NCBI GenBank assembly: GCA_002104905.1
Contig: MCFE01000296.1
Coordinates: 37,603-101,602 of the forward strand
Direction: 5' to 3'
Source of the DNA: Basidiobolus meristosporus CBS 931.73
Taxonomy: Eukaryota; Basidiobolomycota; Basidiobolomycetes; Basidiobolales; Basidiobolaceae
Length of the DNA: 64,000 bases
Numbering within the stretch: the stretch's first letter is position 1; each line of letters starts with the position of its first letter. This document shows, one piece after another, positions 1 through 64,000 of the stretch. A program made the position numbers and the translations under genes. The notes under the pieces were generated by a model that was not told the origin of the DNA, did no database searches, and worked only from the letters and a program-made list of their open reading frames with translations.

Positions 1-2004
1 GGATATAGCCGCGGAGACATGACGGTGCTTGGATTCTGTATAGCCAGTAAATAGGCAGAATCGGACACATATGGTCAACGAAAGACAATCGCATGGCCTC
101 CATAGTGTTGGTCGATGTGATGGCAAACGGCATCACGGAGACAGACTTTCCTAGCCGAAATTGGATGGTGGTTTCATATCCTGGAGCCAACCATCGATGC
201 CAGGTCGTAACTTTATTTCATCAAGGTCTAGGCAGGTGTGGTTCTAGACTACAAACCTGCTTCCAATCGGATGATTTTCAATGATTTTCCTTCATAGGGT
301 GAAAATATCCAATACTGATGTACCATCCGATTTGCAACATGGTGTGAGCAAACTCCCCATGCCGTAACGACGGGATTACCAACTAACATTGTGTACAGAG
401 CCATGGCTCTGCTACCCGGCCTCCACTGAAGTGTCGAGGATCATACCTTGTATCAGCTGCTGTTTGCTAAAGCCCAGCGTGATTGGCACGGGACGGAGAA
501 TAAGTCCTCGGCAACAACCCCGGAACCCCACCCTCCCGGGGGTGAAGTAGGGGAGGTAGTATCTCCCACTCCCTCGGAGTAGTGTGTAATTACGCCAATT
601 CTACAGCTTCATTGATTGGAATCTTCTGTCCAGCACGAAGAGATTTTATTGGTGAGTGGAGTGCATCGTAGACACCAAACTATACCCGCGCCTCTGGTCC
701 CTCCAAGGATAAAAAGAAAGTACGTTAGAAAGGGACTTTCCTAGTATATGCGACGCTTCTATACTCGTCACATTGATTTCCTAATGTGCGAGCGTCACAG
801 ATTCAAATCTATTTTTCGGGTGAGTAACGCACACCAAATCGACGCTGAAATCCTCCAACCCTATTTTGAATCCTGCGACTAACCATAGAAATCCGTCGCC
901 ATCTTCTAAAAGAACATCCAACGTGAATGATGCCTGGCATTTGGAATGGCAAAAATAACCCAGGGTCATGTACTAACGGCCAGGTATCGGTGTATTCTGT
1001 ATGTATATGCCTCTCCGGAATGATTTTGACATTGGTTTCGACTCTATAATGCCCCTCTAGCTCCCCCGGCAGGCTCGAGTCTGTGGACGGGAACGAGGAG
1101 GATAGGCGTTTATCCATGATCACCCTCCAAGGGGGTTGCGATACAAATAGTAAATCGGATAGGTACACCCAAGCACCCTAATTTCAGAAAAACAGACTGT
1201 TTCAAAGATTTTATCTGGCTTCAAAAATACCAGGCGGGAAGAATACCAGGATATTCATTTCCATCAAACCTCACCTTGATCCAATGATTGATCAGGATCC
1301 CTCGACTCCTGATAAACTTGACCATTTTCGAATTCTGAATACAAGGCGTCATAATTGGACGCCTCTTCTTTGTTGCCGGCCTCGACTCATGGCTGAGGTT
1401 GGGCACACTGAAACGTGGTGTTGGTAGCGGATGGCGCTTCAGTAGTGCGGCCCCGCCTATGGGGTGGCCGTGCGGATATGCAGCCCATGTCCTGGACATG
1501 AAAGCCCTGCCATACTGGTTTGCACGATGAGTGATCGATGTGTGTTGTGTAGATAAGTGTCCCTACCGATCACAAGGTCAATCGCGATAAACAAACCCAC
1601 CTTAATCAAAATGAGGCTAGTAGAACTTTGGAAAGATTACAACTGGTGGCATTTCCAATATGCTTCCATAATATATATGTGTACGATTTCTATTTCAGTT
1701 GAGGGCCATTGCTTGAATAGGACGGTGGAATCGACTTCATCCTATAAGGAAGTTTCTGGTGAACTACGCACTACAATTATAGACTGGTGCCTTGATCAAT
1801 GAGAGCGACCGATTTGCTACTGTAGGATTGCGAACCCGGTAATAAATTTACCAGCGTCTTCAAAAGCTTAGTATGCCGTGGAAATACTTGTCCAATAATG
1901 GAAAAGAGCAGCTGTTCCTTTTCACTTAAATAGGCGGTCGGTTTCCACGGTGCGATTGAATCATTTCCTGAGTTTAGGCTATTTATTTTTCTCCCATCTC
2001 CCAC
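1..2004. other. No confident gene
   Basis: About 2 kb without a gene I can support. Minus-strand frames around 781-969, 809-1168 and 1221-1499 have a coding-like composition (for example the peptide LEDGDGFLWLVAGFKIG near 900), and a short intron-like segment could join the first two. The third could not be joined in phase, and no family is recognisable. The stretch may be a decayed or unrecognised gene, or the far end of a gene lying to the left. Confidence 0.5.
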
Positions 2005-3399
2005 ATGAAGTTCAATATTTATTCTACTACTCTGCCTTCCGATACCACTAATTTCATTTCTCAGCCGATCCTCTCACCAAATACCTACAAACGCACCAAA
2101 CAAGAAAACAGACAAACAATGAATGTAAAGGACCCAGCTGGACTAAAGGGAGCTATCATCCCAGATCATATAAGCTCAGATGGCTCCGAAGAGTGGTCAG
2201 GCGGCAACGATAAGAAGTCGAAATTCGCCCCTCCACCTTCCAAGAAGGTCTGTCGGCGCCAAAAGTCTGCTACTCCAGGATCTGAAACGTCAGAGGGACT
2301 ACGGTGCTCCAACTGCCAAACCACTACCACACCTCTCTGGCGCCGTAATCCCCAAGATGGCGAACCATTATGTAACGCCTGCGGCTTGTTCCTGAAGCTG
2401 CACGGCATTGTTCGCCCACTAAGTTTGAAAAGCAATGTGATTAAGAAAAGAAATAGAAACCCCATTGGAACAATGGCCAAGTTCGGCAGACACACCGGGC
2501 TTGTGTTTGGGACAGTTGCCAGCAACCGTGGCGCCGGCTGCGAAGGTGTCTTACTGTTCGAGCCATTCGACAAAACCGCAGAAGCAAATACCAAAGTGTC
2601 TCGCAAGCCACCCACCAGCTTGACCAGCTCGGATGTTTTGGCTACCAACACAACCACACCGTCCTCACCATTGAAGTTCATATCCCACTCGACCACAAAA
2701 TACCCAAGCCCACAGATCGAAAAGGGGCTAAGTTTGGTGGATGAAAGGAGTCGCGAGTCATCGGCCTCATCCTCGGAGTTCTTCTCTGAAGGTTTAGAAA
2801 GCCTCCCCCTATCTGGGGTCCTACATCCAAGCACCTACGTGGATAGTGCATCCCCGGGGCAAAATTCGGAACCGTATCATCCCACCTATTCGATTTCCAC
2901 GAACAGCGTGACCGAGGTGATCGGGTCTACACCTATTTCTAAATCAGGATATCCCAGCACTTCACAGAGCTTAGTGGACCCGTTCAATTGGCTCTCCAAC
3001 CCAACTGTTCACGCCGCCACAAGTATCTCTCTACCCAGCGACCACCATCTCGCCCACGGTCAACCTGAACCTCTGCCAAGCTATTCCTGTACAAATATCC
3101 CCATGTCATATTCTCCCGTCGCGTTTAATACCCTACTCCCCATGGTGCCCATGAACCCGGTGGACTCGCAGCCCAATTTTCAATCCAACATCCGGGCACT
3201 CAATTCCAATTTTGAGCTTGACCATAGCAACCAGGGCAGCCCCGAGAGCTTTGTATCACAGGAATTCCCAGGGCCTACCCCACCCGCCAACTACATGTAC
3301 TCGCTAAATCAAACTTGGCAGTCGTGGAACATTGACAGGAGCCTTCCTTCTTTTCCTATTGAGTCTACCTCGACAACTGAATACCCATCTACCTCGTAG
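2005..3399 (+). CDS. GATA-type zinc-finger transcription factor (paralogue 1)
   Basis: A single-exon gene for a 464-residue nuclear DNA-binding protein of the GATA family, which binds (A/T)GATA(A/G) sites and in fungi commonly controls nitrogen or iron metabolism. One zinc finger is visible with ligands C101, C104, C123 and C126, followed by a basic segment ending VIKKRNRNP, very close to AreA/Gat1 factors. The finger loop is 18 residues (C-x2-C-x18-C-x2-C); AreA-type fingers normally have 17. The rest is Ser/Thr/Pro-rich and probably disordered. The N-terminal AreA domain of the second GATA gene (35704-38007) is missing here. The first ATG is at 2005; a second in-frame ATG at 2119 would remove 38 residues without touching the finger. 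AATAAA-like sequence follows near 3596. The family is certain; the regulon is unknown. Confidence 0.92.
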
Positions 3400-5613
3400 A
3401 TACTTCTGTATACTCCGTTTCATCCCTTGAACATACTACTCAATGGACATACTTTCGTTTGCACATACTTGAATATAGAATGGAGCTCACTGCAGCTTCA
3501 GCCCCTCTTCCATTCTTCAGTTTGGTTTTGAAAATTCTTTGTAGTTTAATTAGATACCACGTTGTTTATTAGAATTGATCCATAGATAATCTTTTAATAA
3601 ATAGAGCTTCGATTCGATCCTCATGGGCGTGCTTCCCAGCTGGTTATGACGTAGGTAGCATTAAAGTTTGTCTGGTGGCAGTGGCAATGGAACCGAAGCT
3701 GAGTCACATGGCCTTCCTTTTGTTTACCCATCGCTCCATCAGTTGCATTAGGAAGTTACCGAAGCTAGCATTCAGATCTCCAAAGCCCCGTGGATAGAGT
3801 TCACCCGAGGTGACATCGCACGCATGTGGACGGCGCATGACGTAGCATCGCCATTTCGACGCTTTGGGTCGAAGTGAATCCTCGTACCAGTAGGTATTTC
3901 CAGTACCAACCATATGGTGTTAAAGCCAGAACACCCATTTAGAAAGCTACATGCTCCGAATGGAATCTCAAGAACACGGTCCAACCGCTTTTGTAAAGAT
4001 GCGAAGCGGGATACATCTGTCTTAAGCCATGTGATTGAATAACGGGATTGGAGAAGCTGTGGCTTGTCTCTACGAGGAAATTTACCCTTGATTAGTGCTC
4101 TCGATTGTTCGACGAAACGCTAACCTATCCCCTGATATGGTATAGCTACAGGATGGATTTTCCCGAATAACCGAGGTGGAAGCGCGCGAAATCTGGCTCC
4201 ATTCATTCCTCCCCTAATCACAATCGCGTCTGATTTTGGGTTCACCAATGAGGTTTGCAGCAAATTTCGGCAAAAATTGAATTCTATCAACCAGCTAGGT
4301 CTGACAGAATCGATCCCTCTCACCACGCTCTACACCAATCACCAGGAGTGGACGGATTCGGTCTACGGCTGAATTTGCCAAAATATTTAACCTAACCCGA
4401 TAAACAATTTGGAATACAAGAAAGAATTCCGTGAGTAAGTCAGGGATCGCGGTAAACGGGAGTGGAGTCGTGATGACAATCTTGGCCAATTCGTACTCCA
4501 TTTGTTCCATCAGGAAGGGGATAGGCTTCAGGATTGATGGGATTCGATGAGGTTAGACAAGCAGCGCACTCATAGATCAAGCCATATTTGTGGCTTAGTG
4601 AAAATGAACGGTGCATTTCTAAAATTAGACGCCAAGGCCTTATATTTCAGACCACATTCGAGGCTTGTGGCTGCTCCATAGTTATCTCGATGTCGGAGAT
4701 TAAATCAACGCGTTGATGACAAATCCCAGCTAAAATATTTCCCTCATCGAGAGTGCCTCAAACCCCGGTTCTGGGATCCCCCAACCAAAAGAATATCCAC
4801 CAAGTCTTTCAATTCGCAGCACTCTAGTTGTGTTTAATGTCTGTGATGTGAATATTGTTTTCTCATGTAGAAACTGGTTGAATGCTGGCACCTGTATTAA
4901 TTGGCATCCAAGTAGACCCTGTTGCGTCTTGACGTCTTTCTCCATGGGTGATTTGCGCAATCTACCGGGGTAGGGAATATATATAGGTATCCAATCCACC
5001 ATATTGGCTACAATATTAGTTCACACCAGAAACAAGCCTCAAGACTTTGTCACCAAATACTCCATCATATATTAGGGATATCACTAACTTAACTTGCAAT
5101 ATAATGTTCTCGGTACCACTTGAGATATACCATTCCTCTATGGCTCCAGCCAATGGTCATATTTACCACGTCATCCAGAGTTATAGTGAAACGAGTCCGT
5201 TAAAGGGCTCGTAGCTCTGTATAGTAGCGAACATCAGTGCAGTACAAATAAAGCATACAAACTATCATAGAAGCGTTTAAGCTTAGATGTCCCTTGGAAC
5301 CACCATCTGTTGACGCTTTTCCGCTCATCACTTCCCCTTGGATCGATGGTTGGTTTGATTTTATGGAAAATGGATTAATTCGAGAGTAAAATAAACAGAT
5401 TGATCAAACGGATTTCAATTGTTTTAACTAATTTGACCCAAGAGAAATTGTGAAGAAAAAAGGGAACTTTTGGCCCGTTGATTGTTGGGACCACTTCGAG
5501 GATAGAGGTTCTTCTTCGTACACACCGTTAGGCGGCAGCTTTTTTCAGCTCTTCGATATCCAGGTTCTAGTTCAACTTCGCTTATCAGAAGATACAGTAC
5601 TCCATTCTGCAAC
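3400..5613. other. Intergenic, no supported gene
   Basis: Just over 2 kb between the GATA gene and the Rrn5-like gene. Several minus-strand frames of 60-90 codons occur (around 3704-3984, 4120-4510 and 4730-5002). Two read somewhat like protein, but no domain, start context or splice pattern supports them. The last few hundred bases before 5614 are AT-rich and probably hold the promoter of the next gene. Confidence 0.5.
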
Positions 5614-6811
5614 ATGGATCAAGCAACACGGCCTTACAAACGACCTCGCATTCATCAAGAACCACTAGAGAACTCCAGCATCTTCGGCTCTGTCTGGACG
5701 GGGGATGAGAAGGAGAAATTCTTTAGAGCGCTTCAAAAATACGGGAAGCGCGATATCCGAAGAATCGCGGATGATATCAAAAGTAAGAGCTATGTAGAGG
5801 TTGGATTGTATCTGGATATTTTGGAGCGTACAGCTATGGAGAAAGAGAACAAAGGTATGTTTTTAGGTCAATCTGTTCAGGAGGAAAACCGGTAGGCTCA
5901 CCGGGTTCGGATCCATAGGTTCCGATTCGGAGGAGGATGACGAGATGAATTCGGTTCACCCCAGCGCTCAAGATATCTCAACGGTCAGCTTACGCGTTGA
6001 AGAAAGGCAAGCCAAGAAACTCCTGGAGGCAGAAGAAAGAAAGGCCATTAAGCGTGCCGAGCGAGAATATAACACCAGGCTGACTGAGGAGGAGTCTAAA
6101 AAAATAGAAGTTCTTCATATAGAAAACGCCCTTAGCTTGTCCAGTTTGTCGGTTCTTGTTCCGTCGACGCTTCCTTCATTGACAATTACTAATATGATGC
6201 TTTCTACCAGGCTATACATGAAAGAAGAACCAGTGATACTAAAGGGGCTCTTCCTAGAGATGTACAATTGTCTTCTCAGGTTCCTGGTTCCTTTAATAAG
6301 GGATGTTATTATATTTGCTGAAGAGCATGTAATCGATCCTGTTGCAAGACCCCAGAACAAAATGGTAACCCCGTAGCAACGCAATTGCCATTTCTCTATT
6401 TCTGACATAGGTTTCCTCTAGATTCATATCAATGATGTTCGAAAAGCACTTCTGTCACGCAACGCGGAATTCAACCGAGACACCTTTTTCTTCCGGTTGA
6501 TAGAGCGCTTGTCGAAAGAGGACAGACTTGTCGAGGATTCCGATAGTGACTCTGACGAGCCTTTGATCTATGCTAGTCGGCGGAACACAAGGCAAGTCGT
6601 TGAGGTCCCTCCTCAATATGAAAACGACAGCACCACCGATGATGACGACGATGACGACGACAATCAAGAGGAGAGCGAATGCAGCAGCTCGAGCGAGAGC
6701 ATTTGTCAGGACAGATTTAGCGACCCTGAGGATACTTTGATCTACTTAAATGACTTGCAAACAGATGGCGAAAGTGAGCAAAGCACTTCATCTAATGGCG
6801 AAGACTTGTAA
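5614..6811 (+). CDS. RRN5: Rrn5-like RNA polymerase I upstream factor (SANT domain)
   Basis: Three exons (5614-5854, 5919-6364, 6422-6811; introns 64 and 57 nt, GT-AG, phases 1 and 0) give a protein of about 358 residues. Residues about 26-72 form a SANT/Myb-like fold (VWTGDEKEKFFRALQKYGK, then IRRIADDIKSKSYVEVGLYL). This matches Rrn5, a subunit of the upstream activating factor that recruits RNA polymerase I to rDNA promoters. A charged linker follows, then a helical segment with LRFLVPLIRDVIIFAEEHV, resembling the conserved region after the SANT fold in Rrn5 proteins. The C-terminus is very acidic, with a run of eight Asp. The joins are supported by unbroken frame and by composition on both sides. 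Assignment to Rrn5 rests on the SANT pattern and domain order; another SANT protein remains possible. Confidence 0.7.
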
Positions 6812-7018
6812 TATTGATCGCTCTAATTGTAAATATGCTCTGTATTTGATTAAATAAAAGTGAAAAATTGGATCAAAATTGATCAGCACGAGGCCCAATC
6901 AGCGGGCGGGAAATTTTTCGACCGGCAGCATGGGCCCTGTTAAAATCATACGAACTGCTTTGTGCAGGACTCCTTCTCTCTCGCTCCCTTTGCGGTCGTT
7001 TGATAGTATTCATTAATC

Positions 7019-7510
7019 ATGGTACGTATGCAACCACAGTACTCGACGAGGGTCTTATTTTTCACAACGGCATGAGATGTTGCGATAAGAATAAGATGCT
7101 CGTTGACGGATGGATCGGCTCACAAGTATGGATATGCCTATACGAGACTGAGCCACTAGCCTGATATTTCAGTTTTCCTCAATCATTTGTGCTTCCGTTT
7201 AGTAACCAAATTGTTTGCCATACAATAGACTAAGGGTACTCAAAGTTTCGGTAAGCGTCACACCAAGTCCCACACCCTTTGCCGTCGTTGTGGTAAGCGC
7301 TCCTTCCACAACCAAAAGAAGACCTGCGCTAGCTGCGGTTACCCTGCTGCCAAGATCAGAAGCTTCAACTGGGGTCAAAAGGCCAAGCGTAGAAAGACTA
7401 CTGGCACTGGTCGTATGAGATATCTTAAGGATGTTTCTCGTCGCTTCAAGAACGGTTTCCGTGAAGGTACTCAAGCTCAAAAGCAAGCTCCCAAGGCTGC
7501 CTCCGCTTAA
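7019..7510 (+). CDS. RPL37: 60S ribosomal protein eL37
   Basis: Two exons: the first is only the ATG (7019-7021), followed by a 207-nt intron that starts GTACGT, and the second is 7229-7510. The 94-residue product matches eL37 throughout ([20 protein letters not shown] near the start, then [20 protein letters not shown]). It binds 25S rRNA in the large subunit. The zinc ribbon C-x2-C-x11-C-x2-C is intact. Length and sequence are standard. The codons are strongly biased towards C-ending forms, unlike neighbouring genes, as expected for a highly expressed gene. Placing an intron directly after the start codon is common among fungal ribosomal-protein genes. Confidence 0.97.
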
Positions 7511-9628
7511 ATTTCAATGAATTGACCGTATCTCAGGATTGCATGCTCAATTCCCAATAAACCTAACGTTAGTTAAACAATTGATGCTTGATAGTTGGAG
7601 CACAGGTCGGATTGTAATGGATTTCTGTTTGAATGATGTGAGAGCTTTGATGCAATTATGAAGACCATGAAGCTGCGCAGCTAGTCTAGGCTTTGTTGGA
7701 TGGTTCCTCGTGGAGTGGCAGACTAGTCTTCCAGGAATCATTGCTGCATTAGCGCTAAGGTGGTGCTCGTAACACGGCTTTTAAAGTTGAAGATTTTTTT
7801 GCCAAAACAATTCCGACACAAAATTTATGGTAACGCTGACTTGATAACCCGTGTAAGAAGCTTGAAGGTCGCAACGGCAACGTAAGTACTGTTGCCTAAT
7901 AGAAGGGTGATTTGGCCCTCTTAGGCTCACGTGGACTCTAGGCTATTGAGTGAAAAGGGATATTTTGTCTAATTAGAGTTGTACGAACTGTCGCTTGGGT
8001 ATTTGGCATTTATGACTGCGATGGCTAGACCTACGAGTTTGCGACCTTGTTGATCCACCTAATTTTCGACTGTTCAGGTGATCAGAAGGTTAACTCGGTA
8101 CAGCCGCCGCACTCTTCTGAACACCGGTTGATGATACAATCATTTCACTGTGGTGGAGTGATATGAAAGATGCTTCGCGCCTGGTCACTTGCACATTCCT
8201 AGAAATTTGAGGGATCAGTATTCAGTCCCGTGGCCCTGTATAATATCGAATCGTTTGCCCAGACGGTGGTGCATAGTTCATCTCAGAATCAGCAGAAGCC
8301 ACCGCAAGTATGCGGTTTTAGCCCAATCGCTAGCGAGAAGAGCATGGAAATCGCGCTACTCGTTCATGGAGGCTTGGCTTAAACTCCAACCGCATCATCC
8401 CGTTAAGATTTAAGCCATCTGGAGCCGGCCAACTTTTGATAAGTTGCAGCAGACACAAGTTCTATGGTCAATCCTAAGCGAGAAGTGGATGGCGCGAAAT
8501 CGAACAAGCGGGAGCAAAAAGAGCCAGTGCTTACATCAAGTTCAAGAAAGAAAGCCGAATACGACGGCCGTTTTACCTGCCCAGCCGTCGGGGTTGACAT
8601 TGAGCAGCACATTTTTCTCGGGAAAGGCTTTGCGAAGCGGTGAACTTCGAGGTTACCGAACTGGGGACATCTGTTGTTAAATGTTGTATGAGCCTGATCT
8701 CTTGAAGGATCCTCTATTGAGGCTATACATAGTCGGCTAATCATCAACAACCCGTTGCTCAGGGCCACAACGGATGTTTAGACTTGGATGACGACGGTGA
8801 TGAGAATATGGCCAGGGGCATGATGATTTAGTGATTGTTCTTCGGGGACATGGGATTGGGAGGCGATGATGAGTAGAGTTGGAGCCAGGTATGTTACACT
8901 ACACCTTGTCTTCCGGATCAGGGATGTCAGCTTGGAGCTCATAGCATATGGTTCTGATGATGGGTGGATCATCTGGAAGAAAGCTGGTGGAGACATCAGG
9001 CATCTGTTGTAAGGGGGCTCGATTGGCATTATGCAGATGTCTGCCTACTCTACTCAGAAACCAACAAACACCCTGACAGCAAGTGGTGAACTGTGTTCAG
9101 CCCCACCATATGACCATACTCTAATGAGCTTCAGGGTTAGCCAAGCGTACGTACAAAGCATTGTCCAGTAGAACAAAGAGATCGCCGAAAGAGATCATGA
9201 GGATGATTCTAGGATGGCCAAATCGCCTCTGGGATGATTCTGCACATGATTGCTGCGAACTTGTTGGAAGAGATTTATTTGACTTCGATTAATGCTTGAT
9301 ATGAAAGTCCAGCATGACTCCCCAAAAAGATAGCCAGAGGATCTGTCAGCATAGATCCATCTCCAAGCGAATACATCGACTGGCTAGTTGCGTAGTAGTC
9401 CATCCATCTAAGCTTTCCGCCAGTTTAAATAACATCATCAGTCATGATTAAGCTAAATCTGACACCAGCTCCAGATGTTGTCTGACCATCTTTCCATCTT
9501 CCAATTGGGCTAGTGGAGGTACCATTTTACGAAAGCGTCGTGTTCAAGCCTCGTCATGTTGATAAAATCATATTGGTTTTCCTATATTACGAGGTGTCAA
9601 GGGGGATCCTTTCTTTGTTACTGACTTG
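7511..9628. other. Intergenic, possible gene debris
   Basis: About 2.1 kb with no gene I can support. A plus-strand frame at 8464-8643 (59 codons, ATG start) has a protein-like composition (EYDGRFTCPAVGVDIEQHIF) but ends without a recognisable domain or splice continuation. Other frames near 8403-8768 and 8778-9029 appear to be chance openings. The region may hold remnants of a lost gene. Confidence 0.4.
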
Positions 9629-11109
9629 ATGATGAAATTGTTGGCGCGATCATTTTTCCGTAGGCAGGATATCGAGAATGCCAATGGTGAACTGGAGCTT
9701 AAACGCAGACGCTTTGCTGAGTCCGGGGAGAAGGAGATATCCCCCCTTCTATTCAAGCCACCACTGTGGCGCCAGCGAAGAGAGTTGGTGATGCAGATTC
9801 TCAACCAGAAGAAGCCCAACTCAGTAAACTTCCGGGAATGGTACCTTGGAAACGGCCCCAGTGCTAACATACGCTTTAGGTCCTAGATCTTGGATGCGGG
9901 GAAGGCGCATTGACCTCCTTTCTGGTGCCCACATCAGATTTCCCGTTGGTACGTATCGTCGGTGTAGAGCCTAATATTGCTCACATCAAGGTGGCAGAGC
10001 AGCGGTGCCAACCAGTGCAAATGGATTATCAATATTTAAGAGAGAATCCGCTTCGAGTCGAGTTCTACCAAGGTAAGCCTCGGAATCAGCAATAAGCCGC
10101 GGTCTAATGGAAGTTCCAGATTCGCTAGAGGTCGTGAATGAAGATCTCATCGGGATTGATGCCATCGTGTGCTTGGAAGTGTAAGCATATCCAATTCCAG
10201 TCCTTGTATTGTATCCCTATGTTGAAGATTCCGGTAGCATTGAGCATCTATATCCAGCAGCCCTAACGCAGTTTCCCATGGTAACTCTGGGGACATATCG
10301 TCCCCAAACCATGATCGTTTCAACGCCAAATGCCGAGTTCAACGTAAATTTCCCTAATCTGAAGTACGGTACAGCGGAATCAGTGTTTCGAAATAACGAT
10401 CACAAGTTCGAATGGACACGCAGCGAGTTTTCAGAATGGTACAGGGTTTGGCGAAGCTGATCAATTCCAGAGCCTCACTTGACTAATCCTTTCGACATGC
10501 ATATGCAGGTGTGAGTCTATTGCTCAACAATATGGCTACGACGTGACACTAACTGGTGTTGGTACACTGAACAATGACTCATCCAACGGGTTTTGCACCC
10601 AGGTCGCTGTCTTCACGACAGCTCGCTCCTTTGTTCCCACAAGATTGGTTGGCCACAGGGCTCGTCAACCGTTCGCCATCAGCGAGTTTCCGTACTACCA
10701 AGGCGGGGTCGGAAGCGACGAAGAGATCTTGCAGGAAGCGTGTAACGAGCTACAGTTTGGACCCCAAATTTCGGCGTCACCTCCACACCAGCTGGATATC
10801 GAGACTTTTTGGAGAAGCTTGAGGATACGTCAATTGTGCAAGACCAAGTCCAGGCTGTGTGAAGTTTTCATGCGATCGGGATATTTCGAAATGGCAGGTG
10901 AAGATAAAGTTCTGATGTTCAAGAACCCGTGGTTATGTCATTCAGAGCCGATCGTTGAGCCAGGGTATGCTGATGATCATTCCCAACCACAAGATACGCC
11001 CAATTACGGTGAAAGTGTGAACTGGAAACTAGAATATACTGCAGATGGGGAAGCATGGCCGAGAGACGAGATTCCTGGATCCGAATCGTGGATAGGCACA
11101 TGGAATTGA
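9629..11109 (+). CDS. HEN1: Small RNA 2'-O-methyltransferase, Hen1 family
   Basis: Five exons (9629-9823, 9880-10072, 10120-10180, 10238-10438, 10509-11109; introns 47-70 nt) give about 416 residues. Hen1 methylates the 2'-OH of the 3'-terminal nucleotide of small RNAs and protects them from decay. The SAM-binding motif VLDLGCGEGAL lies at 66-76. The Hen1-specific metal site is complete: EVIEH (E149, E152, H153) and the later DHKFEWTRSEF segment with H205, plus PNAEFN. Each motif is restored only when the introns are removed, which strongly supports the model. As in bacterial and many fungal or animal forms, the plant-type N-terminal RNA-binding domains are absent. Its presence implies a small-RNA silencing pathway in this fungus. 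The start is the first of two adjacent ATGs. Confidence 0.9.
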
Positions 11110-11207
11110 TGAAATCGTGACCATTTTGTAGTCACACTTGATAGAGCGATGTACGAACAAATTGATGCTATTAAAAGCCATTTGACCTCACCCAGAGTTG
11201 GTTCGAA

Positions 11208-12241
11208 ATGTCGAATGATTTACCTGATTTTGAGTTGCTGGAAACACTCCTTTGGAGCAAGGCTCAAGGTTCGAAAGATGTTGAGAAGGAAGATGTCGCG
11301 TGCTTTACCAGTATTGCTAATCTCCACTCTTTACTACTTACTAGGGTTTTACCTGCTAGAGAGACACCTTACCAGATTATTCAACTCGGCCAAATACTTC
11401 CATGAAGGCCATCCAGAGATATTCACCACATTACCTACCTCGGAAGAGATTGCCTCCAAGATTGTTGAAGAAACCGAACCATACCGTAGAAAATACGAGC
11501 ACTTAAGGGTTCGTTTGTATTGCGCATATTTATCTGGGTTTCTCCAGTGCATTAAATGCGTAAACTACTTTTAGATCCGGCTCCTGTTGAACCCCTGCGG
11601 TAGCTATCGAATCCAAGTGAGTGAAGAAACACCGAGCGTGTTCAATGGTGCGTTTCAGTTGCAACATTAGTGCGAAGTGCGCTCACTCATGATCAATCTG
11701 GCCATAGATACACCTTACGTAGTTGTGGCTGACAAGCCAGTTGATAGTCAGGATGTGTTTTTAAGACACAAGACAACCTATCGTGCTACATATAATCAAG
11801 CACGAGAAAGGGCCGAGATCGGAAAGGCTGGCGGCCCACTTGACGTGATTCTTTTCAACGAACGTGGTGAGGTCACGGAGACCTCCATCGGTAACATTGC
11901 CATCGAAGTACCGAATAGCGACGGTTCGAAAAGTATTTGGAAAACACCCAGTATTCATTGTGGTATGGCGCTTACCGACCAAAGCATGGAGAGTGTTTCC
12001 TAATCCTTACTTCGTACAGGTCTATTGGGGGGCGTTCATCGAGAAGAGATGCTTGCGCGCAAAGAGATGATAGAAGGGATCATTTCTCTGGATGATCTCT
12101 TTGATGCGGCAAAGGTATGCTCCCATCGCGTGCCTCTACTAGATGCCTACTAATCTGTGATGACAGAATAATCGCCGGATGAAGATATTTAATTCAGTTC
12201 GCAAAGAAATCCACGTTTGCTTAAAGAAACAAGATTCCTGA
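11208..12241 (+). CDS. Aminodeoxychorismate lyase-like PLP enzyme (fold type IV)
   Basis: Six exons (11208-11268, 11345-11508, 11575-11616, 11671-11962, 12020-12114, 12167-12241) give about 242 residues. Motifs in order: ELLETLLW, YLLERHLTRLFNSAKYF, FLRHKTTYR with K123 as the likely PLP-binding lysine, NERGEVTETSIGNIAIE, and CGLLGGVHREEMLA near the end, followed by FNSVRKE. This is the 4-amino-4-deoxychorismate lyase/branched-chain aminotransferase fold. The HKTT and GEVTE motifs favour ADC lyase, which makes p-aminobenzoate for folate. It is a stand-alone short form, close in size to bacterial PabC and shorter than yeast Abz2. Intron 1 begins GTTCGA, a weak donor, but contains TGCTAAT as a branch site. 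The stop lies only 74 bp from the convergent Mdm1 gene. Confidence 0.8.
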
Positions 12242-12315
12242 CTGTATTTCGTGATGACGAGGACGATATTAATAAACGAAATAAAGGGATTATAATACAA
12301 CGAGTGAAAAGCCAT

Positions 12316-15300
12316 TCATAGGCGAATTGGAAGCTTTAGCTCCGGGAAGAGCGACATCAGCACTTCATCTAGGATTGTATAAACCAAGTGCTCGTTCAAT
12401 CTACGGTTTTGAAACAATGTGAAAACACGCCGGGCACCGCGCCGAGCGTTCTCGCGGCCAACCATATTTCCAAGCGATTCTGAAGATTGAGGTGAGATCG
12501 ATGTGGAGTGGGAATCGAGTGACGTTGCCATACCTGGAAAAAAGGTAGAAAGCTTACGGTTCGCGGTTTCTTTCGTTTGGATCTTTTCTTCGAATGTGCG
12601 CTTCTCGGCCGCCTTGGGCCATTCGCCGTTAGGCCACAAAGAATCGCTGACCATATTAATCCACGTAGCCATAGTGTCGTCGGTGAGCGTTGTTTTCATG
12701 GTCGATTTGATTTTCCTATTGAAGCCAAGAGGTCAGAAGAGTCTGGATGGGCCAAGTGTCGAAGCAACACTTACCTCTCGATAGTTCCACCCAAGATCTG
12801 CTGCAGTACAATGACCACTGCTTGGCGTCTTAACCAATTGTTCTTTTCTTTGAGCTCAAATATCTCAATAAATAGATCGCATAAAGGCTCAGTCAGAGAA
12901 GTAATCCCTTCGCTCTCGATCGGCTGCAGACCGATGTCAGGTCCCGATACCGTGACAACTGAGGTGTTGGTTAATCGTGTTGGATTATTTGGATCCTCTA
13001 AACTGGCTTCGTTGAGCATCGTAACTTGCTGACCCAAGCGTTGGGTAACTATGTCTACAGTGGATTGGCCGTTGAACATGTCGTCAATCCCCTCAGCCAC
13101 GGTTTGATAGATGTGCTTCATGAAACCAATAGACCGTTTCCGCCGCAGTCGGCTGTGTAGCATTTCATTGCTACTCCGATTGGTCAGGGACAGGTTTTGC
13201 TGGCAAAAGAAGGTCTTGAACTCCTGAGTCTTACAAACATCATGGTTCTTCACCAACAACTAGCAAGGAAAACCATCAATCAATGGTGAGAAACCGAATG
13301 GCTTCAATCTGGTCTTACCTGAAGATATTTCTCCAGAGCTACCCTGCGAAACTCCACAAAGCTTTTGTGAAATTGAAAGCCCACACGCTTACCGGGAAAC
13401 TCGTATCGTCGTACCTCAGGAAATCGGGCTTTTAAGAGATTGTGGAGATTATAAAATTCGCTGTAGCGGCGCGTTACCACCCAGCCAGAGGCGTAGGTGC
13501 CGTCAGAAGCTTTCTGATGAACCTCGATGACGTACAAAACGAAATCCTTGGTTCCGTCATTACTTATCGTGCAGCCCGTGATGTTCACTGTGGTACGACC
13601 CTACAAAAGAGGTGAATATGGGAATACTGAATAATCAAAGATATGGCTTATTTACCGGCAGGATGGAGTTCTCGGCTTCCTGGAGTTCGTATTGAGTTTT
13701 CTGGTATGTGGTTTCTTGCATTTCCCGACGAAGAGCGTGCTTCGATTTTTTGAGAATTCGAAGTTCGTCCATTTTCCCGCTAGTTTCGGCCTTTTTTATG
13801 AGTGTGTCGACAATGGCCTCCTGTTGATTGATTTTGTCGATTTCTTCCGTTAGGCGTGAGATTTCATCAGATAGCATGAGGTCTCCTGGCGGCGCCAGGT
13901 GGACGTTATTCGCGATGCTGGTATTATCATCGGCCTCTTGCGCAGGTGTTTCTTCGGACGAATCATTGGAATCCCGTTCGGAGTCTGAGTTGGGATGCTC
14001 CGCAAACTGAACCGCTTGGTTTTTCCCTATAGAACAGGAACAGCATGAGCAATTGCCACTAGCATAGTGCCAAGAGAGCAGGCCTTACCCTTGGAAATTC
14101 TAGTTTCCTCCGACTCGGATATATCCCCTGTATCCATAATAGTCGACAACGCGGCTTCCACGGCCTCGATGGCATCAGTGCGGAGGAGATCGTCTTCTTT
14201 GAAAGTGATCTGTAGACCCGGTGTTGATGGTGTTTCGAAGAGCTCCTGTTGCATAGGGATCCGCTGGGATGATCCAGGGGTAGACCTTGGGGATTTCAGT
14301 AGAGATGAAGGTTGATACGAGGAAGCAACAGACCAGTTGTCATTCTCAATCGGGCTAAAAGGAACCAAACTATCAGTACGACTCCTGTTAAGGATTCCAC
14401 CTGGTGCTCGCTTGGGCGTAGAAAATGGGTCAGGCTGATATTCCTGCTGAATCACCTCGGGCTCTAGCGTAGAATTTCCTAAGCTAGCCAGGAACTTGAA
14501 ATATAAATCGCTCTCGCGAAACCGAGGGAAATCAGACATCTCCATCTGATTGAACACCTCCTTTTGTGCTTGCAGAATGTACTCGTATCCGTTGGTTGTG
14601 TTGTTGTGAGGAATCTCAAACACCAAATTCTGAATCTTCTCCAACAACCTGGGACTGATTTCTAACGGCTGAACTAGATTCTCGGAGAAGTACATATCGT
14701 AGATCCGTCGCACATCCTCTCGAGCGGTGAGCCTCTCCTCCTGCCCATTACTAGTATTTCGCAAGCTTGTCATGTCCTCCTTCAAACCCTCAACCATCAA
14801 CCAGAACTGAAGCCGCAGCATTCCTCCGGTGCGATCCATGTGCTCCATCCAGTACGACAATCCAGTGGAGCTTGACAACATCATTGAGAGGGTGAGAACA
14901 GGAGGGGTTGGAGAGTCGATGTTTAAGGAATCATTTTCAATATAGATGCTGCTTCGGCTCTGAGGCTATAAGAGTTCTATTGTGAGAGAGATTTTCAGCA
15001 GGTCTGTGATTCAAAACTTCCTAACCTGAGAATATGCCACACCTCCTAATGCCATGATTCGCTTCTCCGCTTGCCTCTTGGCTACGTACAACCGATTGAT
15101 GTACACTTTGATCTCAGCAACCTTTTGCCCTTGAACTATCTCGTCCTTTTCTCTACCAGTGATGGCCATTCGTTTCTTTCTGATCTGAGTGACAATCTCA
15201 TTTCGAATTCGCTTGATGTCCAAGAGGTTACTGCACTCCTTGATCATTCTTAGGAACTCCTCAAAGGTATGTATTTGTGAAGAGGTTTCCTCGTGCGCTG

Positions 15301-16234
15301 CCTGCTTGTTTAGCGCTGCTCTCAGCTTGTTCACCATCTTTTGCTCGCGAATTAAGTAGGTCGTATTGGTGTCAATGATTCGGTTCCAGAGGTCGGGATC
15401 TGATAGAACTTCCATGGTGGATTGGAGAATTGTGCAAGCGAGAACCTCTCTAATTAAAACACGCTGAATGGAGCTACTCATAGAACGCTCACTAAACAGT
15501 AAATCAAGCAGTCGCTCTACCACTTTCCTCAAGTATTTATCTTTCGTTGATCTACCGCTAGAATTAGGTTGAACAGCCGGATGTAAACGGCCTTTGTTAT
15601 AGTGCTTGACTATGAGTGCGTCTAGTTCATCCGATTCGGTCAAGTTACGTTCAAAACTACCCCGGACTGCCATCTCAGCTTTACGAAATTCATGGACGTG
15701 TGTTGTTATGACTGGGACGATCTTTCCTATCACAACGGAAGCCACATCAATCGATTCAACTCTAGTAGAAAATACCCCTACTGCTTCGTATAGCATACGA
15801 GTGATAGCCTTTATCATCACTGTCTCGGGGCTGATTTTCTCATACCAACTCCGGATGAAATCTCTTATTACGTACGAGATGAGTTGGTCGATGGCTTTTT
15901 CGATGCTTGGGAACCCAGAGAGTGTCAAGTATTTTGGAGAACTTGCTCTTTCCATACTGCGACGCAGTTGCATCGCAGCCCACTCAGGCTCACTTGTAAA
16001 CACTAGTGGCCTCAAGCAATCCTGTTTACTCGAGTAGTGTTCATGCTCACGTTCTGTCTGCGAACGGTAATACCAGTAAGAGATTAACAAATTGGTCGAT
16101 AAGAGCGCTAAGGCTATGAACAGGAATATGGTAAATATGAAGAAAAATTGGTACAGAATCGAGAAGTAATTCAAAAGCAAAAGAAGAGTCGTGGTGAATA
16201 AGAAGTAGCCAGAGAGGTCTGGAATAGAAGCCAT
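12316..16234 (-). CDS. MDM1: Mdm1/SNX13-14-25 family ER tether (TM-PXA-RGS-PX-nexin C)
   Basis: Six exons read from the right (16234-15026, 14965-14089, 14026-13656, 13600-13319, 13259-12775, 12715-12316; introns 55-62 nt) give about 1,207 residues. An N-terminal hydrophobic hairpin (about 9-56) anchors the protein in the ER. A PXA domain follows (about 90-300), then an RGS-like domain (about 425-560, with the GLSYWMEHMDRTGG segment), a Ser-rich linker, a coiled coil (about 745-800), a PX domain (about 820-913, with VTRRYSEFYNLHNLLK) and a C-terminal nexin domain (about 1,000-1,195). This order is diagnostic of yeast Mdm1 and animal SNX13/14/19/25, which tether the ER to vacuole or lysosome and act in lipid traffic. 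Length is normal. All six joins keep frame. Confidence 0.93.
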
Positions 16235-16688
16235 GGTAGAAGTTATTTTCTAAACTCTACTGTACAAGGATCTCGTTACTACCAGCACTCGATATTCTTG
16301 TGGTTCGTGATGGCTTAGTGAAGCTCCTGGAGTTAACCAAGAATGTTAGTTGCATAAAAACTGTGGACGTTTTACTGATTTGGTACATTTGATTTTGTAT
16401 GCGTTTAATTCGGTGGACTATTGTACTCTTCAGCGCATGAAATTTCTCAGGGGACAATATCTCGGCTTTATCATATTTGCTAAATTTAAATGATTCTATA
16501 CTTTGTCTTGGGTATATGGAAATGGTTACATCATTATGAGCGTTGTGCGGACTAAATAAGGGCTTTGTTTATAAAGGCAATGGTCTTTCTCACGAAGCGA
16601 AAAATATCTCCTATAAGTGTTCTACTGACGACAAACTTCTCTCCAGAGTTTCCGTTCATTCGGCACTGGTATATTTCTTTTGACAACC
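16235..16688. promoter_or_regulatory. Divergent intergenic region
   Basis: This 454-bp gap separates two divergently transcribed starts (Mdm1 leftward, cyclodeaminase-family enzyme rightward), so it should hold both promoters. It is AT-rich. I see no clear named element. Confidence 0.4.
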
Positions 16689-17745
16689 ATGAGATACATT
16701 AACGAAGACCAAGTCTTGGAAGCTACAAAAAATGAATGGAGTAATATCATTAACGATCTTGAACGCTCCTTTGTAGCCAAGACCATCACGCCGGAGCGAA
16801 CCTCCATTCAAGTACCAAATGCTGGTGCCTCGCTGTTCATGCCTTGCTGGATAGAGGATGCCAACGTTGGAATAAAACTGGTGAGCGTCAGACCCGAGAA
16901 TGCTAAGAAAGGACTTTCCACAGTACCCGCCACCATCATCCTTTTAGACGCTGAAACTGGCGCCACCGAGGCTCTTCTTCAGGCAACCACTATCACTCTT
17001 ATCCGTACAGCAGGACGTAAGTGACAGAAACGATATTTTCTCGCGAGTCCAAACTGATCTCTCTTGGAATCTAGTTTCCGCAATTGCCACCCGCCATCTC
17101 GCCAACCCCAAATCTTCAACCTTGGTTATTTTTGGTGCTGGGAACCAAGCAAGATATCATGTACAAGCAATGCTGGCAGTTCTACCATCAATCAAGAGGG
17201 TGACCATATGCAATAGAAGCAGACAGAACGCAGACAAGCTGGCATCCACTCTCAGAGTTGAACATCCCGAGCTTGAATTTTCCGCTCTTGCTACCTCCGA
17301 GGATCCTGAAGCCACGCAAGCGGCTGTATCAGAAGCGGATGTCATCTGTACCACTACAAACTCTAACCAACCTTTATTTCCTGGCTCATGGCTGAAAGAG
17401 GGAGCACATTTGAATTGCATTGGTTCGTATACACCACAAATGCATGAATTCGATGCTGAGGCAATAACCCGCTCCCGGATCACCGTTGACACATATGAAG
17501 GCTGTCTTGAGGAAAGTGGTGAGCTGATTCAAGCTTTGGATCAAGGGATTATTCGGAAAAGTGATTTGCTAGCAGACCTGCATGAAATTTGTCAATATAG
17601 TAAGAGCAACGCTCTAGACAAAATTCGCCGCCATGAACAAGATATCACATTGTTCAAATGTGTAGGAACTGCCATAGCGGATGTTTCGCTAGCAAGCTTT
17701 GTATTGAAGAAATGTGAGCAGTTGGGATTGGGCATGACCATTTAA
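16689..17745 (+). CDS. Ornithine cyclodeaminase / mu-crystallin family protein
   Basis: Two exons (16689-17016, 17075-17745; one 58-nt intron, phase 1) give about 332 residues, the usual size of this family. The N-terminal substrate domain carries PERTSIQVP and IKLVSVRPEN. The NAD(P)-binding Rossmann motif is VIFGAGNQARYHVQAML, and GSYTPQMHEFD lies beyond it. The ALSAIATRH-type segment that begins the Rossmann half is restored only by splicing. Members include ornithine cyclodeaminase (ornithine to proline plus ammonia), ketimine reductase (mu-crystallin) and related imino-acid reductases. The sequence does not decide the substrate. The neighbouring genes give no pathway hint. Confidence 0.88.
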
Positions 17746-17998
17746 TGTACTCGTTGTAAGCCCCACCATTGGCACGACTACGATATAAAATAATATCCAC
17801 ATGTCAATTGAATTCGATTAATCTTACCAAATAATCCAAGATCTGATAAATTGTAAAACGAGCTGGAGAGCATGGACATGGCGGTGGGGTGGTCTATTTC
17901 TATTGGATGGCGCACCACAATTCTGGGAATTCTGGTTCAAATACATAGGTGAAAATCAAGTTGAGAGGAGTAGCTTCTTTGAAGGACTATTTTTGAGC

Positions 17999-19348
17999 AT
18001 GGAAGTCAATAGAGACGAGGCATTGAGATGCCTGGAGATTGCCAAAAAGCACTTCGCTGGCAACAACCGTGCCAGCGCGTTGAAGTTTGCTAAGAAATCC
18101 ATTGCCCTCTATCCTACCTCTGAGGCAGAGAAGTTTCTGTTGAAGGTAGAAGAATCCCCTGATGAGCCTTCTGATCCACCGCCTGCATACGAGGCTACTG
18201 CCGCTTCCGAAGCCTCCACCACATCATCCAAGCCTAAGATTGCTGAGCACAACCCTGGTCGTCAAACGAAGTCGTACACGAAAGAGCAAGTAGACGCCGT
18301 CAAGAAAATCAAGACCTGCAACCCTAACGATTTTTACGCCATTTTGGGAGTTGAAAAATCCGCTAGTGAAGTACAGATAAAGAAAGCATATAGAAAAGTA
18401 AATTTCCACCGGCTGTGGTGTGCACTGAGCAGTAGACTAACGTTTCTCTTGACATTTGTAATGCGATAGCTGGCATTGCAATTCCACCCAGACAAGAATT
18501 CTGCCCCTGGAGCCGACGAGGCCTTTAAACGTAGGTTTCTACTAGCCGACTCTTTGAGTATTTCTTGTTTCTAATGATCCTCTCCCTTGTAGTTATCAGC
18601 AAAGCCTTCTCTATTCTGAGTGATAGTGATAAGAAAGAGCAATATGATCGGTTTGGTTCTGATCCCGACTCCCGAAGCTCTGGCATGAACGGATTCGCCG
18701 GCAATGCTCGCGGCTTTCAGTTTGAAGATGAAATCAACCCTGAGCAGCTGTTCAATATGTTCTTTGGCGACTTTGGTGGTAAGTGGTCCTGCATCTTGTT
18801 AAGAGTATGGAGATTGTGCTGAGCGTTACAAAATGTTAGGATTTCAAGCCGCCACCTTTGCAGGTCGCGATGGAGTTCGCTACCGTCGGTATTATCAAGC
18901 GGGTCATGGCGCTCGCCGAGGCCCAGCTGAATCGGATACCTTTACATGTCTTAAATTGCTGCCGTTTATCCTTCTTTTCTTCTTCTCGATTTTTTCGTCA
19001 TTATTCAGCAGCTCGAGCTCTGATCCGAGGTACTCCTTTGAGTTAAAAGGACAGTACAACTACCGCCGTGAGACTCCCAGACGTCATGTGGAATACTTTG
19101 TTAATTATAAGGAGTTCAATGATTACTTCTCAAACACTGCCACCAGTCCTAAGCTGAAGCAATACGAAGATATCGTGGAGAGTCAATATTATCGGTACTT
19201 GGTTCAGCTTTGCAATCGCGAGCAACAGTTGAAGCGCCAAGCGATCCTCGAAGCTCAGGGATGGATGCCGTTTATGGTCGACAGGGAAAGACTCAAAAAA
19301 GCTCAGGAGATACCGCTACCCAGTTGCGAAAAAGCGCATGCCTTTTAA
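17999..19348 (+). CDS. ER-membrane J-protein, DNAJB12/B14 type
   Basis: Four exons (17999-18397, 18470-18530, 18593-18778, 18840-19348; introns 61-72 nt) give about 384 residues. The N-terminus is a helical region (DEALRCLEIAKKHFAGNNRA), typical of this subfamily. The J domain follows at about 113-180, with H139-P140-D141 formed across the first splice (LALQFHPDKN), then a Gly/Phe-containing linker, one membrane span (about 252-274) and a C-terminal lumenal DUF1977 domain (ELKGQYNYRRE onward). Such proteins recruit Hsp70 to the cytosolic face of the ER for quality control of membrane proteins. The ATG at 17999 is the only plausible start; upstream in-frame sequence has no ATG. Confidence 0.92.
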
Positions 19349-21273
19349 GCTAGCGGGACCAAGAAGATCACTACTCTTTCAAGCTGTCGCAAGTATACAT
19401 AGGGATCCATGTGATGTTGATGCTTTGTTTCTAATGTAACTCTGTTCCTTGTACTCGCCTATTTCACTTTTCAGCGCTTTCAACCTACGCCATTCCTACT
19501 TTGTAATCAGCCACATCCTTCAACGATCACAATTTACTCGTATCTATACTCTCCACTGACCTAGTATACTATTCCATTCAACAATTAATAAAATCCTACA
19601 TTGTAGCATGACATTTGAATAATGATTCTTCCAAACCGCCAAATTCGCTTGGGCAGTCGACCTGGTACTACATCAGTTTGTTGCTGCCAGAGAACATCTA
19701 TACGAGACCAAGGGTAAGTTTCGGAATTCTATGCCCAAGGGACTTTATTCCGAATATGTAACCTATTGCACACACGTACCAAAACGGGTAGCAAAGCTAA
19801 TTGTTGAGTATCCCTGGTTGAAGTAACTTCCCGTTGACTCTTTTACAAAGCTTGAAAAGACCCTAAAAAACTCAGGAAACGACCGGAGCGTTCTATTCTA
19901 CAGGATTCTACCGAACTACTCGATTTGGGAGCCACGAACCAGGTAGATCCAAGCACAAGTGTGCTTTAGTTTTTTCAAGATGCAAGCAGGCTATTCATTT
20001 GGCGCATATCCCTATATTGGCGCGAGCCCTAGTTATTTGTGTTGTATGTAAGTGCGCGAATGTAATTTTGCTGTGATTACCATTGGCAAGATTCAAATAT
20101 GGGGCGTCAGGGAGGGAGTTGTAATATCGGACCAAAGCAATTTTGCACAAAAATAAAAGAATGACTGAAGAAGGAAGTTTGTGGACATGATTGTAGTGAA
20201 TCATGCAGCAGTGTTCAGTTAGGTAGTCAGTGAAAGAGAACTTGACACAGTTGATATGTTCGTTGCATGTGGTGACCTGTCTGCCACCAGGACTCGTATA
20301 TTTATTCAGACCGGTTCGCAACCTTCGAACGTTGGAAGTCACTGCACTCTGAAGAGTCAGCGGAGTATGCAAAGGAATAAGGCCAGATAATTATTTTCTG
20401 AAGAGATCGCTTTGGACGCGCTAGCCTTCCAAGTCCCGCAAAGATAGGTTACTCTGGAAAATGGTATCGAACTGTTCTGGCGTGAAGAGATATTAGTGAC
20501 GTGATGATTCATGCATTAATTTCATTGTTTGATAGCTAATAATGCTCGAAGAGACGATTAACCACGCCTGCTAGCCACCGAAAGCTAAAAAGTCAAGGAG
20601 GCATTTCTTTGTTGGTTTTGTTAGGTAGCCCTCAACTGGTTCGACTATCCTTTCGATGTCGTTTCCAATGAAATCCTGCTCAAACTCAGCCAAGAACACT
20701 GATCATTCCTCAACGGAGTCTTTCTTGACTACCAGAAGACTGTGTTTGTTAGCGAGAATGATGGTGAGGTCAGCTTGCTTCCTATATTTTATCCAGTAAA
20801 AACATGGTGTAAAGGCTCGAAAGTAATGGTCGTAACTCGTTTCAACGCAAAATAGACTAATCGACCTTCTCATTATCCACGCTTGTGGAGCTTAATTAAT
20901 TCTTATTGTCTCTACTGCAATATGATTCAAGTGGATTTTTCCTTGAATTTTCCATCAAATCTACTGCTTTCATGAAAGAAATAAATCAATTCCTCAGACG
21001 CCAACCAAATCTAATTCTGATTTCCAATATATCGTATAAAATTATCTTTAGTTCAAACTAAACAGCGCGTGAAGTACTCACGAGCTCTTGAATACTGTAG
21101 AAAAAATCTTCAGTATTTGCATCTTGTTGACTCCTTCTTCAGTACAAGCAATCTGAAGGATAAGCCTTACTACTCACAGTAGACGTAATACTTTTTAAAC
21201 GCCAGCTTGTCCCGGGCATTTGCTAGGCGTTTGTTTCTCCAGGCAAATACACACCATACTGTAGATAGTAAAC
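19349..21273. other. Intergenic, no supported gene
   Basis: About 1.9 kb, AT-rich. A 125-codon minus-strand frame at 19995-20372 lacks any protein-like pattern and is probably chance. I see no RNA gene. The right end should include the HIRA promoter. Confidence 0.5.
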
Positions 21274-24200
21274 ATGCTAATTTTGAAACCCGAGTGGATT
21301 TCGCACGAAGGTACACTTCCTTGTTGCACTCCCCAGATTCCATACTTTTCCGCACAAGCTGACTTCCACCACTTATTTTAAGACGAAAAGAAGAAGAAGA
21401 CGAGTATATTCTCATTGGACCTACATCCTGATGGGACACGCTTAGCAACAGGTGGTCTAGGTTTGAGCTGCTTTGCTATATCAAACATCGATCCCTTTTC
21501 AAGGGTTAAAGTTGCGTTTCGTTAGACACGAAAATCAAAATATGGAACATGGAGCCTATTCTCAATCTCACGGAGGAAGAAAACCCGGATGTACCAAAAC
21601 TTTTATCCACTATGGGCTTACACAACGGTATTCGCGTATGTTTCTCTGTTGACCAAATGCTTATTGTAAAAGCTCATGGAATCGGTTCTATTTCTTAGGC
21701 ACGGTTTTGTGTCTCAGCTGGTCGAACGGTACTGGCCGTTATTTGGCCTCCGGTTCGGACGACAACATTATTCTCATATGGGAGTTGGATAGGTGCATTA
21801 CCATGGTCGTCATGAGTTCACTGCCCCCCTTTACTTACATACTTATTTTGAAAGATCCTCGGATGGATACGGAAGTGTTCCTTTTGGCAGTTTTGATGGC
21901 GTCGGTAATGTGGAGCATTGGAAAGCGGCGAGAAGATTGGCAGGACATGAGTCTGGTGATGATGCATCTGCATATTCGTACTAATCTTTGCTGGTCACTA
22001 ATTCCTGGGAATCGATCTACAGATGTTACCGACCTCTCGTGGTCTCCTGACAACCGTTATCTTGCTTCTTGCGGTTTAGACAGTCATGTGATTATTTGGG
22101 ATACCGCGACTTTCGGTAGGTTGCACTTCAAGGATGTTTTTCGGGGTGGAGAGTAACGACCCATAATCTTATTATAGAGAGGGTCAAGAAAATAGATCAG
22201 CACCATGGTTTCGTGAAGGGTGTTACGTGGGATCCCGTTGGCAAGTATCTAGCGACGCAGGTATGAATTTTCTGAGCAAGCTCATCAACTTGCTAGGAGG
22301 CTTATGGACGTTCTCCATTACAGTCTGACGATAAAACGGTAAAGATCTGGCGAACATCGGATTGGTCGCTGGAGAAAAGTATTTCCGACCCTTTCACACA
22401 GTCTGCTGGAACCACCTTCTTCCGTCGACTAAGGTTGGTGAAAGGATTATCTCTCTTGCCTGCGTTGCCAATCTAATTGAATTCCAAGTTGGTCGCCCGA
22501 AGGTTCTCATATCGCGGCAGCAAATGCCATTAACGGGTCAGTTCCCGTTGCCGCAGTTATTTCGAGAGATACCTGGAAATCAGACGTATCCTTGGTGGGC
22601 CACGATGCCGCCGTAGAAGTAGTGGTAAGCTATGGGCAACTCACTGGGTTCTTTGCATGGCCAAAACTGACCGTAATCTTGTACATATTCAGAAATTCAA
22701 CCCGATCATGTTTCACCACAAGGACGTGAATACCACCGTAAGCTCGGCCAAGAGGGAGGAATTTCAAGACCTTACAGCAGTTTGTGCCGTTGGTAGTCAG
22801 GATCGAGGAATATCAGTGTGGATCAACAGAAATGCACGGCCTCTAGCGGTGGCCCAGTCTGTGTTTCAACATAGCGTGCTTGATCTCAGCTGGTAAGCAT
22901 CAATGTTACTAGTCCTACGGTCGCATTAGGTTTAAACATTCCCTGCTATTAGGAGCAGCAACGGACTTGTCTTATGCGGGTGCTCCTACGATGGGAGTGT
23001 GACTGTCCTTCAATTTAAGCAGGAAGAGTTTGGAGTGCCGTTAAGTAGCGAAGAAAAGGTAGACCTGGATATCATCCGTAGATCAGAGCATTTGTCTAAT
23101 CTCGAAATCCTCCATAGGATGTTCTACTGGCAAAATATGGCTACAAGAAAAAAGCCGTCATCATTGCCGAAACTCCAGATCAACTCTCGCTAGAGGAGGA
23201 AAATGCCGTCATAAATAAGAACCAGGCGTCCAAACGTATTGCGGACCTTATGGGTGGCGATTCGTCAAAGCCGACATCAATCACGAACGGGTCTGTCGAA
23301 ACCCCGAAAACCCCAACTTTTCCCAGAAATAGCATGGCCACTCCTAGGTTAAAATCCAACAATGAAATACTTCGTCCATCCGCTGGTTTGACCTCAGGCT
23401 CTGGTGGCGCGCCTTCAACCCCAGTTCAACAGAAGGTAACGCTTACAAAAGACGGAAGAAAGCGAATACAGCCACAATTCCTTCGAGGGTATTTATTTGA
23501 AATTTGATCCTTTGTATCGGCTATAATCTCACGCATCCCCAGATTGTCGGGCCCTTCTGATGCCTCTCCCAACCTATCGCGAGCATCGCCCTCCCTGGTC
23601 AGTAATGTATTTGGCAAGTGACCGTCAGCCTTTGGATACTAACGCCAATTCCAGCCACGTTCAACTCACCCCGAGTTTGGGTTTGCTCGGTTGAATGCCC
23701 CCGTCGGTTCAGAAATCGAGGCAGACTCTGTTGCTAGTTGCCTTCCACAGGCAGATATCCCTACCATGGTTATTGGAAACAAAAGAAAAGATCACACCGA
23801 GGGTGGCCCTCATTCCAAGAAATCAAGCTTGAAGGTAAGAATTGTTGGAAAAATGCATATAGCCGTGGTATTATCTCACGAATTTCCGGACACAGGACCC
23901 CAAGCCAATCGACTTGAATGGACTACAGCTGCCCTCGAACGTCGGGACATCTATAATAAAATTAGCGACACCTAAAATCAAGGCACATCTTATACGTACC
24001 AAGGTCGGGGAGGTCTCCCGCACCCTGGAGTGCCACAACAGTCTCGACATGAAGGGTAAAGTAGATACATATGAGAACCAGCTCTTGGCCTGAAGCTAAC
24101 CAAAATCCCAACCAGAACCCTCGAAGATTTTATGCACGAAGAAAGGCACAATAGCCTGGATCGACTACCTTCCAAATCCAGTTGGGCTTCTTGTAGGGAA

Positions 24201-25399
24201 CTCGCTGTTCACTGCTGCAGCGTGTGAAGATGGATGCTTACATGTCTACTCTTCCAGCGGAAGACGGTGTGGTTTGGCTCTTTTATGTGGAACCACTGAC
24301 ATACTAATAATATATATATCTTTTATTGAAGCATTTTCCCCTGTATCATGCTGGACTCCCCATCCTCTTTTTTGGACTGCCATGGCCCTTACTTGATGTG
24401 TATAACCACATCTGGATTGCTAAGTGTCTGGTACGATACGTCGCAGTAAGCTTTCGCGCACCATTCGTATGGCTAACCGTCTTTCTCCAGGAACATTTTT
24501 GAACAACGAGCTATAATTACTTCTGTTTCGGTCGCACCGTTACTTCTAAATCCTAGCAATCTGTGTACCTCACCCGAAAGGATAACACACATCACCACCG
24601 CCACTGTGCGTCCCCAAGGTATCCCCATCATTACCACAAGTGATGGGCATGGGTATACTTACCACTGTGGTATGGAGATATGGGTGCGAATAGCTGATAA
24701 ATGGTTTCTTGGATCTGAGTTTTGCGGCTCAGGGACTATTGTTACCGAAGAAAACAAAGGTGTATTATCTACACTTCAACGGGCATCGCTGAAAAATGCT
24801 GACCTGGATGAAGGGAAGGAGATGATCAACACATTGATGAGTAACAACTACGACGTGCAAAAAGCAATCACCATGGCACACCTAGAGGTATCGTGAGTCA
24901 GCCTATTGCGGTGAAGTCATTTCCTGAGGCTGATCGTTTTCCGAACACCATTAGACTTTCTTGGAGTCTTCGATACTCTTGAAATCCCCCCAGGAATACC
25001 GCTATTGGCTCGTTTGTTACGCCAGACGTTTGGCTGATGAAACGGAGGTAGCTAAAATAGAAGAACTATGTAAAGATCTACTGGGGCCGAGTGAAAGGTA
25101 ATCTCGCTAGTCTGCACACATGCACACACCAGGCCAACCACTCACATCGATGGAATCCATTCAAGCGCCAAGCCATCCGAAAAAAGTTTATGGCAGTCCA
25201 CCATATTGGTATGTAACTAAGCCTCTTCTGTTCGTTGGATTGTTTCTGATCATTTCATTGGCGAGATTAGGGGATTCCCAAGCATGAACTACTTCAGGAT
25301 ATCCTTCCGGTGCTATCCAGCAACCGTGCTCTCTTCAATATCACCTCCGAATACAAAAGAATGTTGGCTAATTTTGAGCAAACGAGTGTAAGCGAGTAA
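21274..25399 (+). CDS. HIRA: Histone chaperone HIRA/Hir (WD40 plus Hira domain)
   Basis: I resolve 21 exons: 21274-21310, 21383-21460, 21526-21627, 21699-21792, 21855-21955, 22023-22115, 22178-22260, 22324-22433, 22489-22624, 22693-22892, 22953-23058, 23118-23488, 23543-23597, 23655-23834, 23896-24055, 24116-24266, 24332-24445, 24491-24887, 24955-25097, 25166-25208, 25271-25399. All 20 joins keep frame and give about 960 residues, close to human HIRA. WD40 repeats fill about 1-380 (MLILKPEWISHE, FSLDLHPDGTRLATGG, LASGSDDNIILIWEL, DLSWSPDNRYLASCGLDSHV). The B-domain motif TKDGRKRIQP lies near 490-500, and the C-terminal Hira domain at about 590-940 (WIDYLPNPVGLLVGN, LLKSPQEYRYWL). It deposits H3-H4 independently of replication. 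The intron density is far above its neighbours. Confidence 0.95.
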
Positions 25400-26720
25400 A
25401 CATCCCATGACTCGTATTGCCGTCATGTGAATAGACGTTCTCGATTATATCTGCACAATCTTGAAGGGTGTCTGTTCATCACCTTGTACACAAAGCTTGA
25501 GTTTCTGTTAACTATCTGTAGATTCTCCGAAAAAAAATAAATCTTCAACCATACGCATCTTGCTCACAATAGGGTTAGCACACAAAAGAGCCAGGCTCAT
25601 TGTCCTCAATCGACACCCTTCACCCTAGTTCCAATATGGGAATTTCTTTGTGATCGGAAGATTAAGGACCCTTTGTCGGTGATGGTCTATGCTATTGAGT
25701 TTCCATCTGTCCATTAACCAGTATGAGTTCTCTTTGTCCACCAAATATCTTTGAAACATGGATGGTGAAAGTTCGGCGTAAATGAAGATCTGTGTTTTGT
25801 CACTGTTTTCAATTCTGGTAACTGACATTCCACATGACTGTTGTGTTACGAGATATGCAATCGCCCTCTTAATTCATTGCGTGTTACCTAATCCATGGTG
25901 CCTCATGACTCAGCGGCCTACGGGTTCGTGAGTAGGTTACTGGATTGCAAATGTCCCTTCACTCGTTTCATACCTTCCGAATATAAATGCGTTATATATC
26001 ATCTCCACACCTCAACCTACATTACGATGTGTATTAAAGTAAGACTCCACCAATCAGAACATGTATACGGTGTGTGGGTGCGAAGATAACGAGGCTGTCG
26101 CCAACTGTCTTTCCAGTGACTCAAATGCATTGAATTATCCAGTTTTAGGTTAAATTCTTCGTTATAGGCTTACCTGGATTAGGAATAAGTTCTAATCATC
26201 TCAACCCTCAAAGTCATAAGGGAATATATAGTTGAACTGGGTGAATTCCATTTGTTTTTTTACGTGCATATAGGCAGGGTTTCATGCATTCCTTTATTAA
26301 AATGGGTTGCTCCCATATTTGATCGTGGATACCAGGTATTTTAACATTTCTAGGTCTCGCCTGTTAATTATTTTGACCCTTTTCTCCTTCCTTTCTGATC
26401 TGCCTCTTCTTTTATAATAGTCCTTGAGGCCCTTCTCACATTCCCATTGTCTCCAAACGTCTATTCCACCTGAAGAGGACAAGGATTTCTGCTGTTACTT
26501 TGCATCAGCCATACATTATTTTTGGATTAGTATAGGCCTCTCTATTTTGGTTTTGGATTTCTTGCTTGTTTCCCTACGACCAAGTGGGTATTCAGCAATC
26601 CTCTTATTACTCGATAGCCAAGTATTGGGCGTAAATTATTCTGGCCCATCTGTAGTGCCGAGATAGATATCATCAACCAATACAGCAAGATATCAGCGTC
26701 GCTAGCGTCCGTTCCACAGG
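25400..26720. other. Intergenic, no supported gene
   Basis: About 1.3 kb. A 67-codon minus-strand frame at 25625-25828 reads somewhat like protein but has no domain or neighbouring exon. Nothing else is recognisable apart from the presumed promoter of the next gene. Confidence 0.45.
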
Positions 26721-27691
26721 ATGAAACTATACCTACACTCTCTATCCGTCACAGCTCTGGTGTTGATTTCTACGAATATCTCGCCACTAATAGCAGTGAA
26801 TCCCACCGTGCGGTTTTCCGAGTGTGCATCTAGCTATCTTTACAAAGGGGTGCAATACCAGGGATGTACTGAGGCAGACAACCAAGGCAAACCGTGGTGC
26901 TTTTTACAACGAGCGACTGTGCAAGACAACTGGGGATACTGCCAAACGGATACGGTCCCGCTACGAGTTGGCAGCTATAACGGGCAGCAAGTTGATTGCG
27001 ACGTCACCTCTGATGCCGGGAATGGCACATTAGTTTACGGTTGCTTCGCTACATCAGATAAGACATTTTCATGCTTCTCGTCTAAAGTCAATGCCCTGGT
27101 AACATGTACCGGTACCAAATCAGGTAAGTCCTTAACCAATGGACCTAGGCGAAGCTCCTGAAGATTAACACTTTTTCGTTGTTGCACTTAGATCCATCGC
27201 TACCCAAAAAGCCGCTCTCGGCCAATCCTTCCGATTCATCGGTCTCCAGTGAGACGTCGAAAGAAAAAGTTAATAACGGGGGAAACCCAGCCAATGGTAT
27301 TTCCACCGGGGTGATTGGAGGAGTAGTGGCAGTGGTTGTTGTAGGAGTTGCTGGCCTCGCAATGCTTATGTATCGACGAAATCAGAAAAAGAATGCAATG
27401 ATGCGACTTTCCCATAGCCATGGTATGGGTTTAGAACCTAGTATGTTTGAGGATGCCAAAATGCCACCACCCCATTTGCAGAAAACCTACACTGTGGTTA
27501 GCACCTATACTCCAACACTGGGTGACGAGCTAGAGATATACCCAGGGGACAAGGTTACCGTAATAGTGGAGTACGACGATGGCTGGGTGCAGGGGATCAA
27601 CGAGACTCGTGGTCGTGTGAAGGGAGTATTCCCAAAACATTGTGTGGAGGAAGTTTCCAGGTGCACCTCACCAGAACCAACAAATCTTTAA
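26721..27691 (+). CDS. Secreted-side FN2/kringle-like domain, TM, cytosolic SH3 protein
   Basis: Two exons (26721-27123, 27192-27691; 68-nt intron, phase 1) give about 300 residues. Layout: signal peptide (about 1-25); a domain with four cysteines C35, C49, C60 and C74 spaced as in a fibronectin type II module (YKGVQYQGCTEA, GKPWC, NWGYC); a second Cys-containing stretch; a Ser-rich stalk; a membrane span of Gly, Val and Ala (about 175-196); a basic stop-transfer YRRNQKK; and a C-terminal SH3 domain (about 233-289, with ALYDY-equivalent VSTYTPTLGDELEIYPGD and GVFPKHCVEEV). The layout resembles fungal cell-surface sensors such as Sho1 or Fus1, where SH3 binds signalling partners, but the outer module is animal-like. 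Function is inferred from layout only. Confidence 0.85.
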
Positions 27692-28056
27692 ATCGAAGTG
27701 TAACCTTGCTTCCGCGCACTTATTCCAGGTATATTTGATCAATCGAATCTCTCGTTGAACTCTTGAGACCAACCAACCAACCAACCGACGAGTACATGTG
27801 ATCCTCCCCTTCGCTTCTATCACGGCATGATTTTCTATTCTTCCGGTTTATTCATAGATGGACTCCGAAAACCCTTGCAAGGTTATGCTTTAATATCAAA
27901 TCGACTTCGTCACCTCCATTCGATTCAGATGTACATCAAGAAACCAATTCACAAAAGCTTTCAGAGAATTGTATAATCAGTTTGATTTAATAAAAGAACC
28001 AGTAGATAGTATGGTATGGGAGGCTCTATTCGTGTTGTTTGTGCTTCACGGCGGCA
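27692..28056. terminator. Convergent intergenic region with poly(A) signals
   Basis: A 365-bp gap between convergent 3' ends. It contains four tandem CCAA units (ccaaccaaccaaccaa, about 27771-27786), and AATAAA-type sequence near 27988 (taataaaag). No gene is visible. Confidence 0.4.
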
Positions 28057-29735
28057 TTATAGGTAATCGAAGGATTCGGGGAAGGTGTAAAGGGATTTGA
28101 TCCATTGATCGAAGCTATAGCCGTCGGGTGGTCAATAGATACTCGTAGAATTATAGCAGACATTACATACCTGTCGTTCTGTATGGCCAAGGCGGTCACA
28201 CTACTGTCGATGTGGTCGCTTTTGAACTTGTCAATCTGGTTCTTTGGCAGACTTTAGAGAGATCTCTCACCCAGCAAGCAAATTGCGACTTACCTTGTGT
28301 TGACTGAAGTCTATGGGACTCTTGCCTTGAGTCAGGGCCAATTTGTTATACGCAGAGAATACAGGCTGCGTACAAATAGACTGGTTAATTCGGAAGAGCC
28401 GTGAGGGGAATTTCATGTGGTTCACTAACTCTTTCCAAGACCAAACTAATCCCCGGTGCCTTGGGGATATTGAGCTTGCGTTCTAGAAAGGAATCATCGA
28501 CTAAAGATGACGGAGAGTTGGCCCTGGTCATCAAGATCATGAGGCCTATGAGTTGCACGGGTAAGTGACGGTGAACCAGTATAATCGAAGCGGCACAATT
28601 ACCGATCATTTTTCGAATTTGGTGCAACATGAAGGATTGTCCTTGAATCTGGAAGTTCACCCACTCGAAACCAGCGATGATCCGCGGCTCTGAGCACTAG
28701 ACGGTTGGTGAGAATATAGGCTACATACGCAGCATCAGTGAGCCTACCTCGAACTTTGTTATGTATCGTTTAACGCTGGAATCGGTGAAAGATTTACCAA
28801 TGGTGAAATTATGAAAGCTGTGAGTTCCGGTAAACTTGCTACATAATGTCCTGAGAAAATCCACTTTCTCGGGAGGCACCCTATATTCCCTTTGTAATAT
28901 CCGCTCCTCCTCGGTGGTAGTTGGGATTTCTCTACCGCCATCCTCCCTCAGAGAATACGAAGAATGGTTGAAGGAGGCTTGGGCTAGAATATGTGTAGGT
29001 AAAAGGTAGCTATAAACACGAGAATCGCAGAAATTCTTCGGATTGAAGGACTTGGACACTCGGACGTAATCTAATTATCAAGGCGCGGTTAGCCTCTTCA
29101 CGAGAGGCAAAAAGCAACGTCAAGTCGCAACATACCCCAAACTCGAATGTGGTCCGGCAAGTAGCTATTGATCCGAGGGACAATCTCGTCGCCCACGATC
29201 ATCTTCAAGGAAACCACCTGTCCGACAGCGTGCACGCCTTTATCAGTTCTAGCAGCACGCATCAGGCTCACCTTTGAAATAGAAAAGACGCGTGAGTCCG
29301 ACCACCAGTGGAACTTCCCTCCTCCACCCAAGAAATCTTAGGAAATTACTTTGTTTTGATCCGAGGAGTTCTCTTTAGAAACCGCACCTGCCGCCACTAG
29401 TGCCTTGAAAAGCTCACCTTCGATGGTCTTCGCATTGGGGTTACTATTTGGCCAAGTTAACGAACGATAAGTCTCGAAACAACAAACAGAATGGGGAAAC
29501 GGTCAAATTACTGCTGCATGCCTTGATAGCCAGCCCCACAATAACTCAGCAGCAGGGCTACCTTTCTTTTGGGCAGGCGCTGAGGGGCCTCTACCTCGGC
29601 CGGTTCGTTCGTGTATTCACGTTTGATGCAGTGAGTCGGAAAAGCAAGTCCACCCCGAGTGCAACTTGGTTTCAGCCAAGCAAGTCGGGCGCTCTCGCTG
29701 AATTGGCGGGAGAAGTGTCGGGCGGTAAACAGCAT
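28057..29735 (-). CDS. PUS1: tRNA pseudouridine synthase, Pus1/TruA family
   Basis: Eight exons from the right (29735-29512, 29443-29350, 29271-29136, 29070-28748, 28687-28430, 28365-28294, 28235-28171, 28114-28057) give about 409 residues. The enzyme isomerises uridine to pseudouridine in tRNA. Motifs: LLLSYCGAGYQGMQ, the catalytic RAARTDKGVHA with D116, SFNPKNFCDSRVYSYLLP, FTGTHSFHNFTIG, FEWVNFQIQGQSFMLHQIRK and PVFSAYNKLAL. The N-terminus (MLFTARHFSRQFSESARLAW) is basic and hydroxylated like a mitochondrial presequence, so dual nuclear/mitochondrial targeting is possible. The ATG at 29735 is the first in frame before this region. The acceptor of exon 5 is the second of two adjacent AGs (CAGAG), chosen by frame. 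Confidence 0.9.
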
Positions 29736-29887
29736 GGTGGCCTCGCGGGGCTGTCTACGCCACCCAGCTACAAAAGCAAAAAAATTGCCCCCGGACGATT
29801 TAGGCAATGGTCACTTTTTTCCATTCTGGCATGACGGGGTTTATTTCAATCGAGATCGTTCACAGATAAATACCGGTTACATCAAAA

Positions 29888-31344
29888 TTAGAAAGATAAA
29901 TAGACGTGGACAAGAAATGCGGCGCCCAGCAAGTGCACGGCGTGGTAAACACCATCCCGACTACCGGCGCTTGGGATCGCAACCTTGGAGAAGAGCTCGG
30001 TGAGTGGTTTTGGACTGGGATTGATGGAGTATCCTAGGGTTTCAAGAACACTGGTCAACTGAGGCCCTATTGGACCGCCGACATAGTTCCCGCCACGCGC
30101 AATGTCTTCCTCCAGGGATACACCACGATCCTCCATAAAGCGCATCAGGAAATCGGAGGAGCTTGTGAATCCACGAAAATCAAAATGAGAGATAGAACTT
30201 CCAGGGATATACGGGTTGAGGCTGGTTTCTAGTAGGATTGGCTTGTCCAACGATGCATTGCGAGGTACGAAAGCTAGCGTTTGAGGAGTGGTGGCTAGAT
30301 TCAGGATCCTCGAGGCAAGCTTGTATTGTGGCGAGTAATAGAAGGTTCGATTGAACTCCTCCTCGTTGTTGAAGATTGTCCCTGGCCCGCTGGCAAACTG
30401 GTCCAGCAGGTCCACGGTGTCGGTCAGAGACTTCAGTGAGGGATACTCCACCAGAAACTTATCGAACACGTTCTCTACAAAGCCTCCGAACACGTAAAGG
30501 TCGGACGCGTTGGAGACCAGGATGTTCGGGGTAAGTGCCTGGGCAACGTCGTGGATGTAGTCCATCCAGGACGAGGACACCCCCAAGCCATGGATCAATT
30601 CGTGGATAATCACGAACAAGAAATCACTCTGACTTCGGCCAATGGTCCCTTGATCCTATTTCATATAAACCGTCCATTCACTGATTAGCCATGGAGGGGA
30701 AAATCACCTGACTTGACGTCCTAACCTTAAACCAGAAATCCACGTCAGAGTTAAATGAGGCTATGATGTCAGATGGACCAAACTTCGGATGCTTTGAGTA
30801 CCCTTTTTGCTTGAGCAATGCCTGTGGAAAGGCCCTTTTCCTGCCATCATCATCGACCATAACGATGGTTCGGGCGGGCCCGGCGCTCCCTGTCATAAAC
30901 CAGTTAACGTGCCTTGTCGGGAGGAGTGAACCGGATCACGTAAGCAATACCTAATATACGGAAGTTGGTGTCGCACTCTCGGAATTCCTTACAGAAGGAG
31001 ATAAACGAGGCATTGACCACAAGTGGCTCACGAAACACCACGACGTTCGAAATGATCTGGAAGGCGGTATCGAAGGTGGCTTTGACTTTCTCGCACTTCC
31101 CAGGTTCGGCGTTGCATTGGAGCTGCAGTTTCATGGCAGATTCGCCAGGCGACAGGACCCGAGCCCCTCCAAGCTTCCCGGTATCCTCTAGCTCACAGTC
31201 CACACGGATCCGATAGTTCTTTTGCCAAGGTCTTGGGTGGTCGTAACATATTTGCGGAAACTTGTATGCGTGTCGTGGAGCACAGTCTACAATGAGCCCT
31301 GTGAATAAGAAAAGAACAAGTATCGAAAGAAAATGGGAGAGCAT
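29888..31344 (-). CDS. Secreted, probably GPI-anchored HExxH protein
   Basis: Three exons (31344-30951, 30889-30726, 30655-29888) give about 441 residues. A signal peptide (MLSHFLSILVLFLFTGLIVDC) opens the protein. The zinc-protease motif HELIHGLGVSS lies at 204-214 (H204, E205, H208). It resembles the metzincin HExxHxxGxxH but has Ser where the third His ligand would be, so the third ligand must be elsewhere. A conserved-looking SISHFDFRGFTSSSDFLMRF lies downstream. The last 20 residues are hydrophobic after a small-residue SAGSRDG stretch, as in GPI signals. It is likely an extracellular or wall-bound peptidase; substrate unknown. The start lies 929 bp from the divergent gene at 32274. Confidence 0.8.
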
Positions 31345-32273
31345 CGCCGACACCAAAAGAGAAGAAATTGGACCTTGTGAGTGAAGCTGAGCCTTTACTT
31401 GGTATGAATGTGGGGAACAGTACTGGAGTCGTGTGAGTTATTGAGAAGTCAGGTCAACAGTGAAATCTCATCCCGGGCGCTCAATCTTGAGGTTTTACTG
31501 AACTCTCGCTCTTCGGGTATTTCCTGAATATCATTGTGTGTTGAACAATGGAATTTGCGGGTGCAGAACTCGTCACATCCGATATGATTGATCAATCTTA
31601 ACGATTCTACATGACAATGGGCCTCCATGTTCTGAAGAGATAGGAACGAAGTCGATCGTTTGCCGGGATTTTCTGAGCTGCATGGCCTCAAGAGGTTCTA
31701 GTGATAGAGAATGATTAGCCGCGAGTGTCGCGTTTACATAGCAGGCAGCCTGGAATTGCCCGACTGGTCCATGGAGGCTCCCCTTGAGATATTCTGTGCA
31801 ACTGCTAGCAAACTCGGCTTTTTTGTGGTTACTCTTGGTGCAATCCATATATGCCAGTTCAGTACTATATATACCCACCAGTACAACTATCAAAGTAGGT
31901 GCTAAAAATATCCCCTCTACTTCCAAAACAGGAATGATTGAGCATGAATCCAATTAAAAGCTCGGCGTTGTGTGTAACATATGACCAACAATTAACAAGC
32001 ATACTCCCATTCAAATAGCAGTAAAAATTCAGATCCTCGAGAGCTACTTCATCACGGTTCTTGAGTCCTTTTCAATTAATCACTCTTTAAGTACCAATCA
32101 ATCGGCAACTCTTAAATTAACAGGAGGCAGTTCAGTTTCCTCAGGGTATATAAGTGGCCTCCCCTGGTACCTTCTTAAAACGGATTTGTTCTATATTGGG
32201 TCTTGTAACCGAACGCCATTTTTTTATAAACCTCCAGGACGCCAATCCACTCCTGCCTTAACCTTACCTAACC
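31345..32273. other. Divergent intergenic region, doubtful small gene
   Basis: Between two divergent starts. A minus-strand frame at 31573-31953 (126 codons, no ATG until Met 36) contains a hydrophobic run (IFLAPTLIVVLVGIYSTELA) and four cysteines, and could be the tail of a small secreted protein, but I cannot find a first exon. A clear TATA box (TATATAA, 32147-32153) lies about 120 bp before the ATG at 32274. Confidence 0.35.
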
Positions 32274-33305
32274 ATGTCAAATTATTTTAATGAGCCATTG
32301 CTCGCTTCGGAAGAGGGAACTTCCAAAGCACACAAGTCTGGTGGCTCGCGGCCCTTCAAAGTTCTCGTCCTGATTTTGGTATTGTTCGCTTGTGGTGTGC
32401 TCCTTGTGGGATTCCAACACATAAAGGGTGTGAATACACAGCTGTCTCTTCTTGCAGGTCCGTATTTTAAGTTCTTCTTTCGTTGGTGGGCTTTGTACTG
32501 ACCTTCTAAACCCATAATAGAAACCCCAAGCGAGTATAAATACACTATTGTGACCGCAGCAAGTGCCAATCACTTCTGCCCTCTTCAAAGCTACCTGTAC
32601 ACCCTGCAGGATACACTTCGCTTCTTGCCATTATCGCACCAGCCAAGAATAGTCGTGTATGACTTGGGAATTGGGGACGGCCAGAAAGCAACCCTCCAAC
32701 AGTATCAGAAACAGGGTTATTTCCATGAGCTCGTTCCCTTTGACTACACCGAGTATCCATCGTTCTGGAATGTCCATATTAACCGAGGTGAATATGGTTG
32801 GAAGACTGGCATCGTATATGAAGCGGCGCAGCGATATCCCGGTGTGATACTTTGGATGGATTCTGGTGATCGTGCCTTCCCCCACTTCCTGCTGGACGTA
32901 GTAAACCATGTGAAAAAGTTTGGCATCTTCAGTCCACCCAGTAAAGGAACCATTCCTGACTTTACTCATCCTGGGATGATAGAGTATTTCTCGGATTCCA
33001 TGGAGCCTTATACCAAGTTTGTCAACTGCAATGGCGCCTTTATTGCCTTTGACTCCAAGAACTCAACCGTCATGAAGAATGTTATCCGGCCATGGGCTCA
33101 GTGTGGCCTTATGAAAGACTGTATCGCTCCCGTCGGCTCAAGTAGGGCGAACCACCGACAAGATCAGGCTGCATTCACCTATCTCATGGCAAAGAGCGGA
33201 TTTCAATGTCGTTTTGACGGACTCACAGGGCTGTTAACCCACCTAGACAAGGATTGTAAGATTCAGATTGAAAACCATTTGAAGCGAAAACAGCAAATGT
33301 ACTAA
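32274..33305 (+). CDS. Type-II membrane glycosyltransferase-like protein (DUF1647-like)
   Basis: Two exons (32274-32457, 32521-33305; 63-nt intron, phase 1) give about 322 residues. A short cytosolic tail is followed by a single membrane anchor (FKVLVLILVLFACGVLLVGF), giving a Golgi-type type-II topology. The lumenal part has RIVVYDLGIG, WNVHINRGEYGWKTGIVYE, GVILWMDSGDR (a DxD-like acidic motif), FVNCNGAFIAFDS and ANHRQDQAAFTYLMA. These fit the DUF1647 group of putative glycosyltransferases seen in nematodes, protists and early fungi. Donor and acceptor sugars are unknown. The intron donor GTCCGT is weak, but frame and the YTIVTAASANHF start of the catalytic part support it. Confidence 0.8.
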
Positions 33306-33736
33306 GTACCCCACTCGTCCACTCCCCAGTAAATTCCCTGTAAATAGCACTAATTTCTTTGAGGGAGTCCTCTTGCCCTTGAATTCCATCTCGTTTAGAT
33401 ACTTATTCCTTACAAGTTTCACCTCAGCATCCTATGGCTGCTTAATTTACAACTTCAGATATAAATTGGCTTGGAAGAAACTTCGATTGTGCCTTCATTC
33501 GTGAGTTTTAAAAATCATCAGCCTTTATATGTATATGTATGATTGGTGATCTAATCGAAGCAATGCTGATGATATCAACCACGACGTAGCACCCAAAAGA
33601 TCTGGAGTATGGTTGCGCCAACGAAAACATCAATCAATTAGGTAAGCTTATGCAGATGAGGTAACCGCCGTTCTACAATAAAATTGATCACATATATGTT
33701 GAGCTATGTATAGAGAATGATCGAGTGGCCAGGATC
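33306..33736. other. Convergent intergenic region
   Basis: 431 bp between convergent stop codons, AT-rich; it presumably holds the 3' ends of both transcripts. No gene or RNA recognised. Confidence 0.4.
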
Positions 33737-35404
33737 CTATTTCTCCTCCGATTGTGCGCGCATCGTTTCCATCTCTCCAGCGGAGATGTCTAATATCCCG
33801 GCCATTTCAAGGATCTGGCGGCTCTGGTTTTTGTTGGCTAGATTGACATTTCCACGTCGATTGGCTTCCTTCTCCTCAAATTGCCATTCTCGATTTTGCT
33901 GCCGCTTCGCTTGCTCTCCACCTAGACCAATAACTTCTATCTCGATTATGTCGAATTCGATTTGGAAATCGGGCCGGGAGTGTGACATGGTGTAGGTAAT
34001 ATTATCCAAGAGTGGGTCGTTCAACAACTTTCCTGCTTGGAAGGTGTTGTCAAAGTAAAGCTGGTGCTGTCCGATCTTGCCTCCAAATCCAATTCCTTGT
34101 GATGCGCTACAGTATACGTGCGCATTATTGGAATTGTTCGAAGGGAATACCTCGAATTGTGGAGAAAGCTCAAATAGCTGGCATTCGTTCGTGCCCCAAA
34201 ACTGTTTTGAGAAACGCCATGGCTCATTTACGTATGCACCAAGTATCATCTCACCGCCTTTCGCGATATTGCCTTTGGACGATCCTTGCACCTTCGTTAC
34301 GAATACTTTTACAAGTAACAGGGTCGGGCCTGGATATTTGAACACCCTTGTTTCCAAACGATTCATACTATACCCATGCTCTGACCCATTGTACAGTATG
34401 CTCCAACCAGCACCATGGACCGCTGATGGAGGAAGGAAACTGGTGAGTATACAGACATTTCCAAGGTTCAATATCTCTGATGAGAAGTCGAAGTTAGGTA
34501 GAATCTCTTTATCCCCAAATATGTGGCGTCCAACTCTGGGCCCTTCAGCCTCGCCAAGATAAAATTTGGCATATATGTAGGCCCGCCACACCTTTAAAAT
34601 TCCGGGGATATTGCGCTTCACAAAATGTTCAAATACAGTCGAAGTGATCATTTCATCCGAAGAAAACACACTGAAATTGTTGTTTTCACCCCTTGCTTTG
34701 CGTTGGTAGATTGCGAGCTGTGACAACACCAGGTCAAGTGCTGGCTCGTTTGGTGGAACAGTGACCGGTGAATGAGGTTGGTCTCCAGTGAGATTGTCTT
34801 GTAACAGGTTGGCGAAATAGGTTTTCATAACCCAAAAGGTTCCGGCAAAAACATCATATATATTTCCACAAGAAACCTGAATCTCTTCACCATCTGTGGG
34901 TTCAGCTAAAGACTCAAAGAACACTTTCATTCTCGCGCCACATCTATTATCAGACTTCTGATTTTGCTCACAATAAAATACTGTAGACGTTTTTAAACAT
35001 TCGTATGTTAGACCAAAGACATCCTCTGTTTGCGCGCCGTTTATAATTCTCGGAAGTCTGCAGAAGGGGCCATACAGAATGTGAGGCAAATTCAATTCTT
35101 TTGGTAGGCCAATATATACCTATATTGTTGAAGGAATAAATGGTAAAAAGGATTTGTTGAAAGTTAATACCAGATGCCTTCTGCTGATGCAGTTCCTTAC
35201 CTGGAAAGTTTCTTCCGGTATAATATCTACACCGTTTACGTTCTTCTTCAAGCTACGAAAAACTTCAGTCAAAGTCTCAAGCTCTTTGGGGGTTAAATTG
35301 TCATCAGTGGAGGACGTCGATTGGCTACATTGGCTAGTCGATTGTCTTTCAGAATGTCCTTTCTTTGATCCCTGTTTGCTTTTGGAGGAATGACTATTTC
35401 CCAT
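33737..35404 (-). CDS. TLDc-domain protein, MEAK7/Rtc5 type
   Basis: Two exons (35404-35201, 35119-33737; 81-nt intron, phase 0) give about 528 residues. The protein starts MGNSHSSKSK, a typical N-myristoylation signal (Gly2), as in MEAK7. A short acidic helical region follows (TPKELETLTEVFRSLKK). The TLDc domain covers about 270-440 (WSILYNGSEHGYSMNRLETR, then GAYVNEPWRFSKQFWGTNEC, GIGFGGKIGQHQLYFD). The C-terminus is charged, probably helical. TLDc proteins regulate the vacuolar V-ATPase; yeast Rtc5 and animal MEAK7 share the myristoylated form and act at vacuole or lysosome membranes. Role here is inferred from that family. Confidence 0.87.
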
Positions 35405-35703
35405 GCCAGATAGCTCTTGAAGTATAAAGTGGATTGAAGCTCAAGGCTGTAAACAAGAAGCTCCACATATGTAAAGGTATATATATGTATATATGCATAT
35501 ACATTTATGTGCTAAATCACAATTAATTAACCTGATCTATCGAAGAAGGATGATCTCTGATCTTACGTAGGTTAGGAGGTTGATCAGTTTATTAAAGAAA
35601 TTACTCTATGCAAGACACATTACATGGGGTATCGAGAAACAATATTTCGATAGCAGTCAGGATATATACACACTTGATAAATAAGAGCCAGTTAACAGTC
35701 TCA

Positions 35704-38007
35704 TCACTTGAACCATATTGATCCAGAGCCTAACATGTTGTTATCCTCTTCATACTCATACCGATAAGTGAATACCTCATTATTCACGGACTCCCGCTCC
35801 GTTGCTCCTGTCCAGAGAGCACCTTCACCAAAGTAGTCGCTTACGTCTATATCATTGCCAAAACCACTAGGCCCACCATTATTGGAGATGGTGATTGCAT
35901 TGAAGTTTGTTGCAGTGAGCTCAGCCGTGGCTCCCATTAGATTGCCATTGGGCGAAAGTGACGAGATGGCTGGAGAATGAAACGGAAGCATATTGATGTC
36001 AGGCGATACGATGAATGAGGAGAGATTCTGCTCGACTAGGCTGGTTTGAGAACCAGAGTGGTGTGTTGGGTCTAATTGTCGATTGATTTGCTGATCAAAC
36101 GTATTGAATTGAATGTTGGGATTTTCTACAAAAGGATTGGTAGTCAAATCAATTCTGTTTGCGCTTTCGGTAACGGTATCATGTGGTAAAGACAGGTGTG
36201 GGTTTGCTTGGCTGGACATCGATTGAAGGCTTTCCAATTGAAGGTCCATAGTGCTCGGTCCTGGTACACCAGCGACATTCTTCAACTCCGTCATCTGCTC
36301 AGATATACTAAGGGACTGCAGGTCACATGATGTTTCCTGGAGGAAATTAAGGTCATTCTCCTTGATGTCATCAGAGGAAAGTCGACGAAGCCGTTTGTTT
36401 GGAATTGCTTGACCAAGTGAAAATTGGCTTGGTTTGCTAGCGTTCTCAGGATTAAACACATTGGAAGGCAAGCTTGATTTGGAGTCACAGGTGCTATTCG
36501 AGGATGATACCTTGTCGCTTGCCGGATCGGTATAGTTGCTAGGCTGGGTCCCTGAAGTATTACCAGATGCTGAACTACCCTTATTCTCTTTGATCGGGTT
36601 ACGATTTCGCTTTTTGATCACATCCGTTTTTAAACTGAGAGGCCGAACAATGCCATGGAGCTTCAAGAATAAACCACATGCGTTGCATAGAGGTTGTCCA
36701 CCTTGAGGATTGCGCCTCCACAACGGAGTTTTGGTTGTTTTACAATTGGAGCAGCTTGGATTGTCTCCACTGTTCGACTGTGAACCAACATTTCGCTTTG
36801 GCTTACTATTTGTCTTTGAAGCGGAATTGTTGAATCCGTTTGTGGCAATATGTTTCTCTTCCCGCTTTTGACTTGGAATTATATTGCTTGGGGGTTCTGG
36901 AGGATCTTCGGCAATTTGAATGGACGGAAAGGCTCTTACCACCTGAGCAGATGAAGAGCTCGCAGCCACAGCGGGTACGAAAGGGAAGCCTTTCAATGTG
37001 GAATGACCGGACGGATAGGGGTGAGTGTGGAGAGAATTCTTATTATCTGTATCTTCAGCGTTGGTAAATGTCTCCGACTCCATGATATTTATGAAGTCTA
37101 AACCAGACTGGCCGTTGGTATCGGTATAGTATGGCGCTGTGTGGTTGTCTGTCGAGCCCATATTGTGGGTGTTGAAATCCAAATTCTCACCGACTAAGGG
37201 CCCAGCAGTGTGGCCGGCCACCTTTGCCGTTGAAGGCGGGATGCTTCTTGATAAAACAGCAGCAGTGTTTAAGATTCCTATGTCACCAGTACCATCTTTC
37301 ACAAGGTTGAAATTCCAATGGCTGTTTGGAGTTCTGCTGGAAGTAACTATATTGTTACTCTTTACCTCTGGCTTGGTGAAGTTCTGCACACAATGGAGCG
37401 TTAAATTGAATCACTGGTATTACTTCGGTTGAAATTACATTACCAGAACACCTTTGCTTGTCAAGTACGTGTGCTCACGAGTAGCCGGACTAGAGTCTAG
37501 GACAACTTCTGTTGCTTTGGGTACTTCGTCAAAATAAGCTTTCTGTGCAAATAGATTTGGTGAGTGTTCCTCTATTTTGGTGTTCAGTCTTGCATTATCA
37601 CCAACGGAAGCATAAGAATTAAGCTCGTGTATAGAGAGAGAGTCCGTAGATTCTTGCGGGCTAATATACATTTTCGTATCATTGGTAGCTGGACTGGTAG
37701 ATCTAGTTTCTGACACTGCTGCTTTCTGGTTCTTCAAAGTCAAAGCCATCATTCTCCACGAGAGATTTTCTAAACGCTCGCTGTGCTGTAAATTATCTTT
37801 TGCTTTCGAATATAACCGCCATATCTCAGTTGCGAAAGGATATTTCTCGCCTCCTTCTCCAGATTCTTCCTTCTTGGAGACTGAGTCTCTTGGAGGGAAT
37901 AAATTGGAGGAGAGTATTGAGGAATGGACATTTGAAACTGAAGGAGTACAACCTCGGGTTTGAGGAGGGCTCTCCGGTGGAGAATGTAATTCCAAATTCC
38001 TCAACAT
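35704..38007 (-). CDS. AreA/Nit2-like GATA transcription factor (paralogue 2)
   Basis: Two exons (38007-37444, 37383-35704; 60-nt intron, GTAATG...TGCAG, phase 0) give about 747 residues. The N-terminal GATA/AreA domain (DUF1752) is at about 62-94 ([27 protein letters not shown]). The zinc finger has C399, C402, C421 and C424, followed by [14 protein letters not shown]. This order is the one seen in AreA/Nit2, the activator of nitrogen-catabolite genes. The finger loop is 18 residues, like the other GATA gene at 2005-3399 and unlike the usual 17. The remainder is Ser/Asn/Pro-rich. The 3' exon alone has no ATG near its start, so the joined model is needed. Likely role: nitrogen regulation, inferred from domains. 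Confidence 0.92.
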
Positions 38008-38533
38008 TGAGTAGAAGACGGATTAGGCTGAATTCAATAGGAAAATAAGCTGGTCGTATTTAAGGTGGTAGAGAAGAAAATCAGTCAACTAGAAACGTTG
38101 GAAGACAAACTGGATATGAAATAAATGGAGACAATTTATTTGCCAACTGACACAATCACTATTGTAGATGATACCGAATCAATGGTTTAAATAAAATTGC
38201 GAAATATCAATGATAAAAATTTCCCGAACTCGCTAAATACTACGGTTACCTAATCTTGTTCGTATGGTGGCTTTAGAGCAGTAAGGGCATCTATGCCTCA
38301 CATGTAACGATAATCGCATTAAGCTGTTTGGTTTCAGGAGATATTGCTAAACCCCCAAGTCCATCCCTTGGAAACAAGCCACCAACCTCTCGAATGAAAA
38401 TGATATTCAATTCCGGTTTGAACATTAGTATTTGCTTAAAGCCCTGTAGATAACCAGAATTTTTTGTCGTGGGAATCACGTGTTATCCGAAATATGTTGT
38501 TTGAGTGATGTCGTCCACTATGATTACCTTGTC
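38008..38533. promoter_or_regulatory. Divergent intergenic region
   Basis: 526 bp between divergent starts, AT-rich. It probably holds both promoters. No named element recognised with confidence. Confidence 0.35.
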
Positions 38534-38947
38534 ATGAGCACCTCCAGTAGCTTGCCTCTCGACGCCCTTATACAAGTGAACGTTTTCTCCAATGCAGCCT
38601 TAAAATTACGACAAGAAGGCAAGCACCAGGAGGCGATCCCATTATTTGCCAAAGTCACTTCTATCATAGAAAACATACCAGACCGATCACAGCTATCTTT
38701 GCTGCGCCAAGTACATTCAGATTCATACTGGAACCTTGCTACATCCTACTTGGAGACGGGAAATGTCGCGAAGGCAGAATTTGCCTACACTCGTTGCTTG
38801 GATCTCAGAAAAGGTTCACCAAGCGCCGAGCTGGAAGTACTGGAAAAATTGGTTTGTGTCTACGATCTATTAGACAAAAAAGAGATGGCAACAAATCTAA
38901 CCAAGAGAATGGCGAAAGTGAGGGCTCAACTAGATTCAGAAGCGTGA
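38534..38947 (+). CDS. Small TPR-like helical-repeat protein
   Basis: An uninterrupted 137-residue frame from the ATG at 38534 (MSTSSSLPLDALIQVNVFSN). It is all-helical in appearance, with pairs of amphipathic helices in TPR style: ALKLRQEGKHQEAIPLFAKV, then SYWNLATSYLETGNVAKAEF, then LEVLEKLVCVYDLLDKKEMA. The conserved TPR small and aromatic positions are partly present (W/L/G/Y/A/P pattern). It has no signal or membrane segment, so is probably a soluble adaptor. I do not recognise the specific family. The upstream in-frame stretch from 38480 lacks an ATG. Confidence 0.7.
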   Translation: MSTSSSLPLDALIQVNVFSNAALKLRQEGKHQEAIPLFAKVTSIIENIPDRSQLSLLRQVHSDSYWNLATSYLETGNVAKAEFAYTRCLDLRKGSPSAELEVLEKLVCVYDLLDKKEMATNLTKRMAKVRAQLDSEA

Positions 38948-40764
38948 ATGTTTTTGAACATGCCGGCTCTCAATTTATGTAGAATGGTTACTTTTCAGTT
39001 TGGGTGACTATTTATTCATAGGGTAACCGAAATGATGGCTTAGAATAAAGAACCAACATATATTTGGTGTGAATTTTACACATTCTATGAATACATTGTA
39101 CGTTTTCAATTATTCGTATCCATATATCATGGGATTTTATGGCGAAACAACCATAGAAGCATGCTCAGATCCTGTGTCTATGCTAATACGACTGTGTGTT
39201 ACCAATCCAAGTGACTAGTCTCAATATCTCATTTGATCTGGTCAACCTTCCCTTCACTGTTATGGTAGCCTAGAGAATTTTCCAAACTAGTGGGATGAAG
39301 CTGGGGATTTTGGCCAAGTACGATGATCTACTTAGTGATATCTTGGTCGATTCGTTGTTTCTATGGCACCGAACCCATAAAATGAATCAAAATCGACGCT
39401 CTACTGGAGTAAAAAAATGAAGACATTGTTGATATAGTCCTAGATAGTATAGTTGCTAAAGGATCGATAGGTTGCGCAGTTCAACGATTATTAAGGTATT
39501 TCATAGGCTTGGTTACTTCATTCTGTACTCACTGGAGTGTACTTGAGAATCAACCCTAATGTATCTGGTATTTGCCAACTTTAGTTTGGATTACATCAAG
39601 ATATTTTTACGCAGGCAGAGTGTTGCGGATATACAAGGATTTATCGAGTATGTTATTTTTAAGAAACATAGACGATTCTAGTATTGATTATTGAATGGAT
39701 AACTTTAGACATTCAAAGAGATATTTCTCAATATATCGCCCAGAAGCTGGTTTTGAAATTAGTCAGACTCACTAGTATAGAACAAACAAGACCGAGGCTA
39801 CTGCGGTGGCACCCAGATGTTGGGAAGTTGGCGAAGAAATACGATGTTGTAGTGGTGGAATTGCCGAATTGTCCGAACAAGAACTGCAAAATTTGGAAAA
39901 GTGAAAGATGGATTTTAGTGTGATGTGGTCAAGTAGAAATAACAGTTATTGCTTCTTCTCGGGTCCAGCACGATTTGTAAATGTAAGTTGGATATACAGA
40001 ACTGTTCACTGGTATATAACAAGTATTGAGAGCAGCCGACTGATGTTTCTTTGTTAAGCTTAGCACGACTGTAATTCCAATTGTGGGGTAAGTCGTGTAT
40101 AATATCTCTTCCCTGATGTGGCCTCTCTTGTAACACCAAAAAAGTTTGAGCCTTTTGGGCCGGATGGAATTTGTCCAAAGGTGGTTAGGGCTATTGATGT
40201 TGGTGAAATTACCACATATTATGGGGGAATTACTTTGGTGACAAAAATTGTGAATGCCAATGTGAGAAATCGAATTCAGACACCATCAACATCTATCTAA
40301 ATAGCACTACCGAACATTAGAGTGGGCGAAGGTGCGTTCAAACCAACCATCGGAAGCATTCTAGAAGCTAGTGACCATGAACATACCCGTAGAAGTTCAA
40401 GAAGTCGTATCCATAACCATAGTTCGAATAAAATATCTTCATACTTTAAGGGAGAAAGTATACTAACATGTCACTTTTCTAGCCTGCCAATATATGGATT
40501 GATGATGCGCTTCTCTCAGAGTACCCAACAATCGCTTGTATGAAGGAGCTCCGCACCAGTGACGTATGCCCGCGGCGCGAGCGATACAAAAGAATATTTG
40601 GCGTCGGGTGGCCGAATAGATCACCAAGAAAACACGTATCACATCAGGCAAGTGTCCATGTGAGATGCCTTTGAACGTCAAGCAACCTTTCTATGTCTAG
40701 CCCGCGTTGGAGTATGAGAGTGTGATAATTGATGAGATTTATGTGAGAGTACAAGAAGCCACAA
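38948..40764. other. Intergenic, scattered coding-like fragments
   Basis: About 1.8 kb. Plus-strand fragments at 39684-39923 and 40118-40300 (FGPDGICPKVVRAIDVGEIT) have protein-like composition but no start, domain or clear splice sites. They may be upstream parts of the broken gene at 40830-42100. Confidence 0.4.
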
Positions 40765-40829
40765 TTGGTATGTCGCTTACTTTATCTGCTCTTATTCTTG
40801 CTATTAATTTGGCGGGTAGAAATACCTGG

Positions 40830-42100
40830 CTCAGCAAGCAAGCAAGCCGCACCCACGATGACACCTGAACTTGAGGACTCTTCCAAGAAGCGACTCGCGA
40901 GTGCGACGTCGACATACGTGAAGAAGAAATCCAAGCCATTCACATCTTCCATATTCTCCCTAGTACCTGGCGCTGCTAACTCTGATAAGCAAGCCACCAA
41001 TACCGTGGGCGAATCAAGTAAGCTTTCCTGGTATTCTTCGATCGGAAGGGTACGGGTATTAACTATCCAAAGCATTTCCAGATACCAGCGGGGAGGTATC
41101 CGAAATACCAACGTATGAATCCAGCCTTGCCACCGATATATCTGAATCACATACTTCGCGAGACGGTGTTCCTGTAGAAATTCCCAAAATATACGAGAGC
41201 CTCAGTAAATTGGCATAATTGCTTTCTGACAGTGTGCAACCGACCGAGAATCCCACATTTCTAAAGAGCACCTGTGTGCCCAGATCGGTCGTATCGTCGA
41301 CGACTCTAACGGAAAGCGACACTTTTGGAGCCGCAGTTCTAGATTTCACCAAAACGGTTGTCTTTGCTAATTCCTTAGATGATAGCGAGCCTTTCGGGTG
41401 GCCAGCACCACTTGTTCCCGCATCAGAGCGTGATGACTATGCGCAAACCAAAGCCTGGCCAACACACCTTAAGGTATTTTGAAGATGGGACTTACTCCGT
41501 GTGCCCATCCAATGAATTTGTCCTATTCGACCCTTCCACGAAACCACTCACCCGCTTTAAGAGTCTTCCCGGATTTTCTGAATCACGTTGCTGTACGTCG
41601 GGCAGTAGCCTTCTTCGAGACCGGACAAGTGCTGAGTGAGATCAAATGGCTACGGTGGCAGGCCAATGGGAATAAGGTATCATCCATTCTATTTTTCCGA
41701 TTTGTCATGATGTAACATGATTCACTGTCGATCTAGCCCACATCACGACGAAGGCACGAAGGTAAGAATTCTAGTAGCTGTCAGCAGTAAGAATGGTAGC
41801 ATAACCACGATGCAACGAGTCGGATGTTGTGATCATAAAGACATATATGTGCGTTGTTGATGATGAGATTCAGGTGACCAGCCCTGCGCACCCAGGGAAA
41901 TCATGGAGAGCAATAGTGAAGGAAGTCGATATCCTCCAACATAGCATGCACACTGGGCTGCATTATTATGTTCATTACTCTAGAGCTAGCACGAGGTATG
42001 TTGCTGCCCAATCCCACTTGCTGTACCATGAATTAATTCCCAGTATGACTTCAGTCAGGATCAATGGATTCCTCCTTCTCATATTGGACACTACTACCAT
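40830..42100 (+). pseudogene. Decaying gene with Tudor/chromo-barrel-like segments
   Basis: A chain of protein-like plus-strand segments broken by defects. One frame runs from about 41085 (SGEVSEIPTYESSLATD) through an internal TAA at 41216-41218 and on to about 41474 (PLVPASERDDYAQTKAWPTH). It then shifts by one base to YFEDGTYSVCPSNEFVLFD and shifts again to VRRAVAFFETGQVLSEIKW. A further segment at 41829-42030 (SWRAIVKEVDILQHSM, then YYVHYSRAS) resembles a chromo-barrel/Tudor-knot fold. Ser/Thr-rich disordered sequence precedes it (about 40830-41010). This looks like a chromatin-associated gene that has lost its frame. A live gene with unusual introns cannot be excluded. Confidence 0.4.
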
Positions 42101-42461
42101 TGCAAGGCCTTATAGACATTCTGTATTATTAGTTTATTTTTTGGTGCTTCTTCCTAGAACGAATCCATCCATGTGTTTCTCAATCATTTGATTATTTGAC
42201 AGGTGATCATCTGGTAGCACGGCATCGATTTTTGTGTAGCATACTGCTTGCAATGTAGCATCAGCGTGTCGCTGAGATCAGTTTGGATTACAAAAATCTA
42301 TTCTCACCCATCAATCTGATCTTCCTATTCCCAAGAACGAGCTATTGTGTGCTCTTCACTCGAGATTACTCATTGAAGGCTCTTGATTGATAATCATTGT
42401 GATTCTATTTAAATTACCACTGTTCCAACATTGTGCGCTAGCGAGTATTGTTGCGTTCGAA

Positions 42462-42952
42462 ATGGTTGCTGCAGGTGAATTTATCAAAAACTCGATAGGT
42501 GAAAACTCAGTCTTGGTAAGTATGCTCGAGTCTGCTGACTCCGGCCAGCGCTAATGCTTTGTCGCCCTAGATATTTAGCAAGAGCTATTGCCCGTAACAT
42601 ACTTCATATATGGCTGTTTTAGTTGCTATCTCACTAACCAAACGTCCAGCTATTGCGCTCGCGCCAAAGAACTTTTCACTAATCTAAAGGTTGCCTATAA
42701 GGCCATCGAACTCGATGAGTGCGGTAAGTAGGCTTAGGGTTAACCCAGCGTAAATAGTCCCGGGCTAACCGAAAACCCCCATCGTTAGAAAGTGGAAAAG
42801 AAATTCAGGAGGAGCTGAGGGTGCTCACAGGACAGCGAACCGTTCCAAACGTGTTCGTAAATGGCCAGCATATTGGTGGCTATGATGCAGTAAGTAATGC
42901 CAAGCAGACTGGGAAATTGGACAATTATTTGCAGCAGAAGGCTAAGCTTTAG
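42462..42952 (+). CDS. Dithiol glutaredoxin (CPYC)
   Basis: Four exons (42462-42515, 42571-42593, 42650-42723, 42789-42952; introns 55, 56 and 65 nt) give 104 residues, a typical cytosolic glutaredoxin. It reduces protein disulfides and glutathione mixed disulfides using GSH. The active site reads SKSYCPYC, and the intron after exon 2 interrupts the proline codon between the two cysteines. RTVPNVFVNGQHIGGYD carries the cis-Pro and GSH-binding TVP and GG motifs. Exon 2 is only 23 nt. No targeting sequence is visible, so cytosolic location is likely. Confidence 0.95.
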
Positions 42953-43475
42953 CGCCCATTGTATCCAAAATCGCCATAATTTGCATTATCCCTGAGCCCC
43001 GAGTCTCCTATGTGTATCTTAAGCAATAAACTAAGCATGGATGTTATTACGTGGTACACAGCATGAGTACCCACCGCATTCTCCCTTCCATATGTTTCGT
43101 CATAGTTTTAATCTATTCATCTCTGATTCTTCATTCGTCATGTGTTATCCGAATGGTGTGAGATGGTCAGGTGATTTGATGCACTGAGCAGGAGTCACTC
43201 ATTGATTTCGCGATGGGCCGTCCAGTTTCATTACCCTTTTTCACAAAGTTCCATATTGAGACCCCGCACACCTGATTCAAATGCTTCTGGTGGATATTCA
43301 TCTGACCCCTTTGCCATATGACCTTGATATTTCTTTCCTTATAAATCATGAATAATCTGGTCGTTGAAAATAGTAGCTCCTCCATCTATCATCCTCTTTA
43401 CCACGCTTTGTTCACTTTGTATTTTCTAATTGTCCCTTATCAGCAGTAGTGCTTTTGAATTACTGCTCTATCAAC
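42953..43475. other. Intergenic, no supported gene
   Basis: 523 bp between two co-oriented genes. It contains the 3' end of the glutaredoxin transcript (AATAAA near 43025) and presumably the promoter of the next gene. Confidence 0.45.
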
Positions 43476-44730
43476 ATGGGTTACTATACTTATTTCCTAG
43501 TGGGCGGTATGCTGCTCACCGGCACCCTGAACACGCTATTAAACAAAATCCAGGATAAGCAGTGTGTGGAAAACTGTGACGATCCCGATCCTTCGAAGCA
43601 TCAACTGTTTGAGCAACCTGTGTGGCAAACGTTGAACATGTTCATCGGAGAAGCCTCGTGCCTCCTTGCCTTCTACTTTATCCAGCTATCGAACAGACGC
43701 CGCAATGCTAATCAGGGTTACGAGGAGATCCCTGGCTCTAGTACGCCCAGAGGACAAGAAGAAGATGTAGAGGGTGACGATAGTTCTGTTGTAAAGAAAC
43801 GCTTATCTTCATCGCAGCCTTCTACTGAGCCTCTAGAGGGCTGGAAGACCCTTTTAATGTGGTTACCCACGTTGTGTGATATTTGCGGGACTACTGTAGG
43901 TGCATCCATCGCTACTAGTCATTTGAAGAAAGTTAAACAAATTTACCATTTTATAGTTAATGAATGTTGGCCTGATTTACATCTCTGCGTCCATTTATCA
44001 AATGCTCCGTGGTGCAGTGGTGCTATTTGCTGGAGTTTTCTCGGTTGTCTTCTTGAAGCGCAAGCTACACCTATATCAGTGGTTCTCCTTAATTTTGGTC
44101 GTCCTGGGTGTCAGCATTGTTGGCGCCAGCAGCATTCTATTCCCAGACGAAAGCCCAGGGGCGCACCCAGCTGTAAACGCTTCATTTGTAGGGATATTCA
44201 TGGTGTTATTTGCACAGATCTTCACCGCATCTCAGTTTGTTATCGAAGAGAAGGTTCTACACGGATACCATATCGTCCCCGTAAAGGCGGTTGGCTTGGA
44301 GGGCGTTTTTGGTATAGTTTCGTTGGTTCTTGGCGTCCCAGTCCTCTACTTCTTATTTGGCAAAGGAACGAAGGGATACTTTGATATACCTGTGGGTTGG
44401 AATCAAATTATTAACCACCCACCTGTGCTAATATCTGGCATACTGATTGCACTCAGCATTGCATTCTTCAATTGGTTTGGATTATCGGTTACACGCACGA
44501 TTAGTGCAACTTCAAGATCAACTATTGATACATGCCGTACCCTATTCATTTGGATGGCTAGTCTATCTCTAGGATGGGAACAATTCAGATGGCTGCAGGT
44601 GCTTGGGTTTGTCGTTTTAATTTATGGCACTTTCTTATTCAACGGTGTGGTCTCCCCTCCCTTTTGCAAGGTAGATCATTCCGAATCTAGTGAACAATCT
44701 ACATCTTCAGCTACACAAGATGAAGTGTAG
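43476..44730 (+). CDS. SLC35F6-like drug/metabolite transporter family protein
   Basis: Two exons (43476-43895, 43957-44730; 61-nt intron, phase 0) give about 397 residues. About ten membrane spans are visible, with a hydrophilic loop after the second span (SSTPRGQEEDVEGDD). LFEQPVWQTLNMFIGEASCL and MNVGLIYISASIYQMLRGAV are typical of the SLC35F6 group, as is LYQWFSLILVVLGVSIVGAS with FTASQFVIEEK. SLC35F6 (human ANT2-binding protein) is placed in lysosomal or mitochondrial membranes; its substrate is not established. The splice restores the conserved TTLMNVGL junction before TM4. Confidence 0.92.
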
Positions 44731-45082
44731 GTGCCTCACCCCTTTCTTTACGAGTCCATATTACCCTTGATTTGGGATCCTTCTTACTTGAATAATGCTT
44801 CGCCTATTATTCTAGTCTTCTCTTTGTATATTAGAACTTCACTAAATAAAATGAAGAATATGTGTGAATCAGTCGAGTTCCTCTAAATATATAATCGGAA
44901 TGTGACTTGAACTTCTTAATTTGGTCAGTGTTTGCCGTAAGTATGACCACGATGTTCGCCATAAAATACGAATAGCGTCACATCTGTCATATTGGCGCAA
45001 ATGCGATCACGCTAATATTTCGGTCTATATAAACCGAAGACCAGGCAACGCAACGTTGTTGAACAACATAAACCTTTACCGG
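44731..45082. other. Intergenic
   Basis: 352 bp with 3'-end signals of the transporter (taaataaaatg near 44845) and the promoter of the following NADH dehydrogenase. Nothing else recognised. Confidence 0.4.
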
Positions 45083-47304
45083 ATGATTTCTCTCCTCGGT
45101 AAACTCCGTTCGGATATACTGTTCTCGTTACAGGCAGTTCATTTACATTCGCTCAAAACAGGATTAAAGAAGACACATATCGCTTCATCAACAGGTCTCC
45201 TTCCCCAGTTTTGCCGAATAATTTCTGCTGGGACCAAAGACAACAAATCTACTCGTAGAAATGTAGGCAACCTAATCCCAACAAGGTTCGTTACCTCAGT
45301 AGGAAAAAGCCAGGGTAAGTAAACTGTTATTAGGGCCGAGTTAACTCTTTGATTGACCACCTACGACTACTAGGGAAAATTGTTATATTAGGTACTCAAA
45401 TCTCACGTCCCACGACTATACTGCCCCCTTAATGTGCAAAATACTGAAGTATGTTGACACTTGTTTGGCTATCTACTCTACAAGGATCTGGTTGGGCTGG
45501 TGAGATTTTATGATACCCACTACACTGTAGAATGGCACTAATGCTATTTACTATCTGTGTTGACTTGTGGTAGGCTTCAAGGTGTTGAAGAAAATCAACC
45601 AGAAAAAATATGATGTTCATGTAGTCTCACCGAGAAATTACTTCGTATTCACACCCTTGCTCGCCAGCACTTCGGTTGGTACATTGGAATTTCGTTGCAT
45701 TGTTGAGCCAGTAAAGCAGCATGCAAGAGAGGCCACTTTCTACGAAGCATGGTGTGATAACCTTGGTATATTTATGTATCCCATGATATATCAATCAGTC
45801 GCCCTAATTAACCTCGGTTACTTTTAGATCTTGAAAAGCAACAAATCCTCTGCACCAGCAACTTAGGTGATAAAAATGAGAAATTCTTGCTTGACTATGA
45901 TATTCTGGTGATCTCTGTTGGGGCTTATTCGAATACATTCAATGTACCTGGTGTTAAAGAAAATGCTTTATTTCTAAAAGACATCAACGATGCAAGAGCC
46001 ATCCGGCATCGAGTTATTGAACGTCAGTATATTTTTTGTAGATATCCATATCAGGCTATTTCCACTGACTCGCTCATTACCAGGCTTCGAGCAAGCGTCC
46101 CAGCCTGGGACTTCCGAAAAAGATCAATTGGCATTGTTACATTTCGCTGGTAAGATAACGTTATATTCCACAGAGAGGTTTCTCTCAGTAATAGCCTTAC
46201 CTCCTATTCATGAATCGCCAGTCATTGGAGGTGGACCTACAGTAAGTTGCTCTCCGTTTGGAGAATAGAAACAAGCAATTGACAATGTAACTTCTCAGGG
46301 AATCGAATTTTCTGGAGAACTGCACGATTTCATTTCGGATGATATCTCAAGGCTTTACCCTAGTTTGGTAGACAAAGTGCAGATGACAGTTTATGATGTA
46401 GCGCCAAAGATTCTTTCAAGCTTTGACTCGTCGTTAGAGCAGTATGTTACCAAGCGCTTTATGAGACGAGGAATTAAGATTCGTACAGGAGCGGTAATTG
46501 AAGAGGTCAGACAACACTCTGTTATGATAAAGGGCCAAGGCGAAGGTGACTTCTCAGTAGTATGACATGACTCCGACGGCATATCTAACTGAACGATGTA
46601 GAGCCTACCGGCCTGGTTGTGTGGGCCACTGGCCTGACAGAAAACCCTTTAATTAGCGCCATGGAAGGTCAAGCTGCAAAGGACAATAGGAAACGACTTT
46701 TGACTGATCGGCATTTAAGAGTTTTAAATCCTTTCGACAAGAAGCCTATCGACAACGTGTAAGTGAAATGGTACATGTATGGCGCCTCCCCGCATACATT
46801 AACCCAAAATTACCAAGATACGCCCTTGGCGATTGTGCAACGATCGAGGATTTGGAATTACCGGCAACCGCACAAGTGGCCAAACAAAAAGGAGAATATC
46901 TAGTCAAGGGTAAGTGGTGAATTCAGATACATTTTCTCGGAAACACGCACTGAATTGCATCACAAAGCGTTGAATCGGGTTGCAAAGGAAGGAACTACTG
47001 ATGCTTGGAACAAAATCAAACCGTTCGACTATCAGCATATGGGCAGCATGGCCTATGTTGGTGGGTGGAAAGGTTAGCACAACATCCACATATATCTTTT
47101 CTTCTACTGAACGCTGTTTGGTCCATAGCTATTGTCGAACTCGGGCCGGACAAAAAGAATGAGATCAAACATGCCGGATGGCTATCATGGCTGTTTTGGA
47201 GATCAGCATACTTCACCATGAGTGTATCAAATAAGAACAAAGTTCTGATTCCCATGTATTGGTTTTTAACTTGGATATTCGGAAGAGACATTAGTCGATT
47301 TTAA
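45083..47304 (+). CDS. Type-II (alternative) NADH dehydrogenase, mitochondrial
   Basis: Twelve exons (45083-45314, 45374-45391, 45485-45499, 45574-45765, 45828-46022, 46084-46149, 46222-46241, 46299-46545, 46602-46758, 46818-46909, 46968-47072, 47129-47304) give about 504 residues. It oxidises NAD(P)H and reduces ubiquinone without pumping protons. The basic N-terminus (about 1-40) fits a mitochondrial presequence. The FAD-binding motif GSGWAGF is assembled from two microexons of 18 and 15 nt. The second Rossmann motif [15 protein letters not shown] is at about 240. [10 protein letters not shown] and [10 protein letters not shown] follow, then the membrane-binding C-terminus ([20 protein letters not shown]). 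There is no EF-hand. External or internal orientation is not determinable. Confidence 0.93.
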
Positions 47305-47544
47305 GCTTGAAGTAAACAGATTAACAAACACACTTGTATTTCGACAGCTGATGTATTGCTCTATTCACAACAAACACCTGGAATTTTACCAATCATCAAG
47401 CACACAAAGATTTACCATATTTAATGGGATGTAGCAAAGTCTGAATCAAGCCCATCTCCCTCTTAATTCTTATTTACGTAACCTAGAATCGCTCAAGTCA
47501 CTAGATAGCCCTGCTGCCCATTTTCTACTCAAACTGACTTGAAC

Positions 47545-48272
47545 ATGCTTGGCACTGGTGAAGAATCTAACAACGCTTTGCCCAACTCTGAGAGTCAGAT
47601 CAACTCCAAGTTTACGCTGCAACCGGTGAACGAACAGAATCTCTCAAAATTACGTAGACTAAATAGTGTTCTGTTTCCTGTAAAATATAGTGAACACTTT
47701 TATCAAGCAGTGCTGGAAGCTGGAGAGATGGCAAAGTTAGGTTTGTATATTTAACTTCCAGTATATCTTTCAATTTTCGGAACTGAAAAATGGTTGATGT
47801 ATCATCCCTTTGCTTCCCACATAACCCTTACTGAGCAGCAAAAATCCAACTAAATTCTTTTTGAACTAAGCCTATTTCAAGGACACTTGCGTTGGAACCG
47901 TATGCTGTCGCCGTGAAGAAGTGCCGGACTCTCCAGGGAAAATACAATTGTACATCATGACCCTTGGGGTCCTATCGCCCTATAGACGCTGCGGTTTAGG
48001 TAAATTGGTAACTTGAAGAAATCAATTTAGCTTTTTGGTTACTGAAGGAGGTACATTACATAGGAGCGATGCTTCTTCAGCACATTTTTACTGAATGTGC
48101 GAAGGAAGAGAACATAGTCAAGGTGTATCTTCATGTACAAACTAGCAATGAAGAAGCCTTAAAGTTTTATGAGAAGTTTGGATTTGTCAAATCACACGAG
48201 ATTGAACACTACTACCGACGTATTCAGGATGCTAACGCGTTTGTACTGTACAAAGATTTAGTCGCGAAATAA
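47545..48272 (+). CDS. NAA50: N-alpha-acetyltransferase NAA50-like (GNAT)
   Basis: Three exons (47545-47740, 47871-47999, 48064-48272; introns 130 and 64 nt, both phase 1) give about 177 residues. NAA50 acetylates N-terminal Met followed by various residues and associates with the NatA complex. Seen: LRRLNSVLFPVKYSEHFYQA (characteristic of NAA50), the acetyl-CoA loop RRCGLGAML formed across the second splice, and the C-terminal TSNEEALKFYEKFGFVKS. Size matches the family. The first intron is the longest in this half of the window at 130 nt; its acceptor CTAAG follows a pyrimidine tract. Confidence 0.9.
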
Positions 48273-48987
48273 GCAAATCGCATTAGTAATCGTCGTATCT
48301 GAAATAAATCAGTATAAGTGTTGGTTATATTTTATATTTGTCCGATCATGGGCTAAGCCGGCTTAGACCCCAATGACGCCATTTGTACATCGTATTGTGA
48401 AAAGATTTTCGCCAAAAAGGTGGCATTAGTGATCTCCTTTTTGGGAGACTTGCCAAAACCATCACCGCAGTTGACAAAAACAAGCAGTGCAGGTTGTGTA
48501 GAATGGAATTTGTAGCATTGGAAAGGTTGAGGGCAGAAAAAAAATCAGTCGTGAGAAAATAGAAAACCAACTTGTAAATCGAAGCCATTTGATTTGTTGG
48601 AAGGAAGAGGGACTTGATTGAAACAACCATTGATGCTGAATATTGGCATGGGCTGCAACTCTCACGTTCATGTATATTTGTATTGATAGGCCATTGTAAT
48701 TGGAATTATTCCACCAACCACTCCACATGTCCTCATGTTTGCTACCAGATTAATATAATCAAATAATATATATATACACCCACACATTGCATTCATGAAA
48801 TAGTTTCCACGTATATGCATCAATATTCCAAATGGGCACTTCATAGATATCATATCCACATGGAGCGACTACGTTTGCTCATTGGGTCTGGTCATGGAAA
48901 GGTCCAAATGCCCAGTTCATATTTAAATATACGTGCCACCTTCCGGCTTGCCTTACCATTCTCTCGTTTACTTATACACTTCGCACC
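48273..48987. other. Intergenic, no supported gene
   Basis: 715 bp, AT-rich, with short TA repeats near 48765-48775. No coding frame of interest. It should include the promoter of the cystathionine beta-synthase gene. Confidence 0.45.
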
Positions 48988-50451
48988 ATGACTATTTCAA
49001 ACGAGCTCCGTATTCTTGACACCATTCTTGACAATATCGGCAACACTCCCCTTGTGCGTGTCAATAAGATCGCCAAGGCTGAGGGGTTGGAATGTGAGCT
49101 CCTAGCCAAATGCGAGTATTTCAATGCCGGTGGTTCGGTAAAAGATCGCATTGGAAAACGCATGGTTGAGGAGGCCGAAAAGGCTGGCATTCTCAAACCT
49201 GGGTACACAATCATTGAACCCACTTCCGGTAATACCGGTATCGGTCTTGCTCTTGCCGGTGCTGTCAAGGGATACAGAGTCATCATCACTCTCCCCGAGA
49301 AAATGTCTCAAGAGAAGGTAGATGTTCTGAAGGCCTTGGGCGCTGAGATTATCCGCACCCCAACTGAAGCAGCTTGGGACGCTCCTGAATCTCATATCGG
49401 TGTCGCCAGACGCTTGAACAAGGAAATTCCTAACAGCGTCATCTTGGATCAATACGTTAACGTAAACAACCCTATGGCTCACTACGAGGGTACTGCTGAA
49501 GAGATCCTTCGTGCCTGTGACGGGCAGGTGGATATGATTGTTGCTGGCGCTGGTACTGGTGGTACCATTACTGGTATCGCAAAGAAAATCAAGGAGAGAT
49601 GTCCTAATGTTGAGGTTGTTGGTGTTGACCCCTTCGGTTCTATCCTTGCCCTTCCAGAATCTTTGAACGAAACCGATGTTACTACGTACAAGGTTGAGGG
49701 AATTGGATATGATTTCATTCCTGATGTCCTCCAGCGTCAATATATCGATACATGGGTCAAGAGCAACGATAGGGATTCTTTTATCATGGCTAGGCGTCTT
49801 ATCAGAGAAGAAGGCCTTCTGTGCGGTGGATCATCTGGTACTGCCATGGCAGCTGCAGTCAAGGTTGCCAAAAAACTCAAAGCCGGTCAACGTTGCGTTG
49901 TTATCTTACCAGATTCTGTACGTAATTACATGAGCAAGTTCTTGAATGATGATTGGATGAAAGAGAGTGGTTTCTCCGACTCCACCAGTCAAAAGGAGGA
50001 GCGCCAGCAAACCGAGAAATGGGGTGGTGCTACCATCAAAGACCTCAACCTTCCTGCTGCTATCACTGTGCAACCAAAGACTACTTGCCGTGAGGCCTTG
50101 AGTATTATGGAGAAGAACAGTTTTGATCAGCTCCCCGTGGTTTCCGAAACCCACCGCGTGGTTGGTTTGGTAACTATGGGAAACATCCTGTCGAAAGTTT
50201 GTTCCGGCAAGATTACCGGTGACGCACCGGTAAGCATGGTCATGTTCAAATTCACCACTGTTGGAAAGGACTTCTTCGAGATTTCAGTGAACACACCATT
50301 AGCAGAGATGTCTCGTTTCTTTGAAACCAACTCATCAGCCATCGTCACAGAGAGAACATCTGATGTGGAAAAGGTTTCCACTGCTGAGTTGAAAGTTCTC
50401 CACATAGTGACCAAAGTAGACTTGTTATCCTGGTTAATGAAGCAGTTGTAA
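48988..50451 (+). CDS. CYS4: Cystathionine beta-synthase
   Basis: One exon, 487 residues. It condenses homocysteine with serine to cystathionine in the transsulfuration route to cysteine. The PLP domain occupies about 1-330, with K52 in GGSVKDR as the cofactor lysine, [13 protein letters not shown] as the substrate loop, and [14 protein letters not shown] as the phosphate-binding loop. A linker and a C-terminal pair of CBS (Bateman) motifs follow (about 365-487; [18 protein letters not shown]). The animal N-terminal heme-binding segment is absent, as in yeast Cys4. Codon use is biased towards C- and T-ending preferred codons, suggesting strong expression. O-acetylserine-type cysteine synthases lack the Bateman tail, so CBS is favoured. 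Confidence 0.95.
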
Positions 50452-52109
50452 ATGTTATCTATATATCATACTTAATTAAATTCTTTTCATTGGGCCTATT
50501 GTGAGCATGATTCCTGAGTATTGGTTCCCTTATAGCTTGCCAAATTCCAATTAGAGATATGCATGTGTTTGCTGCTCGTTAGGCCCATGACTATCGGGTT
50601 AGCCCCGCGAGATACAATACATTGGGGTCTCTTTTAGGCCGGTGTTTGTTTGGGCTATTTTAAAATGCCAAATGGCCTCACTGTCAAGGTTAGTTGTGGG
50701 TGCTACTGGCTACTCTGCTGTCGAATTGAGGGGTACAACCAGTATTACACATGACTTTCAATTGCAGGCTTGTGTGGACCTGCAGGCGTACTCCGTAACA
50801 AGCATGCATTGATTGTCTGAGAGCAAGTCTTGTTCACGATGAGGGTCTCCACTCCAAGTATATTCATATTGGCGATCCAAAGCTAGTTTTCTGTAGTGCG
50901 GGATCGGCTCGCACTCCGATAATTATATTGGAATACATGCCAACACTAGCATACAGCAATCATTCCACATGGTTTGATCAGCAGCATGCCCGTAATTCGG
51001 ATCTCATATTTGGGAGGTAGTATTAGTGAATATAATATATCACCACAATTATAGGCACTCTTCACTCCCAGCTCACGATTGGGCTTGTTTCATGCTTTGA
51101 AATAAATGTTTTGGTGAACTCTGTAATACATGGCCCTGCATAAAAAACTCCGTCTCCCTTAGATGCCCTCACAGCCGCTTCCAAAACCTTTTTCAACGTT
51201 ACACGACCACCGCTGCATGGTAAATCCGACACCCCACCAAAAAGCTCCACAACAAAGCGCAGGCCACCCGAGGATTCCCTTCTGTTTAAGGAGTTCGAGC
51301 TAGCTGTATTGGTATGAAATTCTCGCACCAGACTCCGTTGATATGACAAGGAGTAAAACTCCTGGATTATGCTATATATTAGAGACATCGGTCTTTTTCA
51401 TAGAGATTCATTAACTGATCGAATTTGCCCAACCGAGAACTACAAGGCTAGAAGGTCCAGGGTTCCAAGTTCTTGAAGCCATACCGTGGTCTTCTACATA
51501 CAAATCTAACGACAATGCTATAGAAGGTGTCGATATGAATAATGCTGGTTCTTTCACCATCGACTTGGAGAGCATGCCTACGCCCAGGCCAGAGGTATCT
51601 CACACATTAGCTGGAAAGATTACCCGCGAGATGGACAAATGCTTATCAGTCATGCACCATGCTGGAGCATTAGTGAGATGTCTTGGGGGAGTTTGGAATC
51701 TTCTACCCTCAGATAGAGATGTTGTAAACATACACCGTTGACAGGGGTATCGGATACTGCTAATGCATAAAGGTGTTGTACTTGTCTGAAAGGAGTAATT
51801 GCTAATCATATTGCCAAGGCGACACCCATATAAGACCTCATGTTCAGTTATTGTTGATCTGCAAATAATAATAGGGCCCAACTTCATTAGAAGCTTTCCA
51901 TCCCACCCCAAAACTATCGAAGGTTTCCTAGTGAGATATCACAACACAGCATTGATATGATAATAGCAAGTTTTAGGGGCTTTGTTCCGAGACGGTCAGT
52001 ATCAGGTTAAGGAGATGTGCTGGAAAGCTTAAACAATGCTCCTCAAATATATCATCTATTAAAGGCGCCAGTCAGTCCATCCGCCAGATCTATTACCTCT
52101 TACTTCCAA
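50452..52109. other. Intergenic, doubtful small frame
   Basis: About 1.66 kb. A minus-strand ATG-initiated frame of 108 codons (51062-51388) has an acceptable composition (GGLRFVVELFGGVSDLPC), but I recognise no domain and no exon partner. The rest is AT-rich with no visible feature. Confidence 0.4.
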
Positions 52110-52912
52110 ATGACAAGTTCATCAGTTGCGGAGCACGTGGTTGTGGATAATCTGAGCTCAGTCACTGTGGAGGAGCTTATGTCTGATTTACAGTCGAAGG
52201 AGCCACACACCATAAGTGAGAAAATAGTTCACATTATGGAGTCCCAAAATTTCCATTACACTATTATATCACTGGTACTTTTGGACCTGGTCATCGTCTT
52301 GACTGAGCTGGTATTGAGTAAGTGGACTTAACTTACAGCTATATGCCATTGTCCATGGACTAATGGCGCATGCCGTCTCTTCCGAAAGGTCTATATGAGG
52401 CTGAGGGCTTACTGCTCAATGAACATGCGCTCCAAATAGGACAAGATGTGCTGTTTGCATTAAGTCTCTCGATTCTGGGTCTGTTCATGTTGGAGATTGT
52501 ACTGAAGCTAATCTTCATGGGTATACACTACTTCTTAAATTTCTGGGGAATGTTGGACCTAATAGTAGTGGTCACCTCCTTCGTACTTGAGGTTTACTTT
52601 CACGTGGTGGATGATGCCACTCATAAATCTGTAAGCAGTGCTATTATTCTCTTCCGCTTTTGGAAAATTCTCAGAGTCATCCATGCAGTGGCTCATTCGG
52701 TAGAAAGCAAGGTTAGTGTGTAGCTGGATTATATAATGTACGTTGCTTACTTACTTTCTCTCTCATAGAATCGTCAAATCATAGATGCCACTAACAAAGA
52801 GAAGATTCGGGCGGAAAAGCGAGTTAACATGTATAAAACTAAATACAAAAAGTTACGGGAAGAACATAAGCAACTTCAAATCGCAATGGAAGCCCTCCGT
52901 ATGGAGAGATAG
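52110..52912 (+). CDS. Voltage-gated proton channel (Hv1 family)
   Basis: Three exons (52110-52317, 52389-52711, 52769-52912; introns 71 and 57 nt) give about 224 residues. The protein is a bare voltage-sensor domain with four spans and a C-terminal coiled coil (NKEKIRAEKRVNMYKTKYKK), as in Hv1, which lets protons leave the cell on depolarisation. Selectivity-filter Asp is D59 in S1 (SLVLLDLVIVLTEL), with E66; E105 in S2, D126 and E137 in S3 align with the known acidic network. S4 is ILFRFWKILRVIH: R159, K162 and R165, so the second gating Arg is Lys, and the usual Asn after the third charge is His168. The first in-frame ATG is at 52110. The family is clear; gating properties cannot be read from sequence. 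Confidence 0.92.
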
Positions 52913-53467
52913 TATGTACTACTAGGTGTTTTAGTGTAAATCTTTTACCCAAGTTAGATGGCCTGGAGTGTGACTAGTAGAATCCTTTTTGGAGTTAGCC
53001 TATATAATACCTGATTACATTTTTAGCGTTGATTCAGTCAGTATGAACCTGATGTTGATACTCACAGAAAACTAGAAGATGTAAACTAAATCACTGATCT
53101 ATTTCGTGGCAAGAGTGGAACCTCACACATACATGTAATCTTAGTCGAACTATCGCTGCTGGATAGATTCTGGTTGATTACGAAACATAGATCAATTATT
53201 GAAAGGTACATGGCTCTGGGGCTGTACGATAGACATTAAAATAATACATATAGATACTGGGGCACTTCCGTTATGTCTGGAAATCATAGATGTTCTCAAT
53301 TACTCTTGAGTTGATCATTGAATCATACAGATTTAGATCTAGTTCGGCAATTCTCTTATCGCAAACAAGAGGTTGGCAACAGGTCAGAGTTCGAGGTATT
53401 TTATTGTTATTGAGTATATATATCTATATGAATATATATTGCGACATTCGATGATCTTTCGAGGACC
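52913..53467. other. Convergent intergenic region
   Basis: 555 bp between convergent 3' ends, AT-rich with a TATATATAT-like run near 53416-53440. Nothing else recognised. Confidence 0.45.
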
Positions 53468-55844
53468 TCAAAGGATTGTCTGTTGATCCAACAGAGTCAG
53501 GTTAGGATCGTCTTTACGCTTCCAGGTCTTGATGCTTTCTCCATTCTTCGAGATCTCGATTACACGTGAACGGCGATCCCAGCCCTTGTCGGTACCTCCG
53601 TAGGTACCATAACCTGCACCGCCGCCATAGCAAAGTTGCATGTCCGAGAATGGGAAACAGTAGTCGTTAACATGATCATGGCCAACAATGGTCATTTTGA
53701 CATCGCCCGCTAAAAGCAGCAAATATCTTAGAGAGAATAGCCATAAACCCAGTGATTAAAGCTACCTACATTCATGAAGGGCATCGATCCATGGAGACTG
53801 AACCTTGGAGCTAGAGACCGCTTCTCCCTTTGACCCCACTTGCTTCTCGGGTACCTTAGACACCTCGGCATATTCGGTGGTTGGAATGTGCCAGAATGCA
53901 ATCGCGTTGGGCTTCTGACCTTTCTTGTTCGCGAGTTTCTTGGATACTTCCTTGAACCAGTTGACTTGGTTGTCCTTGATGAAGTCATAGCCGGCTCCAT
54001 TCAGGTTGTAAGCGCCGGAGTCCACAAAGTATAGAGTAAAGGCACTCTTCCCCCTGTGGGATGAATCGTGATGAGCCATGTGACCATTGATCTCGACTGC
54101 ATGGGTGGCACTTACTTGGCGGTGATCTGAGTGAAATAGTTCCCGGAGCCAAACAGGCCATAAGGGCCGTTCTTGCCAAGATTGTACGGAACCGAGAGGG
54201 CAGCCTGAGTGATCTCCAGACGGGAGAGATCAGCTTCGTCATCATGGTTACCATGCACGAAAGCCTAGATTTGCCAGAGACAGAGGTCAGTTAGAAAAAT
54301 GCACGCATGAAGAAACCGGCCCGACTCAGTACCCAAGGAATCTTGTGCTTGGCAGCCAGGCTGGCATATTTCAGTACACTGGCTCTAGGGTCTCGAGAGC
54401 CCATCACATTGTCACCAGTGAAGGCAATCATGTCAGGTTTCTCTGCTAAAATCATTCGCTCAGCAAACTCAAAGGTCTTTAGGTTGGTGCAGTTTCGCCA
54501 CTGGATTTCCTGATGTTAGAATGGATTCCTCAACGAGGCAGCATGCTGCGTATTTACCTCAGCGGTGGATGGGATATTGTAGCACGCGCTTCGGTGGCTA
54601 GTCATATGCAAGTCGGCTAGCTGTAGGATCTTGAACGTTCCATCGCGGTGGAACTTCAACTCGGGTACTTTGGGCAATTCTGACCATTCAACATTAGCTT
54701 GTTGGGATCGCTTGTGGTGATGACGGTAGGGCACTTACGCTTCTCCTTGGACCTGTAGTAGAGATACACTTCGTCAGCCCCAGTACCCACATTAAGATCC
54801 TGTTCTACTTTGGTGTAGCCAAATGGATCCACCAGGTCCTTGCCACTCTCGAAGGTAATGGAGTAGATGGGTTTTCCGGCTCCTTTCTTGAAGAACAGAT
54901 AAACTGGCTGACCCTTGGTTCCGCTGTTCAAATCCGTGGGTATGCGCTCATAGCCTGGGAGAGAGGTGCTGGTGGATGCCTTGATACTGGTGATGTGCTT
55001 TCCCTTGTCCTGCTTGTAGAAGAGGTACACATATTTCCCACCCGCACTGATGTTCAGGTCATGATCCGATCGAATCCAGCCTTCTTTGCCACAGTTGGCC
55101 TGATCGCACGCCTCAACAGTGATGTCGGAAATGGGGACTATATATGGGTCGGCAAACACAGAGTTGCATTTGATATCGTGCGCATCAGATTATTCATGGG
55201 ATGAGTGCCTCTTACCTTCTTTCGTTTTAGGTTCGTAGAAGAGGGATACCTTCTCACCTGTGGTATGCATAGGGTCAGCAGACATACACTCGTCACACTG
55301 GATGCACGATACGTACCGGCTCCTTCATTCAAGTTGAAATCGTACGTGCGATATCCGTCTAAGGCATGTGGTGTAGCCCCGATTTTCACCAACAGATTTT
55401 GGATAGGTGCACCGGCGGCCAGGCCGGTGGTATGCGCAAGATACCGTTTGGGTGCAACCGACCCTTCATTGACGTTGACATCCAACTTTTTGTAGCCACG
55501 AGGAGTCTGGTCCGTGTCCTTCAACAGTTGGATATTGGTCAATGGGAGTTTTCCGGCCTCCTTTCGGTAGTGAAGGTAGATGTACTTGCCACCAGCACCC
55601 TTATTCAGGTCCAGCGGAATACGATGCCATGGTTCGGGAAGTTCGCAATTAGTGGTATCACATGCCTTGAGACTTAGGTCAGTAATAAAGGCACTCTCCT
55701 CCTCCCGGGCGGATTTCCCTAAATGACATGTCAAGCGTTACCAAGCTTGTTGACCGCCTCTGATAGTAGTAACAACGGTCTGAGCATACCGAATACCAAA
55801 GTTGAGATGTTCAAAAGGGCGAGTAGAGCAGTAGCAGTCTTCAT
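53468..55844 (-). CDS. Secreted metallophosphoesterase with tandem beta-prism repeats
   Basis: Nine exons from the right (55844-55790, 55718-55317, 55257-55216, 55137-54739, 54679-54558, 54509-54333, 54264-54116, 54053-53770, 53709-53468) give about 623 residues. A signal peptide (MKTATALLALLNISTLVFG) is followed by six degenerate repeats of about 45 residues (about 25-295), such as DLNKGAGGKYIYLHYRKEAG, DLNISAGGKYVYLFYKQDKG and DLNSGTKGQPVYLFFKK. They form two sets of three, each opening with an ACD..NC pair, resembling MABP/beta-prism folds. The calcineurin-like phosphatase domain (about 300-623) has all metal motifs: ADLHMT, TGDNVMG, GNHDDE, FWHIP and GHDH. It is closest in style to the Dcr2 group. 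Probably an extracellular phosphatase whose prism part binds glycans, lipids or wall. Confidence 0.88.
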
Positions 55845-57080
55845 GGTTACCAGTACCTTGATCTGAGGGAGTCCAGGAGGCTGGCTTATATACTGTACAG
55901 GGCCTCAGGAGCTTTTCATCTCAGCCAATACCTTTGGACACGCGGTTGTTTGTCCTAGAAACCCAAGGCATGAGTTGGCTGCTTGTGGGGCCTTGGTTCA
56001 ACAATGACCATAACTAACTACATGCCCAGTGTCACAGCACATATCGCCTCTTCCGCAACATATGGGATGATTTACACATTCCGCTGTATTCGCCATTAAT
56101 GGACATTTCGAGAGTGGGAATCAGATGGGTGGGTGGCTCAATCTTACTCGCAATCACCAATCATGTTCCTCCTTAGGGCCATGTATATCCTGGTGATGAC
56201 GCTTTGCACGCATCGGTTGCTTGTGCAACAATGAATGGATCATCAGTAACCAACCTTCAAGCTAGTAATCACCACTAGGTACTTGAACATGATAAGCAGT
56301 AACCCTCGTGTACCAGCGACGCATCTCAACACCAAAAGCTGTGTGGAAATCACTTTGAAGATATGACAATGATCTGAAGGCAATCCATCCAACCGGACTC
56401 AATTGATGTTAATCAAGCTTAACCATTCTTTGGATATATGCAGTAATTATGCTGAATGCTCATACTATGTATTTATGGACCAGGCGTTTAATTATAGCTT
56501 GATCCAGCAATACAGCCACGGAGATATTCCAACAGGTAATGAGTAATTCACACTCACTCTACTTTCAATAGAATATAATGCTCAGGAACCATATCTACCA
56601 AGGTTCTTAGATACATTATTGGGAATGATATTCATTTATATATGTAATACATATCAGTTAAATGAATAAATAACTCAAAGTGAGCACTGAGAGCCAATTA
56701 TATGTTAATAAATAGCTTTGTTGTTGGACATCTGAAAACAAAAGAAGAATAGTGAAACTTGTGAGCTCCACTAGAAGACAAAGAAGGGATGCAAAGGCTG
56801 ACTTGGAAACTATCAGAACATGAGAGGAGGGGAATTACACTGAGACTTTCAAGACCATCAATTATACTAAAGGGGAGCTTGGTACTGCAAAAGACAGGAA
56901 AAAACCACAAAGTAATGATACCACACTTGCAAACAATGTATAGGGATAACCAATGGTGAATAGGCTCACTAAATACCCAAAACCTCTTATGTATGTGTTA
57001 AAGACAAAATGACACTTCAGGGTTCCCAGTAAGCTTTTGGGAACTGTCCAAGAGCACTACCAACAAGTGAGAACATAGAG
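55845..57080. other. Boundary between gene-rich DNA and telomeric array
   Basis: About 1.2 kb with no coding frame beyond 70 codons, AT-rich from 56400 on, with short palindromic AT stretches near 56630-56660 (atatatgtaatacatat). It lies between the last host gene and the first TTAGGG stretch, so it may mark the chromosome end before retroelement accretion. Confidence 0.5.
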
Positions 57081-57098
57081 TTAGGGTTAGTCAGGGGG
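57081..57098 (+). repeat. Telomere-type junction J1
   Basis: TTAGGGTTAGTCAGGGGG at the left edge of the array, immediately before the 3' end of the first element. It is one and a half TTAGGG repeats with a degenerate G-rich continuation. Confidence 0.75.
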
Positions 57099-57476
57099 AC
57101 AATCATCACCTAAGGGTGAAATCTGTTGTAAAAATTTGTATTTCCACCTAAATATTCACCTAACCTAGTCACTTAGATCATTACCTTCAAATCCTAGAGA
57201 ATACTGACCAAATTCCTTGTTGGGATTTACTTAGAATATTTACCCAGAACATGAAAATTCTCAAAGTTGTCCAAACAGCCCCAAACTTTGCACACATGCT
57301 CTTGAGACCTTCTTTAATTTTTTCTACGTGTTTGTAATGCCAAGACCAGGTAAAAGTATAAATACTACTTTTACATTCAATAAATCATTCAGTGAAAACC
57401 ACATAATCTACTTGTTCTCCAAATCACTTCCAATATCTCCAAGACTCTTACAACAATCCCTCACATTATATTGGAT
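57099..57476 (-). mobile_element. Non-coding element with telomeric 3' end (family 3)
   Basis: A 378-bp unit flanked by telomere-type repeats on both sides. Read on the minus strand, its 3' end is a stem-loop (57106-57119; TCACC-TAAG-GGTGA on the + strand) followed by a C-rich tail, the same design as the LINE and SINE in this array, but its body shares no evident sequence with them. It contains a perfect 9-bp inverted repeat (57350-57374: GTAAAAGTA, 7-nt loop, TACTTTTAC). It has no coding frame. It could be the 5'-truncated tail of another LINE or an independent short element. Confidence 0.6.
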
Positions 57477-57490
57477 TTAGGGTTAGGGGG
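57477..57490 (+). repeat. Telomere-type junction J2
   Basis: TTAGGGTTAGGGGG, joining the 5' end of the family-3 element to the 3' end of the first SINE copy. Confidence 0.85.
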
Positions 57491-58006
57491 AGGAAAGTCA
57501 CCAAGTGGTGAAATCTTTATTTACTTATGACAAGTATCTAAAGAAGCCAAGTTAATCTGAAGTTATACCTAGAAAGCTAGGTCTGAGAGATATCTTTCTG
57601 GTAAGCCAGGTCTGAGAGTTGAGAACTGAGTAGTACTATATTTCCTAGTTAGCTAGGTCAGAGAGAGGTTTCCTGGAAAGCCAGGCCTGAGAAGTGAGAA
57701 TCTGGATATATCTGAGCTAAGTTATACTGGTTTGCAGTAGCTGAATTGTGGCCAGAATGGCCAGTAGACTGGGGGAACTGAGAGGAATTTCTGGGCAATC
57801 ACTGGCCAAATTTACTAGGCAAATCTGGCCAATTAGCATTTCAAGGATCTCAGCCAATCAGAGCCTTTACTTTGCCCAATGGTTGATCAAGCCATCTCCC
57901 AATGAGCACACATCAATTTATTAATCAAATTTTGCTGAATCCAGGATTTGAACCCACAACCATGGGTATGGAAGGGTTAGGGATAACCACAAGGCTAAGT
58001 GTTCTT
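57491..58006 (-). mobile_element. tRNA-headed SINE, copy 1 (full or near full length)
   Basis: About 516 bp, transcribed leftward. The 5' head has RNA polymerase III promoter boxes: box A (TTAGCCTTGTGGTTA as minus strand, 57984-57998) and a perfect box B (GGTTCAAATCC, 57944-57954), about 30 nt apart, with T-arm-like pairing around box B. The body holds four small hairpins (57568-57581, 57597-57610, 57644-57657, 57672-57685). The 3' end, in transcript sense, has AATAAAGATTTCACC leading into the stem-loop (57498-57511) and a C-rich telomere-complementary end. The last about 30 nt match the LINE 3' end, so it is presumably mobilised by the LINE reverse transcriptase. Confidence 0.75.
57568..57685 (-). 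other. Four-hairpin RNA module in SINE copy 1
   Basis: Four 14-nt hairpins with 5-bp stems and 4-nt loops: CCTAG-AAAG-CTAGG, TCTGG-TAAG-CCAGG, CCTAG-TTAG-CTAGG, CCTGG-AAAG-CCAGG (+ strand). Stems alternate between A-T and G-C at the fourth pair, a compensatory difference. Spacing (29, 47, 28 nt) indicates a 75-76-nt unit of two hairpins duplicated once. Confidence 0.75.
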
Positions 58007-58017
58007 GGTTAGGGGGG
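58007..58017 (+). repeat. Telomere-type junction J3
   Basis: GGTTAGGGGGG, joining the 5' end of SINE copy 1 to the 3' end of LINE copy 1. Confidence 0.8.
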
Positions 58018-58071
58018 AGACAGTCACCAACCGGTGAAATCTTTATTTCAGTTGAAACAAAGAAGCCAGCG

Positions 58072-60840
58072 CTACTGTTGTAGCTTTGATACAAGAGTGT
58101 GTAGCTGAGGGGAATTTGTAGGTAAGTTAATAAGAAGTGATGATAGTTCTTCAGTGCTCAAGACACTGTTCAGTGGGAAGGGGGGTAGCAAGAGAGGTAG
58201 GAATGACTTGTGAACAACATTAATGAGGGGAATGTGATAAGGATTGATATTCATCATAAAGGGAGTGTGCTGCTGCAGATATTGCTGCCAAAGGTCTGTC
58301 AAGTACTTCAGGTAGGCCAGCTTGGGTTTTTCTGACTGCAGAATATAGTGTGCAAACTTCTTGACTTCAGGATCTCCAAGTATAGTTCTCCAGCAGGAGC
58401 CAGGTGTTGTGTGGTGTGTTCTCTTCCAGGCCTTAATCAGTGGATTGTTACAGTTGTGAAGTCTGAGGTATAATCTGGTTCTAAGGTAGAGAAGTCTGAT
58501 CTTATAGGGCATAAACCCAAAAGCACCAAGAATAGCATGTCTGTAGGGGCATTCAGGCAAATGAGGCACCAAGGAGGTAATGCACCATACTGCAAACTTG
58601 TCAAGCTTAGTGCAGTCTCTAGAAGTAAGAGAGAGAAGTGGTAAGCCAAATTCCAGGACAGGGAAGACAAACTGCTTGAGTAAAAGGAGGCAGCTGGGAG
58701 CTGAAGTTGTAGGAGGAGTAACAGCCAGTAGCTTGTGGAGTGCCTGTCTTGCCAGGATGATTCTCTTCTTCAGGTGTGCTCCAGAGTCTAGTCCAGTAGG
58801 AAGGAAAGGAAAGCCAAGATATGTAGCAGAAACCTGAGCAGGTAGAGTGGAGTTCTCCAAGTTGATGGGAGAGCCCAAAGGTACTGTCTTTGCAATGGAA
58901 AGCTGGAGATTATTCTTCTGCAGATACTGGTGGATGGTCTGGGAGTCTTGTTGCACATTGGAGGAGGATATTCTGATGTCATCAGCAAAGAGAGTAACCA
59001 GGCAGTCAGCTGAGAGTCTTGGGAAATCATTCAGGAAGATGGCAAACAGTATAGGACCAAGCACAGAGCCTTGAACCACTCCATTAGGAACTGAGAACAT
59101 AGCTGATTGCTCACTTGGGTGCAGAATTCTTGCTTGTGGATCCAGAAACAGAGACCTGACAAGGAGGGTGAGAGAGGTACTGGAGAAGCATTGCAACTTG
59201 GACCAAAGCAGATTTCTGTCAACTGAATCAAAGGCCTTAGTAATATCAAACAGAACAGAGGGATACTTGCACTGGAGAGAGTGATCTTGGCTAAGTATGA
59301 CTGCATATTCCAAGGAGAGGCCAGGAATAAAGCCTAACTGTGCAGGATGAAACTTGAGGGAGTCAGAGTAGAGCTCCTGAGCAAGCAGAAGCTCAAACAC
59401 CTTTCTGCAGGTGGGTAGCAGAGATATTGGCCTGTAGGAGCTAGGATCCAGGTGCTTTCCTTTACCCTTGTACAGTGGTAGAACATTTGCAAAGGACCAT
59501 TCTTCAGGAGTAGAAAGTTGGGCTGAACATTGCTGAAACAGTGGAAGCAGAAGTGCAGACATGGCCTTGGTACTAGTCTTCAGAAGCTCATAGGAGATTG
59601 TGTCCACACCTGGAGCAGTAGAGTTGGGAAGCCTCTTGAGCACATTATGGATTCTCCTTTGATCAAGTGCAAGTGGGATGGGCAGAGTCTTGAAGTCAGG
59701 ATGAAAGCCAGGAGTTGAGTACTGCTTTGTGGAGAAGAAGATGTTAGCCAGCTGTTCTGTTGAAGGTAACTTCCTGGAAGAGGGCCTCATTGCCCTGTAG
59801 AGTCTTGATACTGTTCTTGTTATAGAGTTGGAAGATTGCAGAGGCAAAGAACTCATAATATGATCCCAGAGCTGAGTATGCAGAGTTTGGTGAATTGCCT
59901 TGGAGTGGTGTATTGCTGTCAGGAGGAGTTTCTCTGTTTTTGGGTTAGGGAAACTCAGGTAGCTTTGTTGCAGGGCTGAAACAATGGATTCCCATTTTCT
60001 TGAGGTAACAGCAGTAGTCTTGCATGGCAGTGAGAGGGAGGCAGACACCAGAATCAGATGCTTCACAAAGAGCCAGGCATAGTTGAGATCATCTGGCAGA
60101 GAAAGTAGCAAACTGGCAAGCTTCAAGTAGTTCCCAAAGTCTTTCTTCTGATTCTTGGTAGCTTTGTGGGTGAGCACAGTAAGCTTTGGCAGCTTCTTCT
60201 TCACAACTGGTTGCATAGAAAGGGACCAGGCTGGGTGGTCAGAGGCTCTCAAGGATCCTAGCTCAGCTCCAGAGAATTGCTTAACTTCATTCACAAAGTA
60301 GAGGGCAGCAGCAGAAGGGCAGATCCAGTCAACACATCTTTTCTCAGATTGAGCACCTAGTGCTAGCAGGTGGCTTTCTCTCAGGAAGTTCAGTAGGAAT
60401 GTAGACCTTGGCTTCATTCTTGCAGTCAGAGTAGTCTTGTTCTCAGGATGGGGAATGTTGAGATCTCCAAGCAAGATAACAGGTGTTGATTTAGATTGTT
60501 GGTATTGCTGAACCTTCTGGCATATAACTTGCACTTCCTGAAGGGCAAGACTTGGAGGCAGATAGCAGAGCACCAGACTGATAGTTGGCAACTGGAGAGC
60601 AGCACAGTAAGGGGAGTAAAGAGGAACACAGAGCTGAGGAGTATTGATGGTAGAAGAGATGAAGCAGATAGAGGAGGTATTCTTTGTTCTAGGAGTAGAA
60701 AAGCAATATAGATTAGTCAAAAGTATAGAGAGTAGCTGTACATCAATCAAACACAGGAGGGAAAATCTTGAAAGAAGTCTCTCTAGAGTTGGTCTTGATG
60801 GCTGTATGCTGTTGCAGTTAAGCAACAGAACTTCAGGTAG
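58072..60840 (-). CDS. LINE ORF2: endonuclease-reverse transcriptase
   Basis: An open frame of about 922 codons following the ORF1 stop in the same frame. Counting from codon 60825: an APE-like endonuclease region at about 1-200 (LLNCNSI, ILLGDLNIPHP at 118-128, ASDHPAW at 194-200); a linker; reverse transcriptase at about 440-720 (SSYRPISLLPTCRKVFE, LFDITKAFDSVDRNLLW with catalytic D527, GVVQGSVLGPILFAIFLND, and TLFADDIR with D615-D616); then a thumb and C-terminal region ending LVSKLQQ. No ATG occurs until codon 137 (60415-60417), inside the endonuclease, so the frame probably depends on readthrough of the preceding UGA or reinitiation. The usual Glu of the endonuclease LQE motif is not obvious (CLIDVQ there), so endonuclease activity is doubtful. 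The RT appears intact. Confidence 0.88.
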   Translation of the reverse strand, partial: LPEVLLLNCNSIQPSRPTLERLLSRFSLLCLIDVQLLSILLTNLYCFSTPRTKNTSSICFISSTINTPQLCVPLYSPYCAALQLPTISLVLCYLPPSLALQEVQVICQKVQQYQQSKSTPVILLGDLNIPHPENKTTLTARMKPRSTFLLNFLRESHLLALGAQSEKRCVDWICPSAAALYFVNEVKQFSGAELGSLRASDHPAWSLSMQPVVKKKLPKLTVLTHKATKNQKKDFGNYLKLASLLLSLPDDLNYAWLFVKHLILVSASLSLPCKTTAVTSRKWESIVSALQQSYLSFPNPKTEKLLLTAIHHSKAIHQTLHTQLWDHIMSSLPLQSSNSITRTVSRLYRAMRPSSRKLPSTEQLANIFFSTKQYSTPGFHPDFKTLPIPLALDQRRIHNVLKRLPNSTAPGVDTISYELLKTSTKAMSALLLPLFQQCSAQLSTPEEWSFANVLPLYKGKGKHLDPSSYRPISLLPTCRKVFELLLAQELYSDSLKFHPAQLGFIPGLSLEYAVILSQDHSLQCKYPSVLFDITKAFDSVDRNLLWSKLQCFSSTSLTLLVRSLFLDPQARILHPSEQSAMFSVPNGVVQGSVLGPILFAIFLNDFPRLSADCLVTLFADDIRISSSNVQQDSQTIHQYLQKNNLQLSIAKTVPLGSPINLENSTLPAQVSATYLGFPFLPTGLDSGAHLKKRIILARQALHKLLAVTPPTTSAPSCLLLLKQFVFPVLEFGLPLLSLTSRDCTKLDKFAVWCITSLVPHLPECPYRHAILGAFGFMPYKIRLLYLRTRLYLRLHNCNNPLIKAWKRTHHTTPGSCWRTILGDPEVKKFAHYILQSEKPKLAYLKYLTDLWQQYLQQHTPFMMNINPYHIPLINVVHKSFLPLLLPPFPLNSVLSTEELSSLLINLPTNSPQLHTLVSKLQQ

Positions 60841-60846
60841 TCAGGC
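60835..60846 (-). promoter_or_regulatory. Candidate stop-codon readthrough site UGA-CUA
   Basis: The ORF1 stop reads GCC TGA CTA CCT on the minus strand and is followed without a frame change by ORF2. UGA-CUA is the best documented leaky stop context in viruses, animals and fungi. No ATG exists between this stop and the endonuclease core. Confidence 0.6.
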
Positions 60847-61400
60847 AGAGGTTGTAGCTTCTTCAGAGGCAGCATTGATAATGTGACCTGCAGAGTCCCA
60901 GAGCTCTTCAAATGGTGCATCACTTAAGTCAGCAAGGAGGGAAATGGCATGAATCTTGAGGAAGTATGCCACATCATAGGAGGGGGCTTGTCTCTTGATG
61001 GCAGCAAAGAAAGACAGAATGGCAACATGGGCTGGAGGCTTGTTGAACAGTAGAGAGTCAGAGGATTCAGATTCTTCAGGCACTATCTTGAAGTCAGTTT
61101 TCAGCCAGTTAAGGTTCTTCTCCACAAAGGCAACAAATGGGTCAGCAATGTTTTGGTCTAGGATAACCTCCAGAATCTTCCCTTTTCTCCAGGCCAGGTT
61201 GACAATTCTTGAGAGCTGAATATTGCATGCCTTGAGTGCTTTCCTGATGTTGGAAATGGGAGTCCAGGGAACTTGCTTCAAGTACACCACAGTCCAGGTA
61301 GAAGCTGGTGGTAGGTTTGCTGGGGGCTTGTAAGTCCTTCTGTGTTGCAATGGAGCTGCAGTAGTCAGATTGGAGTCCACATTCTCAGTAGAAGGTTTTC
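60841..61400 (-). CDS. LINE ORF1 protein, 3' part
   Basis: The C-terminal 186 codons of the first LINE frame, cut at its 5' side by the copy's truncation. The product includes STWTVVYLKQVPWTPISNIR and GKILEVILDQNIADPFVAFV, compatible with an RRM-like RNA-binding fold, followed by a helical tail ending SEEATTSA and TGA (60843-60841). ORF1 proteins usually bind element RNA as a chaperone. An apparent continuation upstream (VTVSPLTL) is merely read-through into the telomere repeat and the neighbouring LINE tail and is not part of the protein. Confidence 0.7.
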
Positions 61401-61415
61401 TTAGGGTTAGGGGGG
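61401..61415 (+). repeat. Telomere-type junction J4
   Basis: TTAGGGTTAGGGGGG-type stretch between the truncated 5' end of LINE copy 1 and the 3' end of LINE copy 2. Confidence 0.88.
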
Positions 61416-62017
61416 AGACAGTCACCAACCGGTGAAATCTTTATTTCAGTTGAAACAAAGAAGCCAGCACTACTGTTGTAGCTTTGATACAAGAGTGTGT
61501 AGCTGAGGGGAAGTTGTAGGTAAGTTAATAAGAAGTGATGATAGTTCTTCAGTGCTCAAGACACTGTTCAGTGGGAAGGGGGGTAGCAAAAGAGGTAGGA
61601 ATGACTTGTGAACAACATTAATGAGGGGAATGTGATAAGGATTGGTATTCATCATAAAGGGAGTGTGCTGCTGCAGATATTGCTGCCAAAGGTCTGTCAA
61701 GTACTTCAGGTAGGCCAGCTTGGGTTTTTCTGACTGCAGAATAAGTTCAGCAAACTTCTTGACTTCAGGATCTCCAAGTATAGTTCTCCAGCAGGAGCCA
61801 GGTGTTGTGTGGAGTGTTCTCTTCCAGGCCTTAATCAGTGGATTGTTACAGTTGTGAAGTCTGAGGTATAATCTGGTTCTAAGGTAGAGAAGTCTGATCT
61901 TATAGGGCATAAACCCAAAAGCACCAAGAATAGCATGTCTGTAGGGGCATTCAGGCAAATGAGGCACCAAGGAGGTAATGCACCATACTGCAAACTTGTC
62001 AAGCTTAGTGCAGTCTC
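61416..62017 (-). mobile_element. LINE copy 2, severely 5'-truncated
   Basis: About 600 bp equal to the 3' end of the LINE. The stem-loop is at 61422-61435 (loop AACC). It encodes only the last part of ORF2 (61470-62017; RDCTKLDKFAVWC to LVSKLQQ). It differs from copy 1 by scattered substitutions, including a short diverged patch (FAELIL versus FAHYIL). Its 5' end stops at the sequence CTCTAG, where TAG fuses to the G run of the next junction. Confidence 0.88.
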
Positions 62018-62026
62018 TAGGGGGGG
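62018..62026 (+). repeat. Telomere-type junction J5 (minimal)
   Basis: TAGGGGGGG. The TAG is native LINE sequence (also present in copy 1 at the same place), so the junction uses a 3-nt match to TTAGGG rather than a full repeat. Confidence 0.75.
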
Positions 62027-63295
62027 AGACAGTCACCAACAGGTGAAATCTTTATTTCAGTTGAAACAAAGAAGCCAGTGCTACTGTTGTAGCTTTGATA
62101 CAAGAGTGTGTAGCTGAGGGGAATTTGTAGGTAAGTTTACAAGAAGTGATGATAGTTCTTCAGTGCTCAAGACGCTGTTCAGTGGGAAGGGGGGTAGCAA
62201 GAGAGGTAAGAATGACTTGTGAACAACATTAATGAGGGGAATGTGATAAGGATTGATATTCATCATAAAGGGAGTGTGCTGCTGCAGATATTGCTGCCAA
62301 AGGTCTGTCAAGTACTTCAGGTAGGCCAGCTTGGGTTTTTCTGACTGCAGAATATAGTGTGCAAACTTCTTGACTTCAGGATCTCCAAGTATAGTTCTCC
62401 AGCAGGAGCCAGGTGTTGTGTGGTGTGTTCTCTTCCAGGCCTTAATCAGTGGGTTGTTGCAGTTGTGAAGTCTGAGGTATAATCTGGTTCTAAGGTAGAG
62501 AAGTCTGATCTTATAGGGCATAAACCCAAAAGCACCAAGAATAGCATGTCTGTAGGGGCATTCAGGCAAATGAGGCACCAAGGAGGTAATGCACCATACT
62601 GCAAACTTGTCAAGCTTAGTGCAGTCTCTAGAAGTAAGAGAGAGAAGTGGTAAGCCAAATTCCAGGACAGGGAAGACAAACTGCTTGAGTAGAAGGAGGC
62701 AGCTGGGAGCTGAAGTTGTAGGAGGAGTAACAGCCAGTAGCTTGTGGAGTGCCTGTCTTGCCAGGATAATTCTCTTCTTCAGGTGTGCTCCAGAGTCTAG
62801 TCCAGTAGGAAGGAAAGGAAAGCCAAGATATGTAGCAGAAACCTGAGCAGGTAGAGTGGAGTTCTCCAAGTTGATAGGAGAGCCCAAAGGTACTGTCTTT
62901 GCAATGGAAAGCTGAAGATTATTCTTCTGCAGATACTGGTGGATGGTCTGGGAGTCTTGTTGCACATTGGAGGAGGATATTCTGATGTCATCAGCAAAGA
63001 GAGTAACCAGGCAGTCAGCTGAGAGTCTTGGGAAGTCATTCAGGAAGATGGCAAACAGTATAGGACCAAGCACAGAGCCTTGAACCACTCCATTAGGAAC
63101 TGAGAACACAGCTGATTGCTCACTTGGGTGCAGAATTCTTGCTTGTGGATCCAGAAACAGAGACCTGACAAGGAGGGTGAGAGAGGTACTGGAGAAGCAT
63201 TGCAACTTGGACCAAAGCAGATTTCTGTCAACTGAATCAAAGGCCTTAGTAATATCAAACAGAACAGAGGGATACTTGCACTGGAGAGAGTGATC
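62027..63295 (-). mobile_element. LINE copy 3, 5'-truncated within the RT domain
   Basis: About 1.27 kb. The 3' stem-loop is at 62033-62046 (loop AACA). The ORF2 frame stays open from 62081 to the truncated end (about 63295), covering RT from the FDITKAFDS region through FADD and the C-terminus, with very few substitutions relative to copy 1. This indicates recent, nearly synchronous copies. No start codon remains, so it is not a functional gene by itself. Confidence 0.88.
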
Positions 63296-63304
63296 TTAGG
63301 GGGG
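63296..63304 (+). repeat. Telomere-type junction J6 (minimal)
   Basis: TTAGGGGGG. In copy 1 the LINE reads GATCTTGGC here; copy 3 ends at GATCTT, so the two T residues are shared with TTAGGG. Confidence 0.75.
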
Positions 63305-63788
63305 AGGAAAGTCACCAAGTGGTGAAATCTTTATTTACTTATGACAAGTATCTAAAGAAGCCAAGTTAATCTGAAGTAATTCCTAGAAAGCTAGGTCTGA
63401 GAGATATCTTCCTGGTAAGCCAGGTCTGAGAGTTGAGAAGCTGAGTGGTACTGTATTTCCTAGTTAGCTAGGTCTTAGAGAGGTTTCCTGGAAAACCAGG
63501 CCTGAGAAGTGAGAATCTGAATATATCTGAGCTAAGTTATACTGGTTTGCGGTAGCTGAATTGTGGCCGGAATGGCCAGTAGACTGGGGGAACTGAGATG
63601 AATTTCTGGGCGATCACTGGCCAAATTTACTAGGCAAATCTGGCCAATTAGCATTTCAAGGATTTCAGCCAATCAGAGCCTTTACTTTGCCCGATGGTTG
63701 ATCAAGCCATCTCCCAATGAGCACACATCAATTTATTGATCAAATTTTGTTGGATCCAGGATTTGAACCCACAACCATGGGTATGGAA
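63305..63788 (-). mobile_element. tRNA-headed SINE, copy 2 (5'-truncated)
   Basis: About 485 bp closely matching copy 1. The 3' stem-loop is at 63312-63325 (loop AAGT). The four hairpins are at 63382-63395, 63411-63424, 63459-63472 and 63487-63500, with stems all perfect. Box B is retained (63759-63769), but box A is missing because the copy stops at the internal GGGTTAGGG of the tRNA-like head. It is therefore probably not transcribable on its own. Confidence 0.75.
63382..63500 (-). other. Four-hairpin RNA module in SINE copy 2
   Basis: Same four hairpins as in copy 1, with loops AAAG, TAAG, TTAG and AAAA. The second stem is CCTGG-CCAGG here against TCTGG-CCAGG in copy 1 (a G-C pair where copy 1 has a U-G wobble). 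The surrounding sequence has changed more than the stems. Confidence 0.72.
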
Positions 63789-63811
63789 GGGTTAGGGTAG
63801 GGTTAGGGGGG
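63789..63811 (+). repeat. Telomere-type junction J7
   Basis: GGGTTAGGG, TAGGG, TTAGGGGGG in a row: the longest telomere-type stretch in the array, with one repeat shortened to TAGGG. The first part overlaps the SINE's own internal TTAGGG. Confidence 0.85.
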
Positions 63812-64000
63812 AGACAGTCACCAACAGGTGAAATCTTTATTTCAGTTGAAACAAAGAAGCCAGCGCTACTGTTGTAGCTTTGATACAAGAGTGTGTAGCT
63901 GAGGGGAATTTGTAGGTAAGTTAATAAGAAGTGATGATAGTTCTTCAGTGCTCAAGACACTGTTCAGTGGAAGGGGGGTAGCAAGAGAGGTAAGAATGAC
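63812..64000 (-). mobile_element. LINE copy 4, 3' end only (continues beyond window)
   Basis: The 3' end of a fourth LINE copy, with stem-loop at 63818-63831 (loop AACA). Near 63967-63970 it has one G fewer than copies 1-3 (CAGTGGAAGG versus CAGTGGGAAGG), which would shift the ORF2 frame near its C-terminus. The rest lies outside the window. Confidence 0.8.

What the first reader, a model, noticed from the sequence alone, without database searches (positions are those of the whole stretch)
57081..64000. Head-to-tail array of retroelements built on telomere repeats, all with 3' ends facing the chromosome interior
Seven units (family 3, SINE, LINE, LINE, LINE, SINE, LINE) share one orientation and are separated only by TTAGGG-type stretches. 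On the + strand each junction reads telomere G-strand and then the complement of an element's 3' end. That is the product expected if RNA is reverse transcribed directly from the 3'-OH of a telomere on the right. No poly(A) tails or target-site duplications are visible. Known parallels: Drosophila HeT-A/TART, endonuclease-deficient Penelope-like elements, Magnaporthe MoTeR. A LINE and SINE alternating at a fungal chromosome end would be a new combination as far as I know.
Basis: partly seen in the sequence, partly recalled or inferred. Interest (0 to 1): 0.9.

Follow-up and report, generated by a model that had tools for sequence, protein, structure and literature searches.

The report
Telomere-dwelling jumping genes in Basidiobolus
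At the chromosome ends of a fungus, several families of copy-and-paste jumping genes, including a short one that seems to borrow a bigger one's machinery, are stacked nose to tail between scraps of telomere sequence, apparently built up by many separate additions.

Summary
Confirmed, and it holds across the genome. The window is the right end of contig C531 of an 89-Mb Basidiobolus genome, probably B. meristosporus. It holds six head-to-tail units (SINE, LINE, LINE, LINE, SINE, LINE).

Of 667 exact LINE-A 3' ends in the genome, 598 have TAGGG within 6 nt. All 152 tails examined on contigs of at least 40 kb (108 contigs) face inward, within 18.3 kb of the end. One end (C726), read in full, also holds an inverted three-element block. 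12 of 23 element-bearing ends finish in TTAGGG.

LINE and SINE share a 3' tail: AATAAA, UCACC/GGUGA hairpin, C-run, CCCTAA. Diverged LINEs share it; a distant LINE lineage (LINE-Z) has the same placement without the hairpin. 150 of 150 junctions compared differ. Spacers are short (median 12 nt; caps about 200).

A telomerase gene is present and the LINE has an APE-type endonuclease domain, so this is neither telomerase replacement nor plainly endonuclease-deficient. Best reading: telomere-dedicated retroelements, with a LINE-SINE pair, added to short or broken ends. End-priming is likelier than nick-priming, but unproven.

The parts
57081..57123 (-). Remnant of a telomeric element's 3' tail, TTAGGGTTAG TCA GGGGG ... 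hairpin
   Evidence: sequence; member of tail family D6
57124..57455 (.).
   Evidence: same unit in both orientations at other loci; target duplication GGTTAT at L111:5411-5741; none at the window copy
57477..57488 (+). (TTAGGG)2 junction tract
57489..58008 (-). SINE-A copy 1, full-length to 5' end CCAAGAAC; strict B box GTTCAAATC; strict A box not found
58009..58017 (+). Junction TTAGGGGGG
58015..61400 (-). LINE-A copy 1, 3.39 kb of about 4.57 kb, 5'-truncated
58072..60840 (-). LINE-A ORF2, 922 codons stop to stop, APE-type endonuclease plus reverse transcriptase
   Evidence: RVT_1 E=1.5e-24, Exo_endo_phos_2 E=1.4e-4 (22.2 bits, below its 27.4-bit cut-off)
60841..61400 (-). 3' part of LINE-A ORF1; its stop TGA (60841-60843) is followed by CTA in the same frame as ORF2
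   Evidence: (TGACTA in 16 of 16 copies matched)
61401..61412 (+). (TTAGGG)2 junction tract
61413..62020 (-). LINE-A copy 2, 0.6 kb, 5'-truncated; its 5' end CTCTAG overlaps the next junction by 3 in-phase nt
62021..63297 (-). LINE-A copy 3, 1.28 kb, 5'-truncated
63299..63797 (-). SINE-A copy 2, 5' end lost at its internal CCCTAACCC
63798..63808 (+). Junction tract TAGGGTTAGGG
63809..64000 (-). LINE-A copy 4, cut by the contig end

Best explanation
A telomere-dedicated consortium of non-LTR retroelements in Basidiobolus. Shown: LINE-A (ORF1, and ORF2 with an APE-type domain plus RT), a SINE with a tRNA-like head and further LINE lineages sit at contig ends, 3' end inward, in head-to-tail arrays, wherever tails could be placed. 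Inferred: the LINE protein recognises the shared 3' RNA tail (hairpin plus C-run), which lets the SINE use it. Reverse transcription is primed by the 3'-OH of a G-strand end that has lost most of its TTAGGG. The end pairs by 1-5 in-phase bases with a CCCUAA/C-run stretch at the RNA 3' end. The cDNA's 5' end, often truncated, becomes the new chromosome end. Telomerase then re-caps it with about 200 nt, or another element is added. The confidence is for this whole reading; the telomere-dedicated LINE-SINE array itself is about 0.93 likely, and end-priming over nick-priming about 0.6.
Against: An APE-type domain is kept, and in LINE-Z it scores above the Pfam cut-off; a purely end-primed element would not need it. 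Short tracts could instead reflect later loss: in Magnaporthe, interstitial tracts of three or more repeats are reported as fragile (PMC7367193, passages). Seeds fit telomerase healing before insertion equally well, and the seed excess is weak if all 52 truncated junctions are kept with the unclear ones as 0 (mean 1.02; 779 of 20,000 draws). Some spacers are longer: 19 of 130 reach 18 nt, and 5 of 20 LINE-Z tracts reach 18 nt. One end (C726) has three inverted elements. Regular tail spacing at C96 and C474 suggests some tandem duplication, and the junction sample, mostly one per contig, would under-see it.
Confidence: 0.58

Rival explanations
1. Site-specific target-primed insertion, TRAS/SART- or MoTeR-like: the APE-type domain nicks the G-strand within duplex telomere repeats near the subtelomere boundary, so each new element enters just distal to the last one and the terminal array is never lost.
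For: APE-type domain in LINE-A and LINE-Z; SART1 needs only three repeats (PMC7265360, abstract and passages); gives the same orientation and head-to-tail arrays.
Against: Caps are about 200 nt, so entry at random places should leave long proximal tracts, yet 111 of 130 are under 18 nt and the longest is 58 nt. The catalytic Glu position reads Asp in the window protein and in both relatives that cover it, against Glu in the 12 of 12 outgroup rows aligned.
Confidence: 0.25
2. Recombination at uncapped ends: broken or short ends copy element blocks from other ends by break-induced replication, as described for MoTeR arrays in telomerase-deleted Pyricularia; retrotransposition is rare.
For: MoTeR precedent (PMC7367193 and PMC8381367, passages); tails about 530 nt apart on C96 and about 500 nt apart on C474; the inverted block on C726.
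Against: 150 of 150 junctions outside the SINE 5' end differ; copied blocks would repeat junctions. The sample was mostly one junction per contig plus the arrays of 20 fetched ends, so repeats within one array are under-sampled.
Confidence: 0.12
3. Assembly effect: contigs break inside repeats, so elements only look terminal.
For: 11 of 23 element-bearing ends checked do not finish in TTAGGG; forward and reverse hits are oddly skewed 1308 to 127.
Against: Breakage does not fix orientation, yet 152 of 152 face inward; 12 of 23 ends finish in TTAGGG; TAGGG beside 598 of 667 tails.
Confidence: 0.02

Closest known systems
MoTeR1/MoTeR2 of Magnaporthe/Pyricularia oryzae (PMC7367193, passages read)
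   Same: Head-to-tail arrays at fungal telomeres, 5' ends toward the tip, short (TTAGGG)n between units, an autonomous and a non-autonomous partner sharing the 3' end, in-frame seeds at truncations.
   Different: MoTeR1 has a restriction-like endonuclease; MoTeR2 shares both ends with MoTeR1 around an unrelated middle and is not a tRNA-like SINE; tracts there range up to more than 20 repeats.
FoTeR of Fusarium oxysporum (PMC12857005, passages read) and CNL1 of Cryptococcus (PMC12810828, passages read)
   Same: Fungal non-LTR elements at telomeres, with interstitial repeats or subtelomeric arrays.
   Different: FoTeR has a restriction-like endonuclease and CNL1 groups with R2/MoTeR; no SINE partner in the passages read; CNL1 also inserts in an internal gene.
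SART1/TRAS of Bombyx mori (PMC7265360, passages read)
   Same: APE-type (recalled) telomere-specific LINEs living beside a telomere repeat; short telomere-like RNA stretches help start reverse transcription.
   Different: SART1 needs a poly(A) tail for accurate insertion and at least three target repeats; no partner SINE in the passages read; clade kinship not tested here.
HeT-A/TART/TAHRE of Drosophila (recalled, and a passage of the PMC7265360 introduction)
   Same: Growth by addition at the chromosome end; head-to-tail with 3' end inward (recalled).
   Different: There telomerase and its repeats are absent; here TTAGGG caps and a telomerase gene match remain.
Stringent LINE-SINE pairs such as eel UnaL2 and zebrafish ZfL2 (PMC4176376, passages read)
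   Same: A SINE shares its LINE's 3' stem-loop tail.
   Different: Not described as telomere-directed in the passages read.

Membership tests
APE-type LINE (non-LTR retrotransposon) | RT domain of non-LTR type | tested here: met
   RVT_1 E=1.5e-24; best solved-structure match is a LINE-1 ORF2 protein
APE-type LINE (non-LTR retrotransposon) | N-terminal APE-like endonuclease with catalytic residues | tested here: inconclusive
   Domain found, below the Pfam cut-off; Asn, Tyr, GDxN and SDH motifs present, Glu position is Asp (motif names recalled); structure prediction not available
APE-type LINE (non-LTR retrotransposon) | Variable 5' truncation and fixed 3' end | tested here: met
tRNA-derived SINE | Internal Pol III boxes in a tRNA-like head | tested here: inconclusive
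   Strict B box GTTCAAATC; no strict A box; no tRNA by ARAGORN or Rfam up to E=5
tRNA-derived SINE | 3' tail shared with a partner LINE | tested here: met
tRNA-derived SINE | Pol III transcription and mobilisation by the LINE | not testable with these tools
   no expression or mobility data
MoTeR/FoTeR (restriction-like endonuclease telomeric elements) | Restriction-like endonuclease after the RT | tested here: not met
   Pfam finds an APE-type domain N-terminal to the RT and nothing after the RT in LINE-A or LINE-Z; the MoTeR motif itself was not aligned
MoTeR/FoTeR (restriction-like endonuclease telomeric elements) | Head-to-tail arrays with interstitial TTAGGG, 5' end outward | tested here: met
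HeT-A/TART-type telomere replacement | Telomerase and its repeats absent | tested here: not met
   Telomerase_RBD match over cut-off on C880; 186-232-nt TTAGGG caps
TRAS/SART | Poly(A) at the 3' end next to the telomere repeat | tested here: not met
   Tail runs straight into C-run/CCCTAA in the junctions read
TRAS/SART | RT belongs to the R1 clade | not tested
   No labelled reference set was at hand
Endonuclease-deficient Penelope-like elements | Penelope-type RT, no endonuclease | tested here: not met
   Non-LTR RT plus APE-type domain

The most novel reading that the evidence does not exclude
A guild of LINE lineages and a SINE extends chromosome ends by end-primed reverse transcription, using an RNA 3' end that carries about two CCCUAA units as a telomerase-like annealing template. 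It thus acts as a back-up to telomerase on eroded or broken ends. Two distant LINE lineages would have reached the same habit, one of them with a decayed endonuclease.
Probability: 0.3. Interest if true: 0.86.

Novelty: new variant of a known kind. Interest (0 to 1): 0.72.

Why it matters
It adds a phylum (Basidiobolomycota) and a LINE-SINE partnership to the few telomeric retroelement systems known in fungi, with hundreds of copies in one genome beside TTAGGG caps and a telomerase gene. Because the junctions compared are nearly all unique and the SINE shares the tail, the copies form a natural record from which the rules of end addition (seed length, template limit, slippage) can be read and tested. 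The Glu-to-Asp change in the endonuclease, shared by the three proteins that cover the site, makes the question of end-primed versus nick-primed reverse transcription directly testable.

Tried and rejected
Considered and rejected. Assembly artefact (orientation fixed, terminal TTAGGG at 12 of 23 ends). Restriction-like-endonuclease MoTeR relative (APE-type domain instead). Telomerase replacement (telomerase gene match and caps present). 'Family 3' as a retroelement (solo LTR in a tail remnant). tRNA identity of the SINE head (ARAGORN and Rfam negative; only the B box is strict). The hairpin stem cannot be tested by covariation because the stem did not vary in the families read. LINE clade placement was not attempted for want of labelled references.

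Corrections found on checking. My note says 8 of 15 ends finish in TTAGGG; recounting one search gives 7 of 15. One search scored 13 unclear junctions as 0 where one search has 12, so it was redone. The strict tract count undercounts imperfect tracts (a tract of about 55 nt was scored as 2), so a tolerant count was made; the peaks at 3 and 9 nt belong to the strict count.

Literature. Nine searches, PMC open library only, seen as listings; passages were read of PMC7367193, PMC12857005, PMC7265360, PMC12810828, PMC8381367, PMC4176376, PMC4207609, PMC7473861, PMC4700185 and PMC10386755. Only asked for Basidiobolus; no title or abstract start there is about its telomeres. The telomeric-SINE phrases gave one paper, a frog genome. 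'Not found in print' rests on these alone.
Full report
WHAT THE WINDOW IS. The window is G000:C531:37603-101602 and its right edge is the contig's end. The cystathionine beta-synthase encoded at 48988-50448 has its best named match (92%) in Basidiobolus meristosporus CBS 931.73; the 100% match is the window's own protein. With 89.0 Mb in 1311 contigs the source is a Basidiobolus, probably that species (inference). NCBI places it in Basidiobolomycota.

THE ARRAY. On the + strand each unit begins with telomere G-strand and then the complement of a 3' tail. All seven tails found run one way. Two units are SINE-A (about 520 nt) and four are LINE-A, each truncated at the 5' end or cut by the contig end. 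The leftmost 'family 3' is a 43-nt tail remnant holding a 332-bp solo LTR with TG...CA ends; the LTR lies elsewhere in both orientations and has a GGTTAT duplication at L111.

ANATOMY. The longest LINE-A copies are about 4.57 kb and several share that 5' end. ORF1 is a 523-codon open frame, stop to stop, in L019; ORF2 is a 922-codon open frame in the same frame, the two separated by TGA CTA in the 16 of 16 copies matched. ORF2 has RVT_1 (E=1.5e-24) and an APE-type domain (Exo_endo_phos_2, E=1.4e-4, below the curated cut-off); the best solved-structure match is a LINE-1 ORF2 protein. In the 16-row alignment the APE Glu position is Asp in the window protein and in the two relatives that cover it (P0001, P0003), and Glu in 12 of 12 outgroup rows; P0005 starts after it (motif names recalled). 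The 3' tail in sense is AATAAA, then UUUCACC-loop-GGUGA, then a C-run, then CCCTAA. LINE-A, SINE-A and families C and D share it with different loops. Three tails fold with the hairpin; z-scores are -2.9, -1.0 and -4.4, so the SINE tail alone is not exceptional. The SINE head has a strict B box but no strict A box, and no tRNA match in ARAGORN or Rfam.

TELOMERES. Of 23 element-bearing ends read to the contig end, 12 finish in TTAGGG: 7 of 15, 4 of 7, and C726. Caps measured in seven are 186-232 nt. A telomerase RNA-binding domain is found on C880 in two pieces over the Pfam cut-off, one of them with a stop codon inside the match, in a search that ignores introns. Telomerase is therefore probably present.

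JUNCTIONS. In 130 junctions the strict telomere-phase stretch left of the terminal G-run peaks at 3 nt (21) and 9 nt (22); 24 have 0-2 and 12 have 10 or more. A tolerant count including the G-run gives a median of 12 nt; 19 of 130 reach 18 nt, 8 reach 24, 2 reach 40, and 8 have no TAGG unit. Of 38 further junctions 37 were scorable (one, L117, at a neighbouring tail) and 3 have 10 or more strict nt. Of 20 LINE-Z junctions 10 have 12-15 nt; the range is 0-27 and 5 reach 18. G-runs of LINE-A vary from 4 to 12 with a mode of 6. All 150 junctions other than SINE full-length 5' ends differ from each other; two pairs share a 17-mer upstream, one of them telomeric repeat; 21 further junctions start at the SINE's own 5' end. 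Of 72 junctions whose left side is LINE-A or SINE-A, 52 are truncated: 27 join cleanly, 12 have 1-6 unexplained nt and 13 have more. Mean in-phase overlap is 1.96 nt in the 27 against 0.75 in simulation (0 of 20,000 draws), 1.36 with the 12 as 0 (25 of 20,000), and 1.02 with all 25 as 0 (779 of 20,000). The choice of clean junctions was made after seeing them.

MECHANISM. Shown: placement at ends, polarity, shared tail, distinct junctions, short tracts, an excess of in-phase seeds. Inferred: recognition of the tail by the LINE protein, SINE parasitism, priming from an end with little telomere left, annealing of the RNA's C-run/CCCUAA, later capping by telomerase. Tracts of mostly two repeats or fewer would follow if the RNA template carries about two CCCUAA units. 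They could also follow if longer interstitial tracts break, as reported for three or more repeats in Magnaporthe (PMC7367193 passages). Two LINE lineages with similar tract lengths fit either. Nick-primed insertion by the APE-type domain remains the main rival.

RELATIVES. ORF2 relatives at 48-80% identity come only from unnamed short contigs. Arrays here also hold RT fragments at 39-52% to LINE-A (L010, L019, L020, L023); in L019 and L020 they sit beside a C-type tail of the same design. LINE-Z (L018, L028; 27-29% to LINE-A) has an APE-type domain over cut-off, a different 3' end without the hairpin running into CCCTAACCCTAA, and its nearest named relative (37%) in Smittium mucronatum. So at least two LINE lineages share the placement.

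KNOWN SYSTEMS. MoTeR arrays are the nearest parallel in layout, with an autonomous and a non-autonomous partner. FoTeR and CNL1 are others. All three differ in endonuclease type or kinship. SART1 is the nearest functional parallel with telomere repeats. In nine literature searches, seen as listings, no title or abstract start described Basidiobolus telomeric elements or a SINE at fungal telomeres.

Noticed in passing
window 60838-60843 (-) and 15 other LINE-A copies: ORF1 and ORF2 are in one frame separated by TGA CTA in the 16 of 16 copies matched; CUA after UGA was sufficient for stop-codon readthrough in reporter tests of PMC4207609 (passages), so ORF2 may be made by readthrough.
   Followed up: partly
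L018:5118-8290, L028:432-3661: A second telomeric LINE lineage (LINE-Z) with a different 3' end and a relative in Smittium mucronatum; 31 tails genome-wide.
   Followed up: partly
G000:C726:56351-61025 (L111 and L017): An inverted block of LINE-A, SINE-A and LINE-A inside an otherwise normal terminal array; could record an end fusion or fold-back repair.
   Followed up: partly
L022:5892-6000: The LINE-A 5' terminal 110 nt is repeated in tandem at the 5' end of one copy.
   Followed up: no
L026:8495-8504 and window 57973-57982: Both LINE-A (5' UTR) and SINE-A (head) carry an internal AGGGTTAGGG (CCCTAACCCT in sense); the second window SINE is cut there.
   Followed up: no
whole genome G000: Tail matches are skewed 1308 forward to 127 reverse, so contigs are mostly written with the telomere at the right; cause unknown.
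   Followed up: no
G000:C96:10658-12776 and C474:103341-104338: Runs of tails about 530 nt and about 500 nt apart, as in tandem duplication.
   Followed up: no
window 48988-50448: The named B. meristosporus CBS 931.73 protein is only 92% identical to the window's, suggesting a diverged haplotype or paralogue in that species, or a close relative.
   Followed up: no
window 1978-3399 (+) and 35704-37410 (-): Two open frames with GATA-type zinc-finger motifs in one 64-kb stretch (motif recalled).
   Followed up: no
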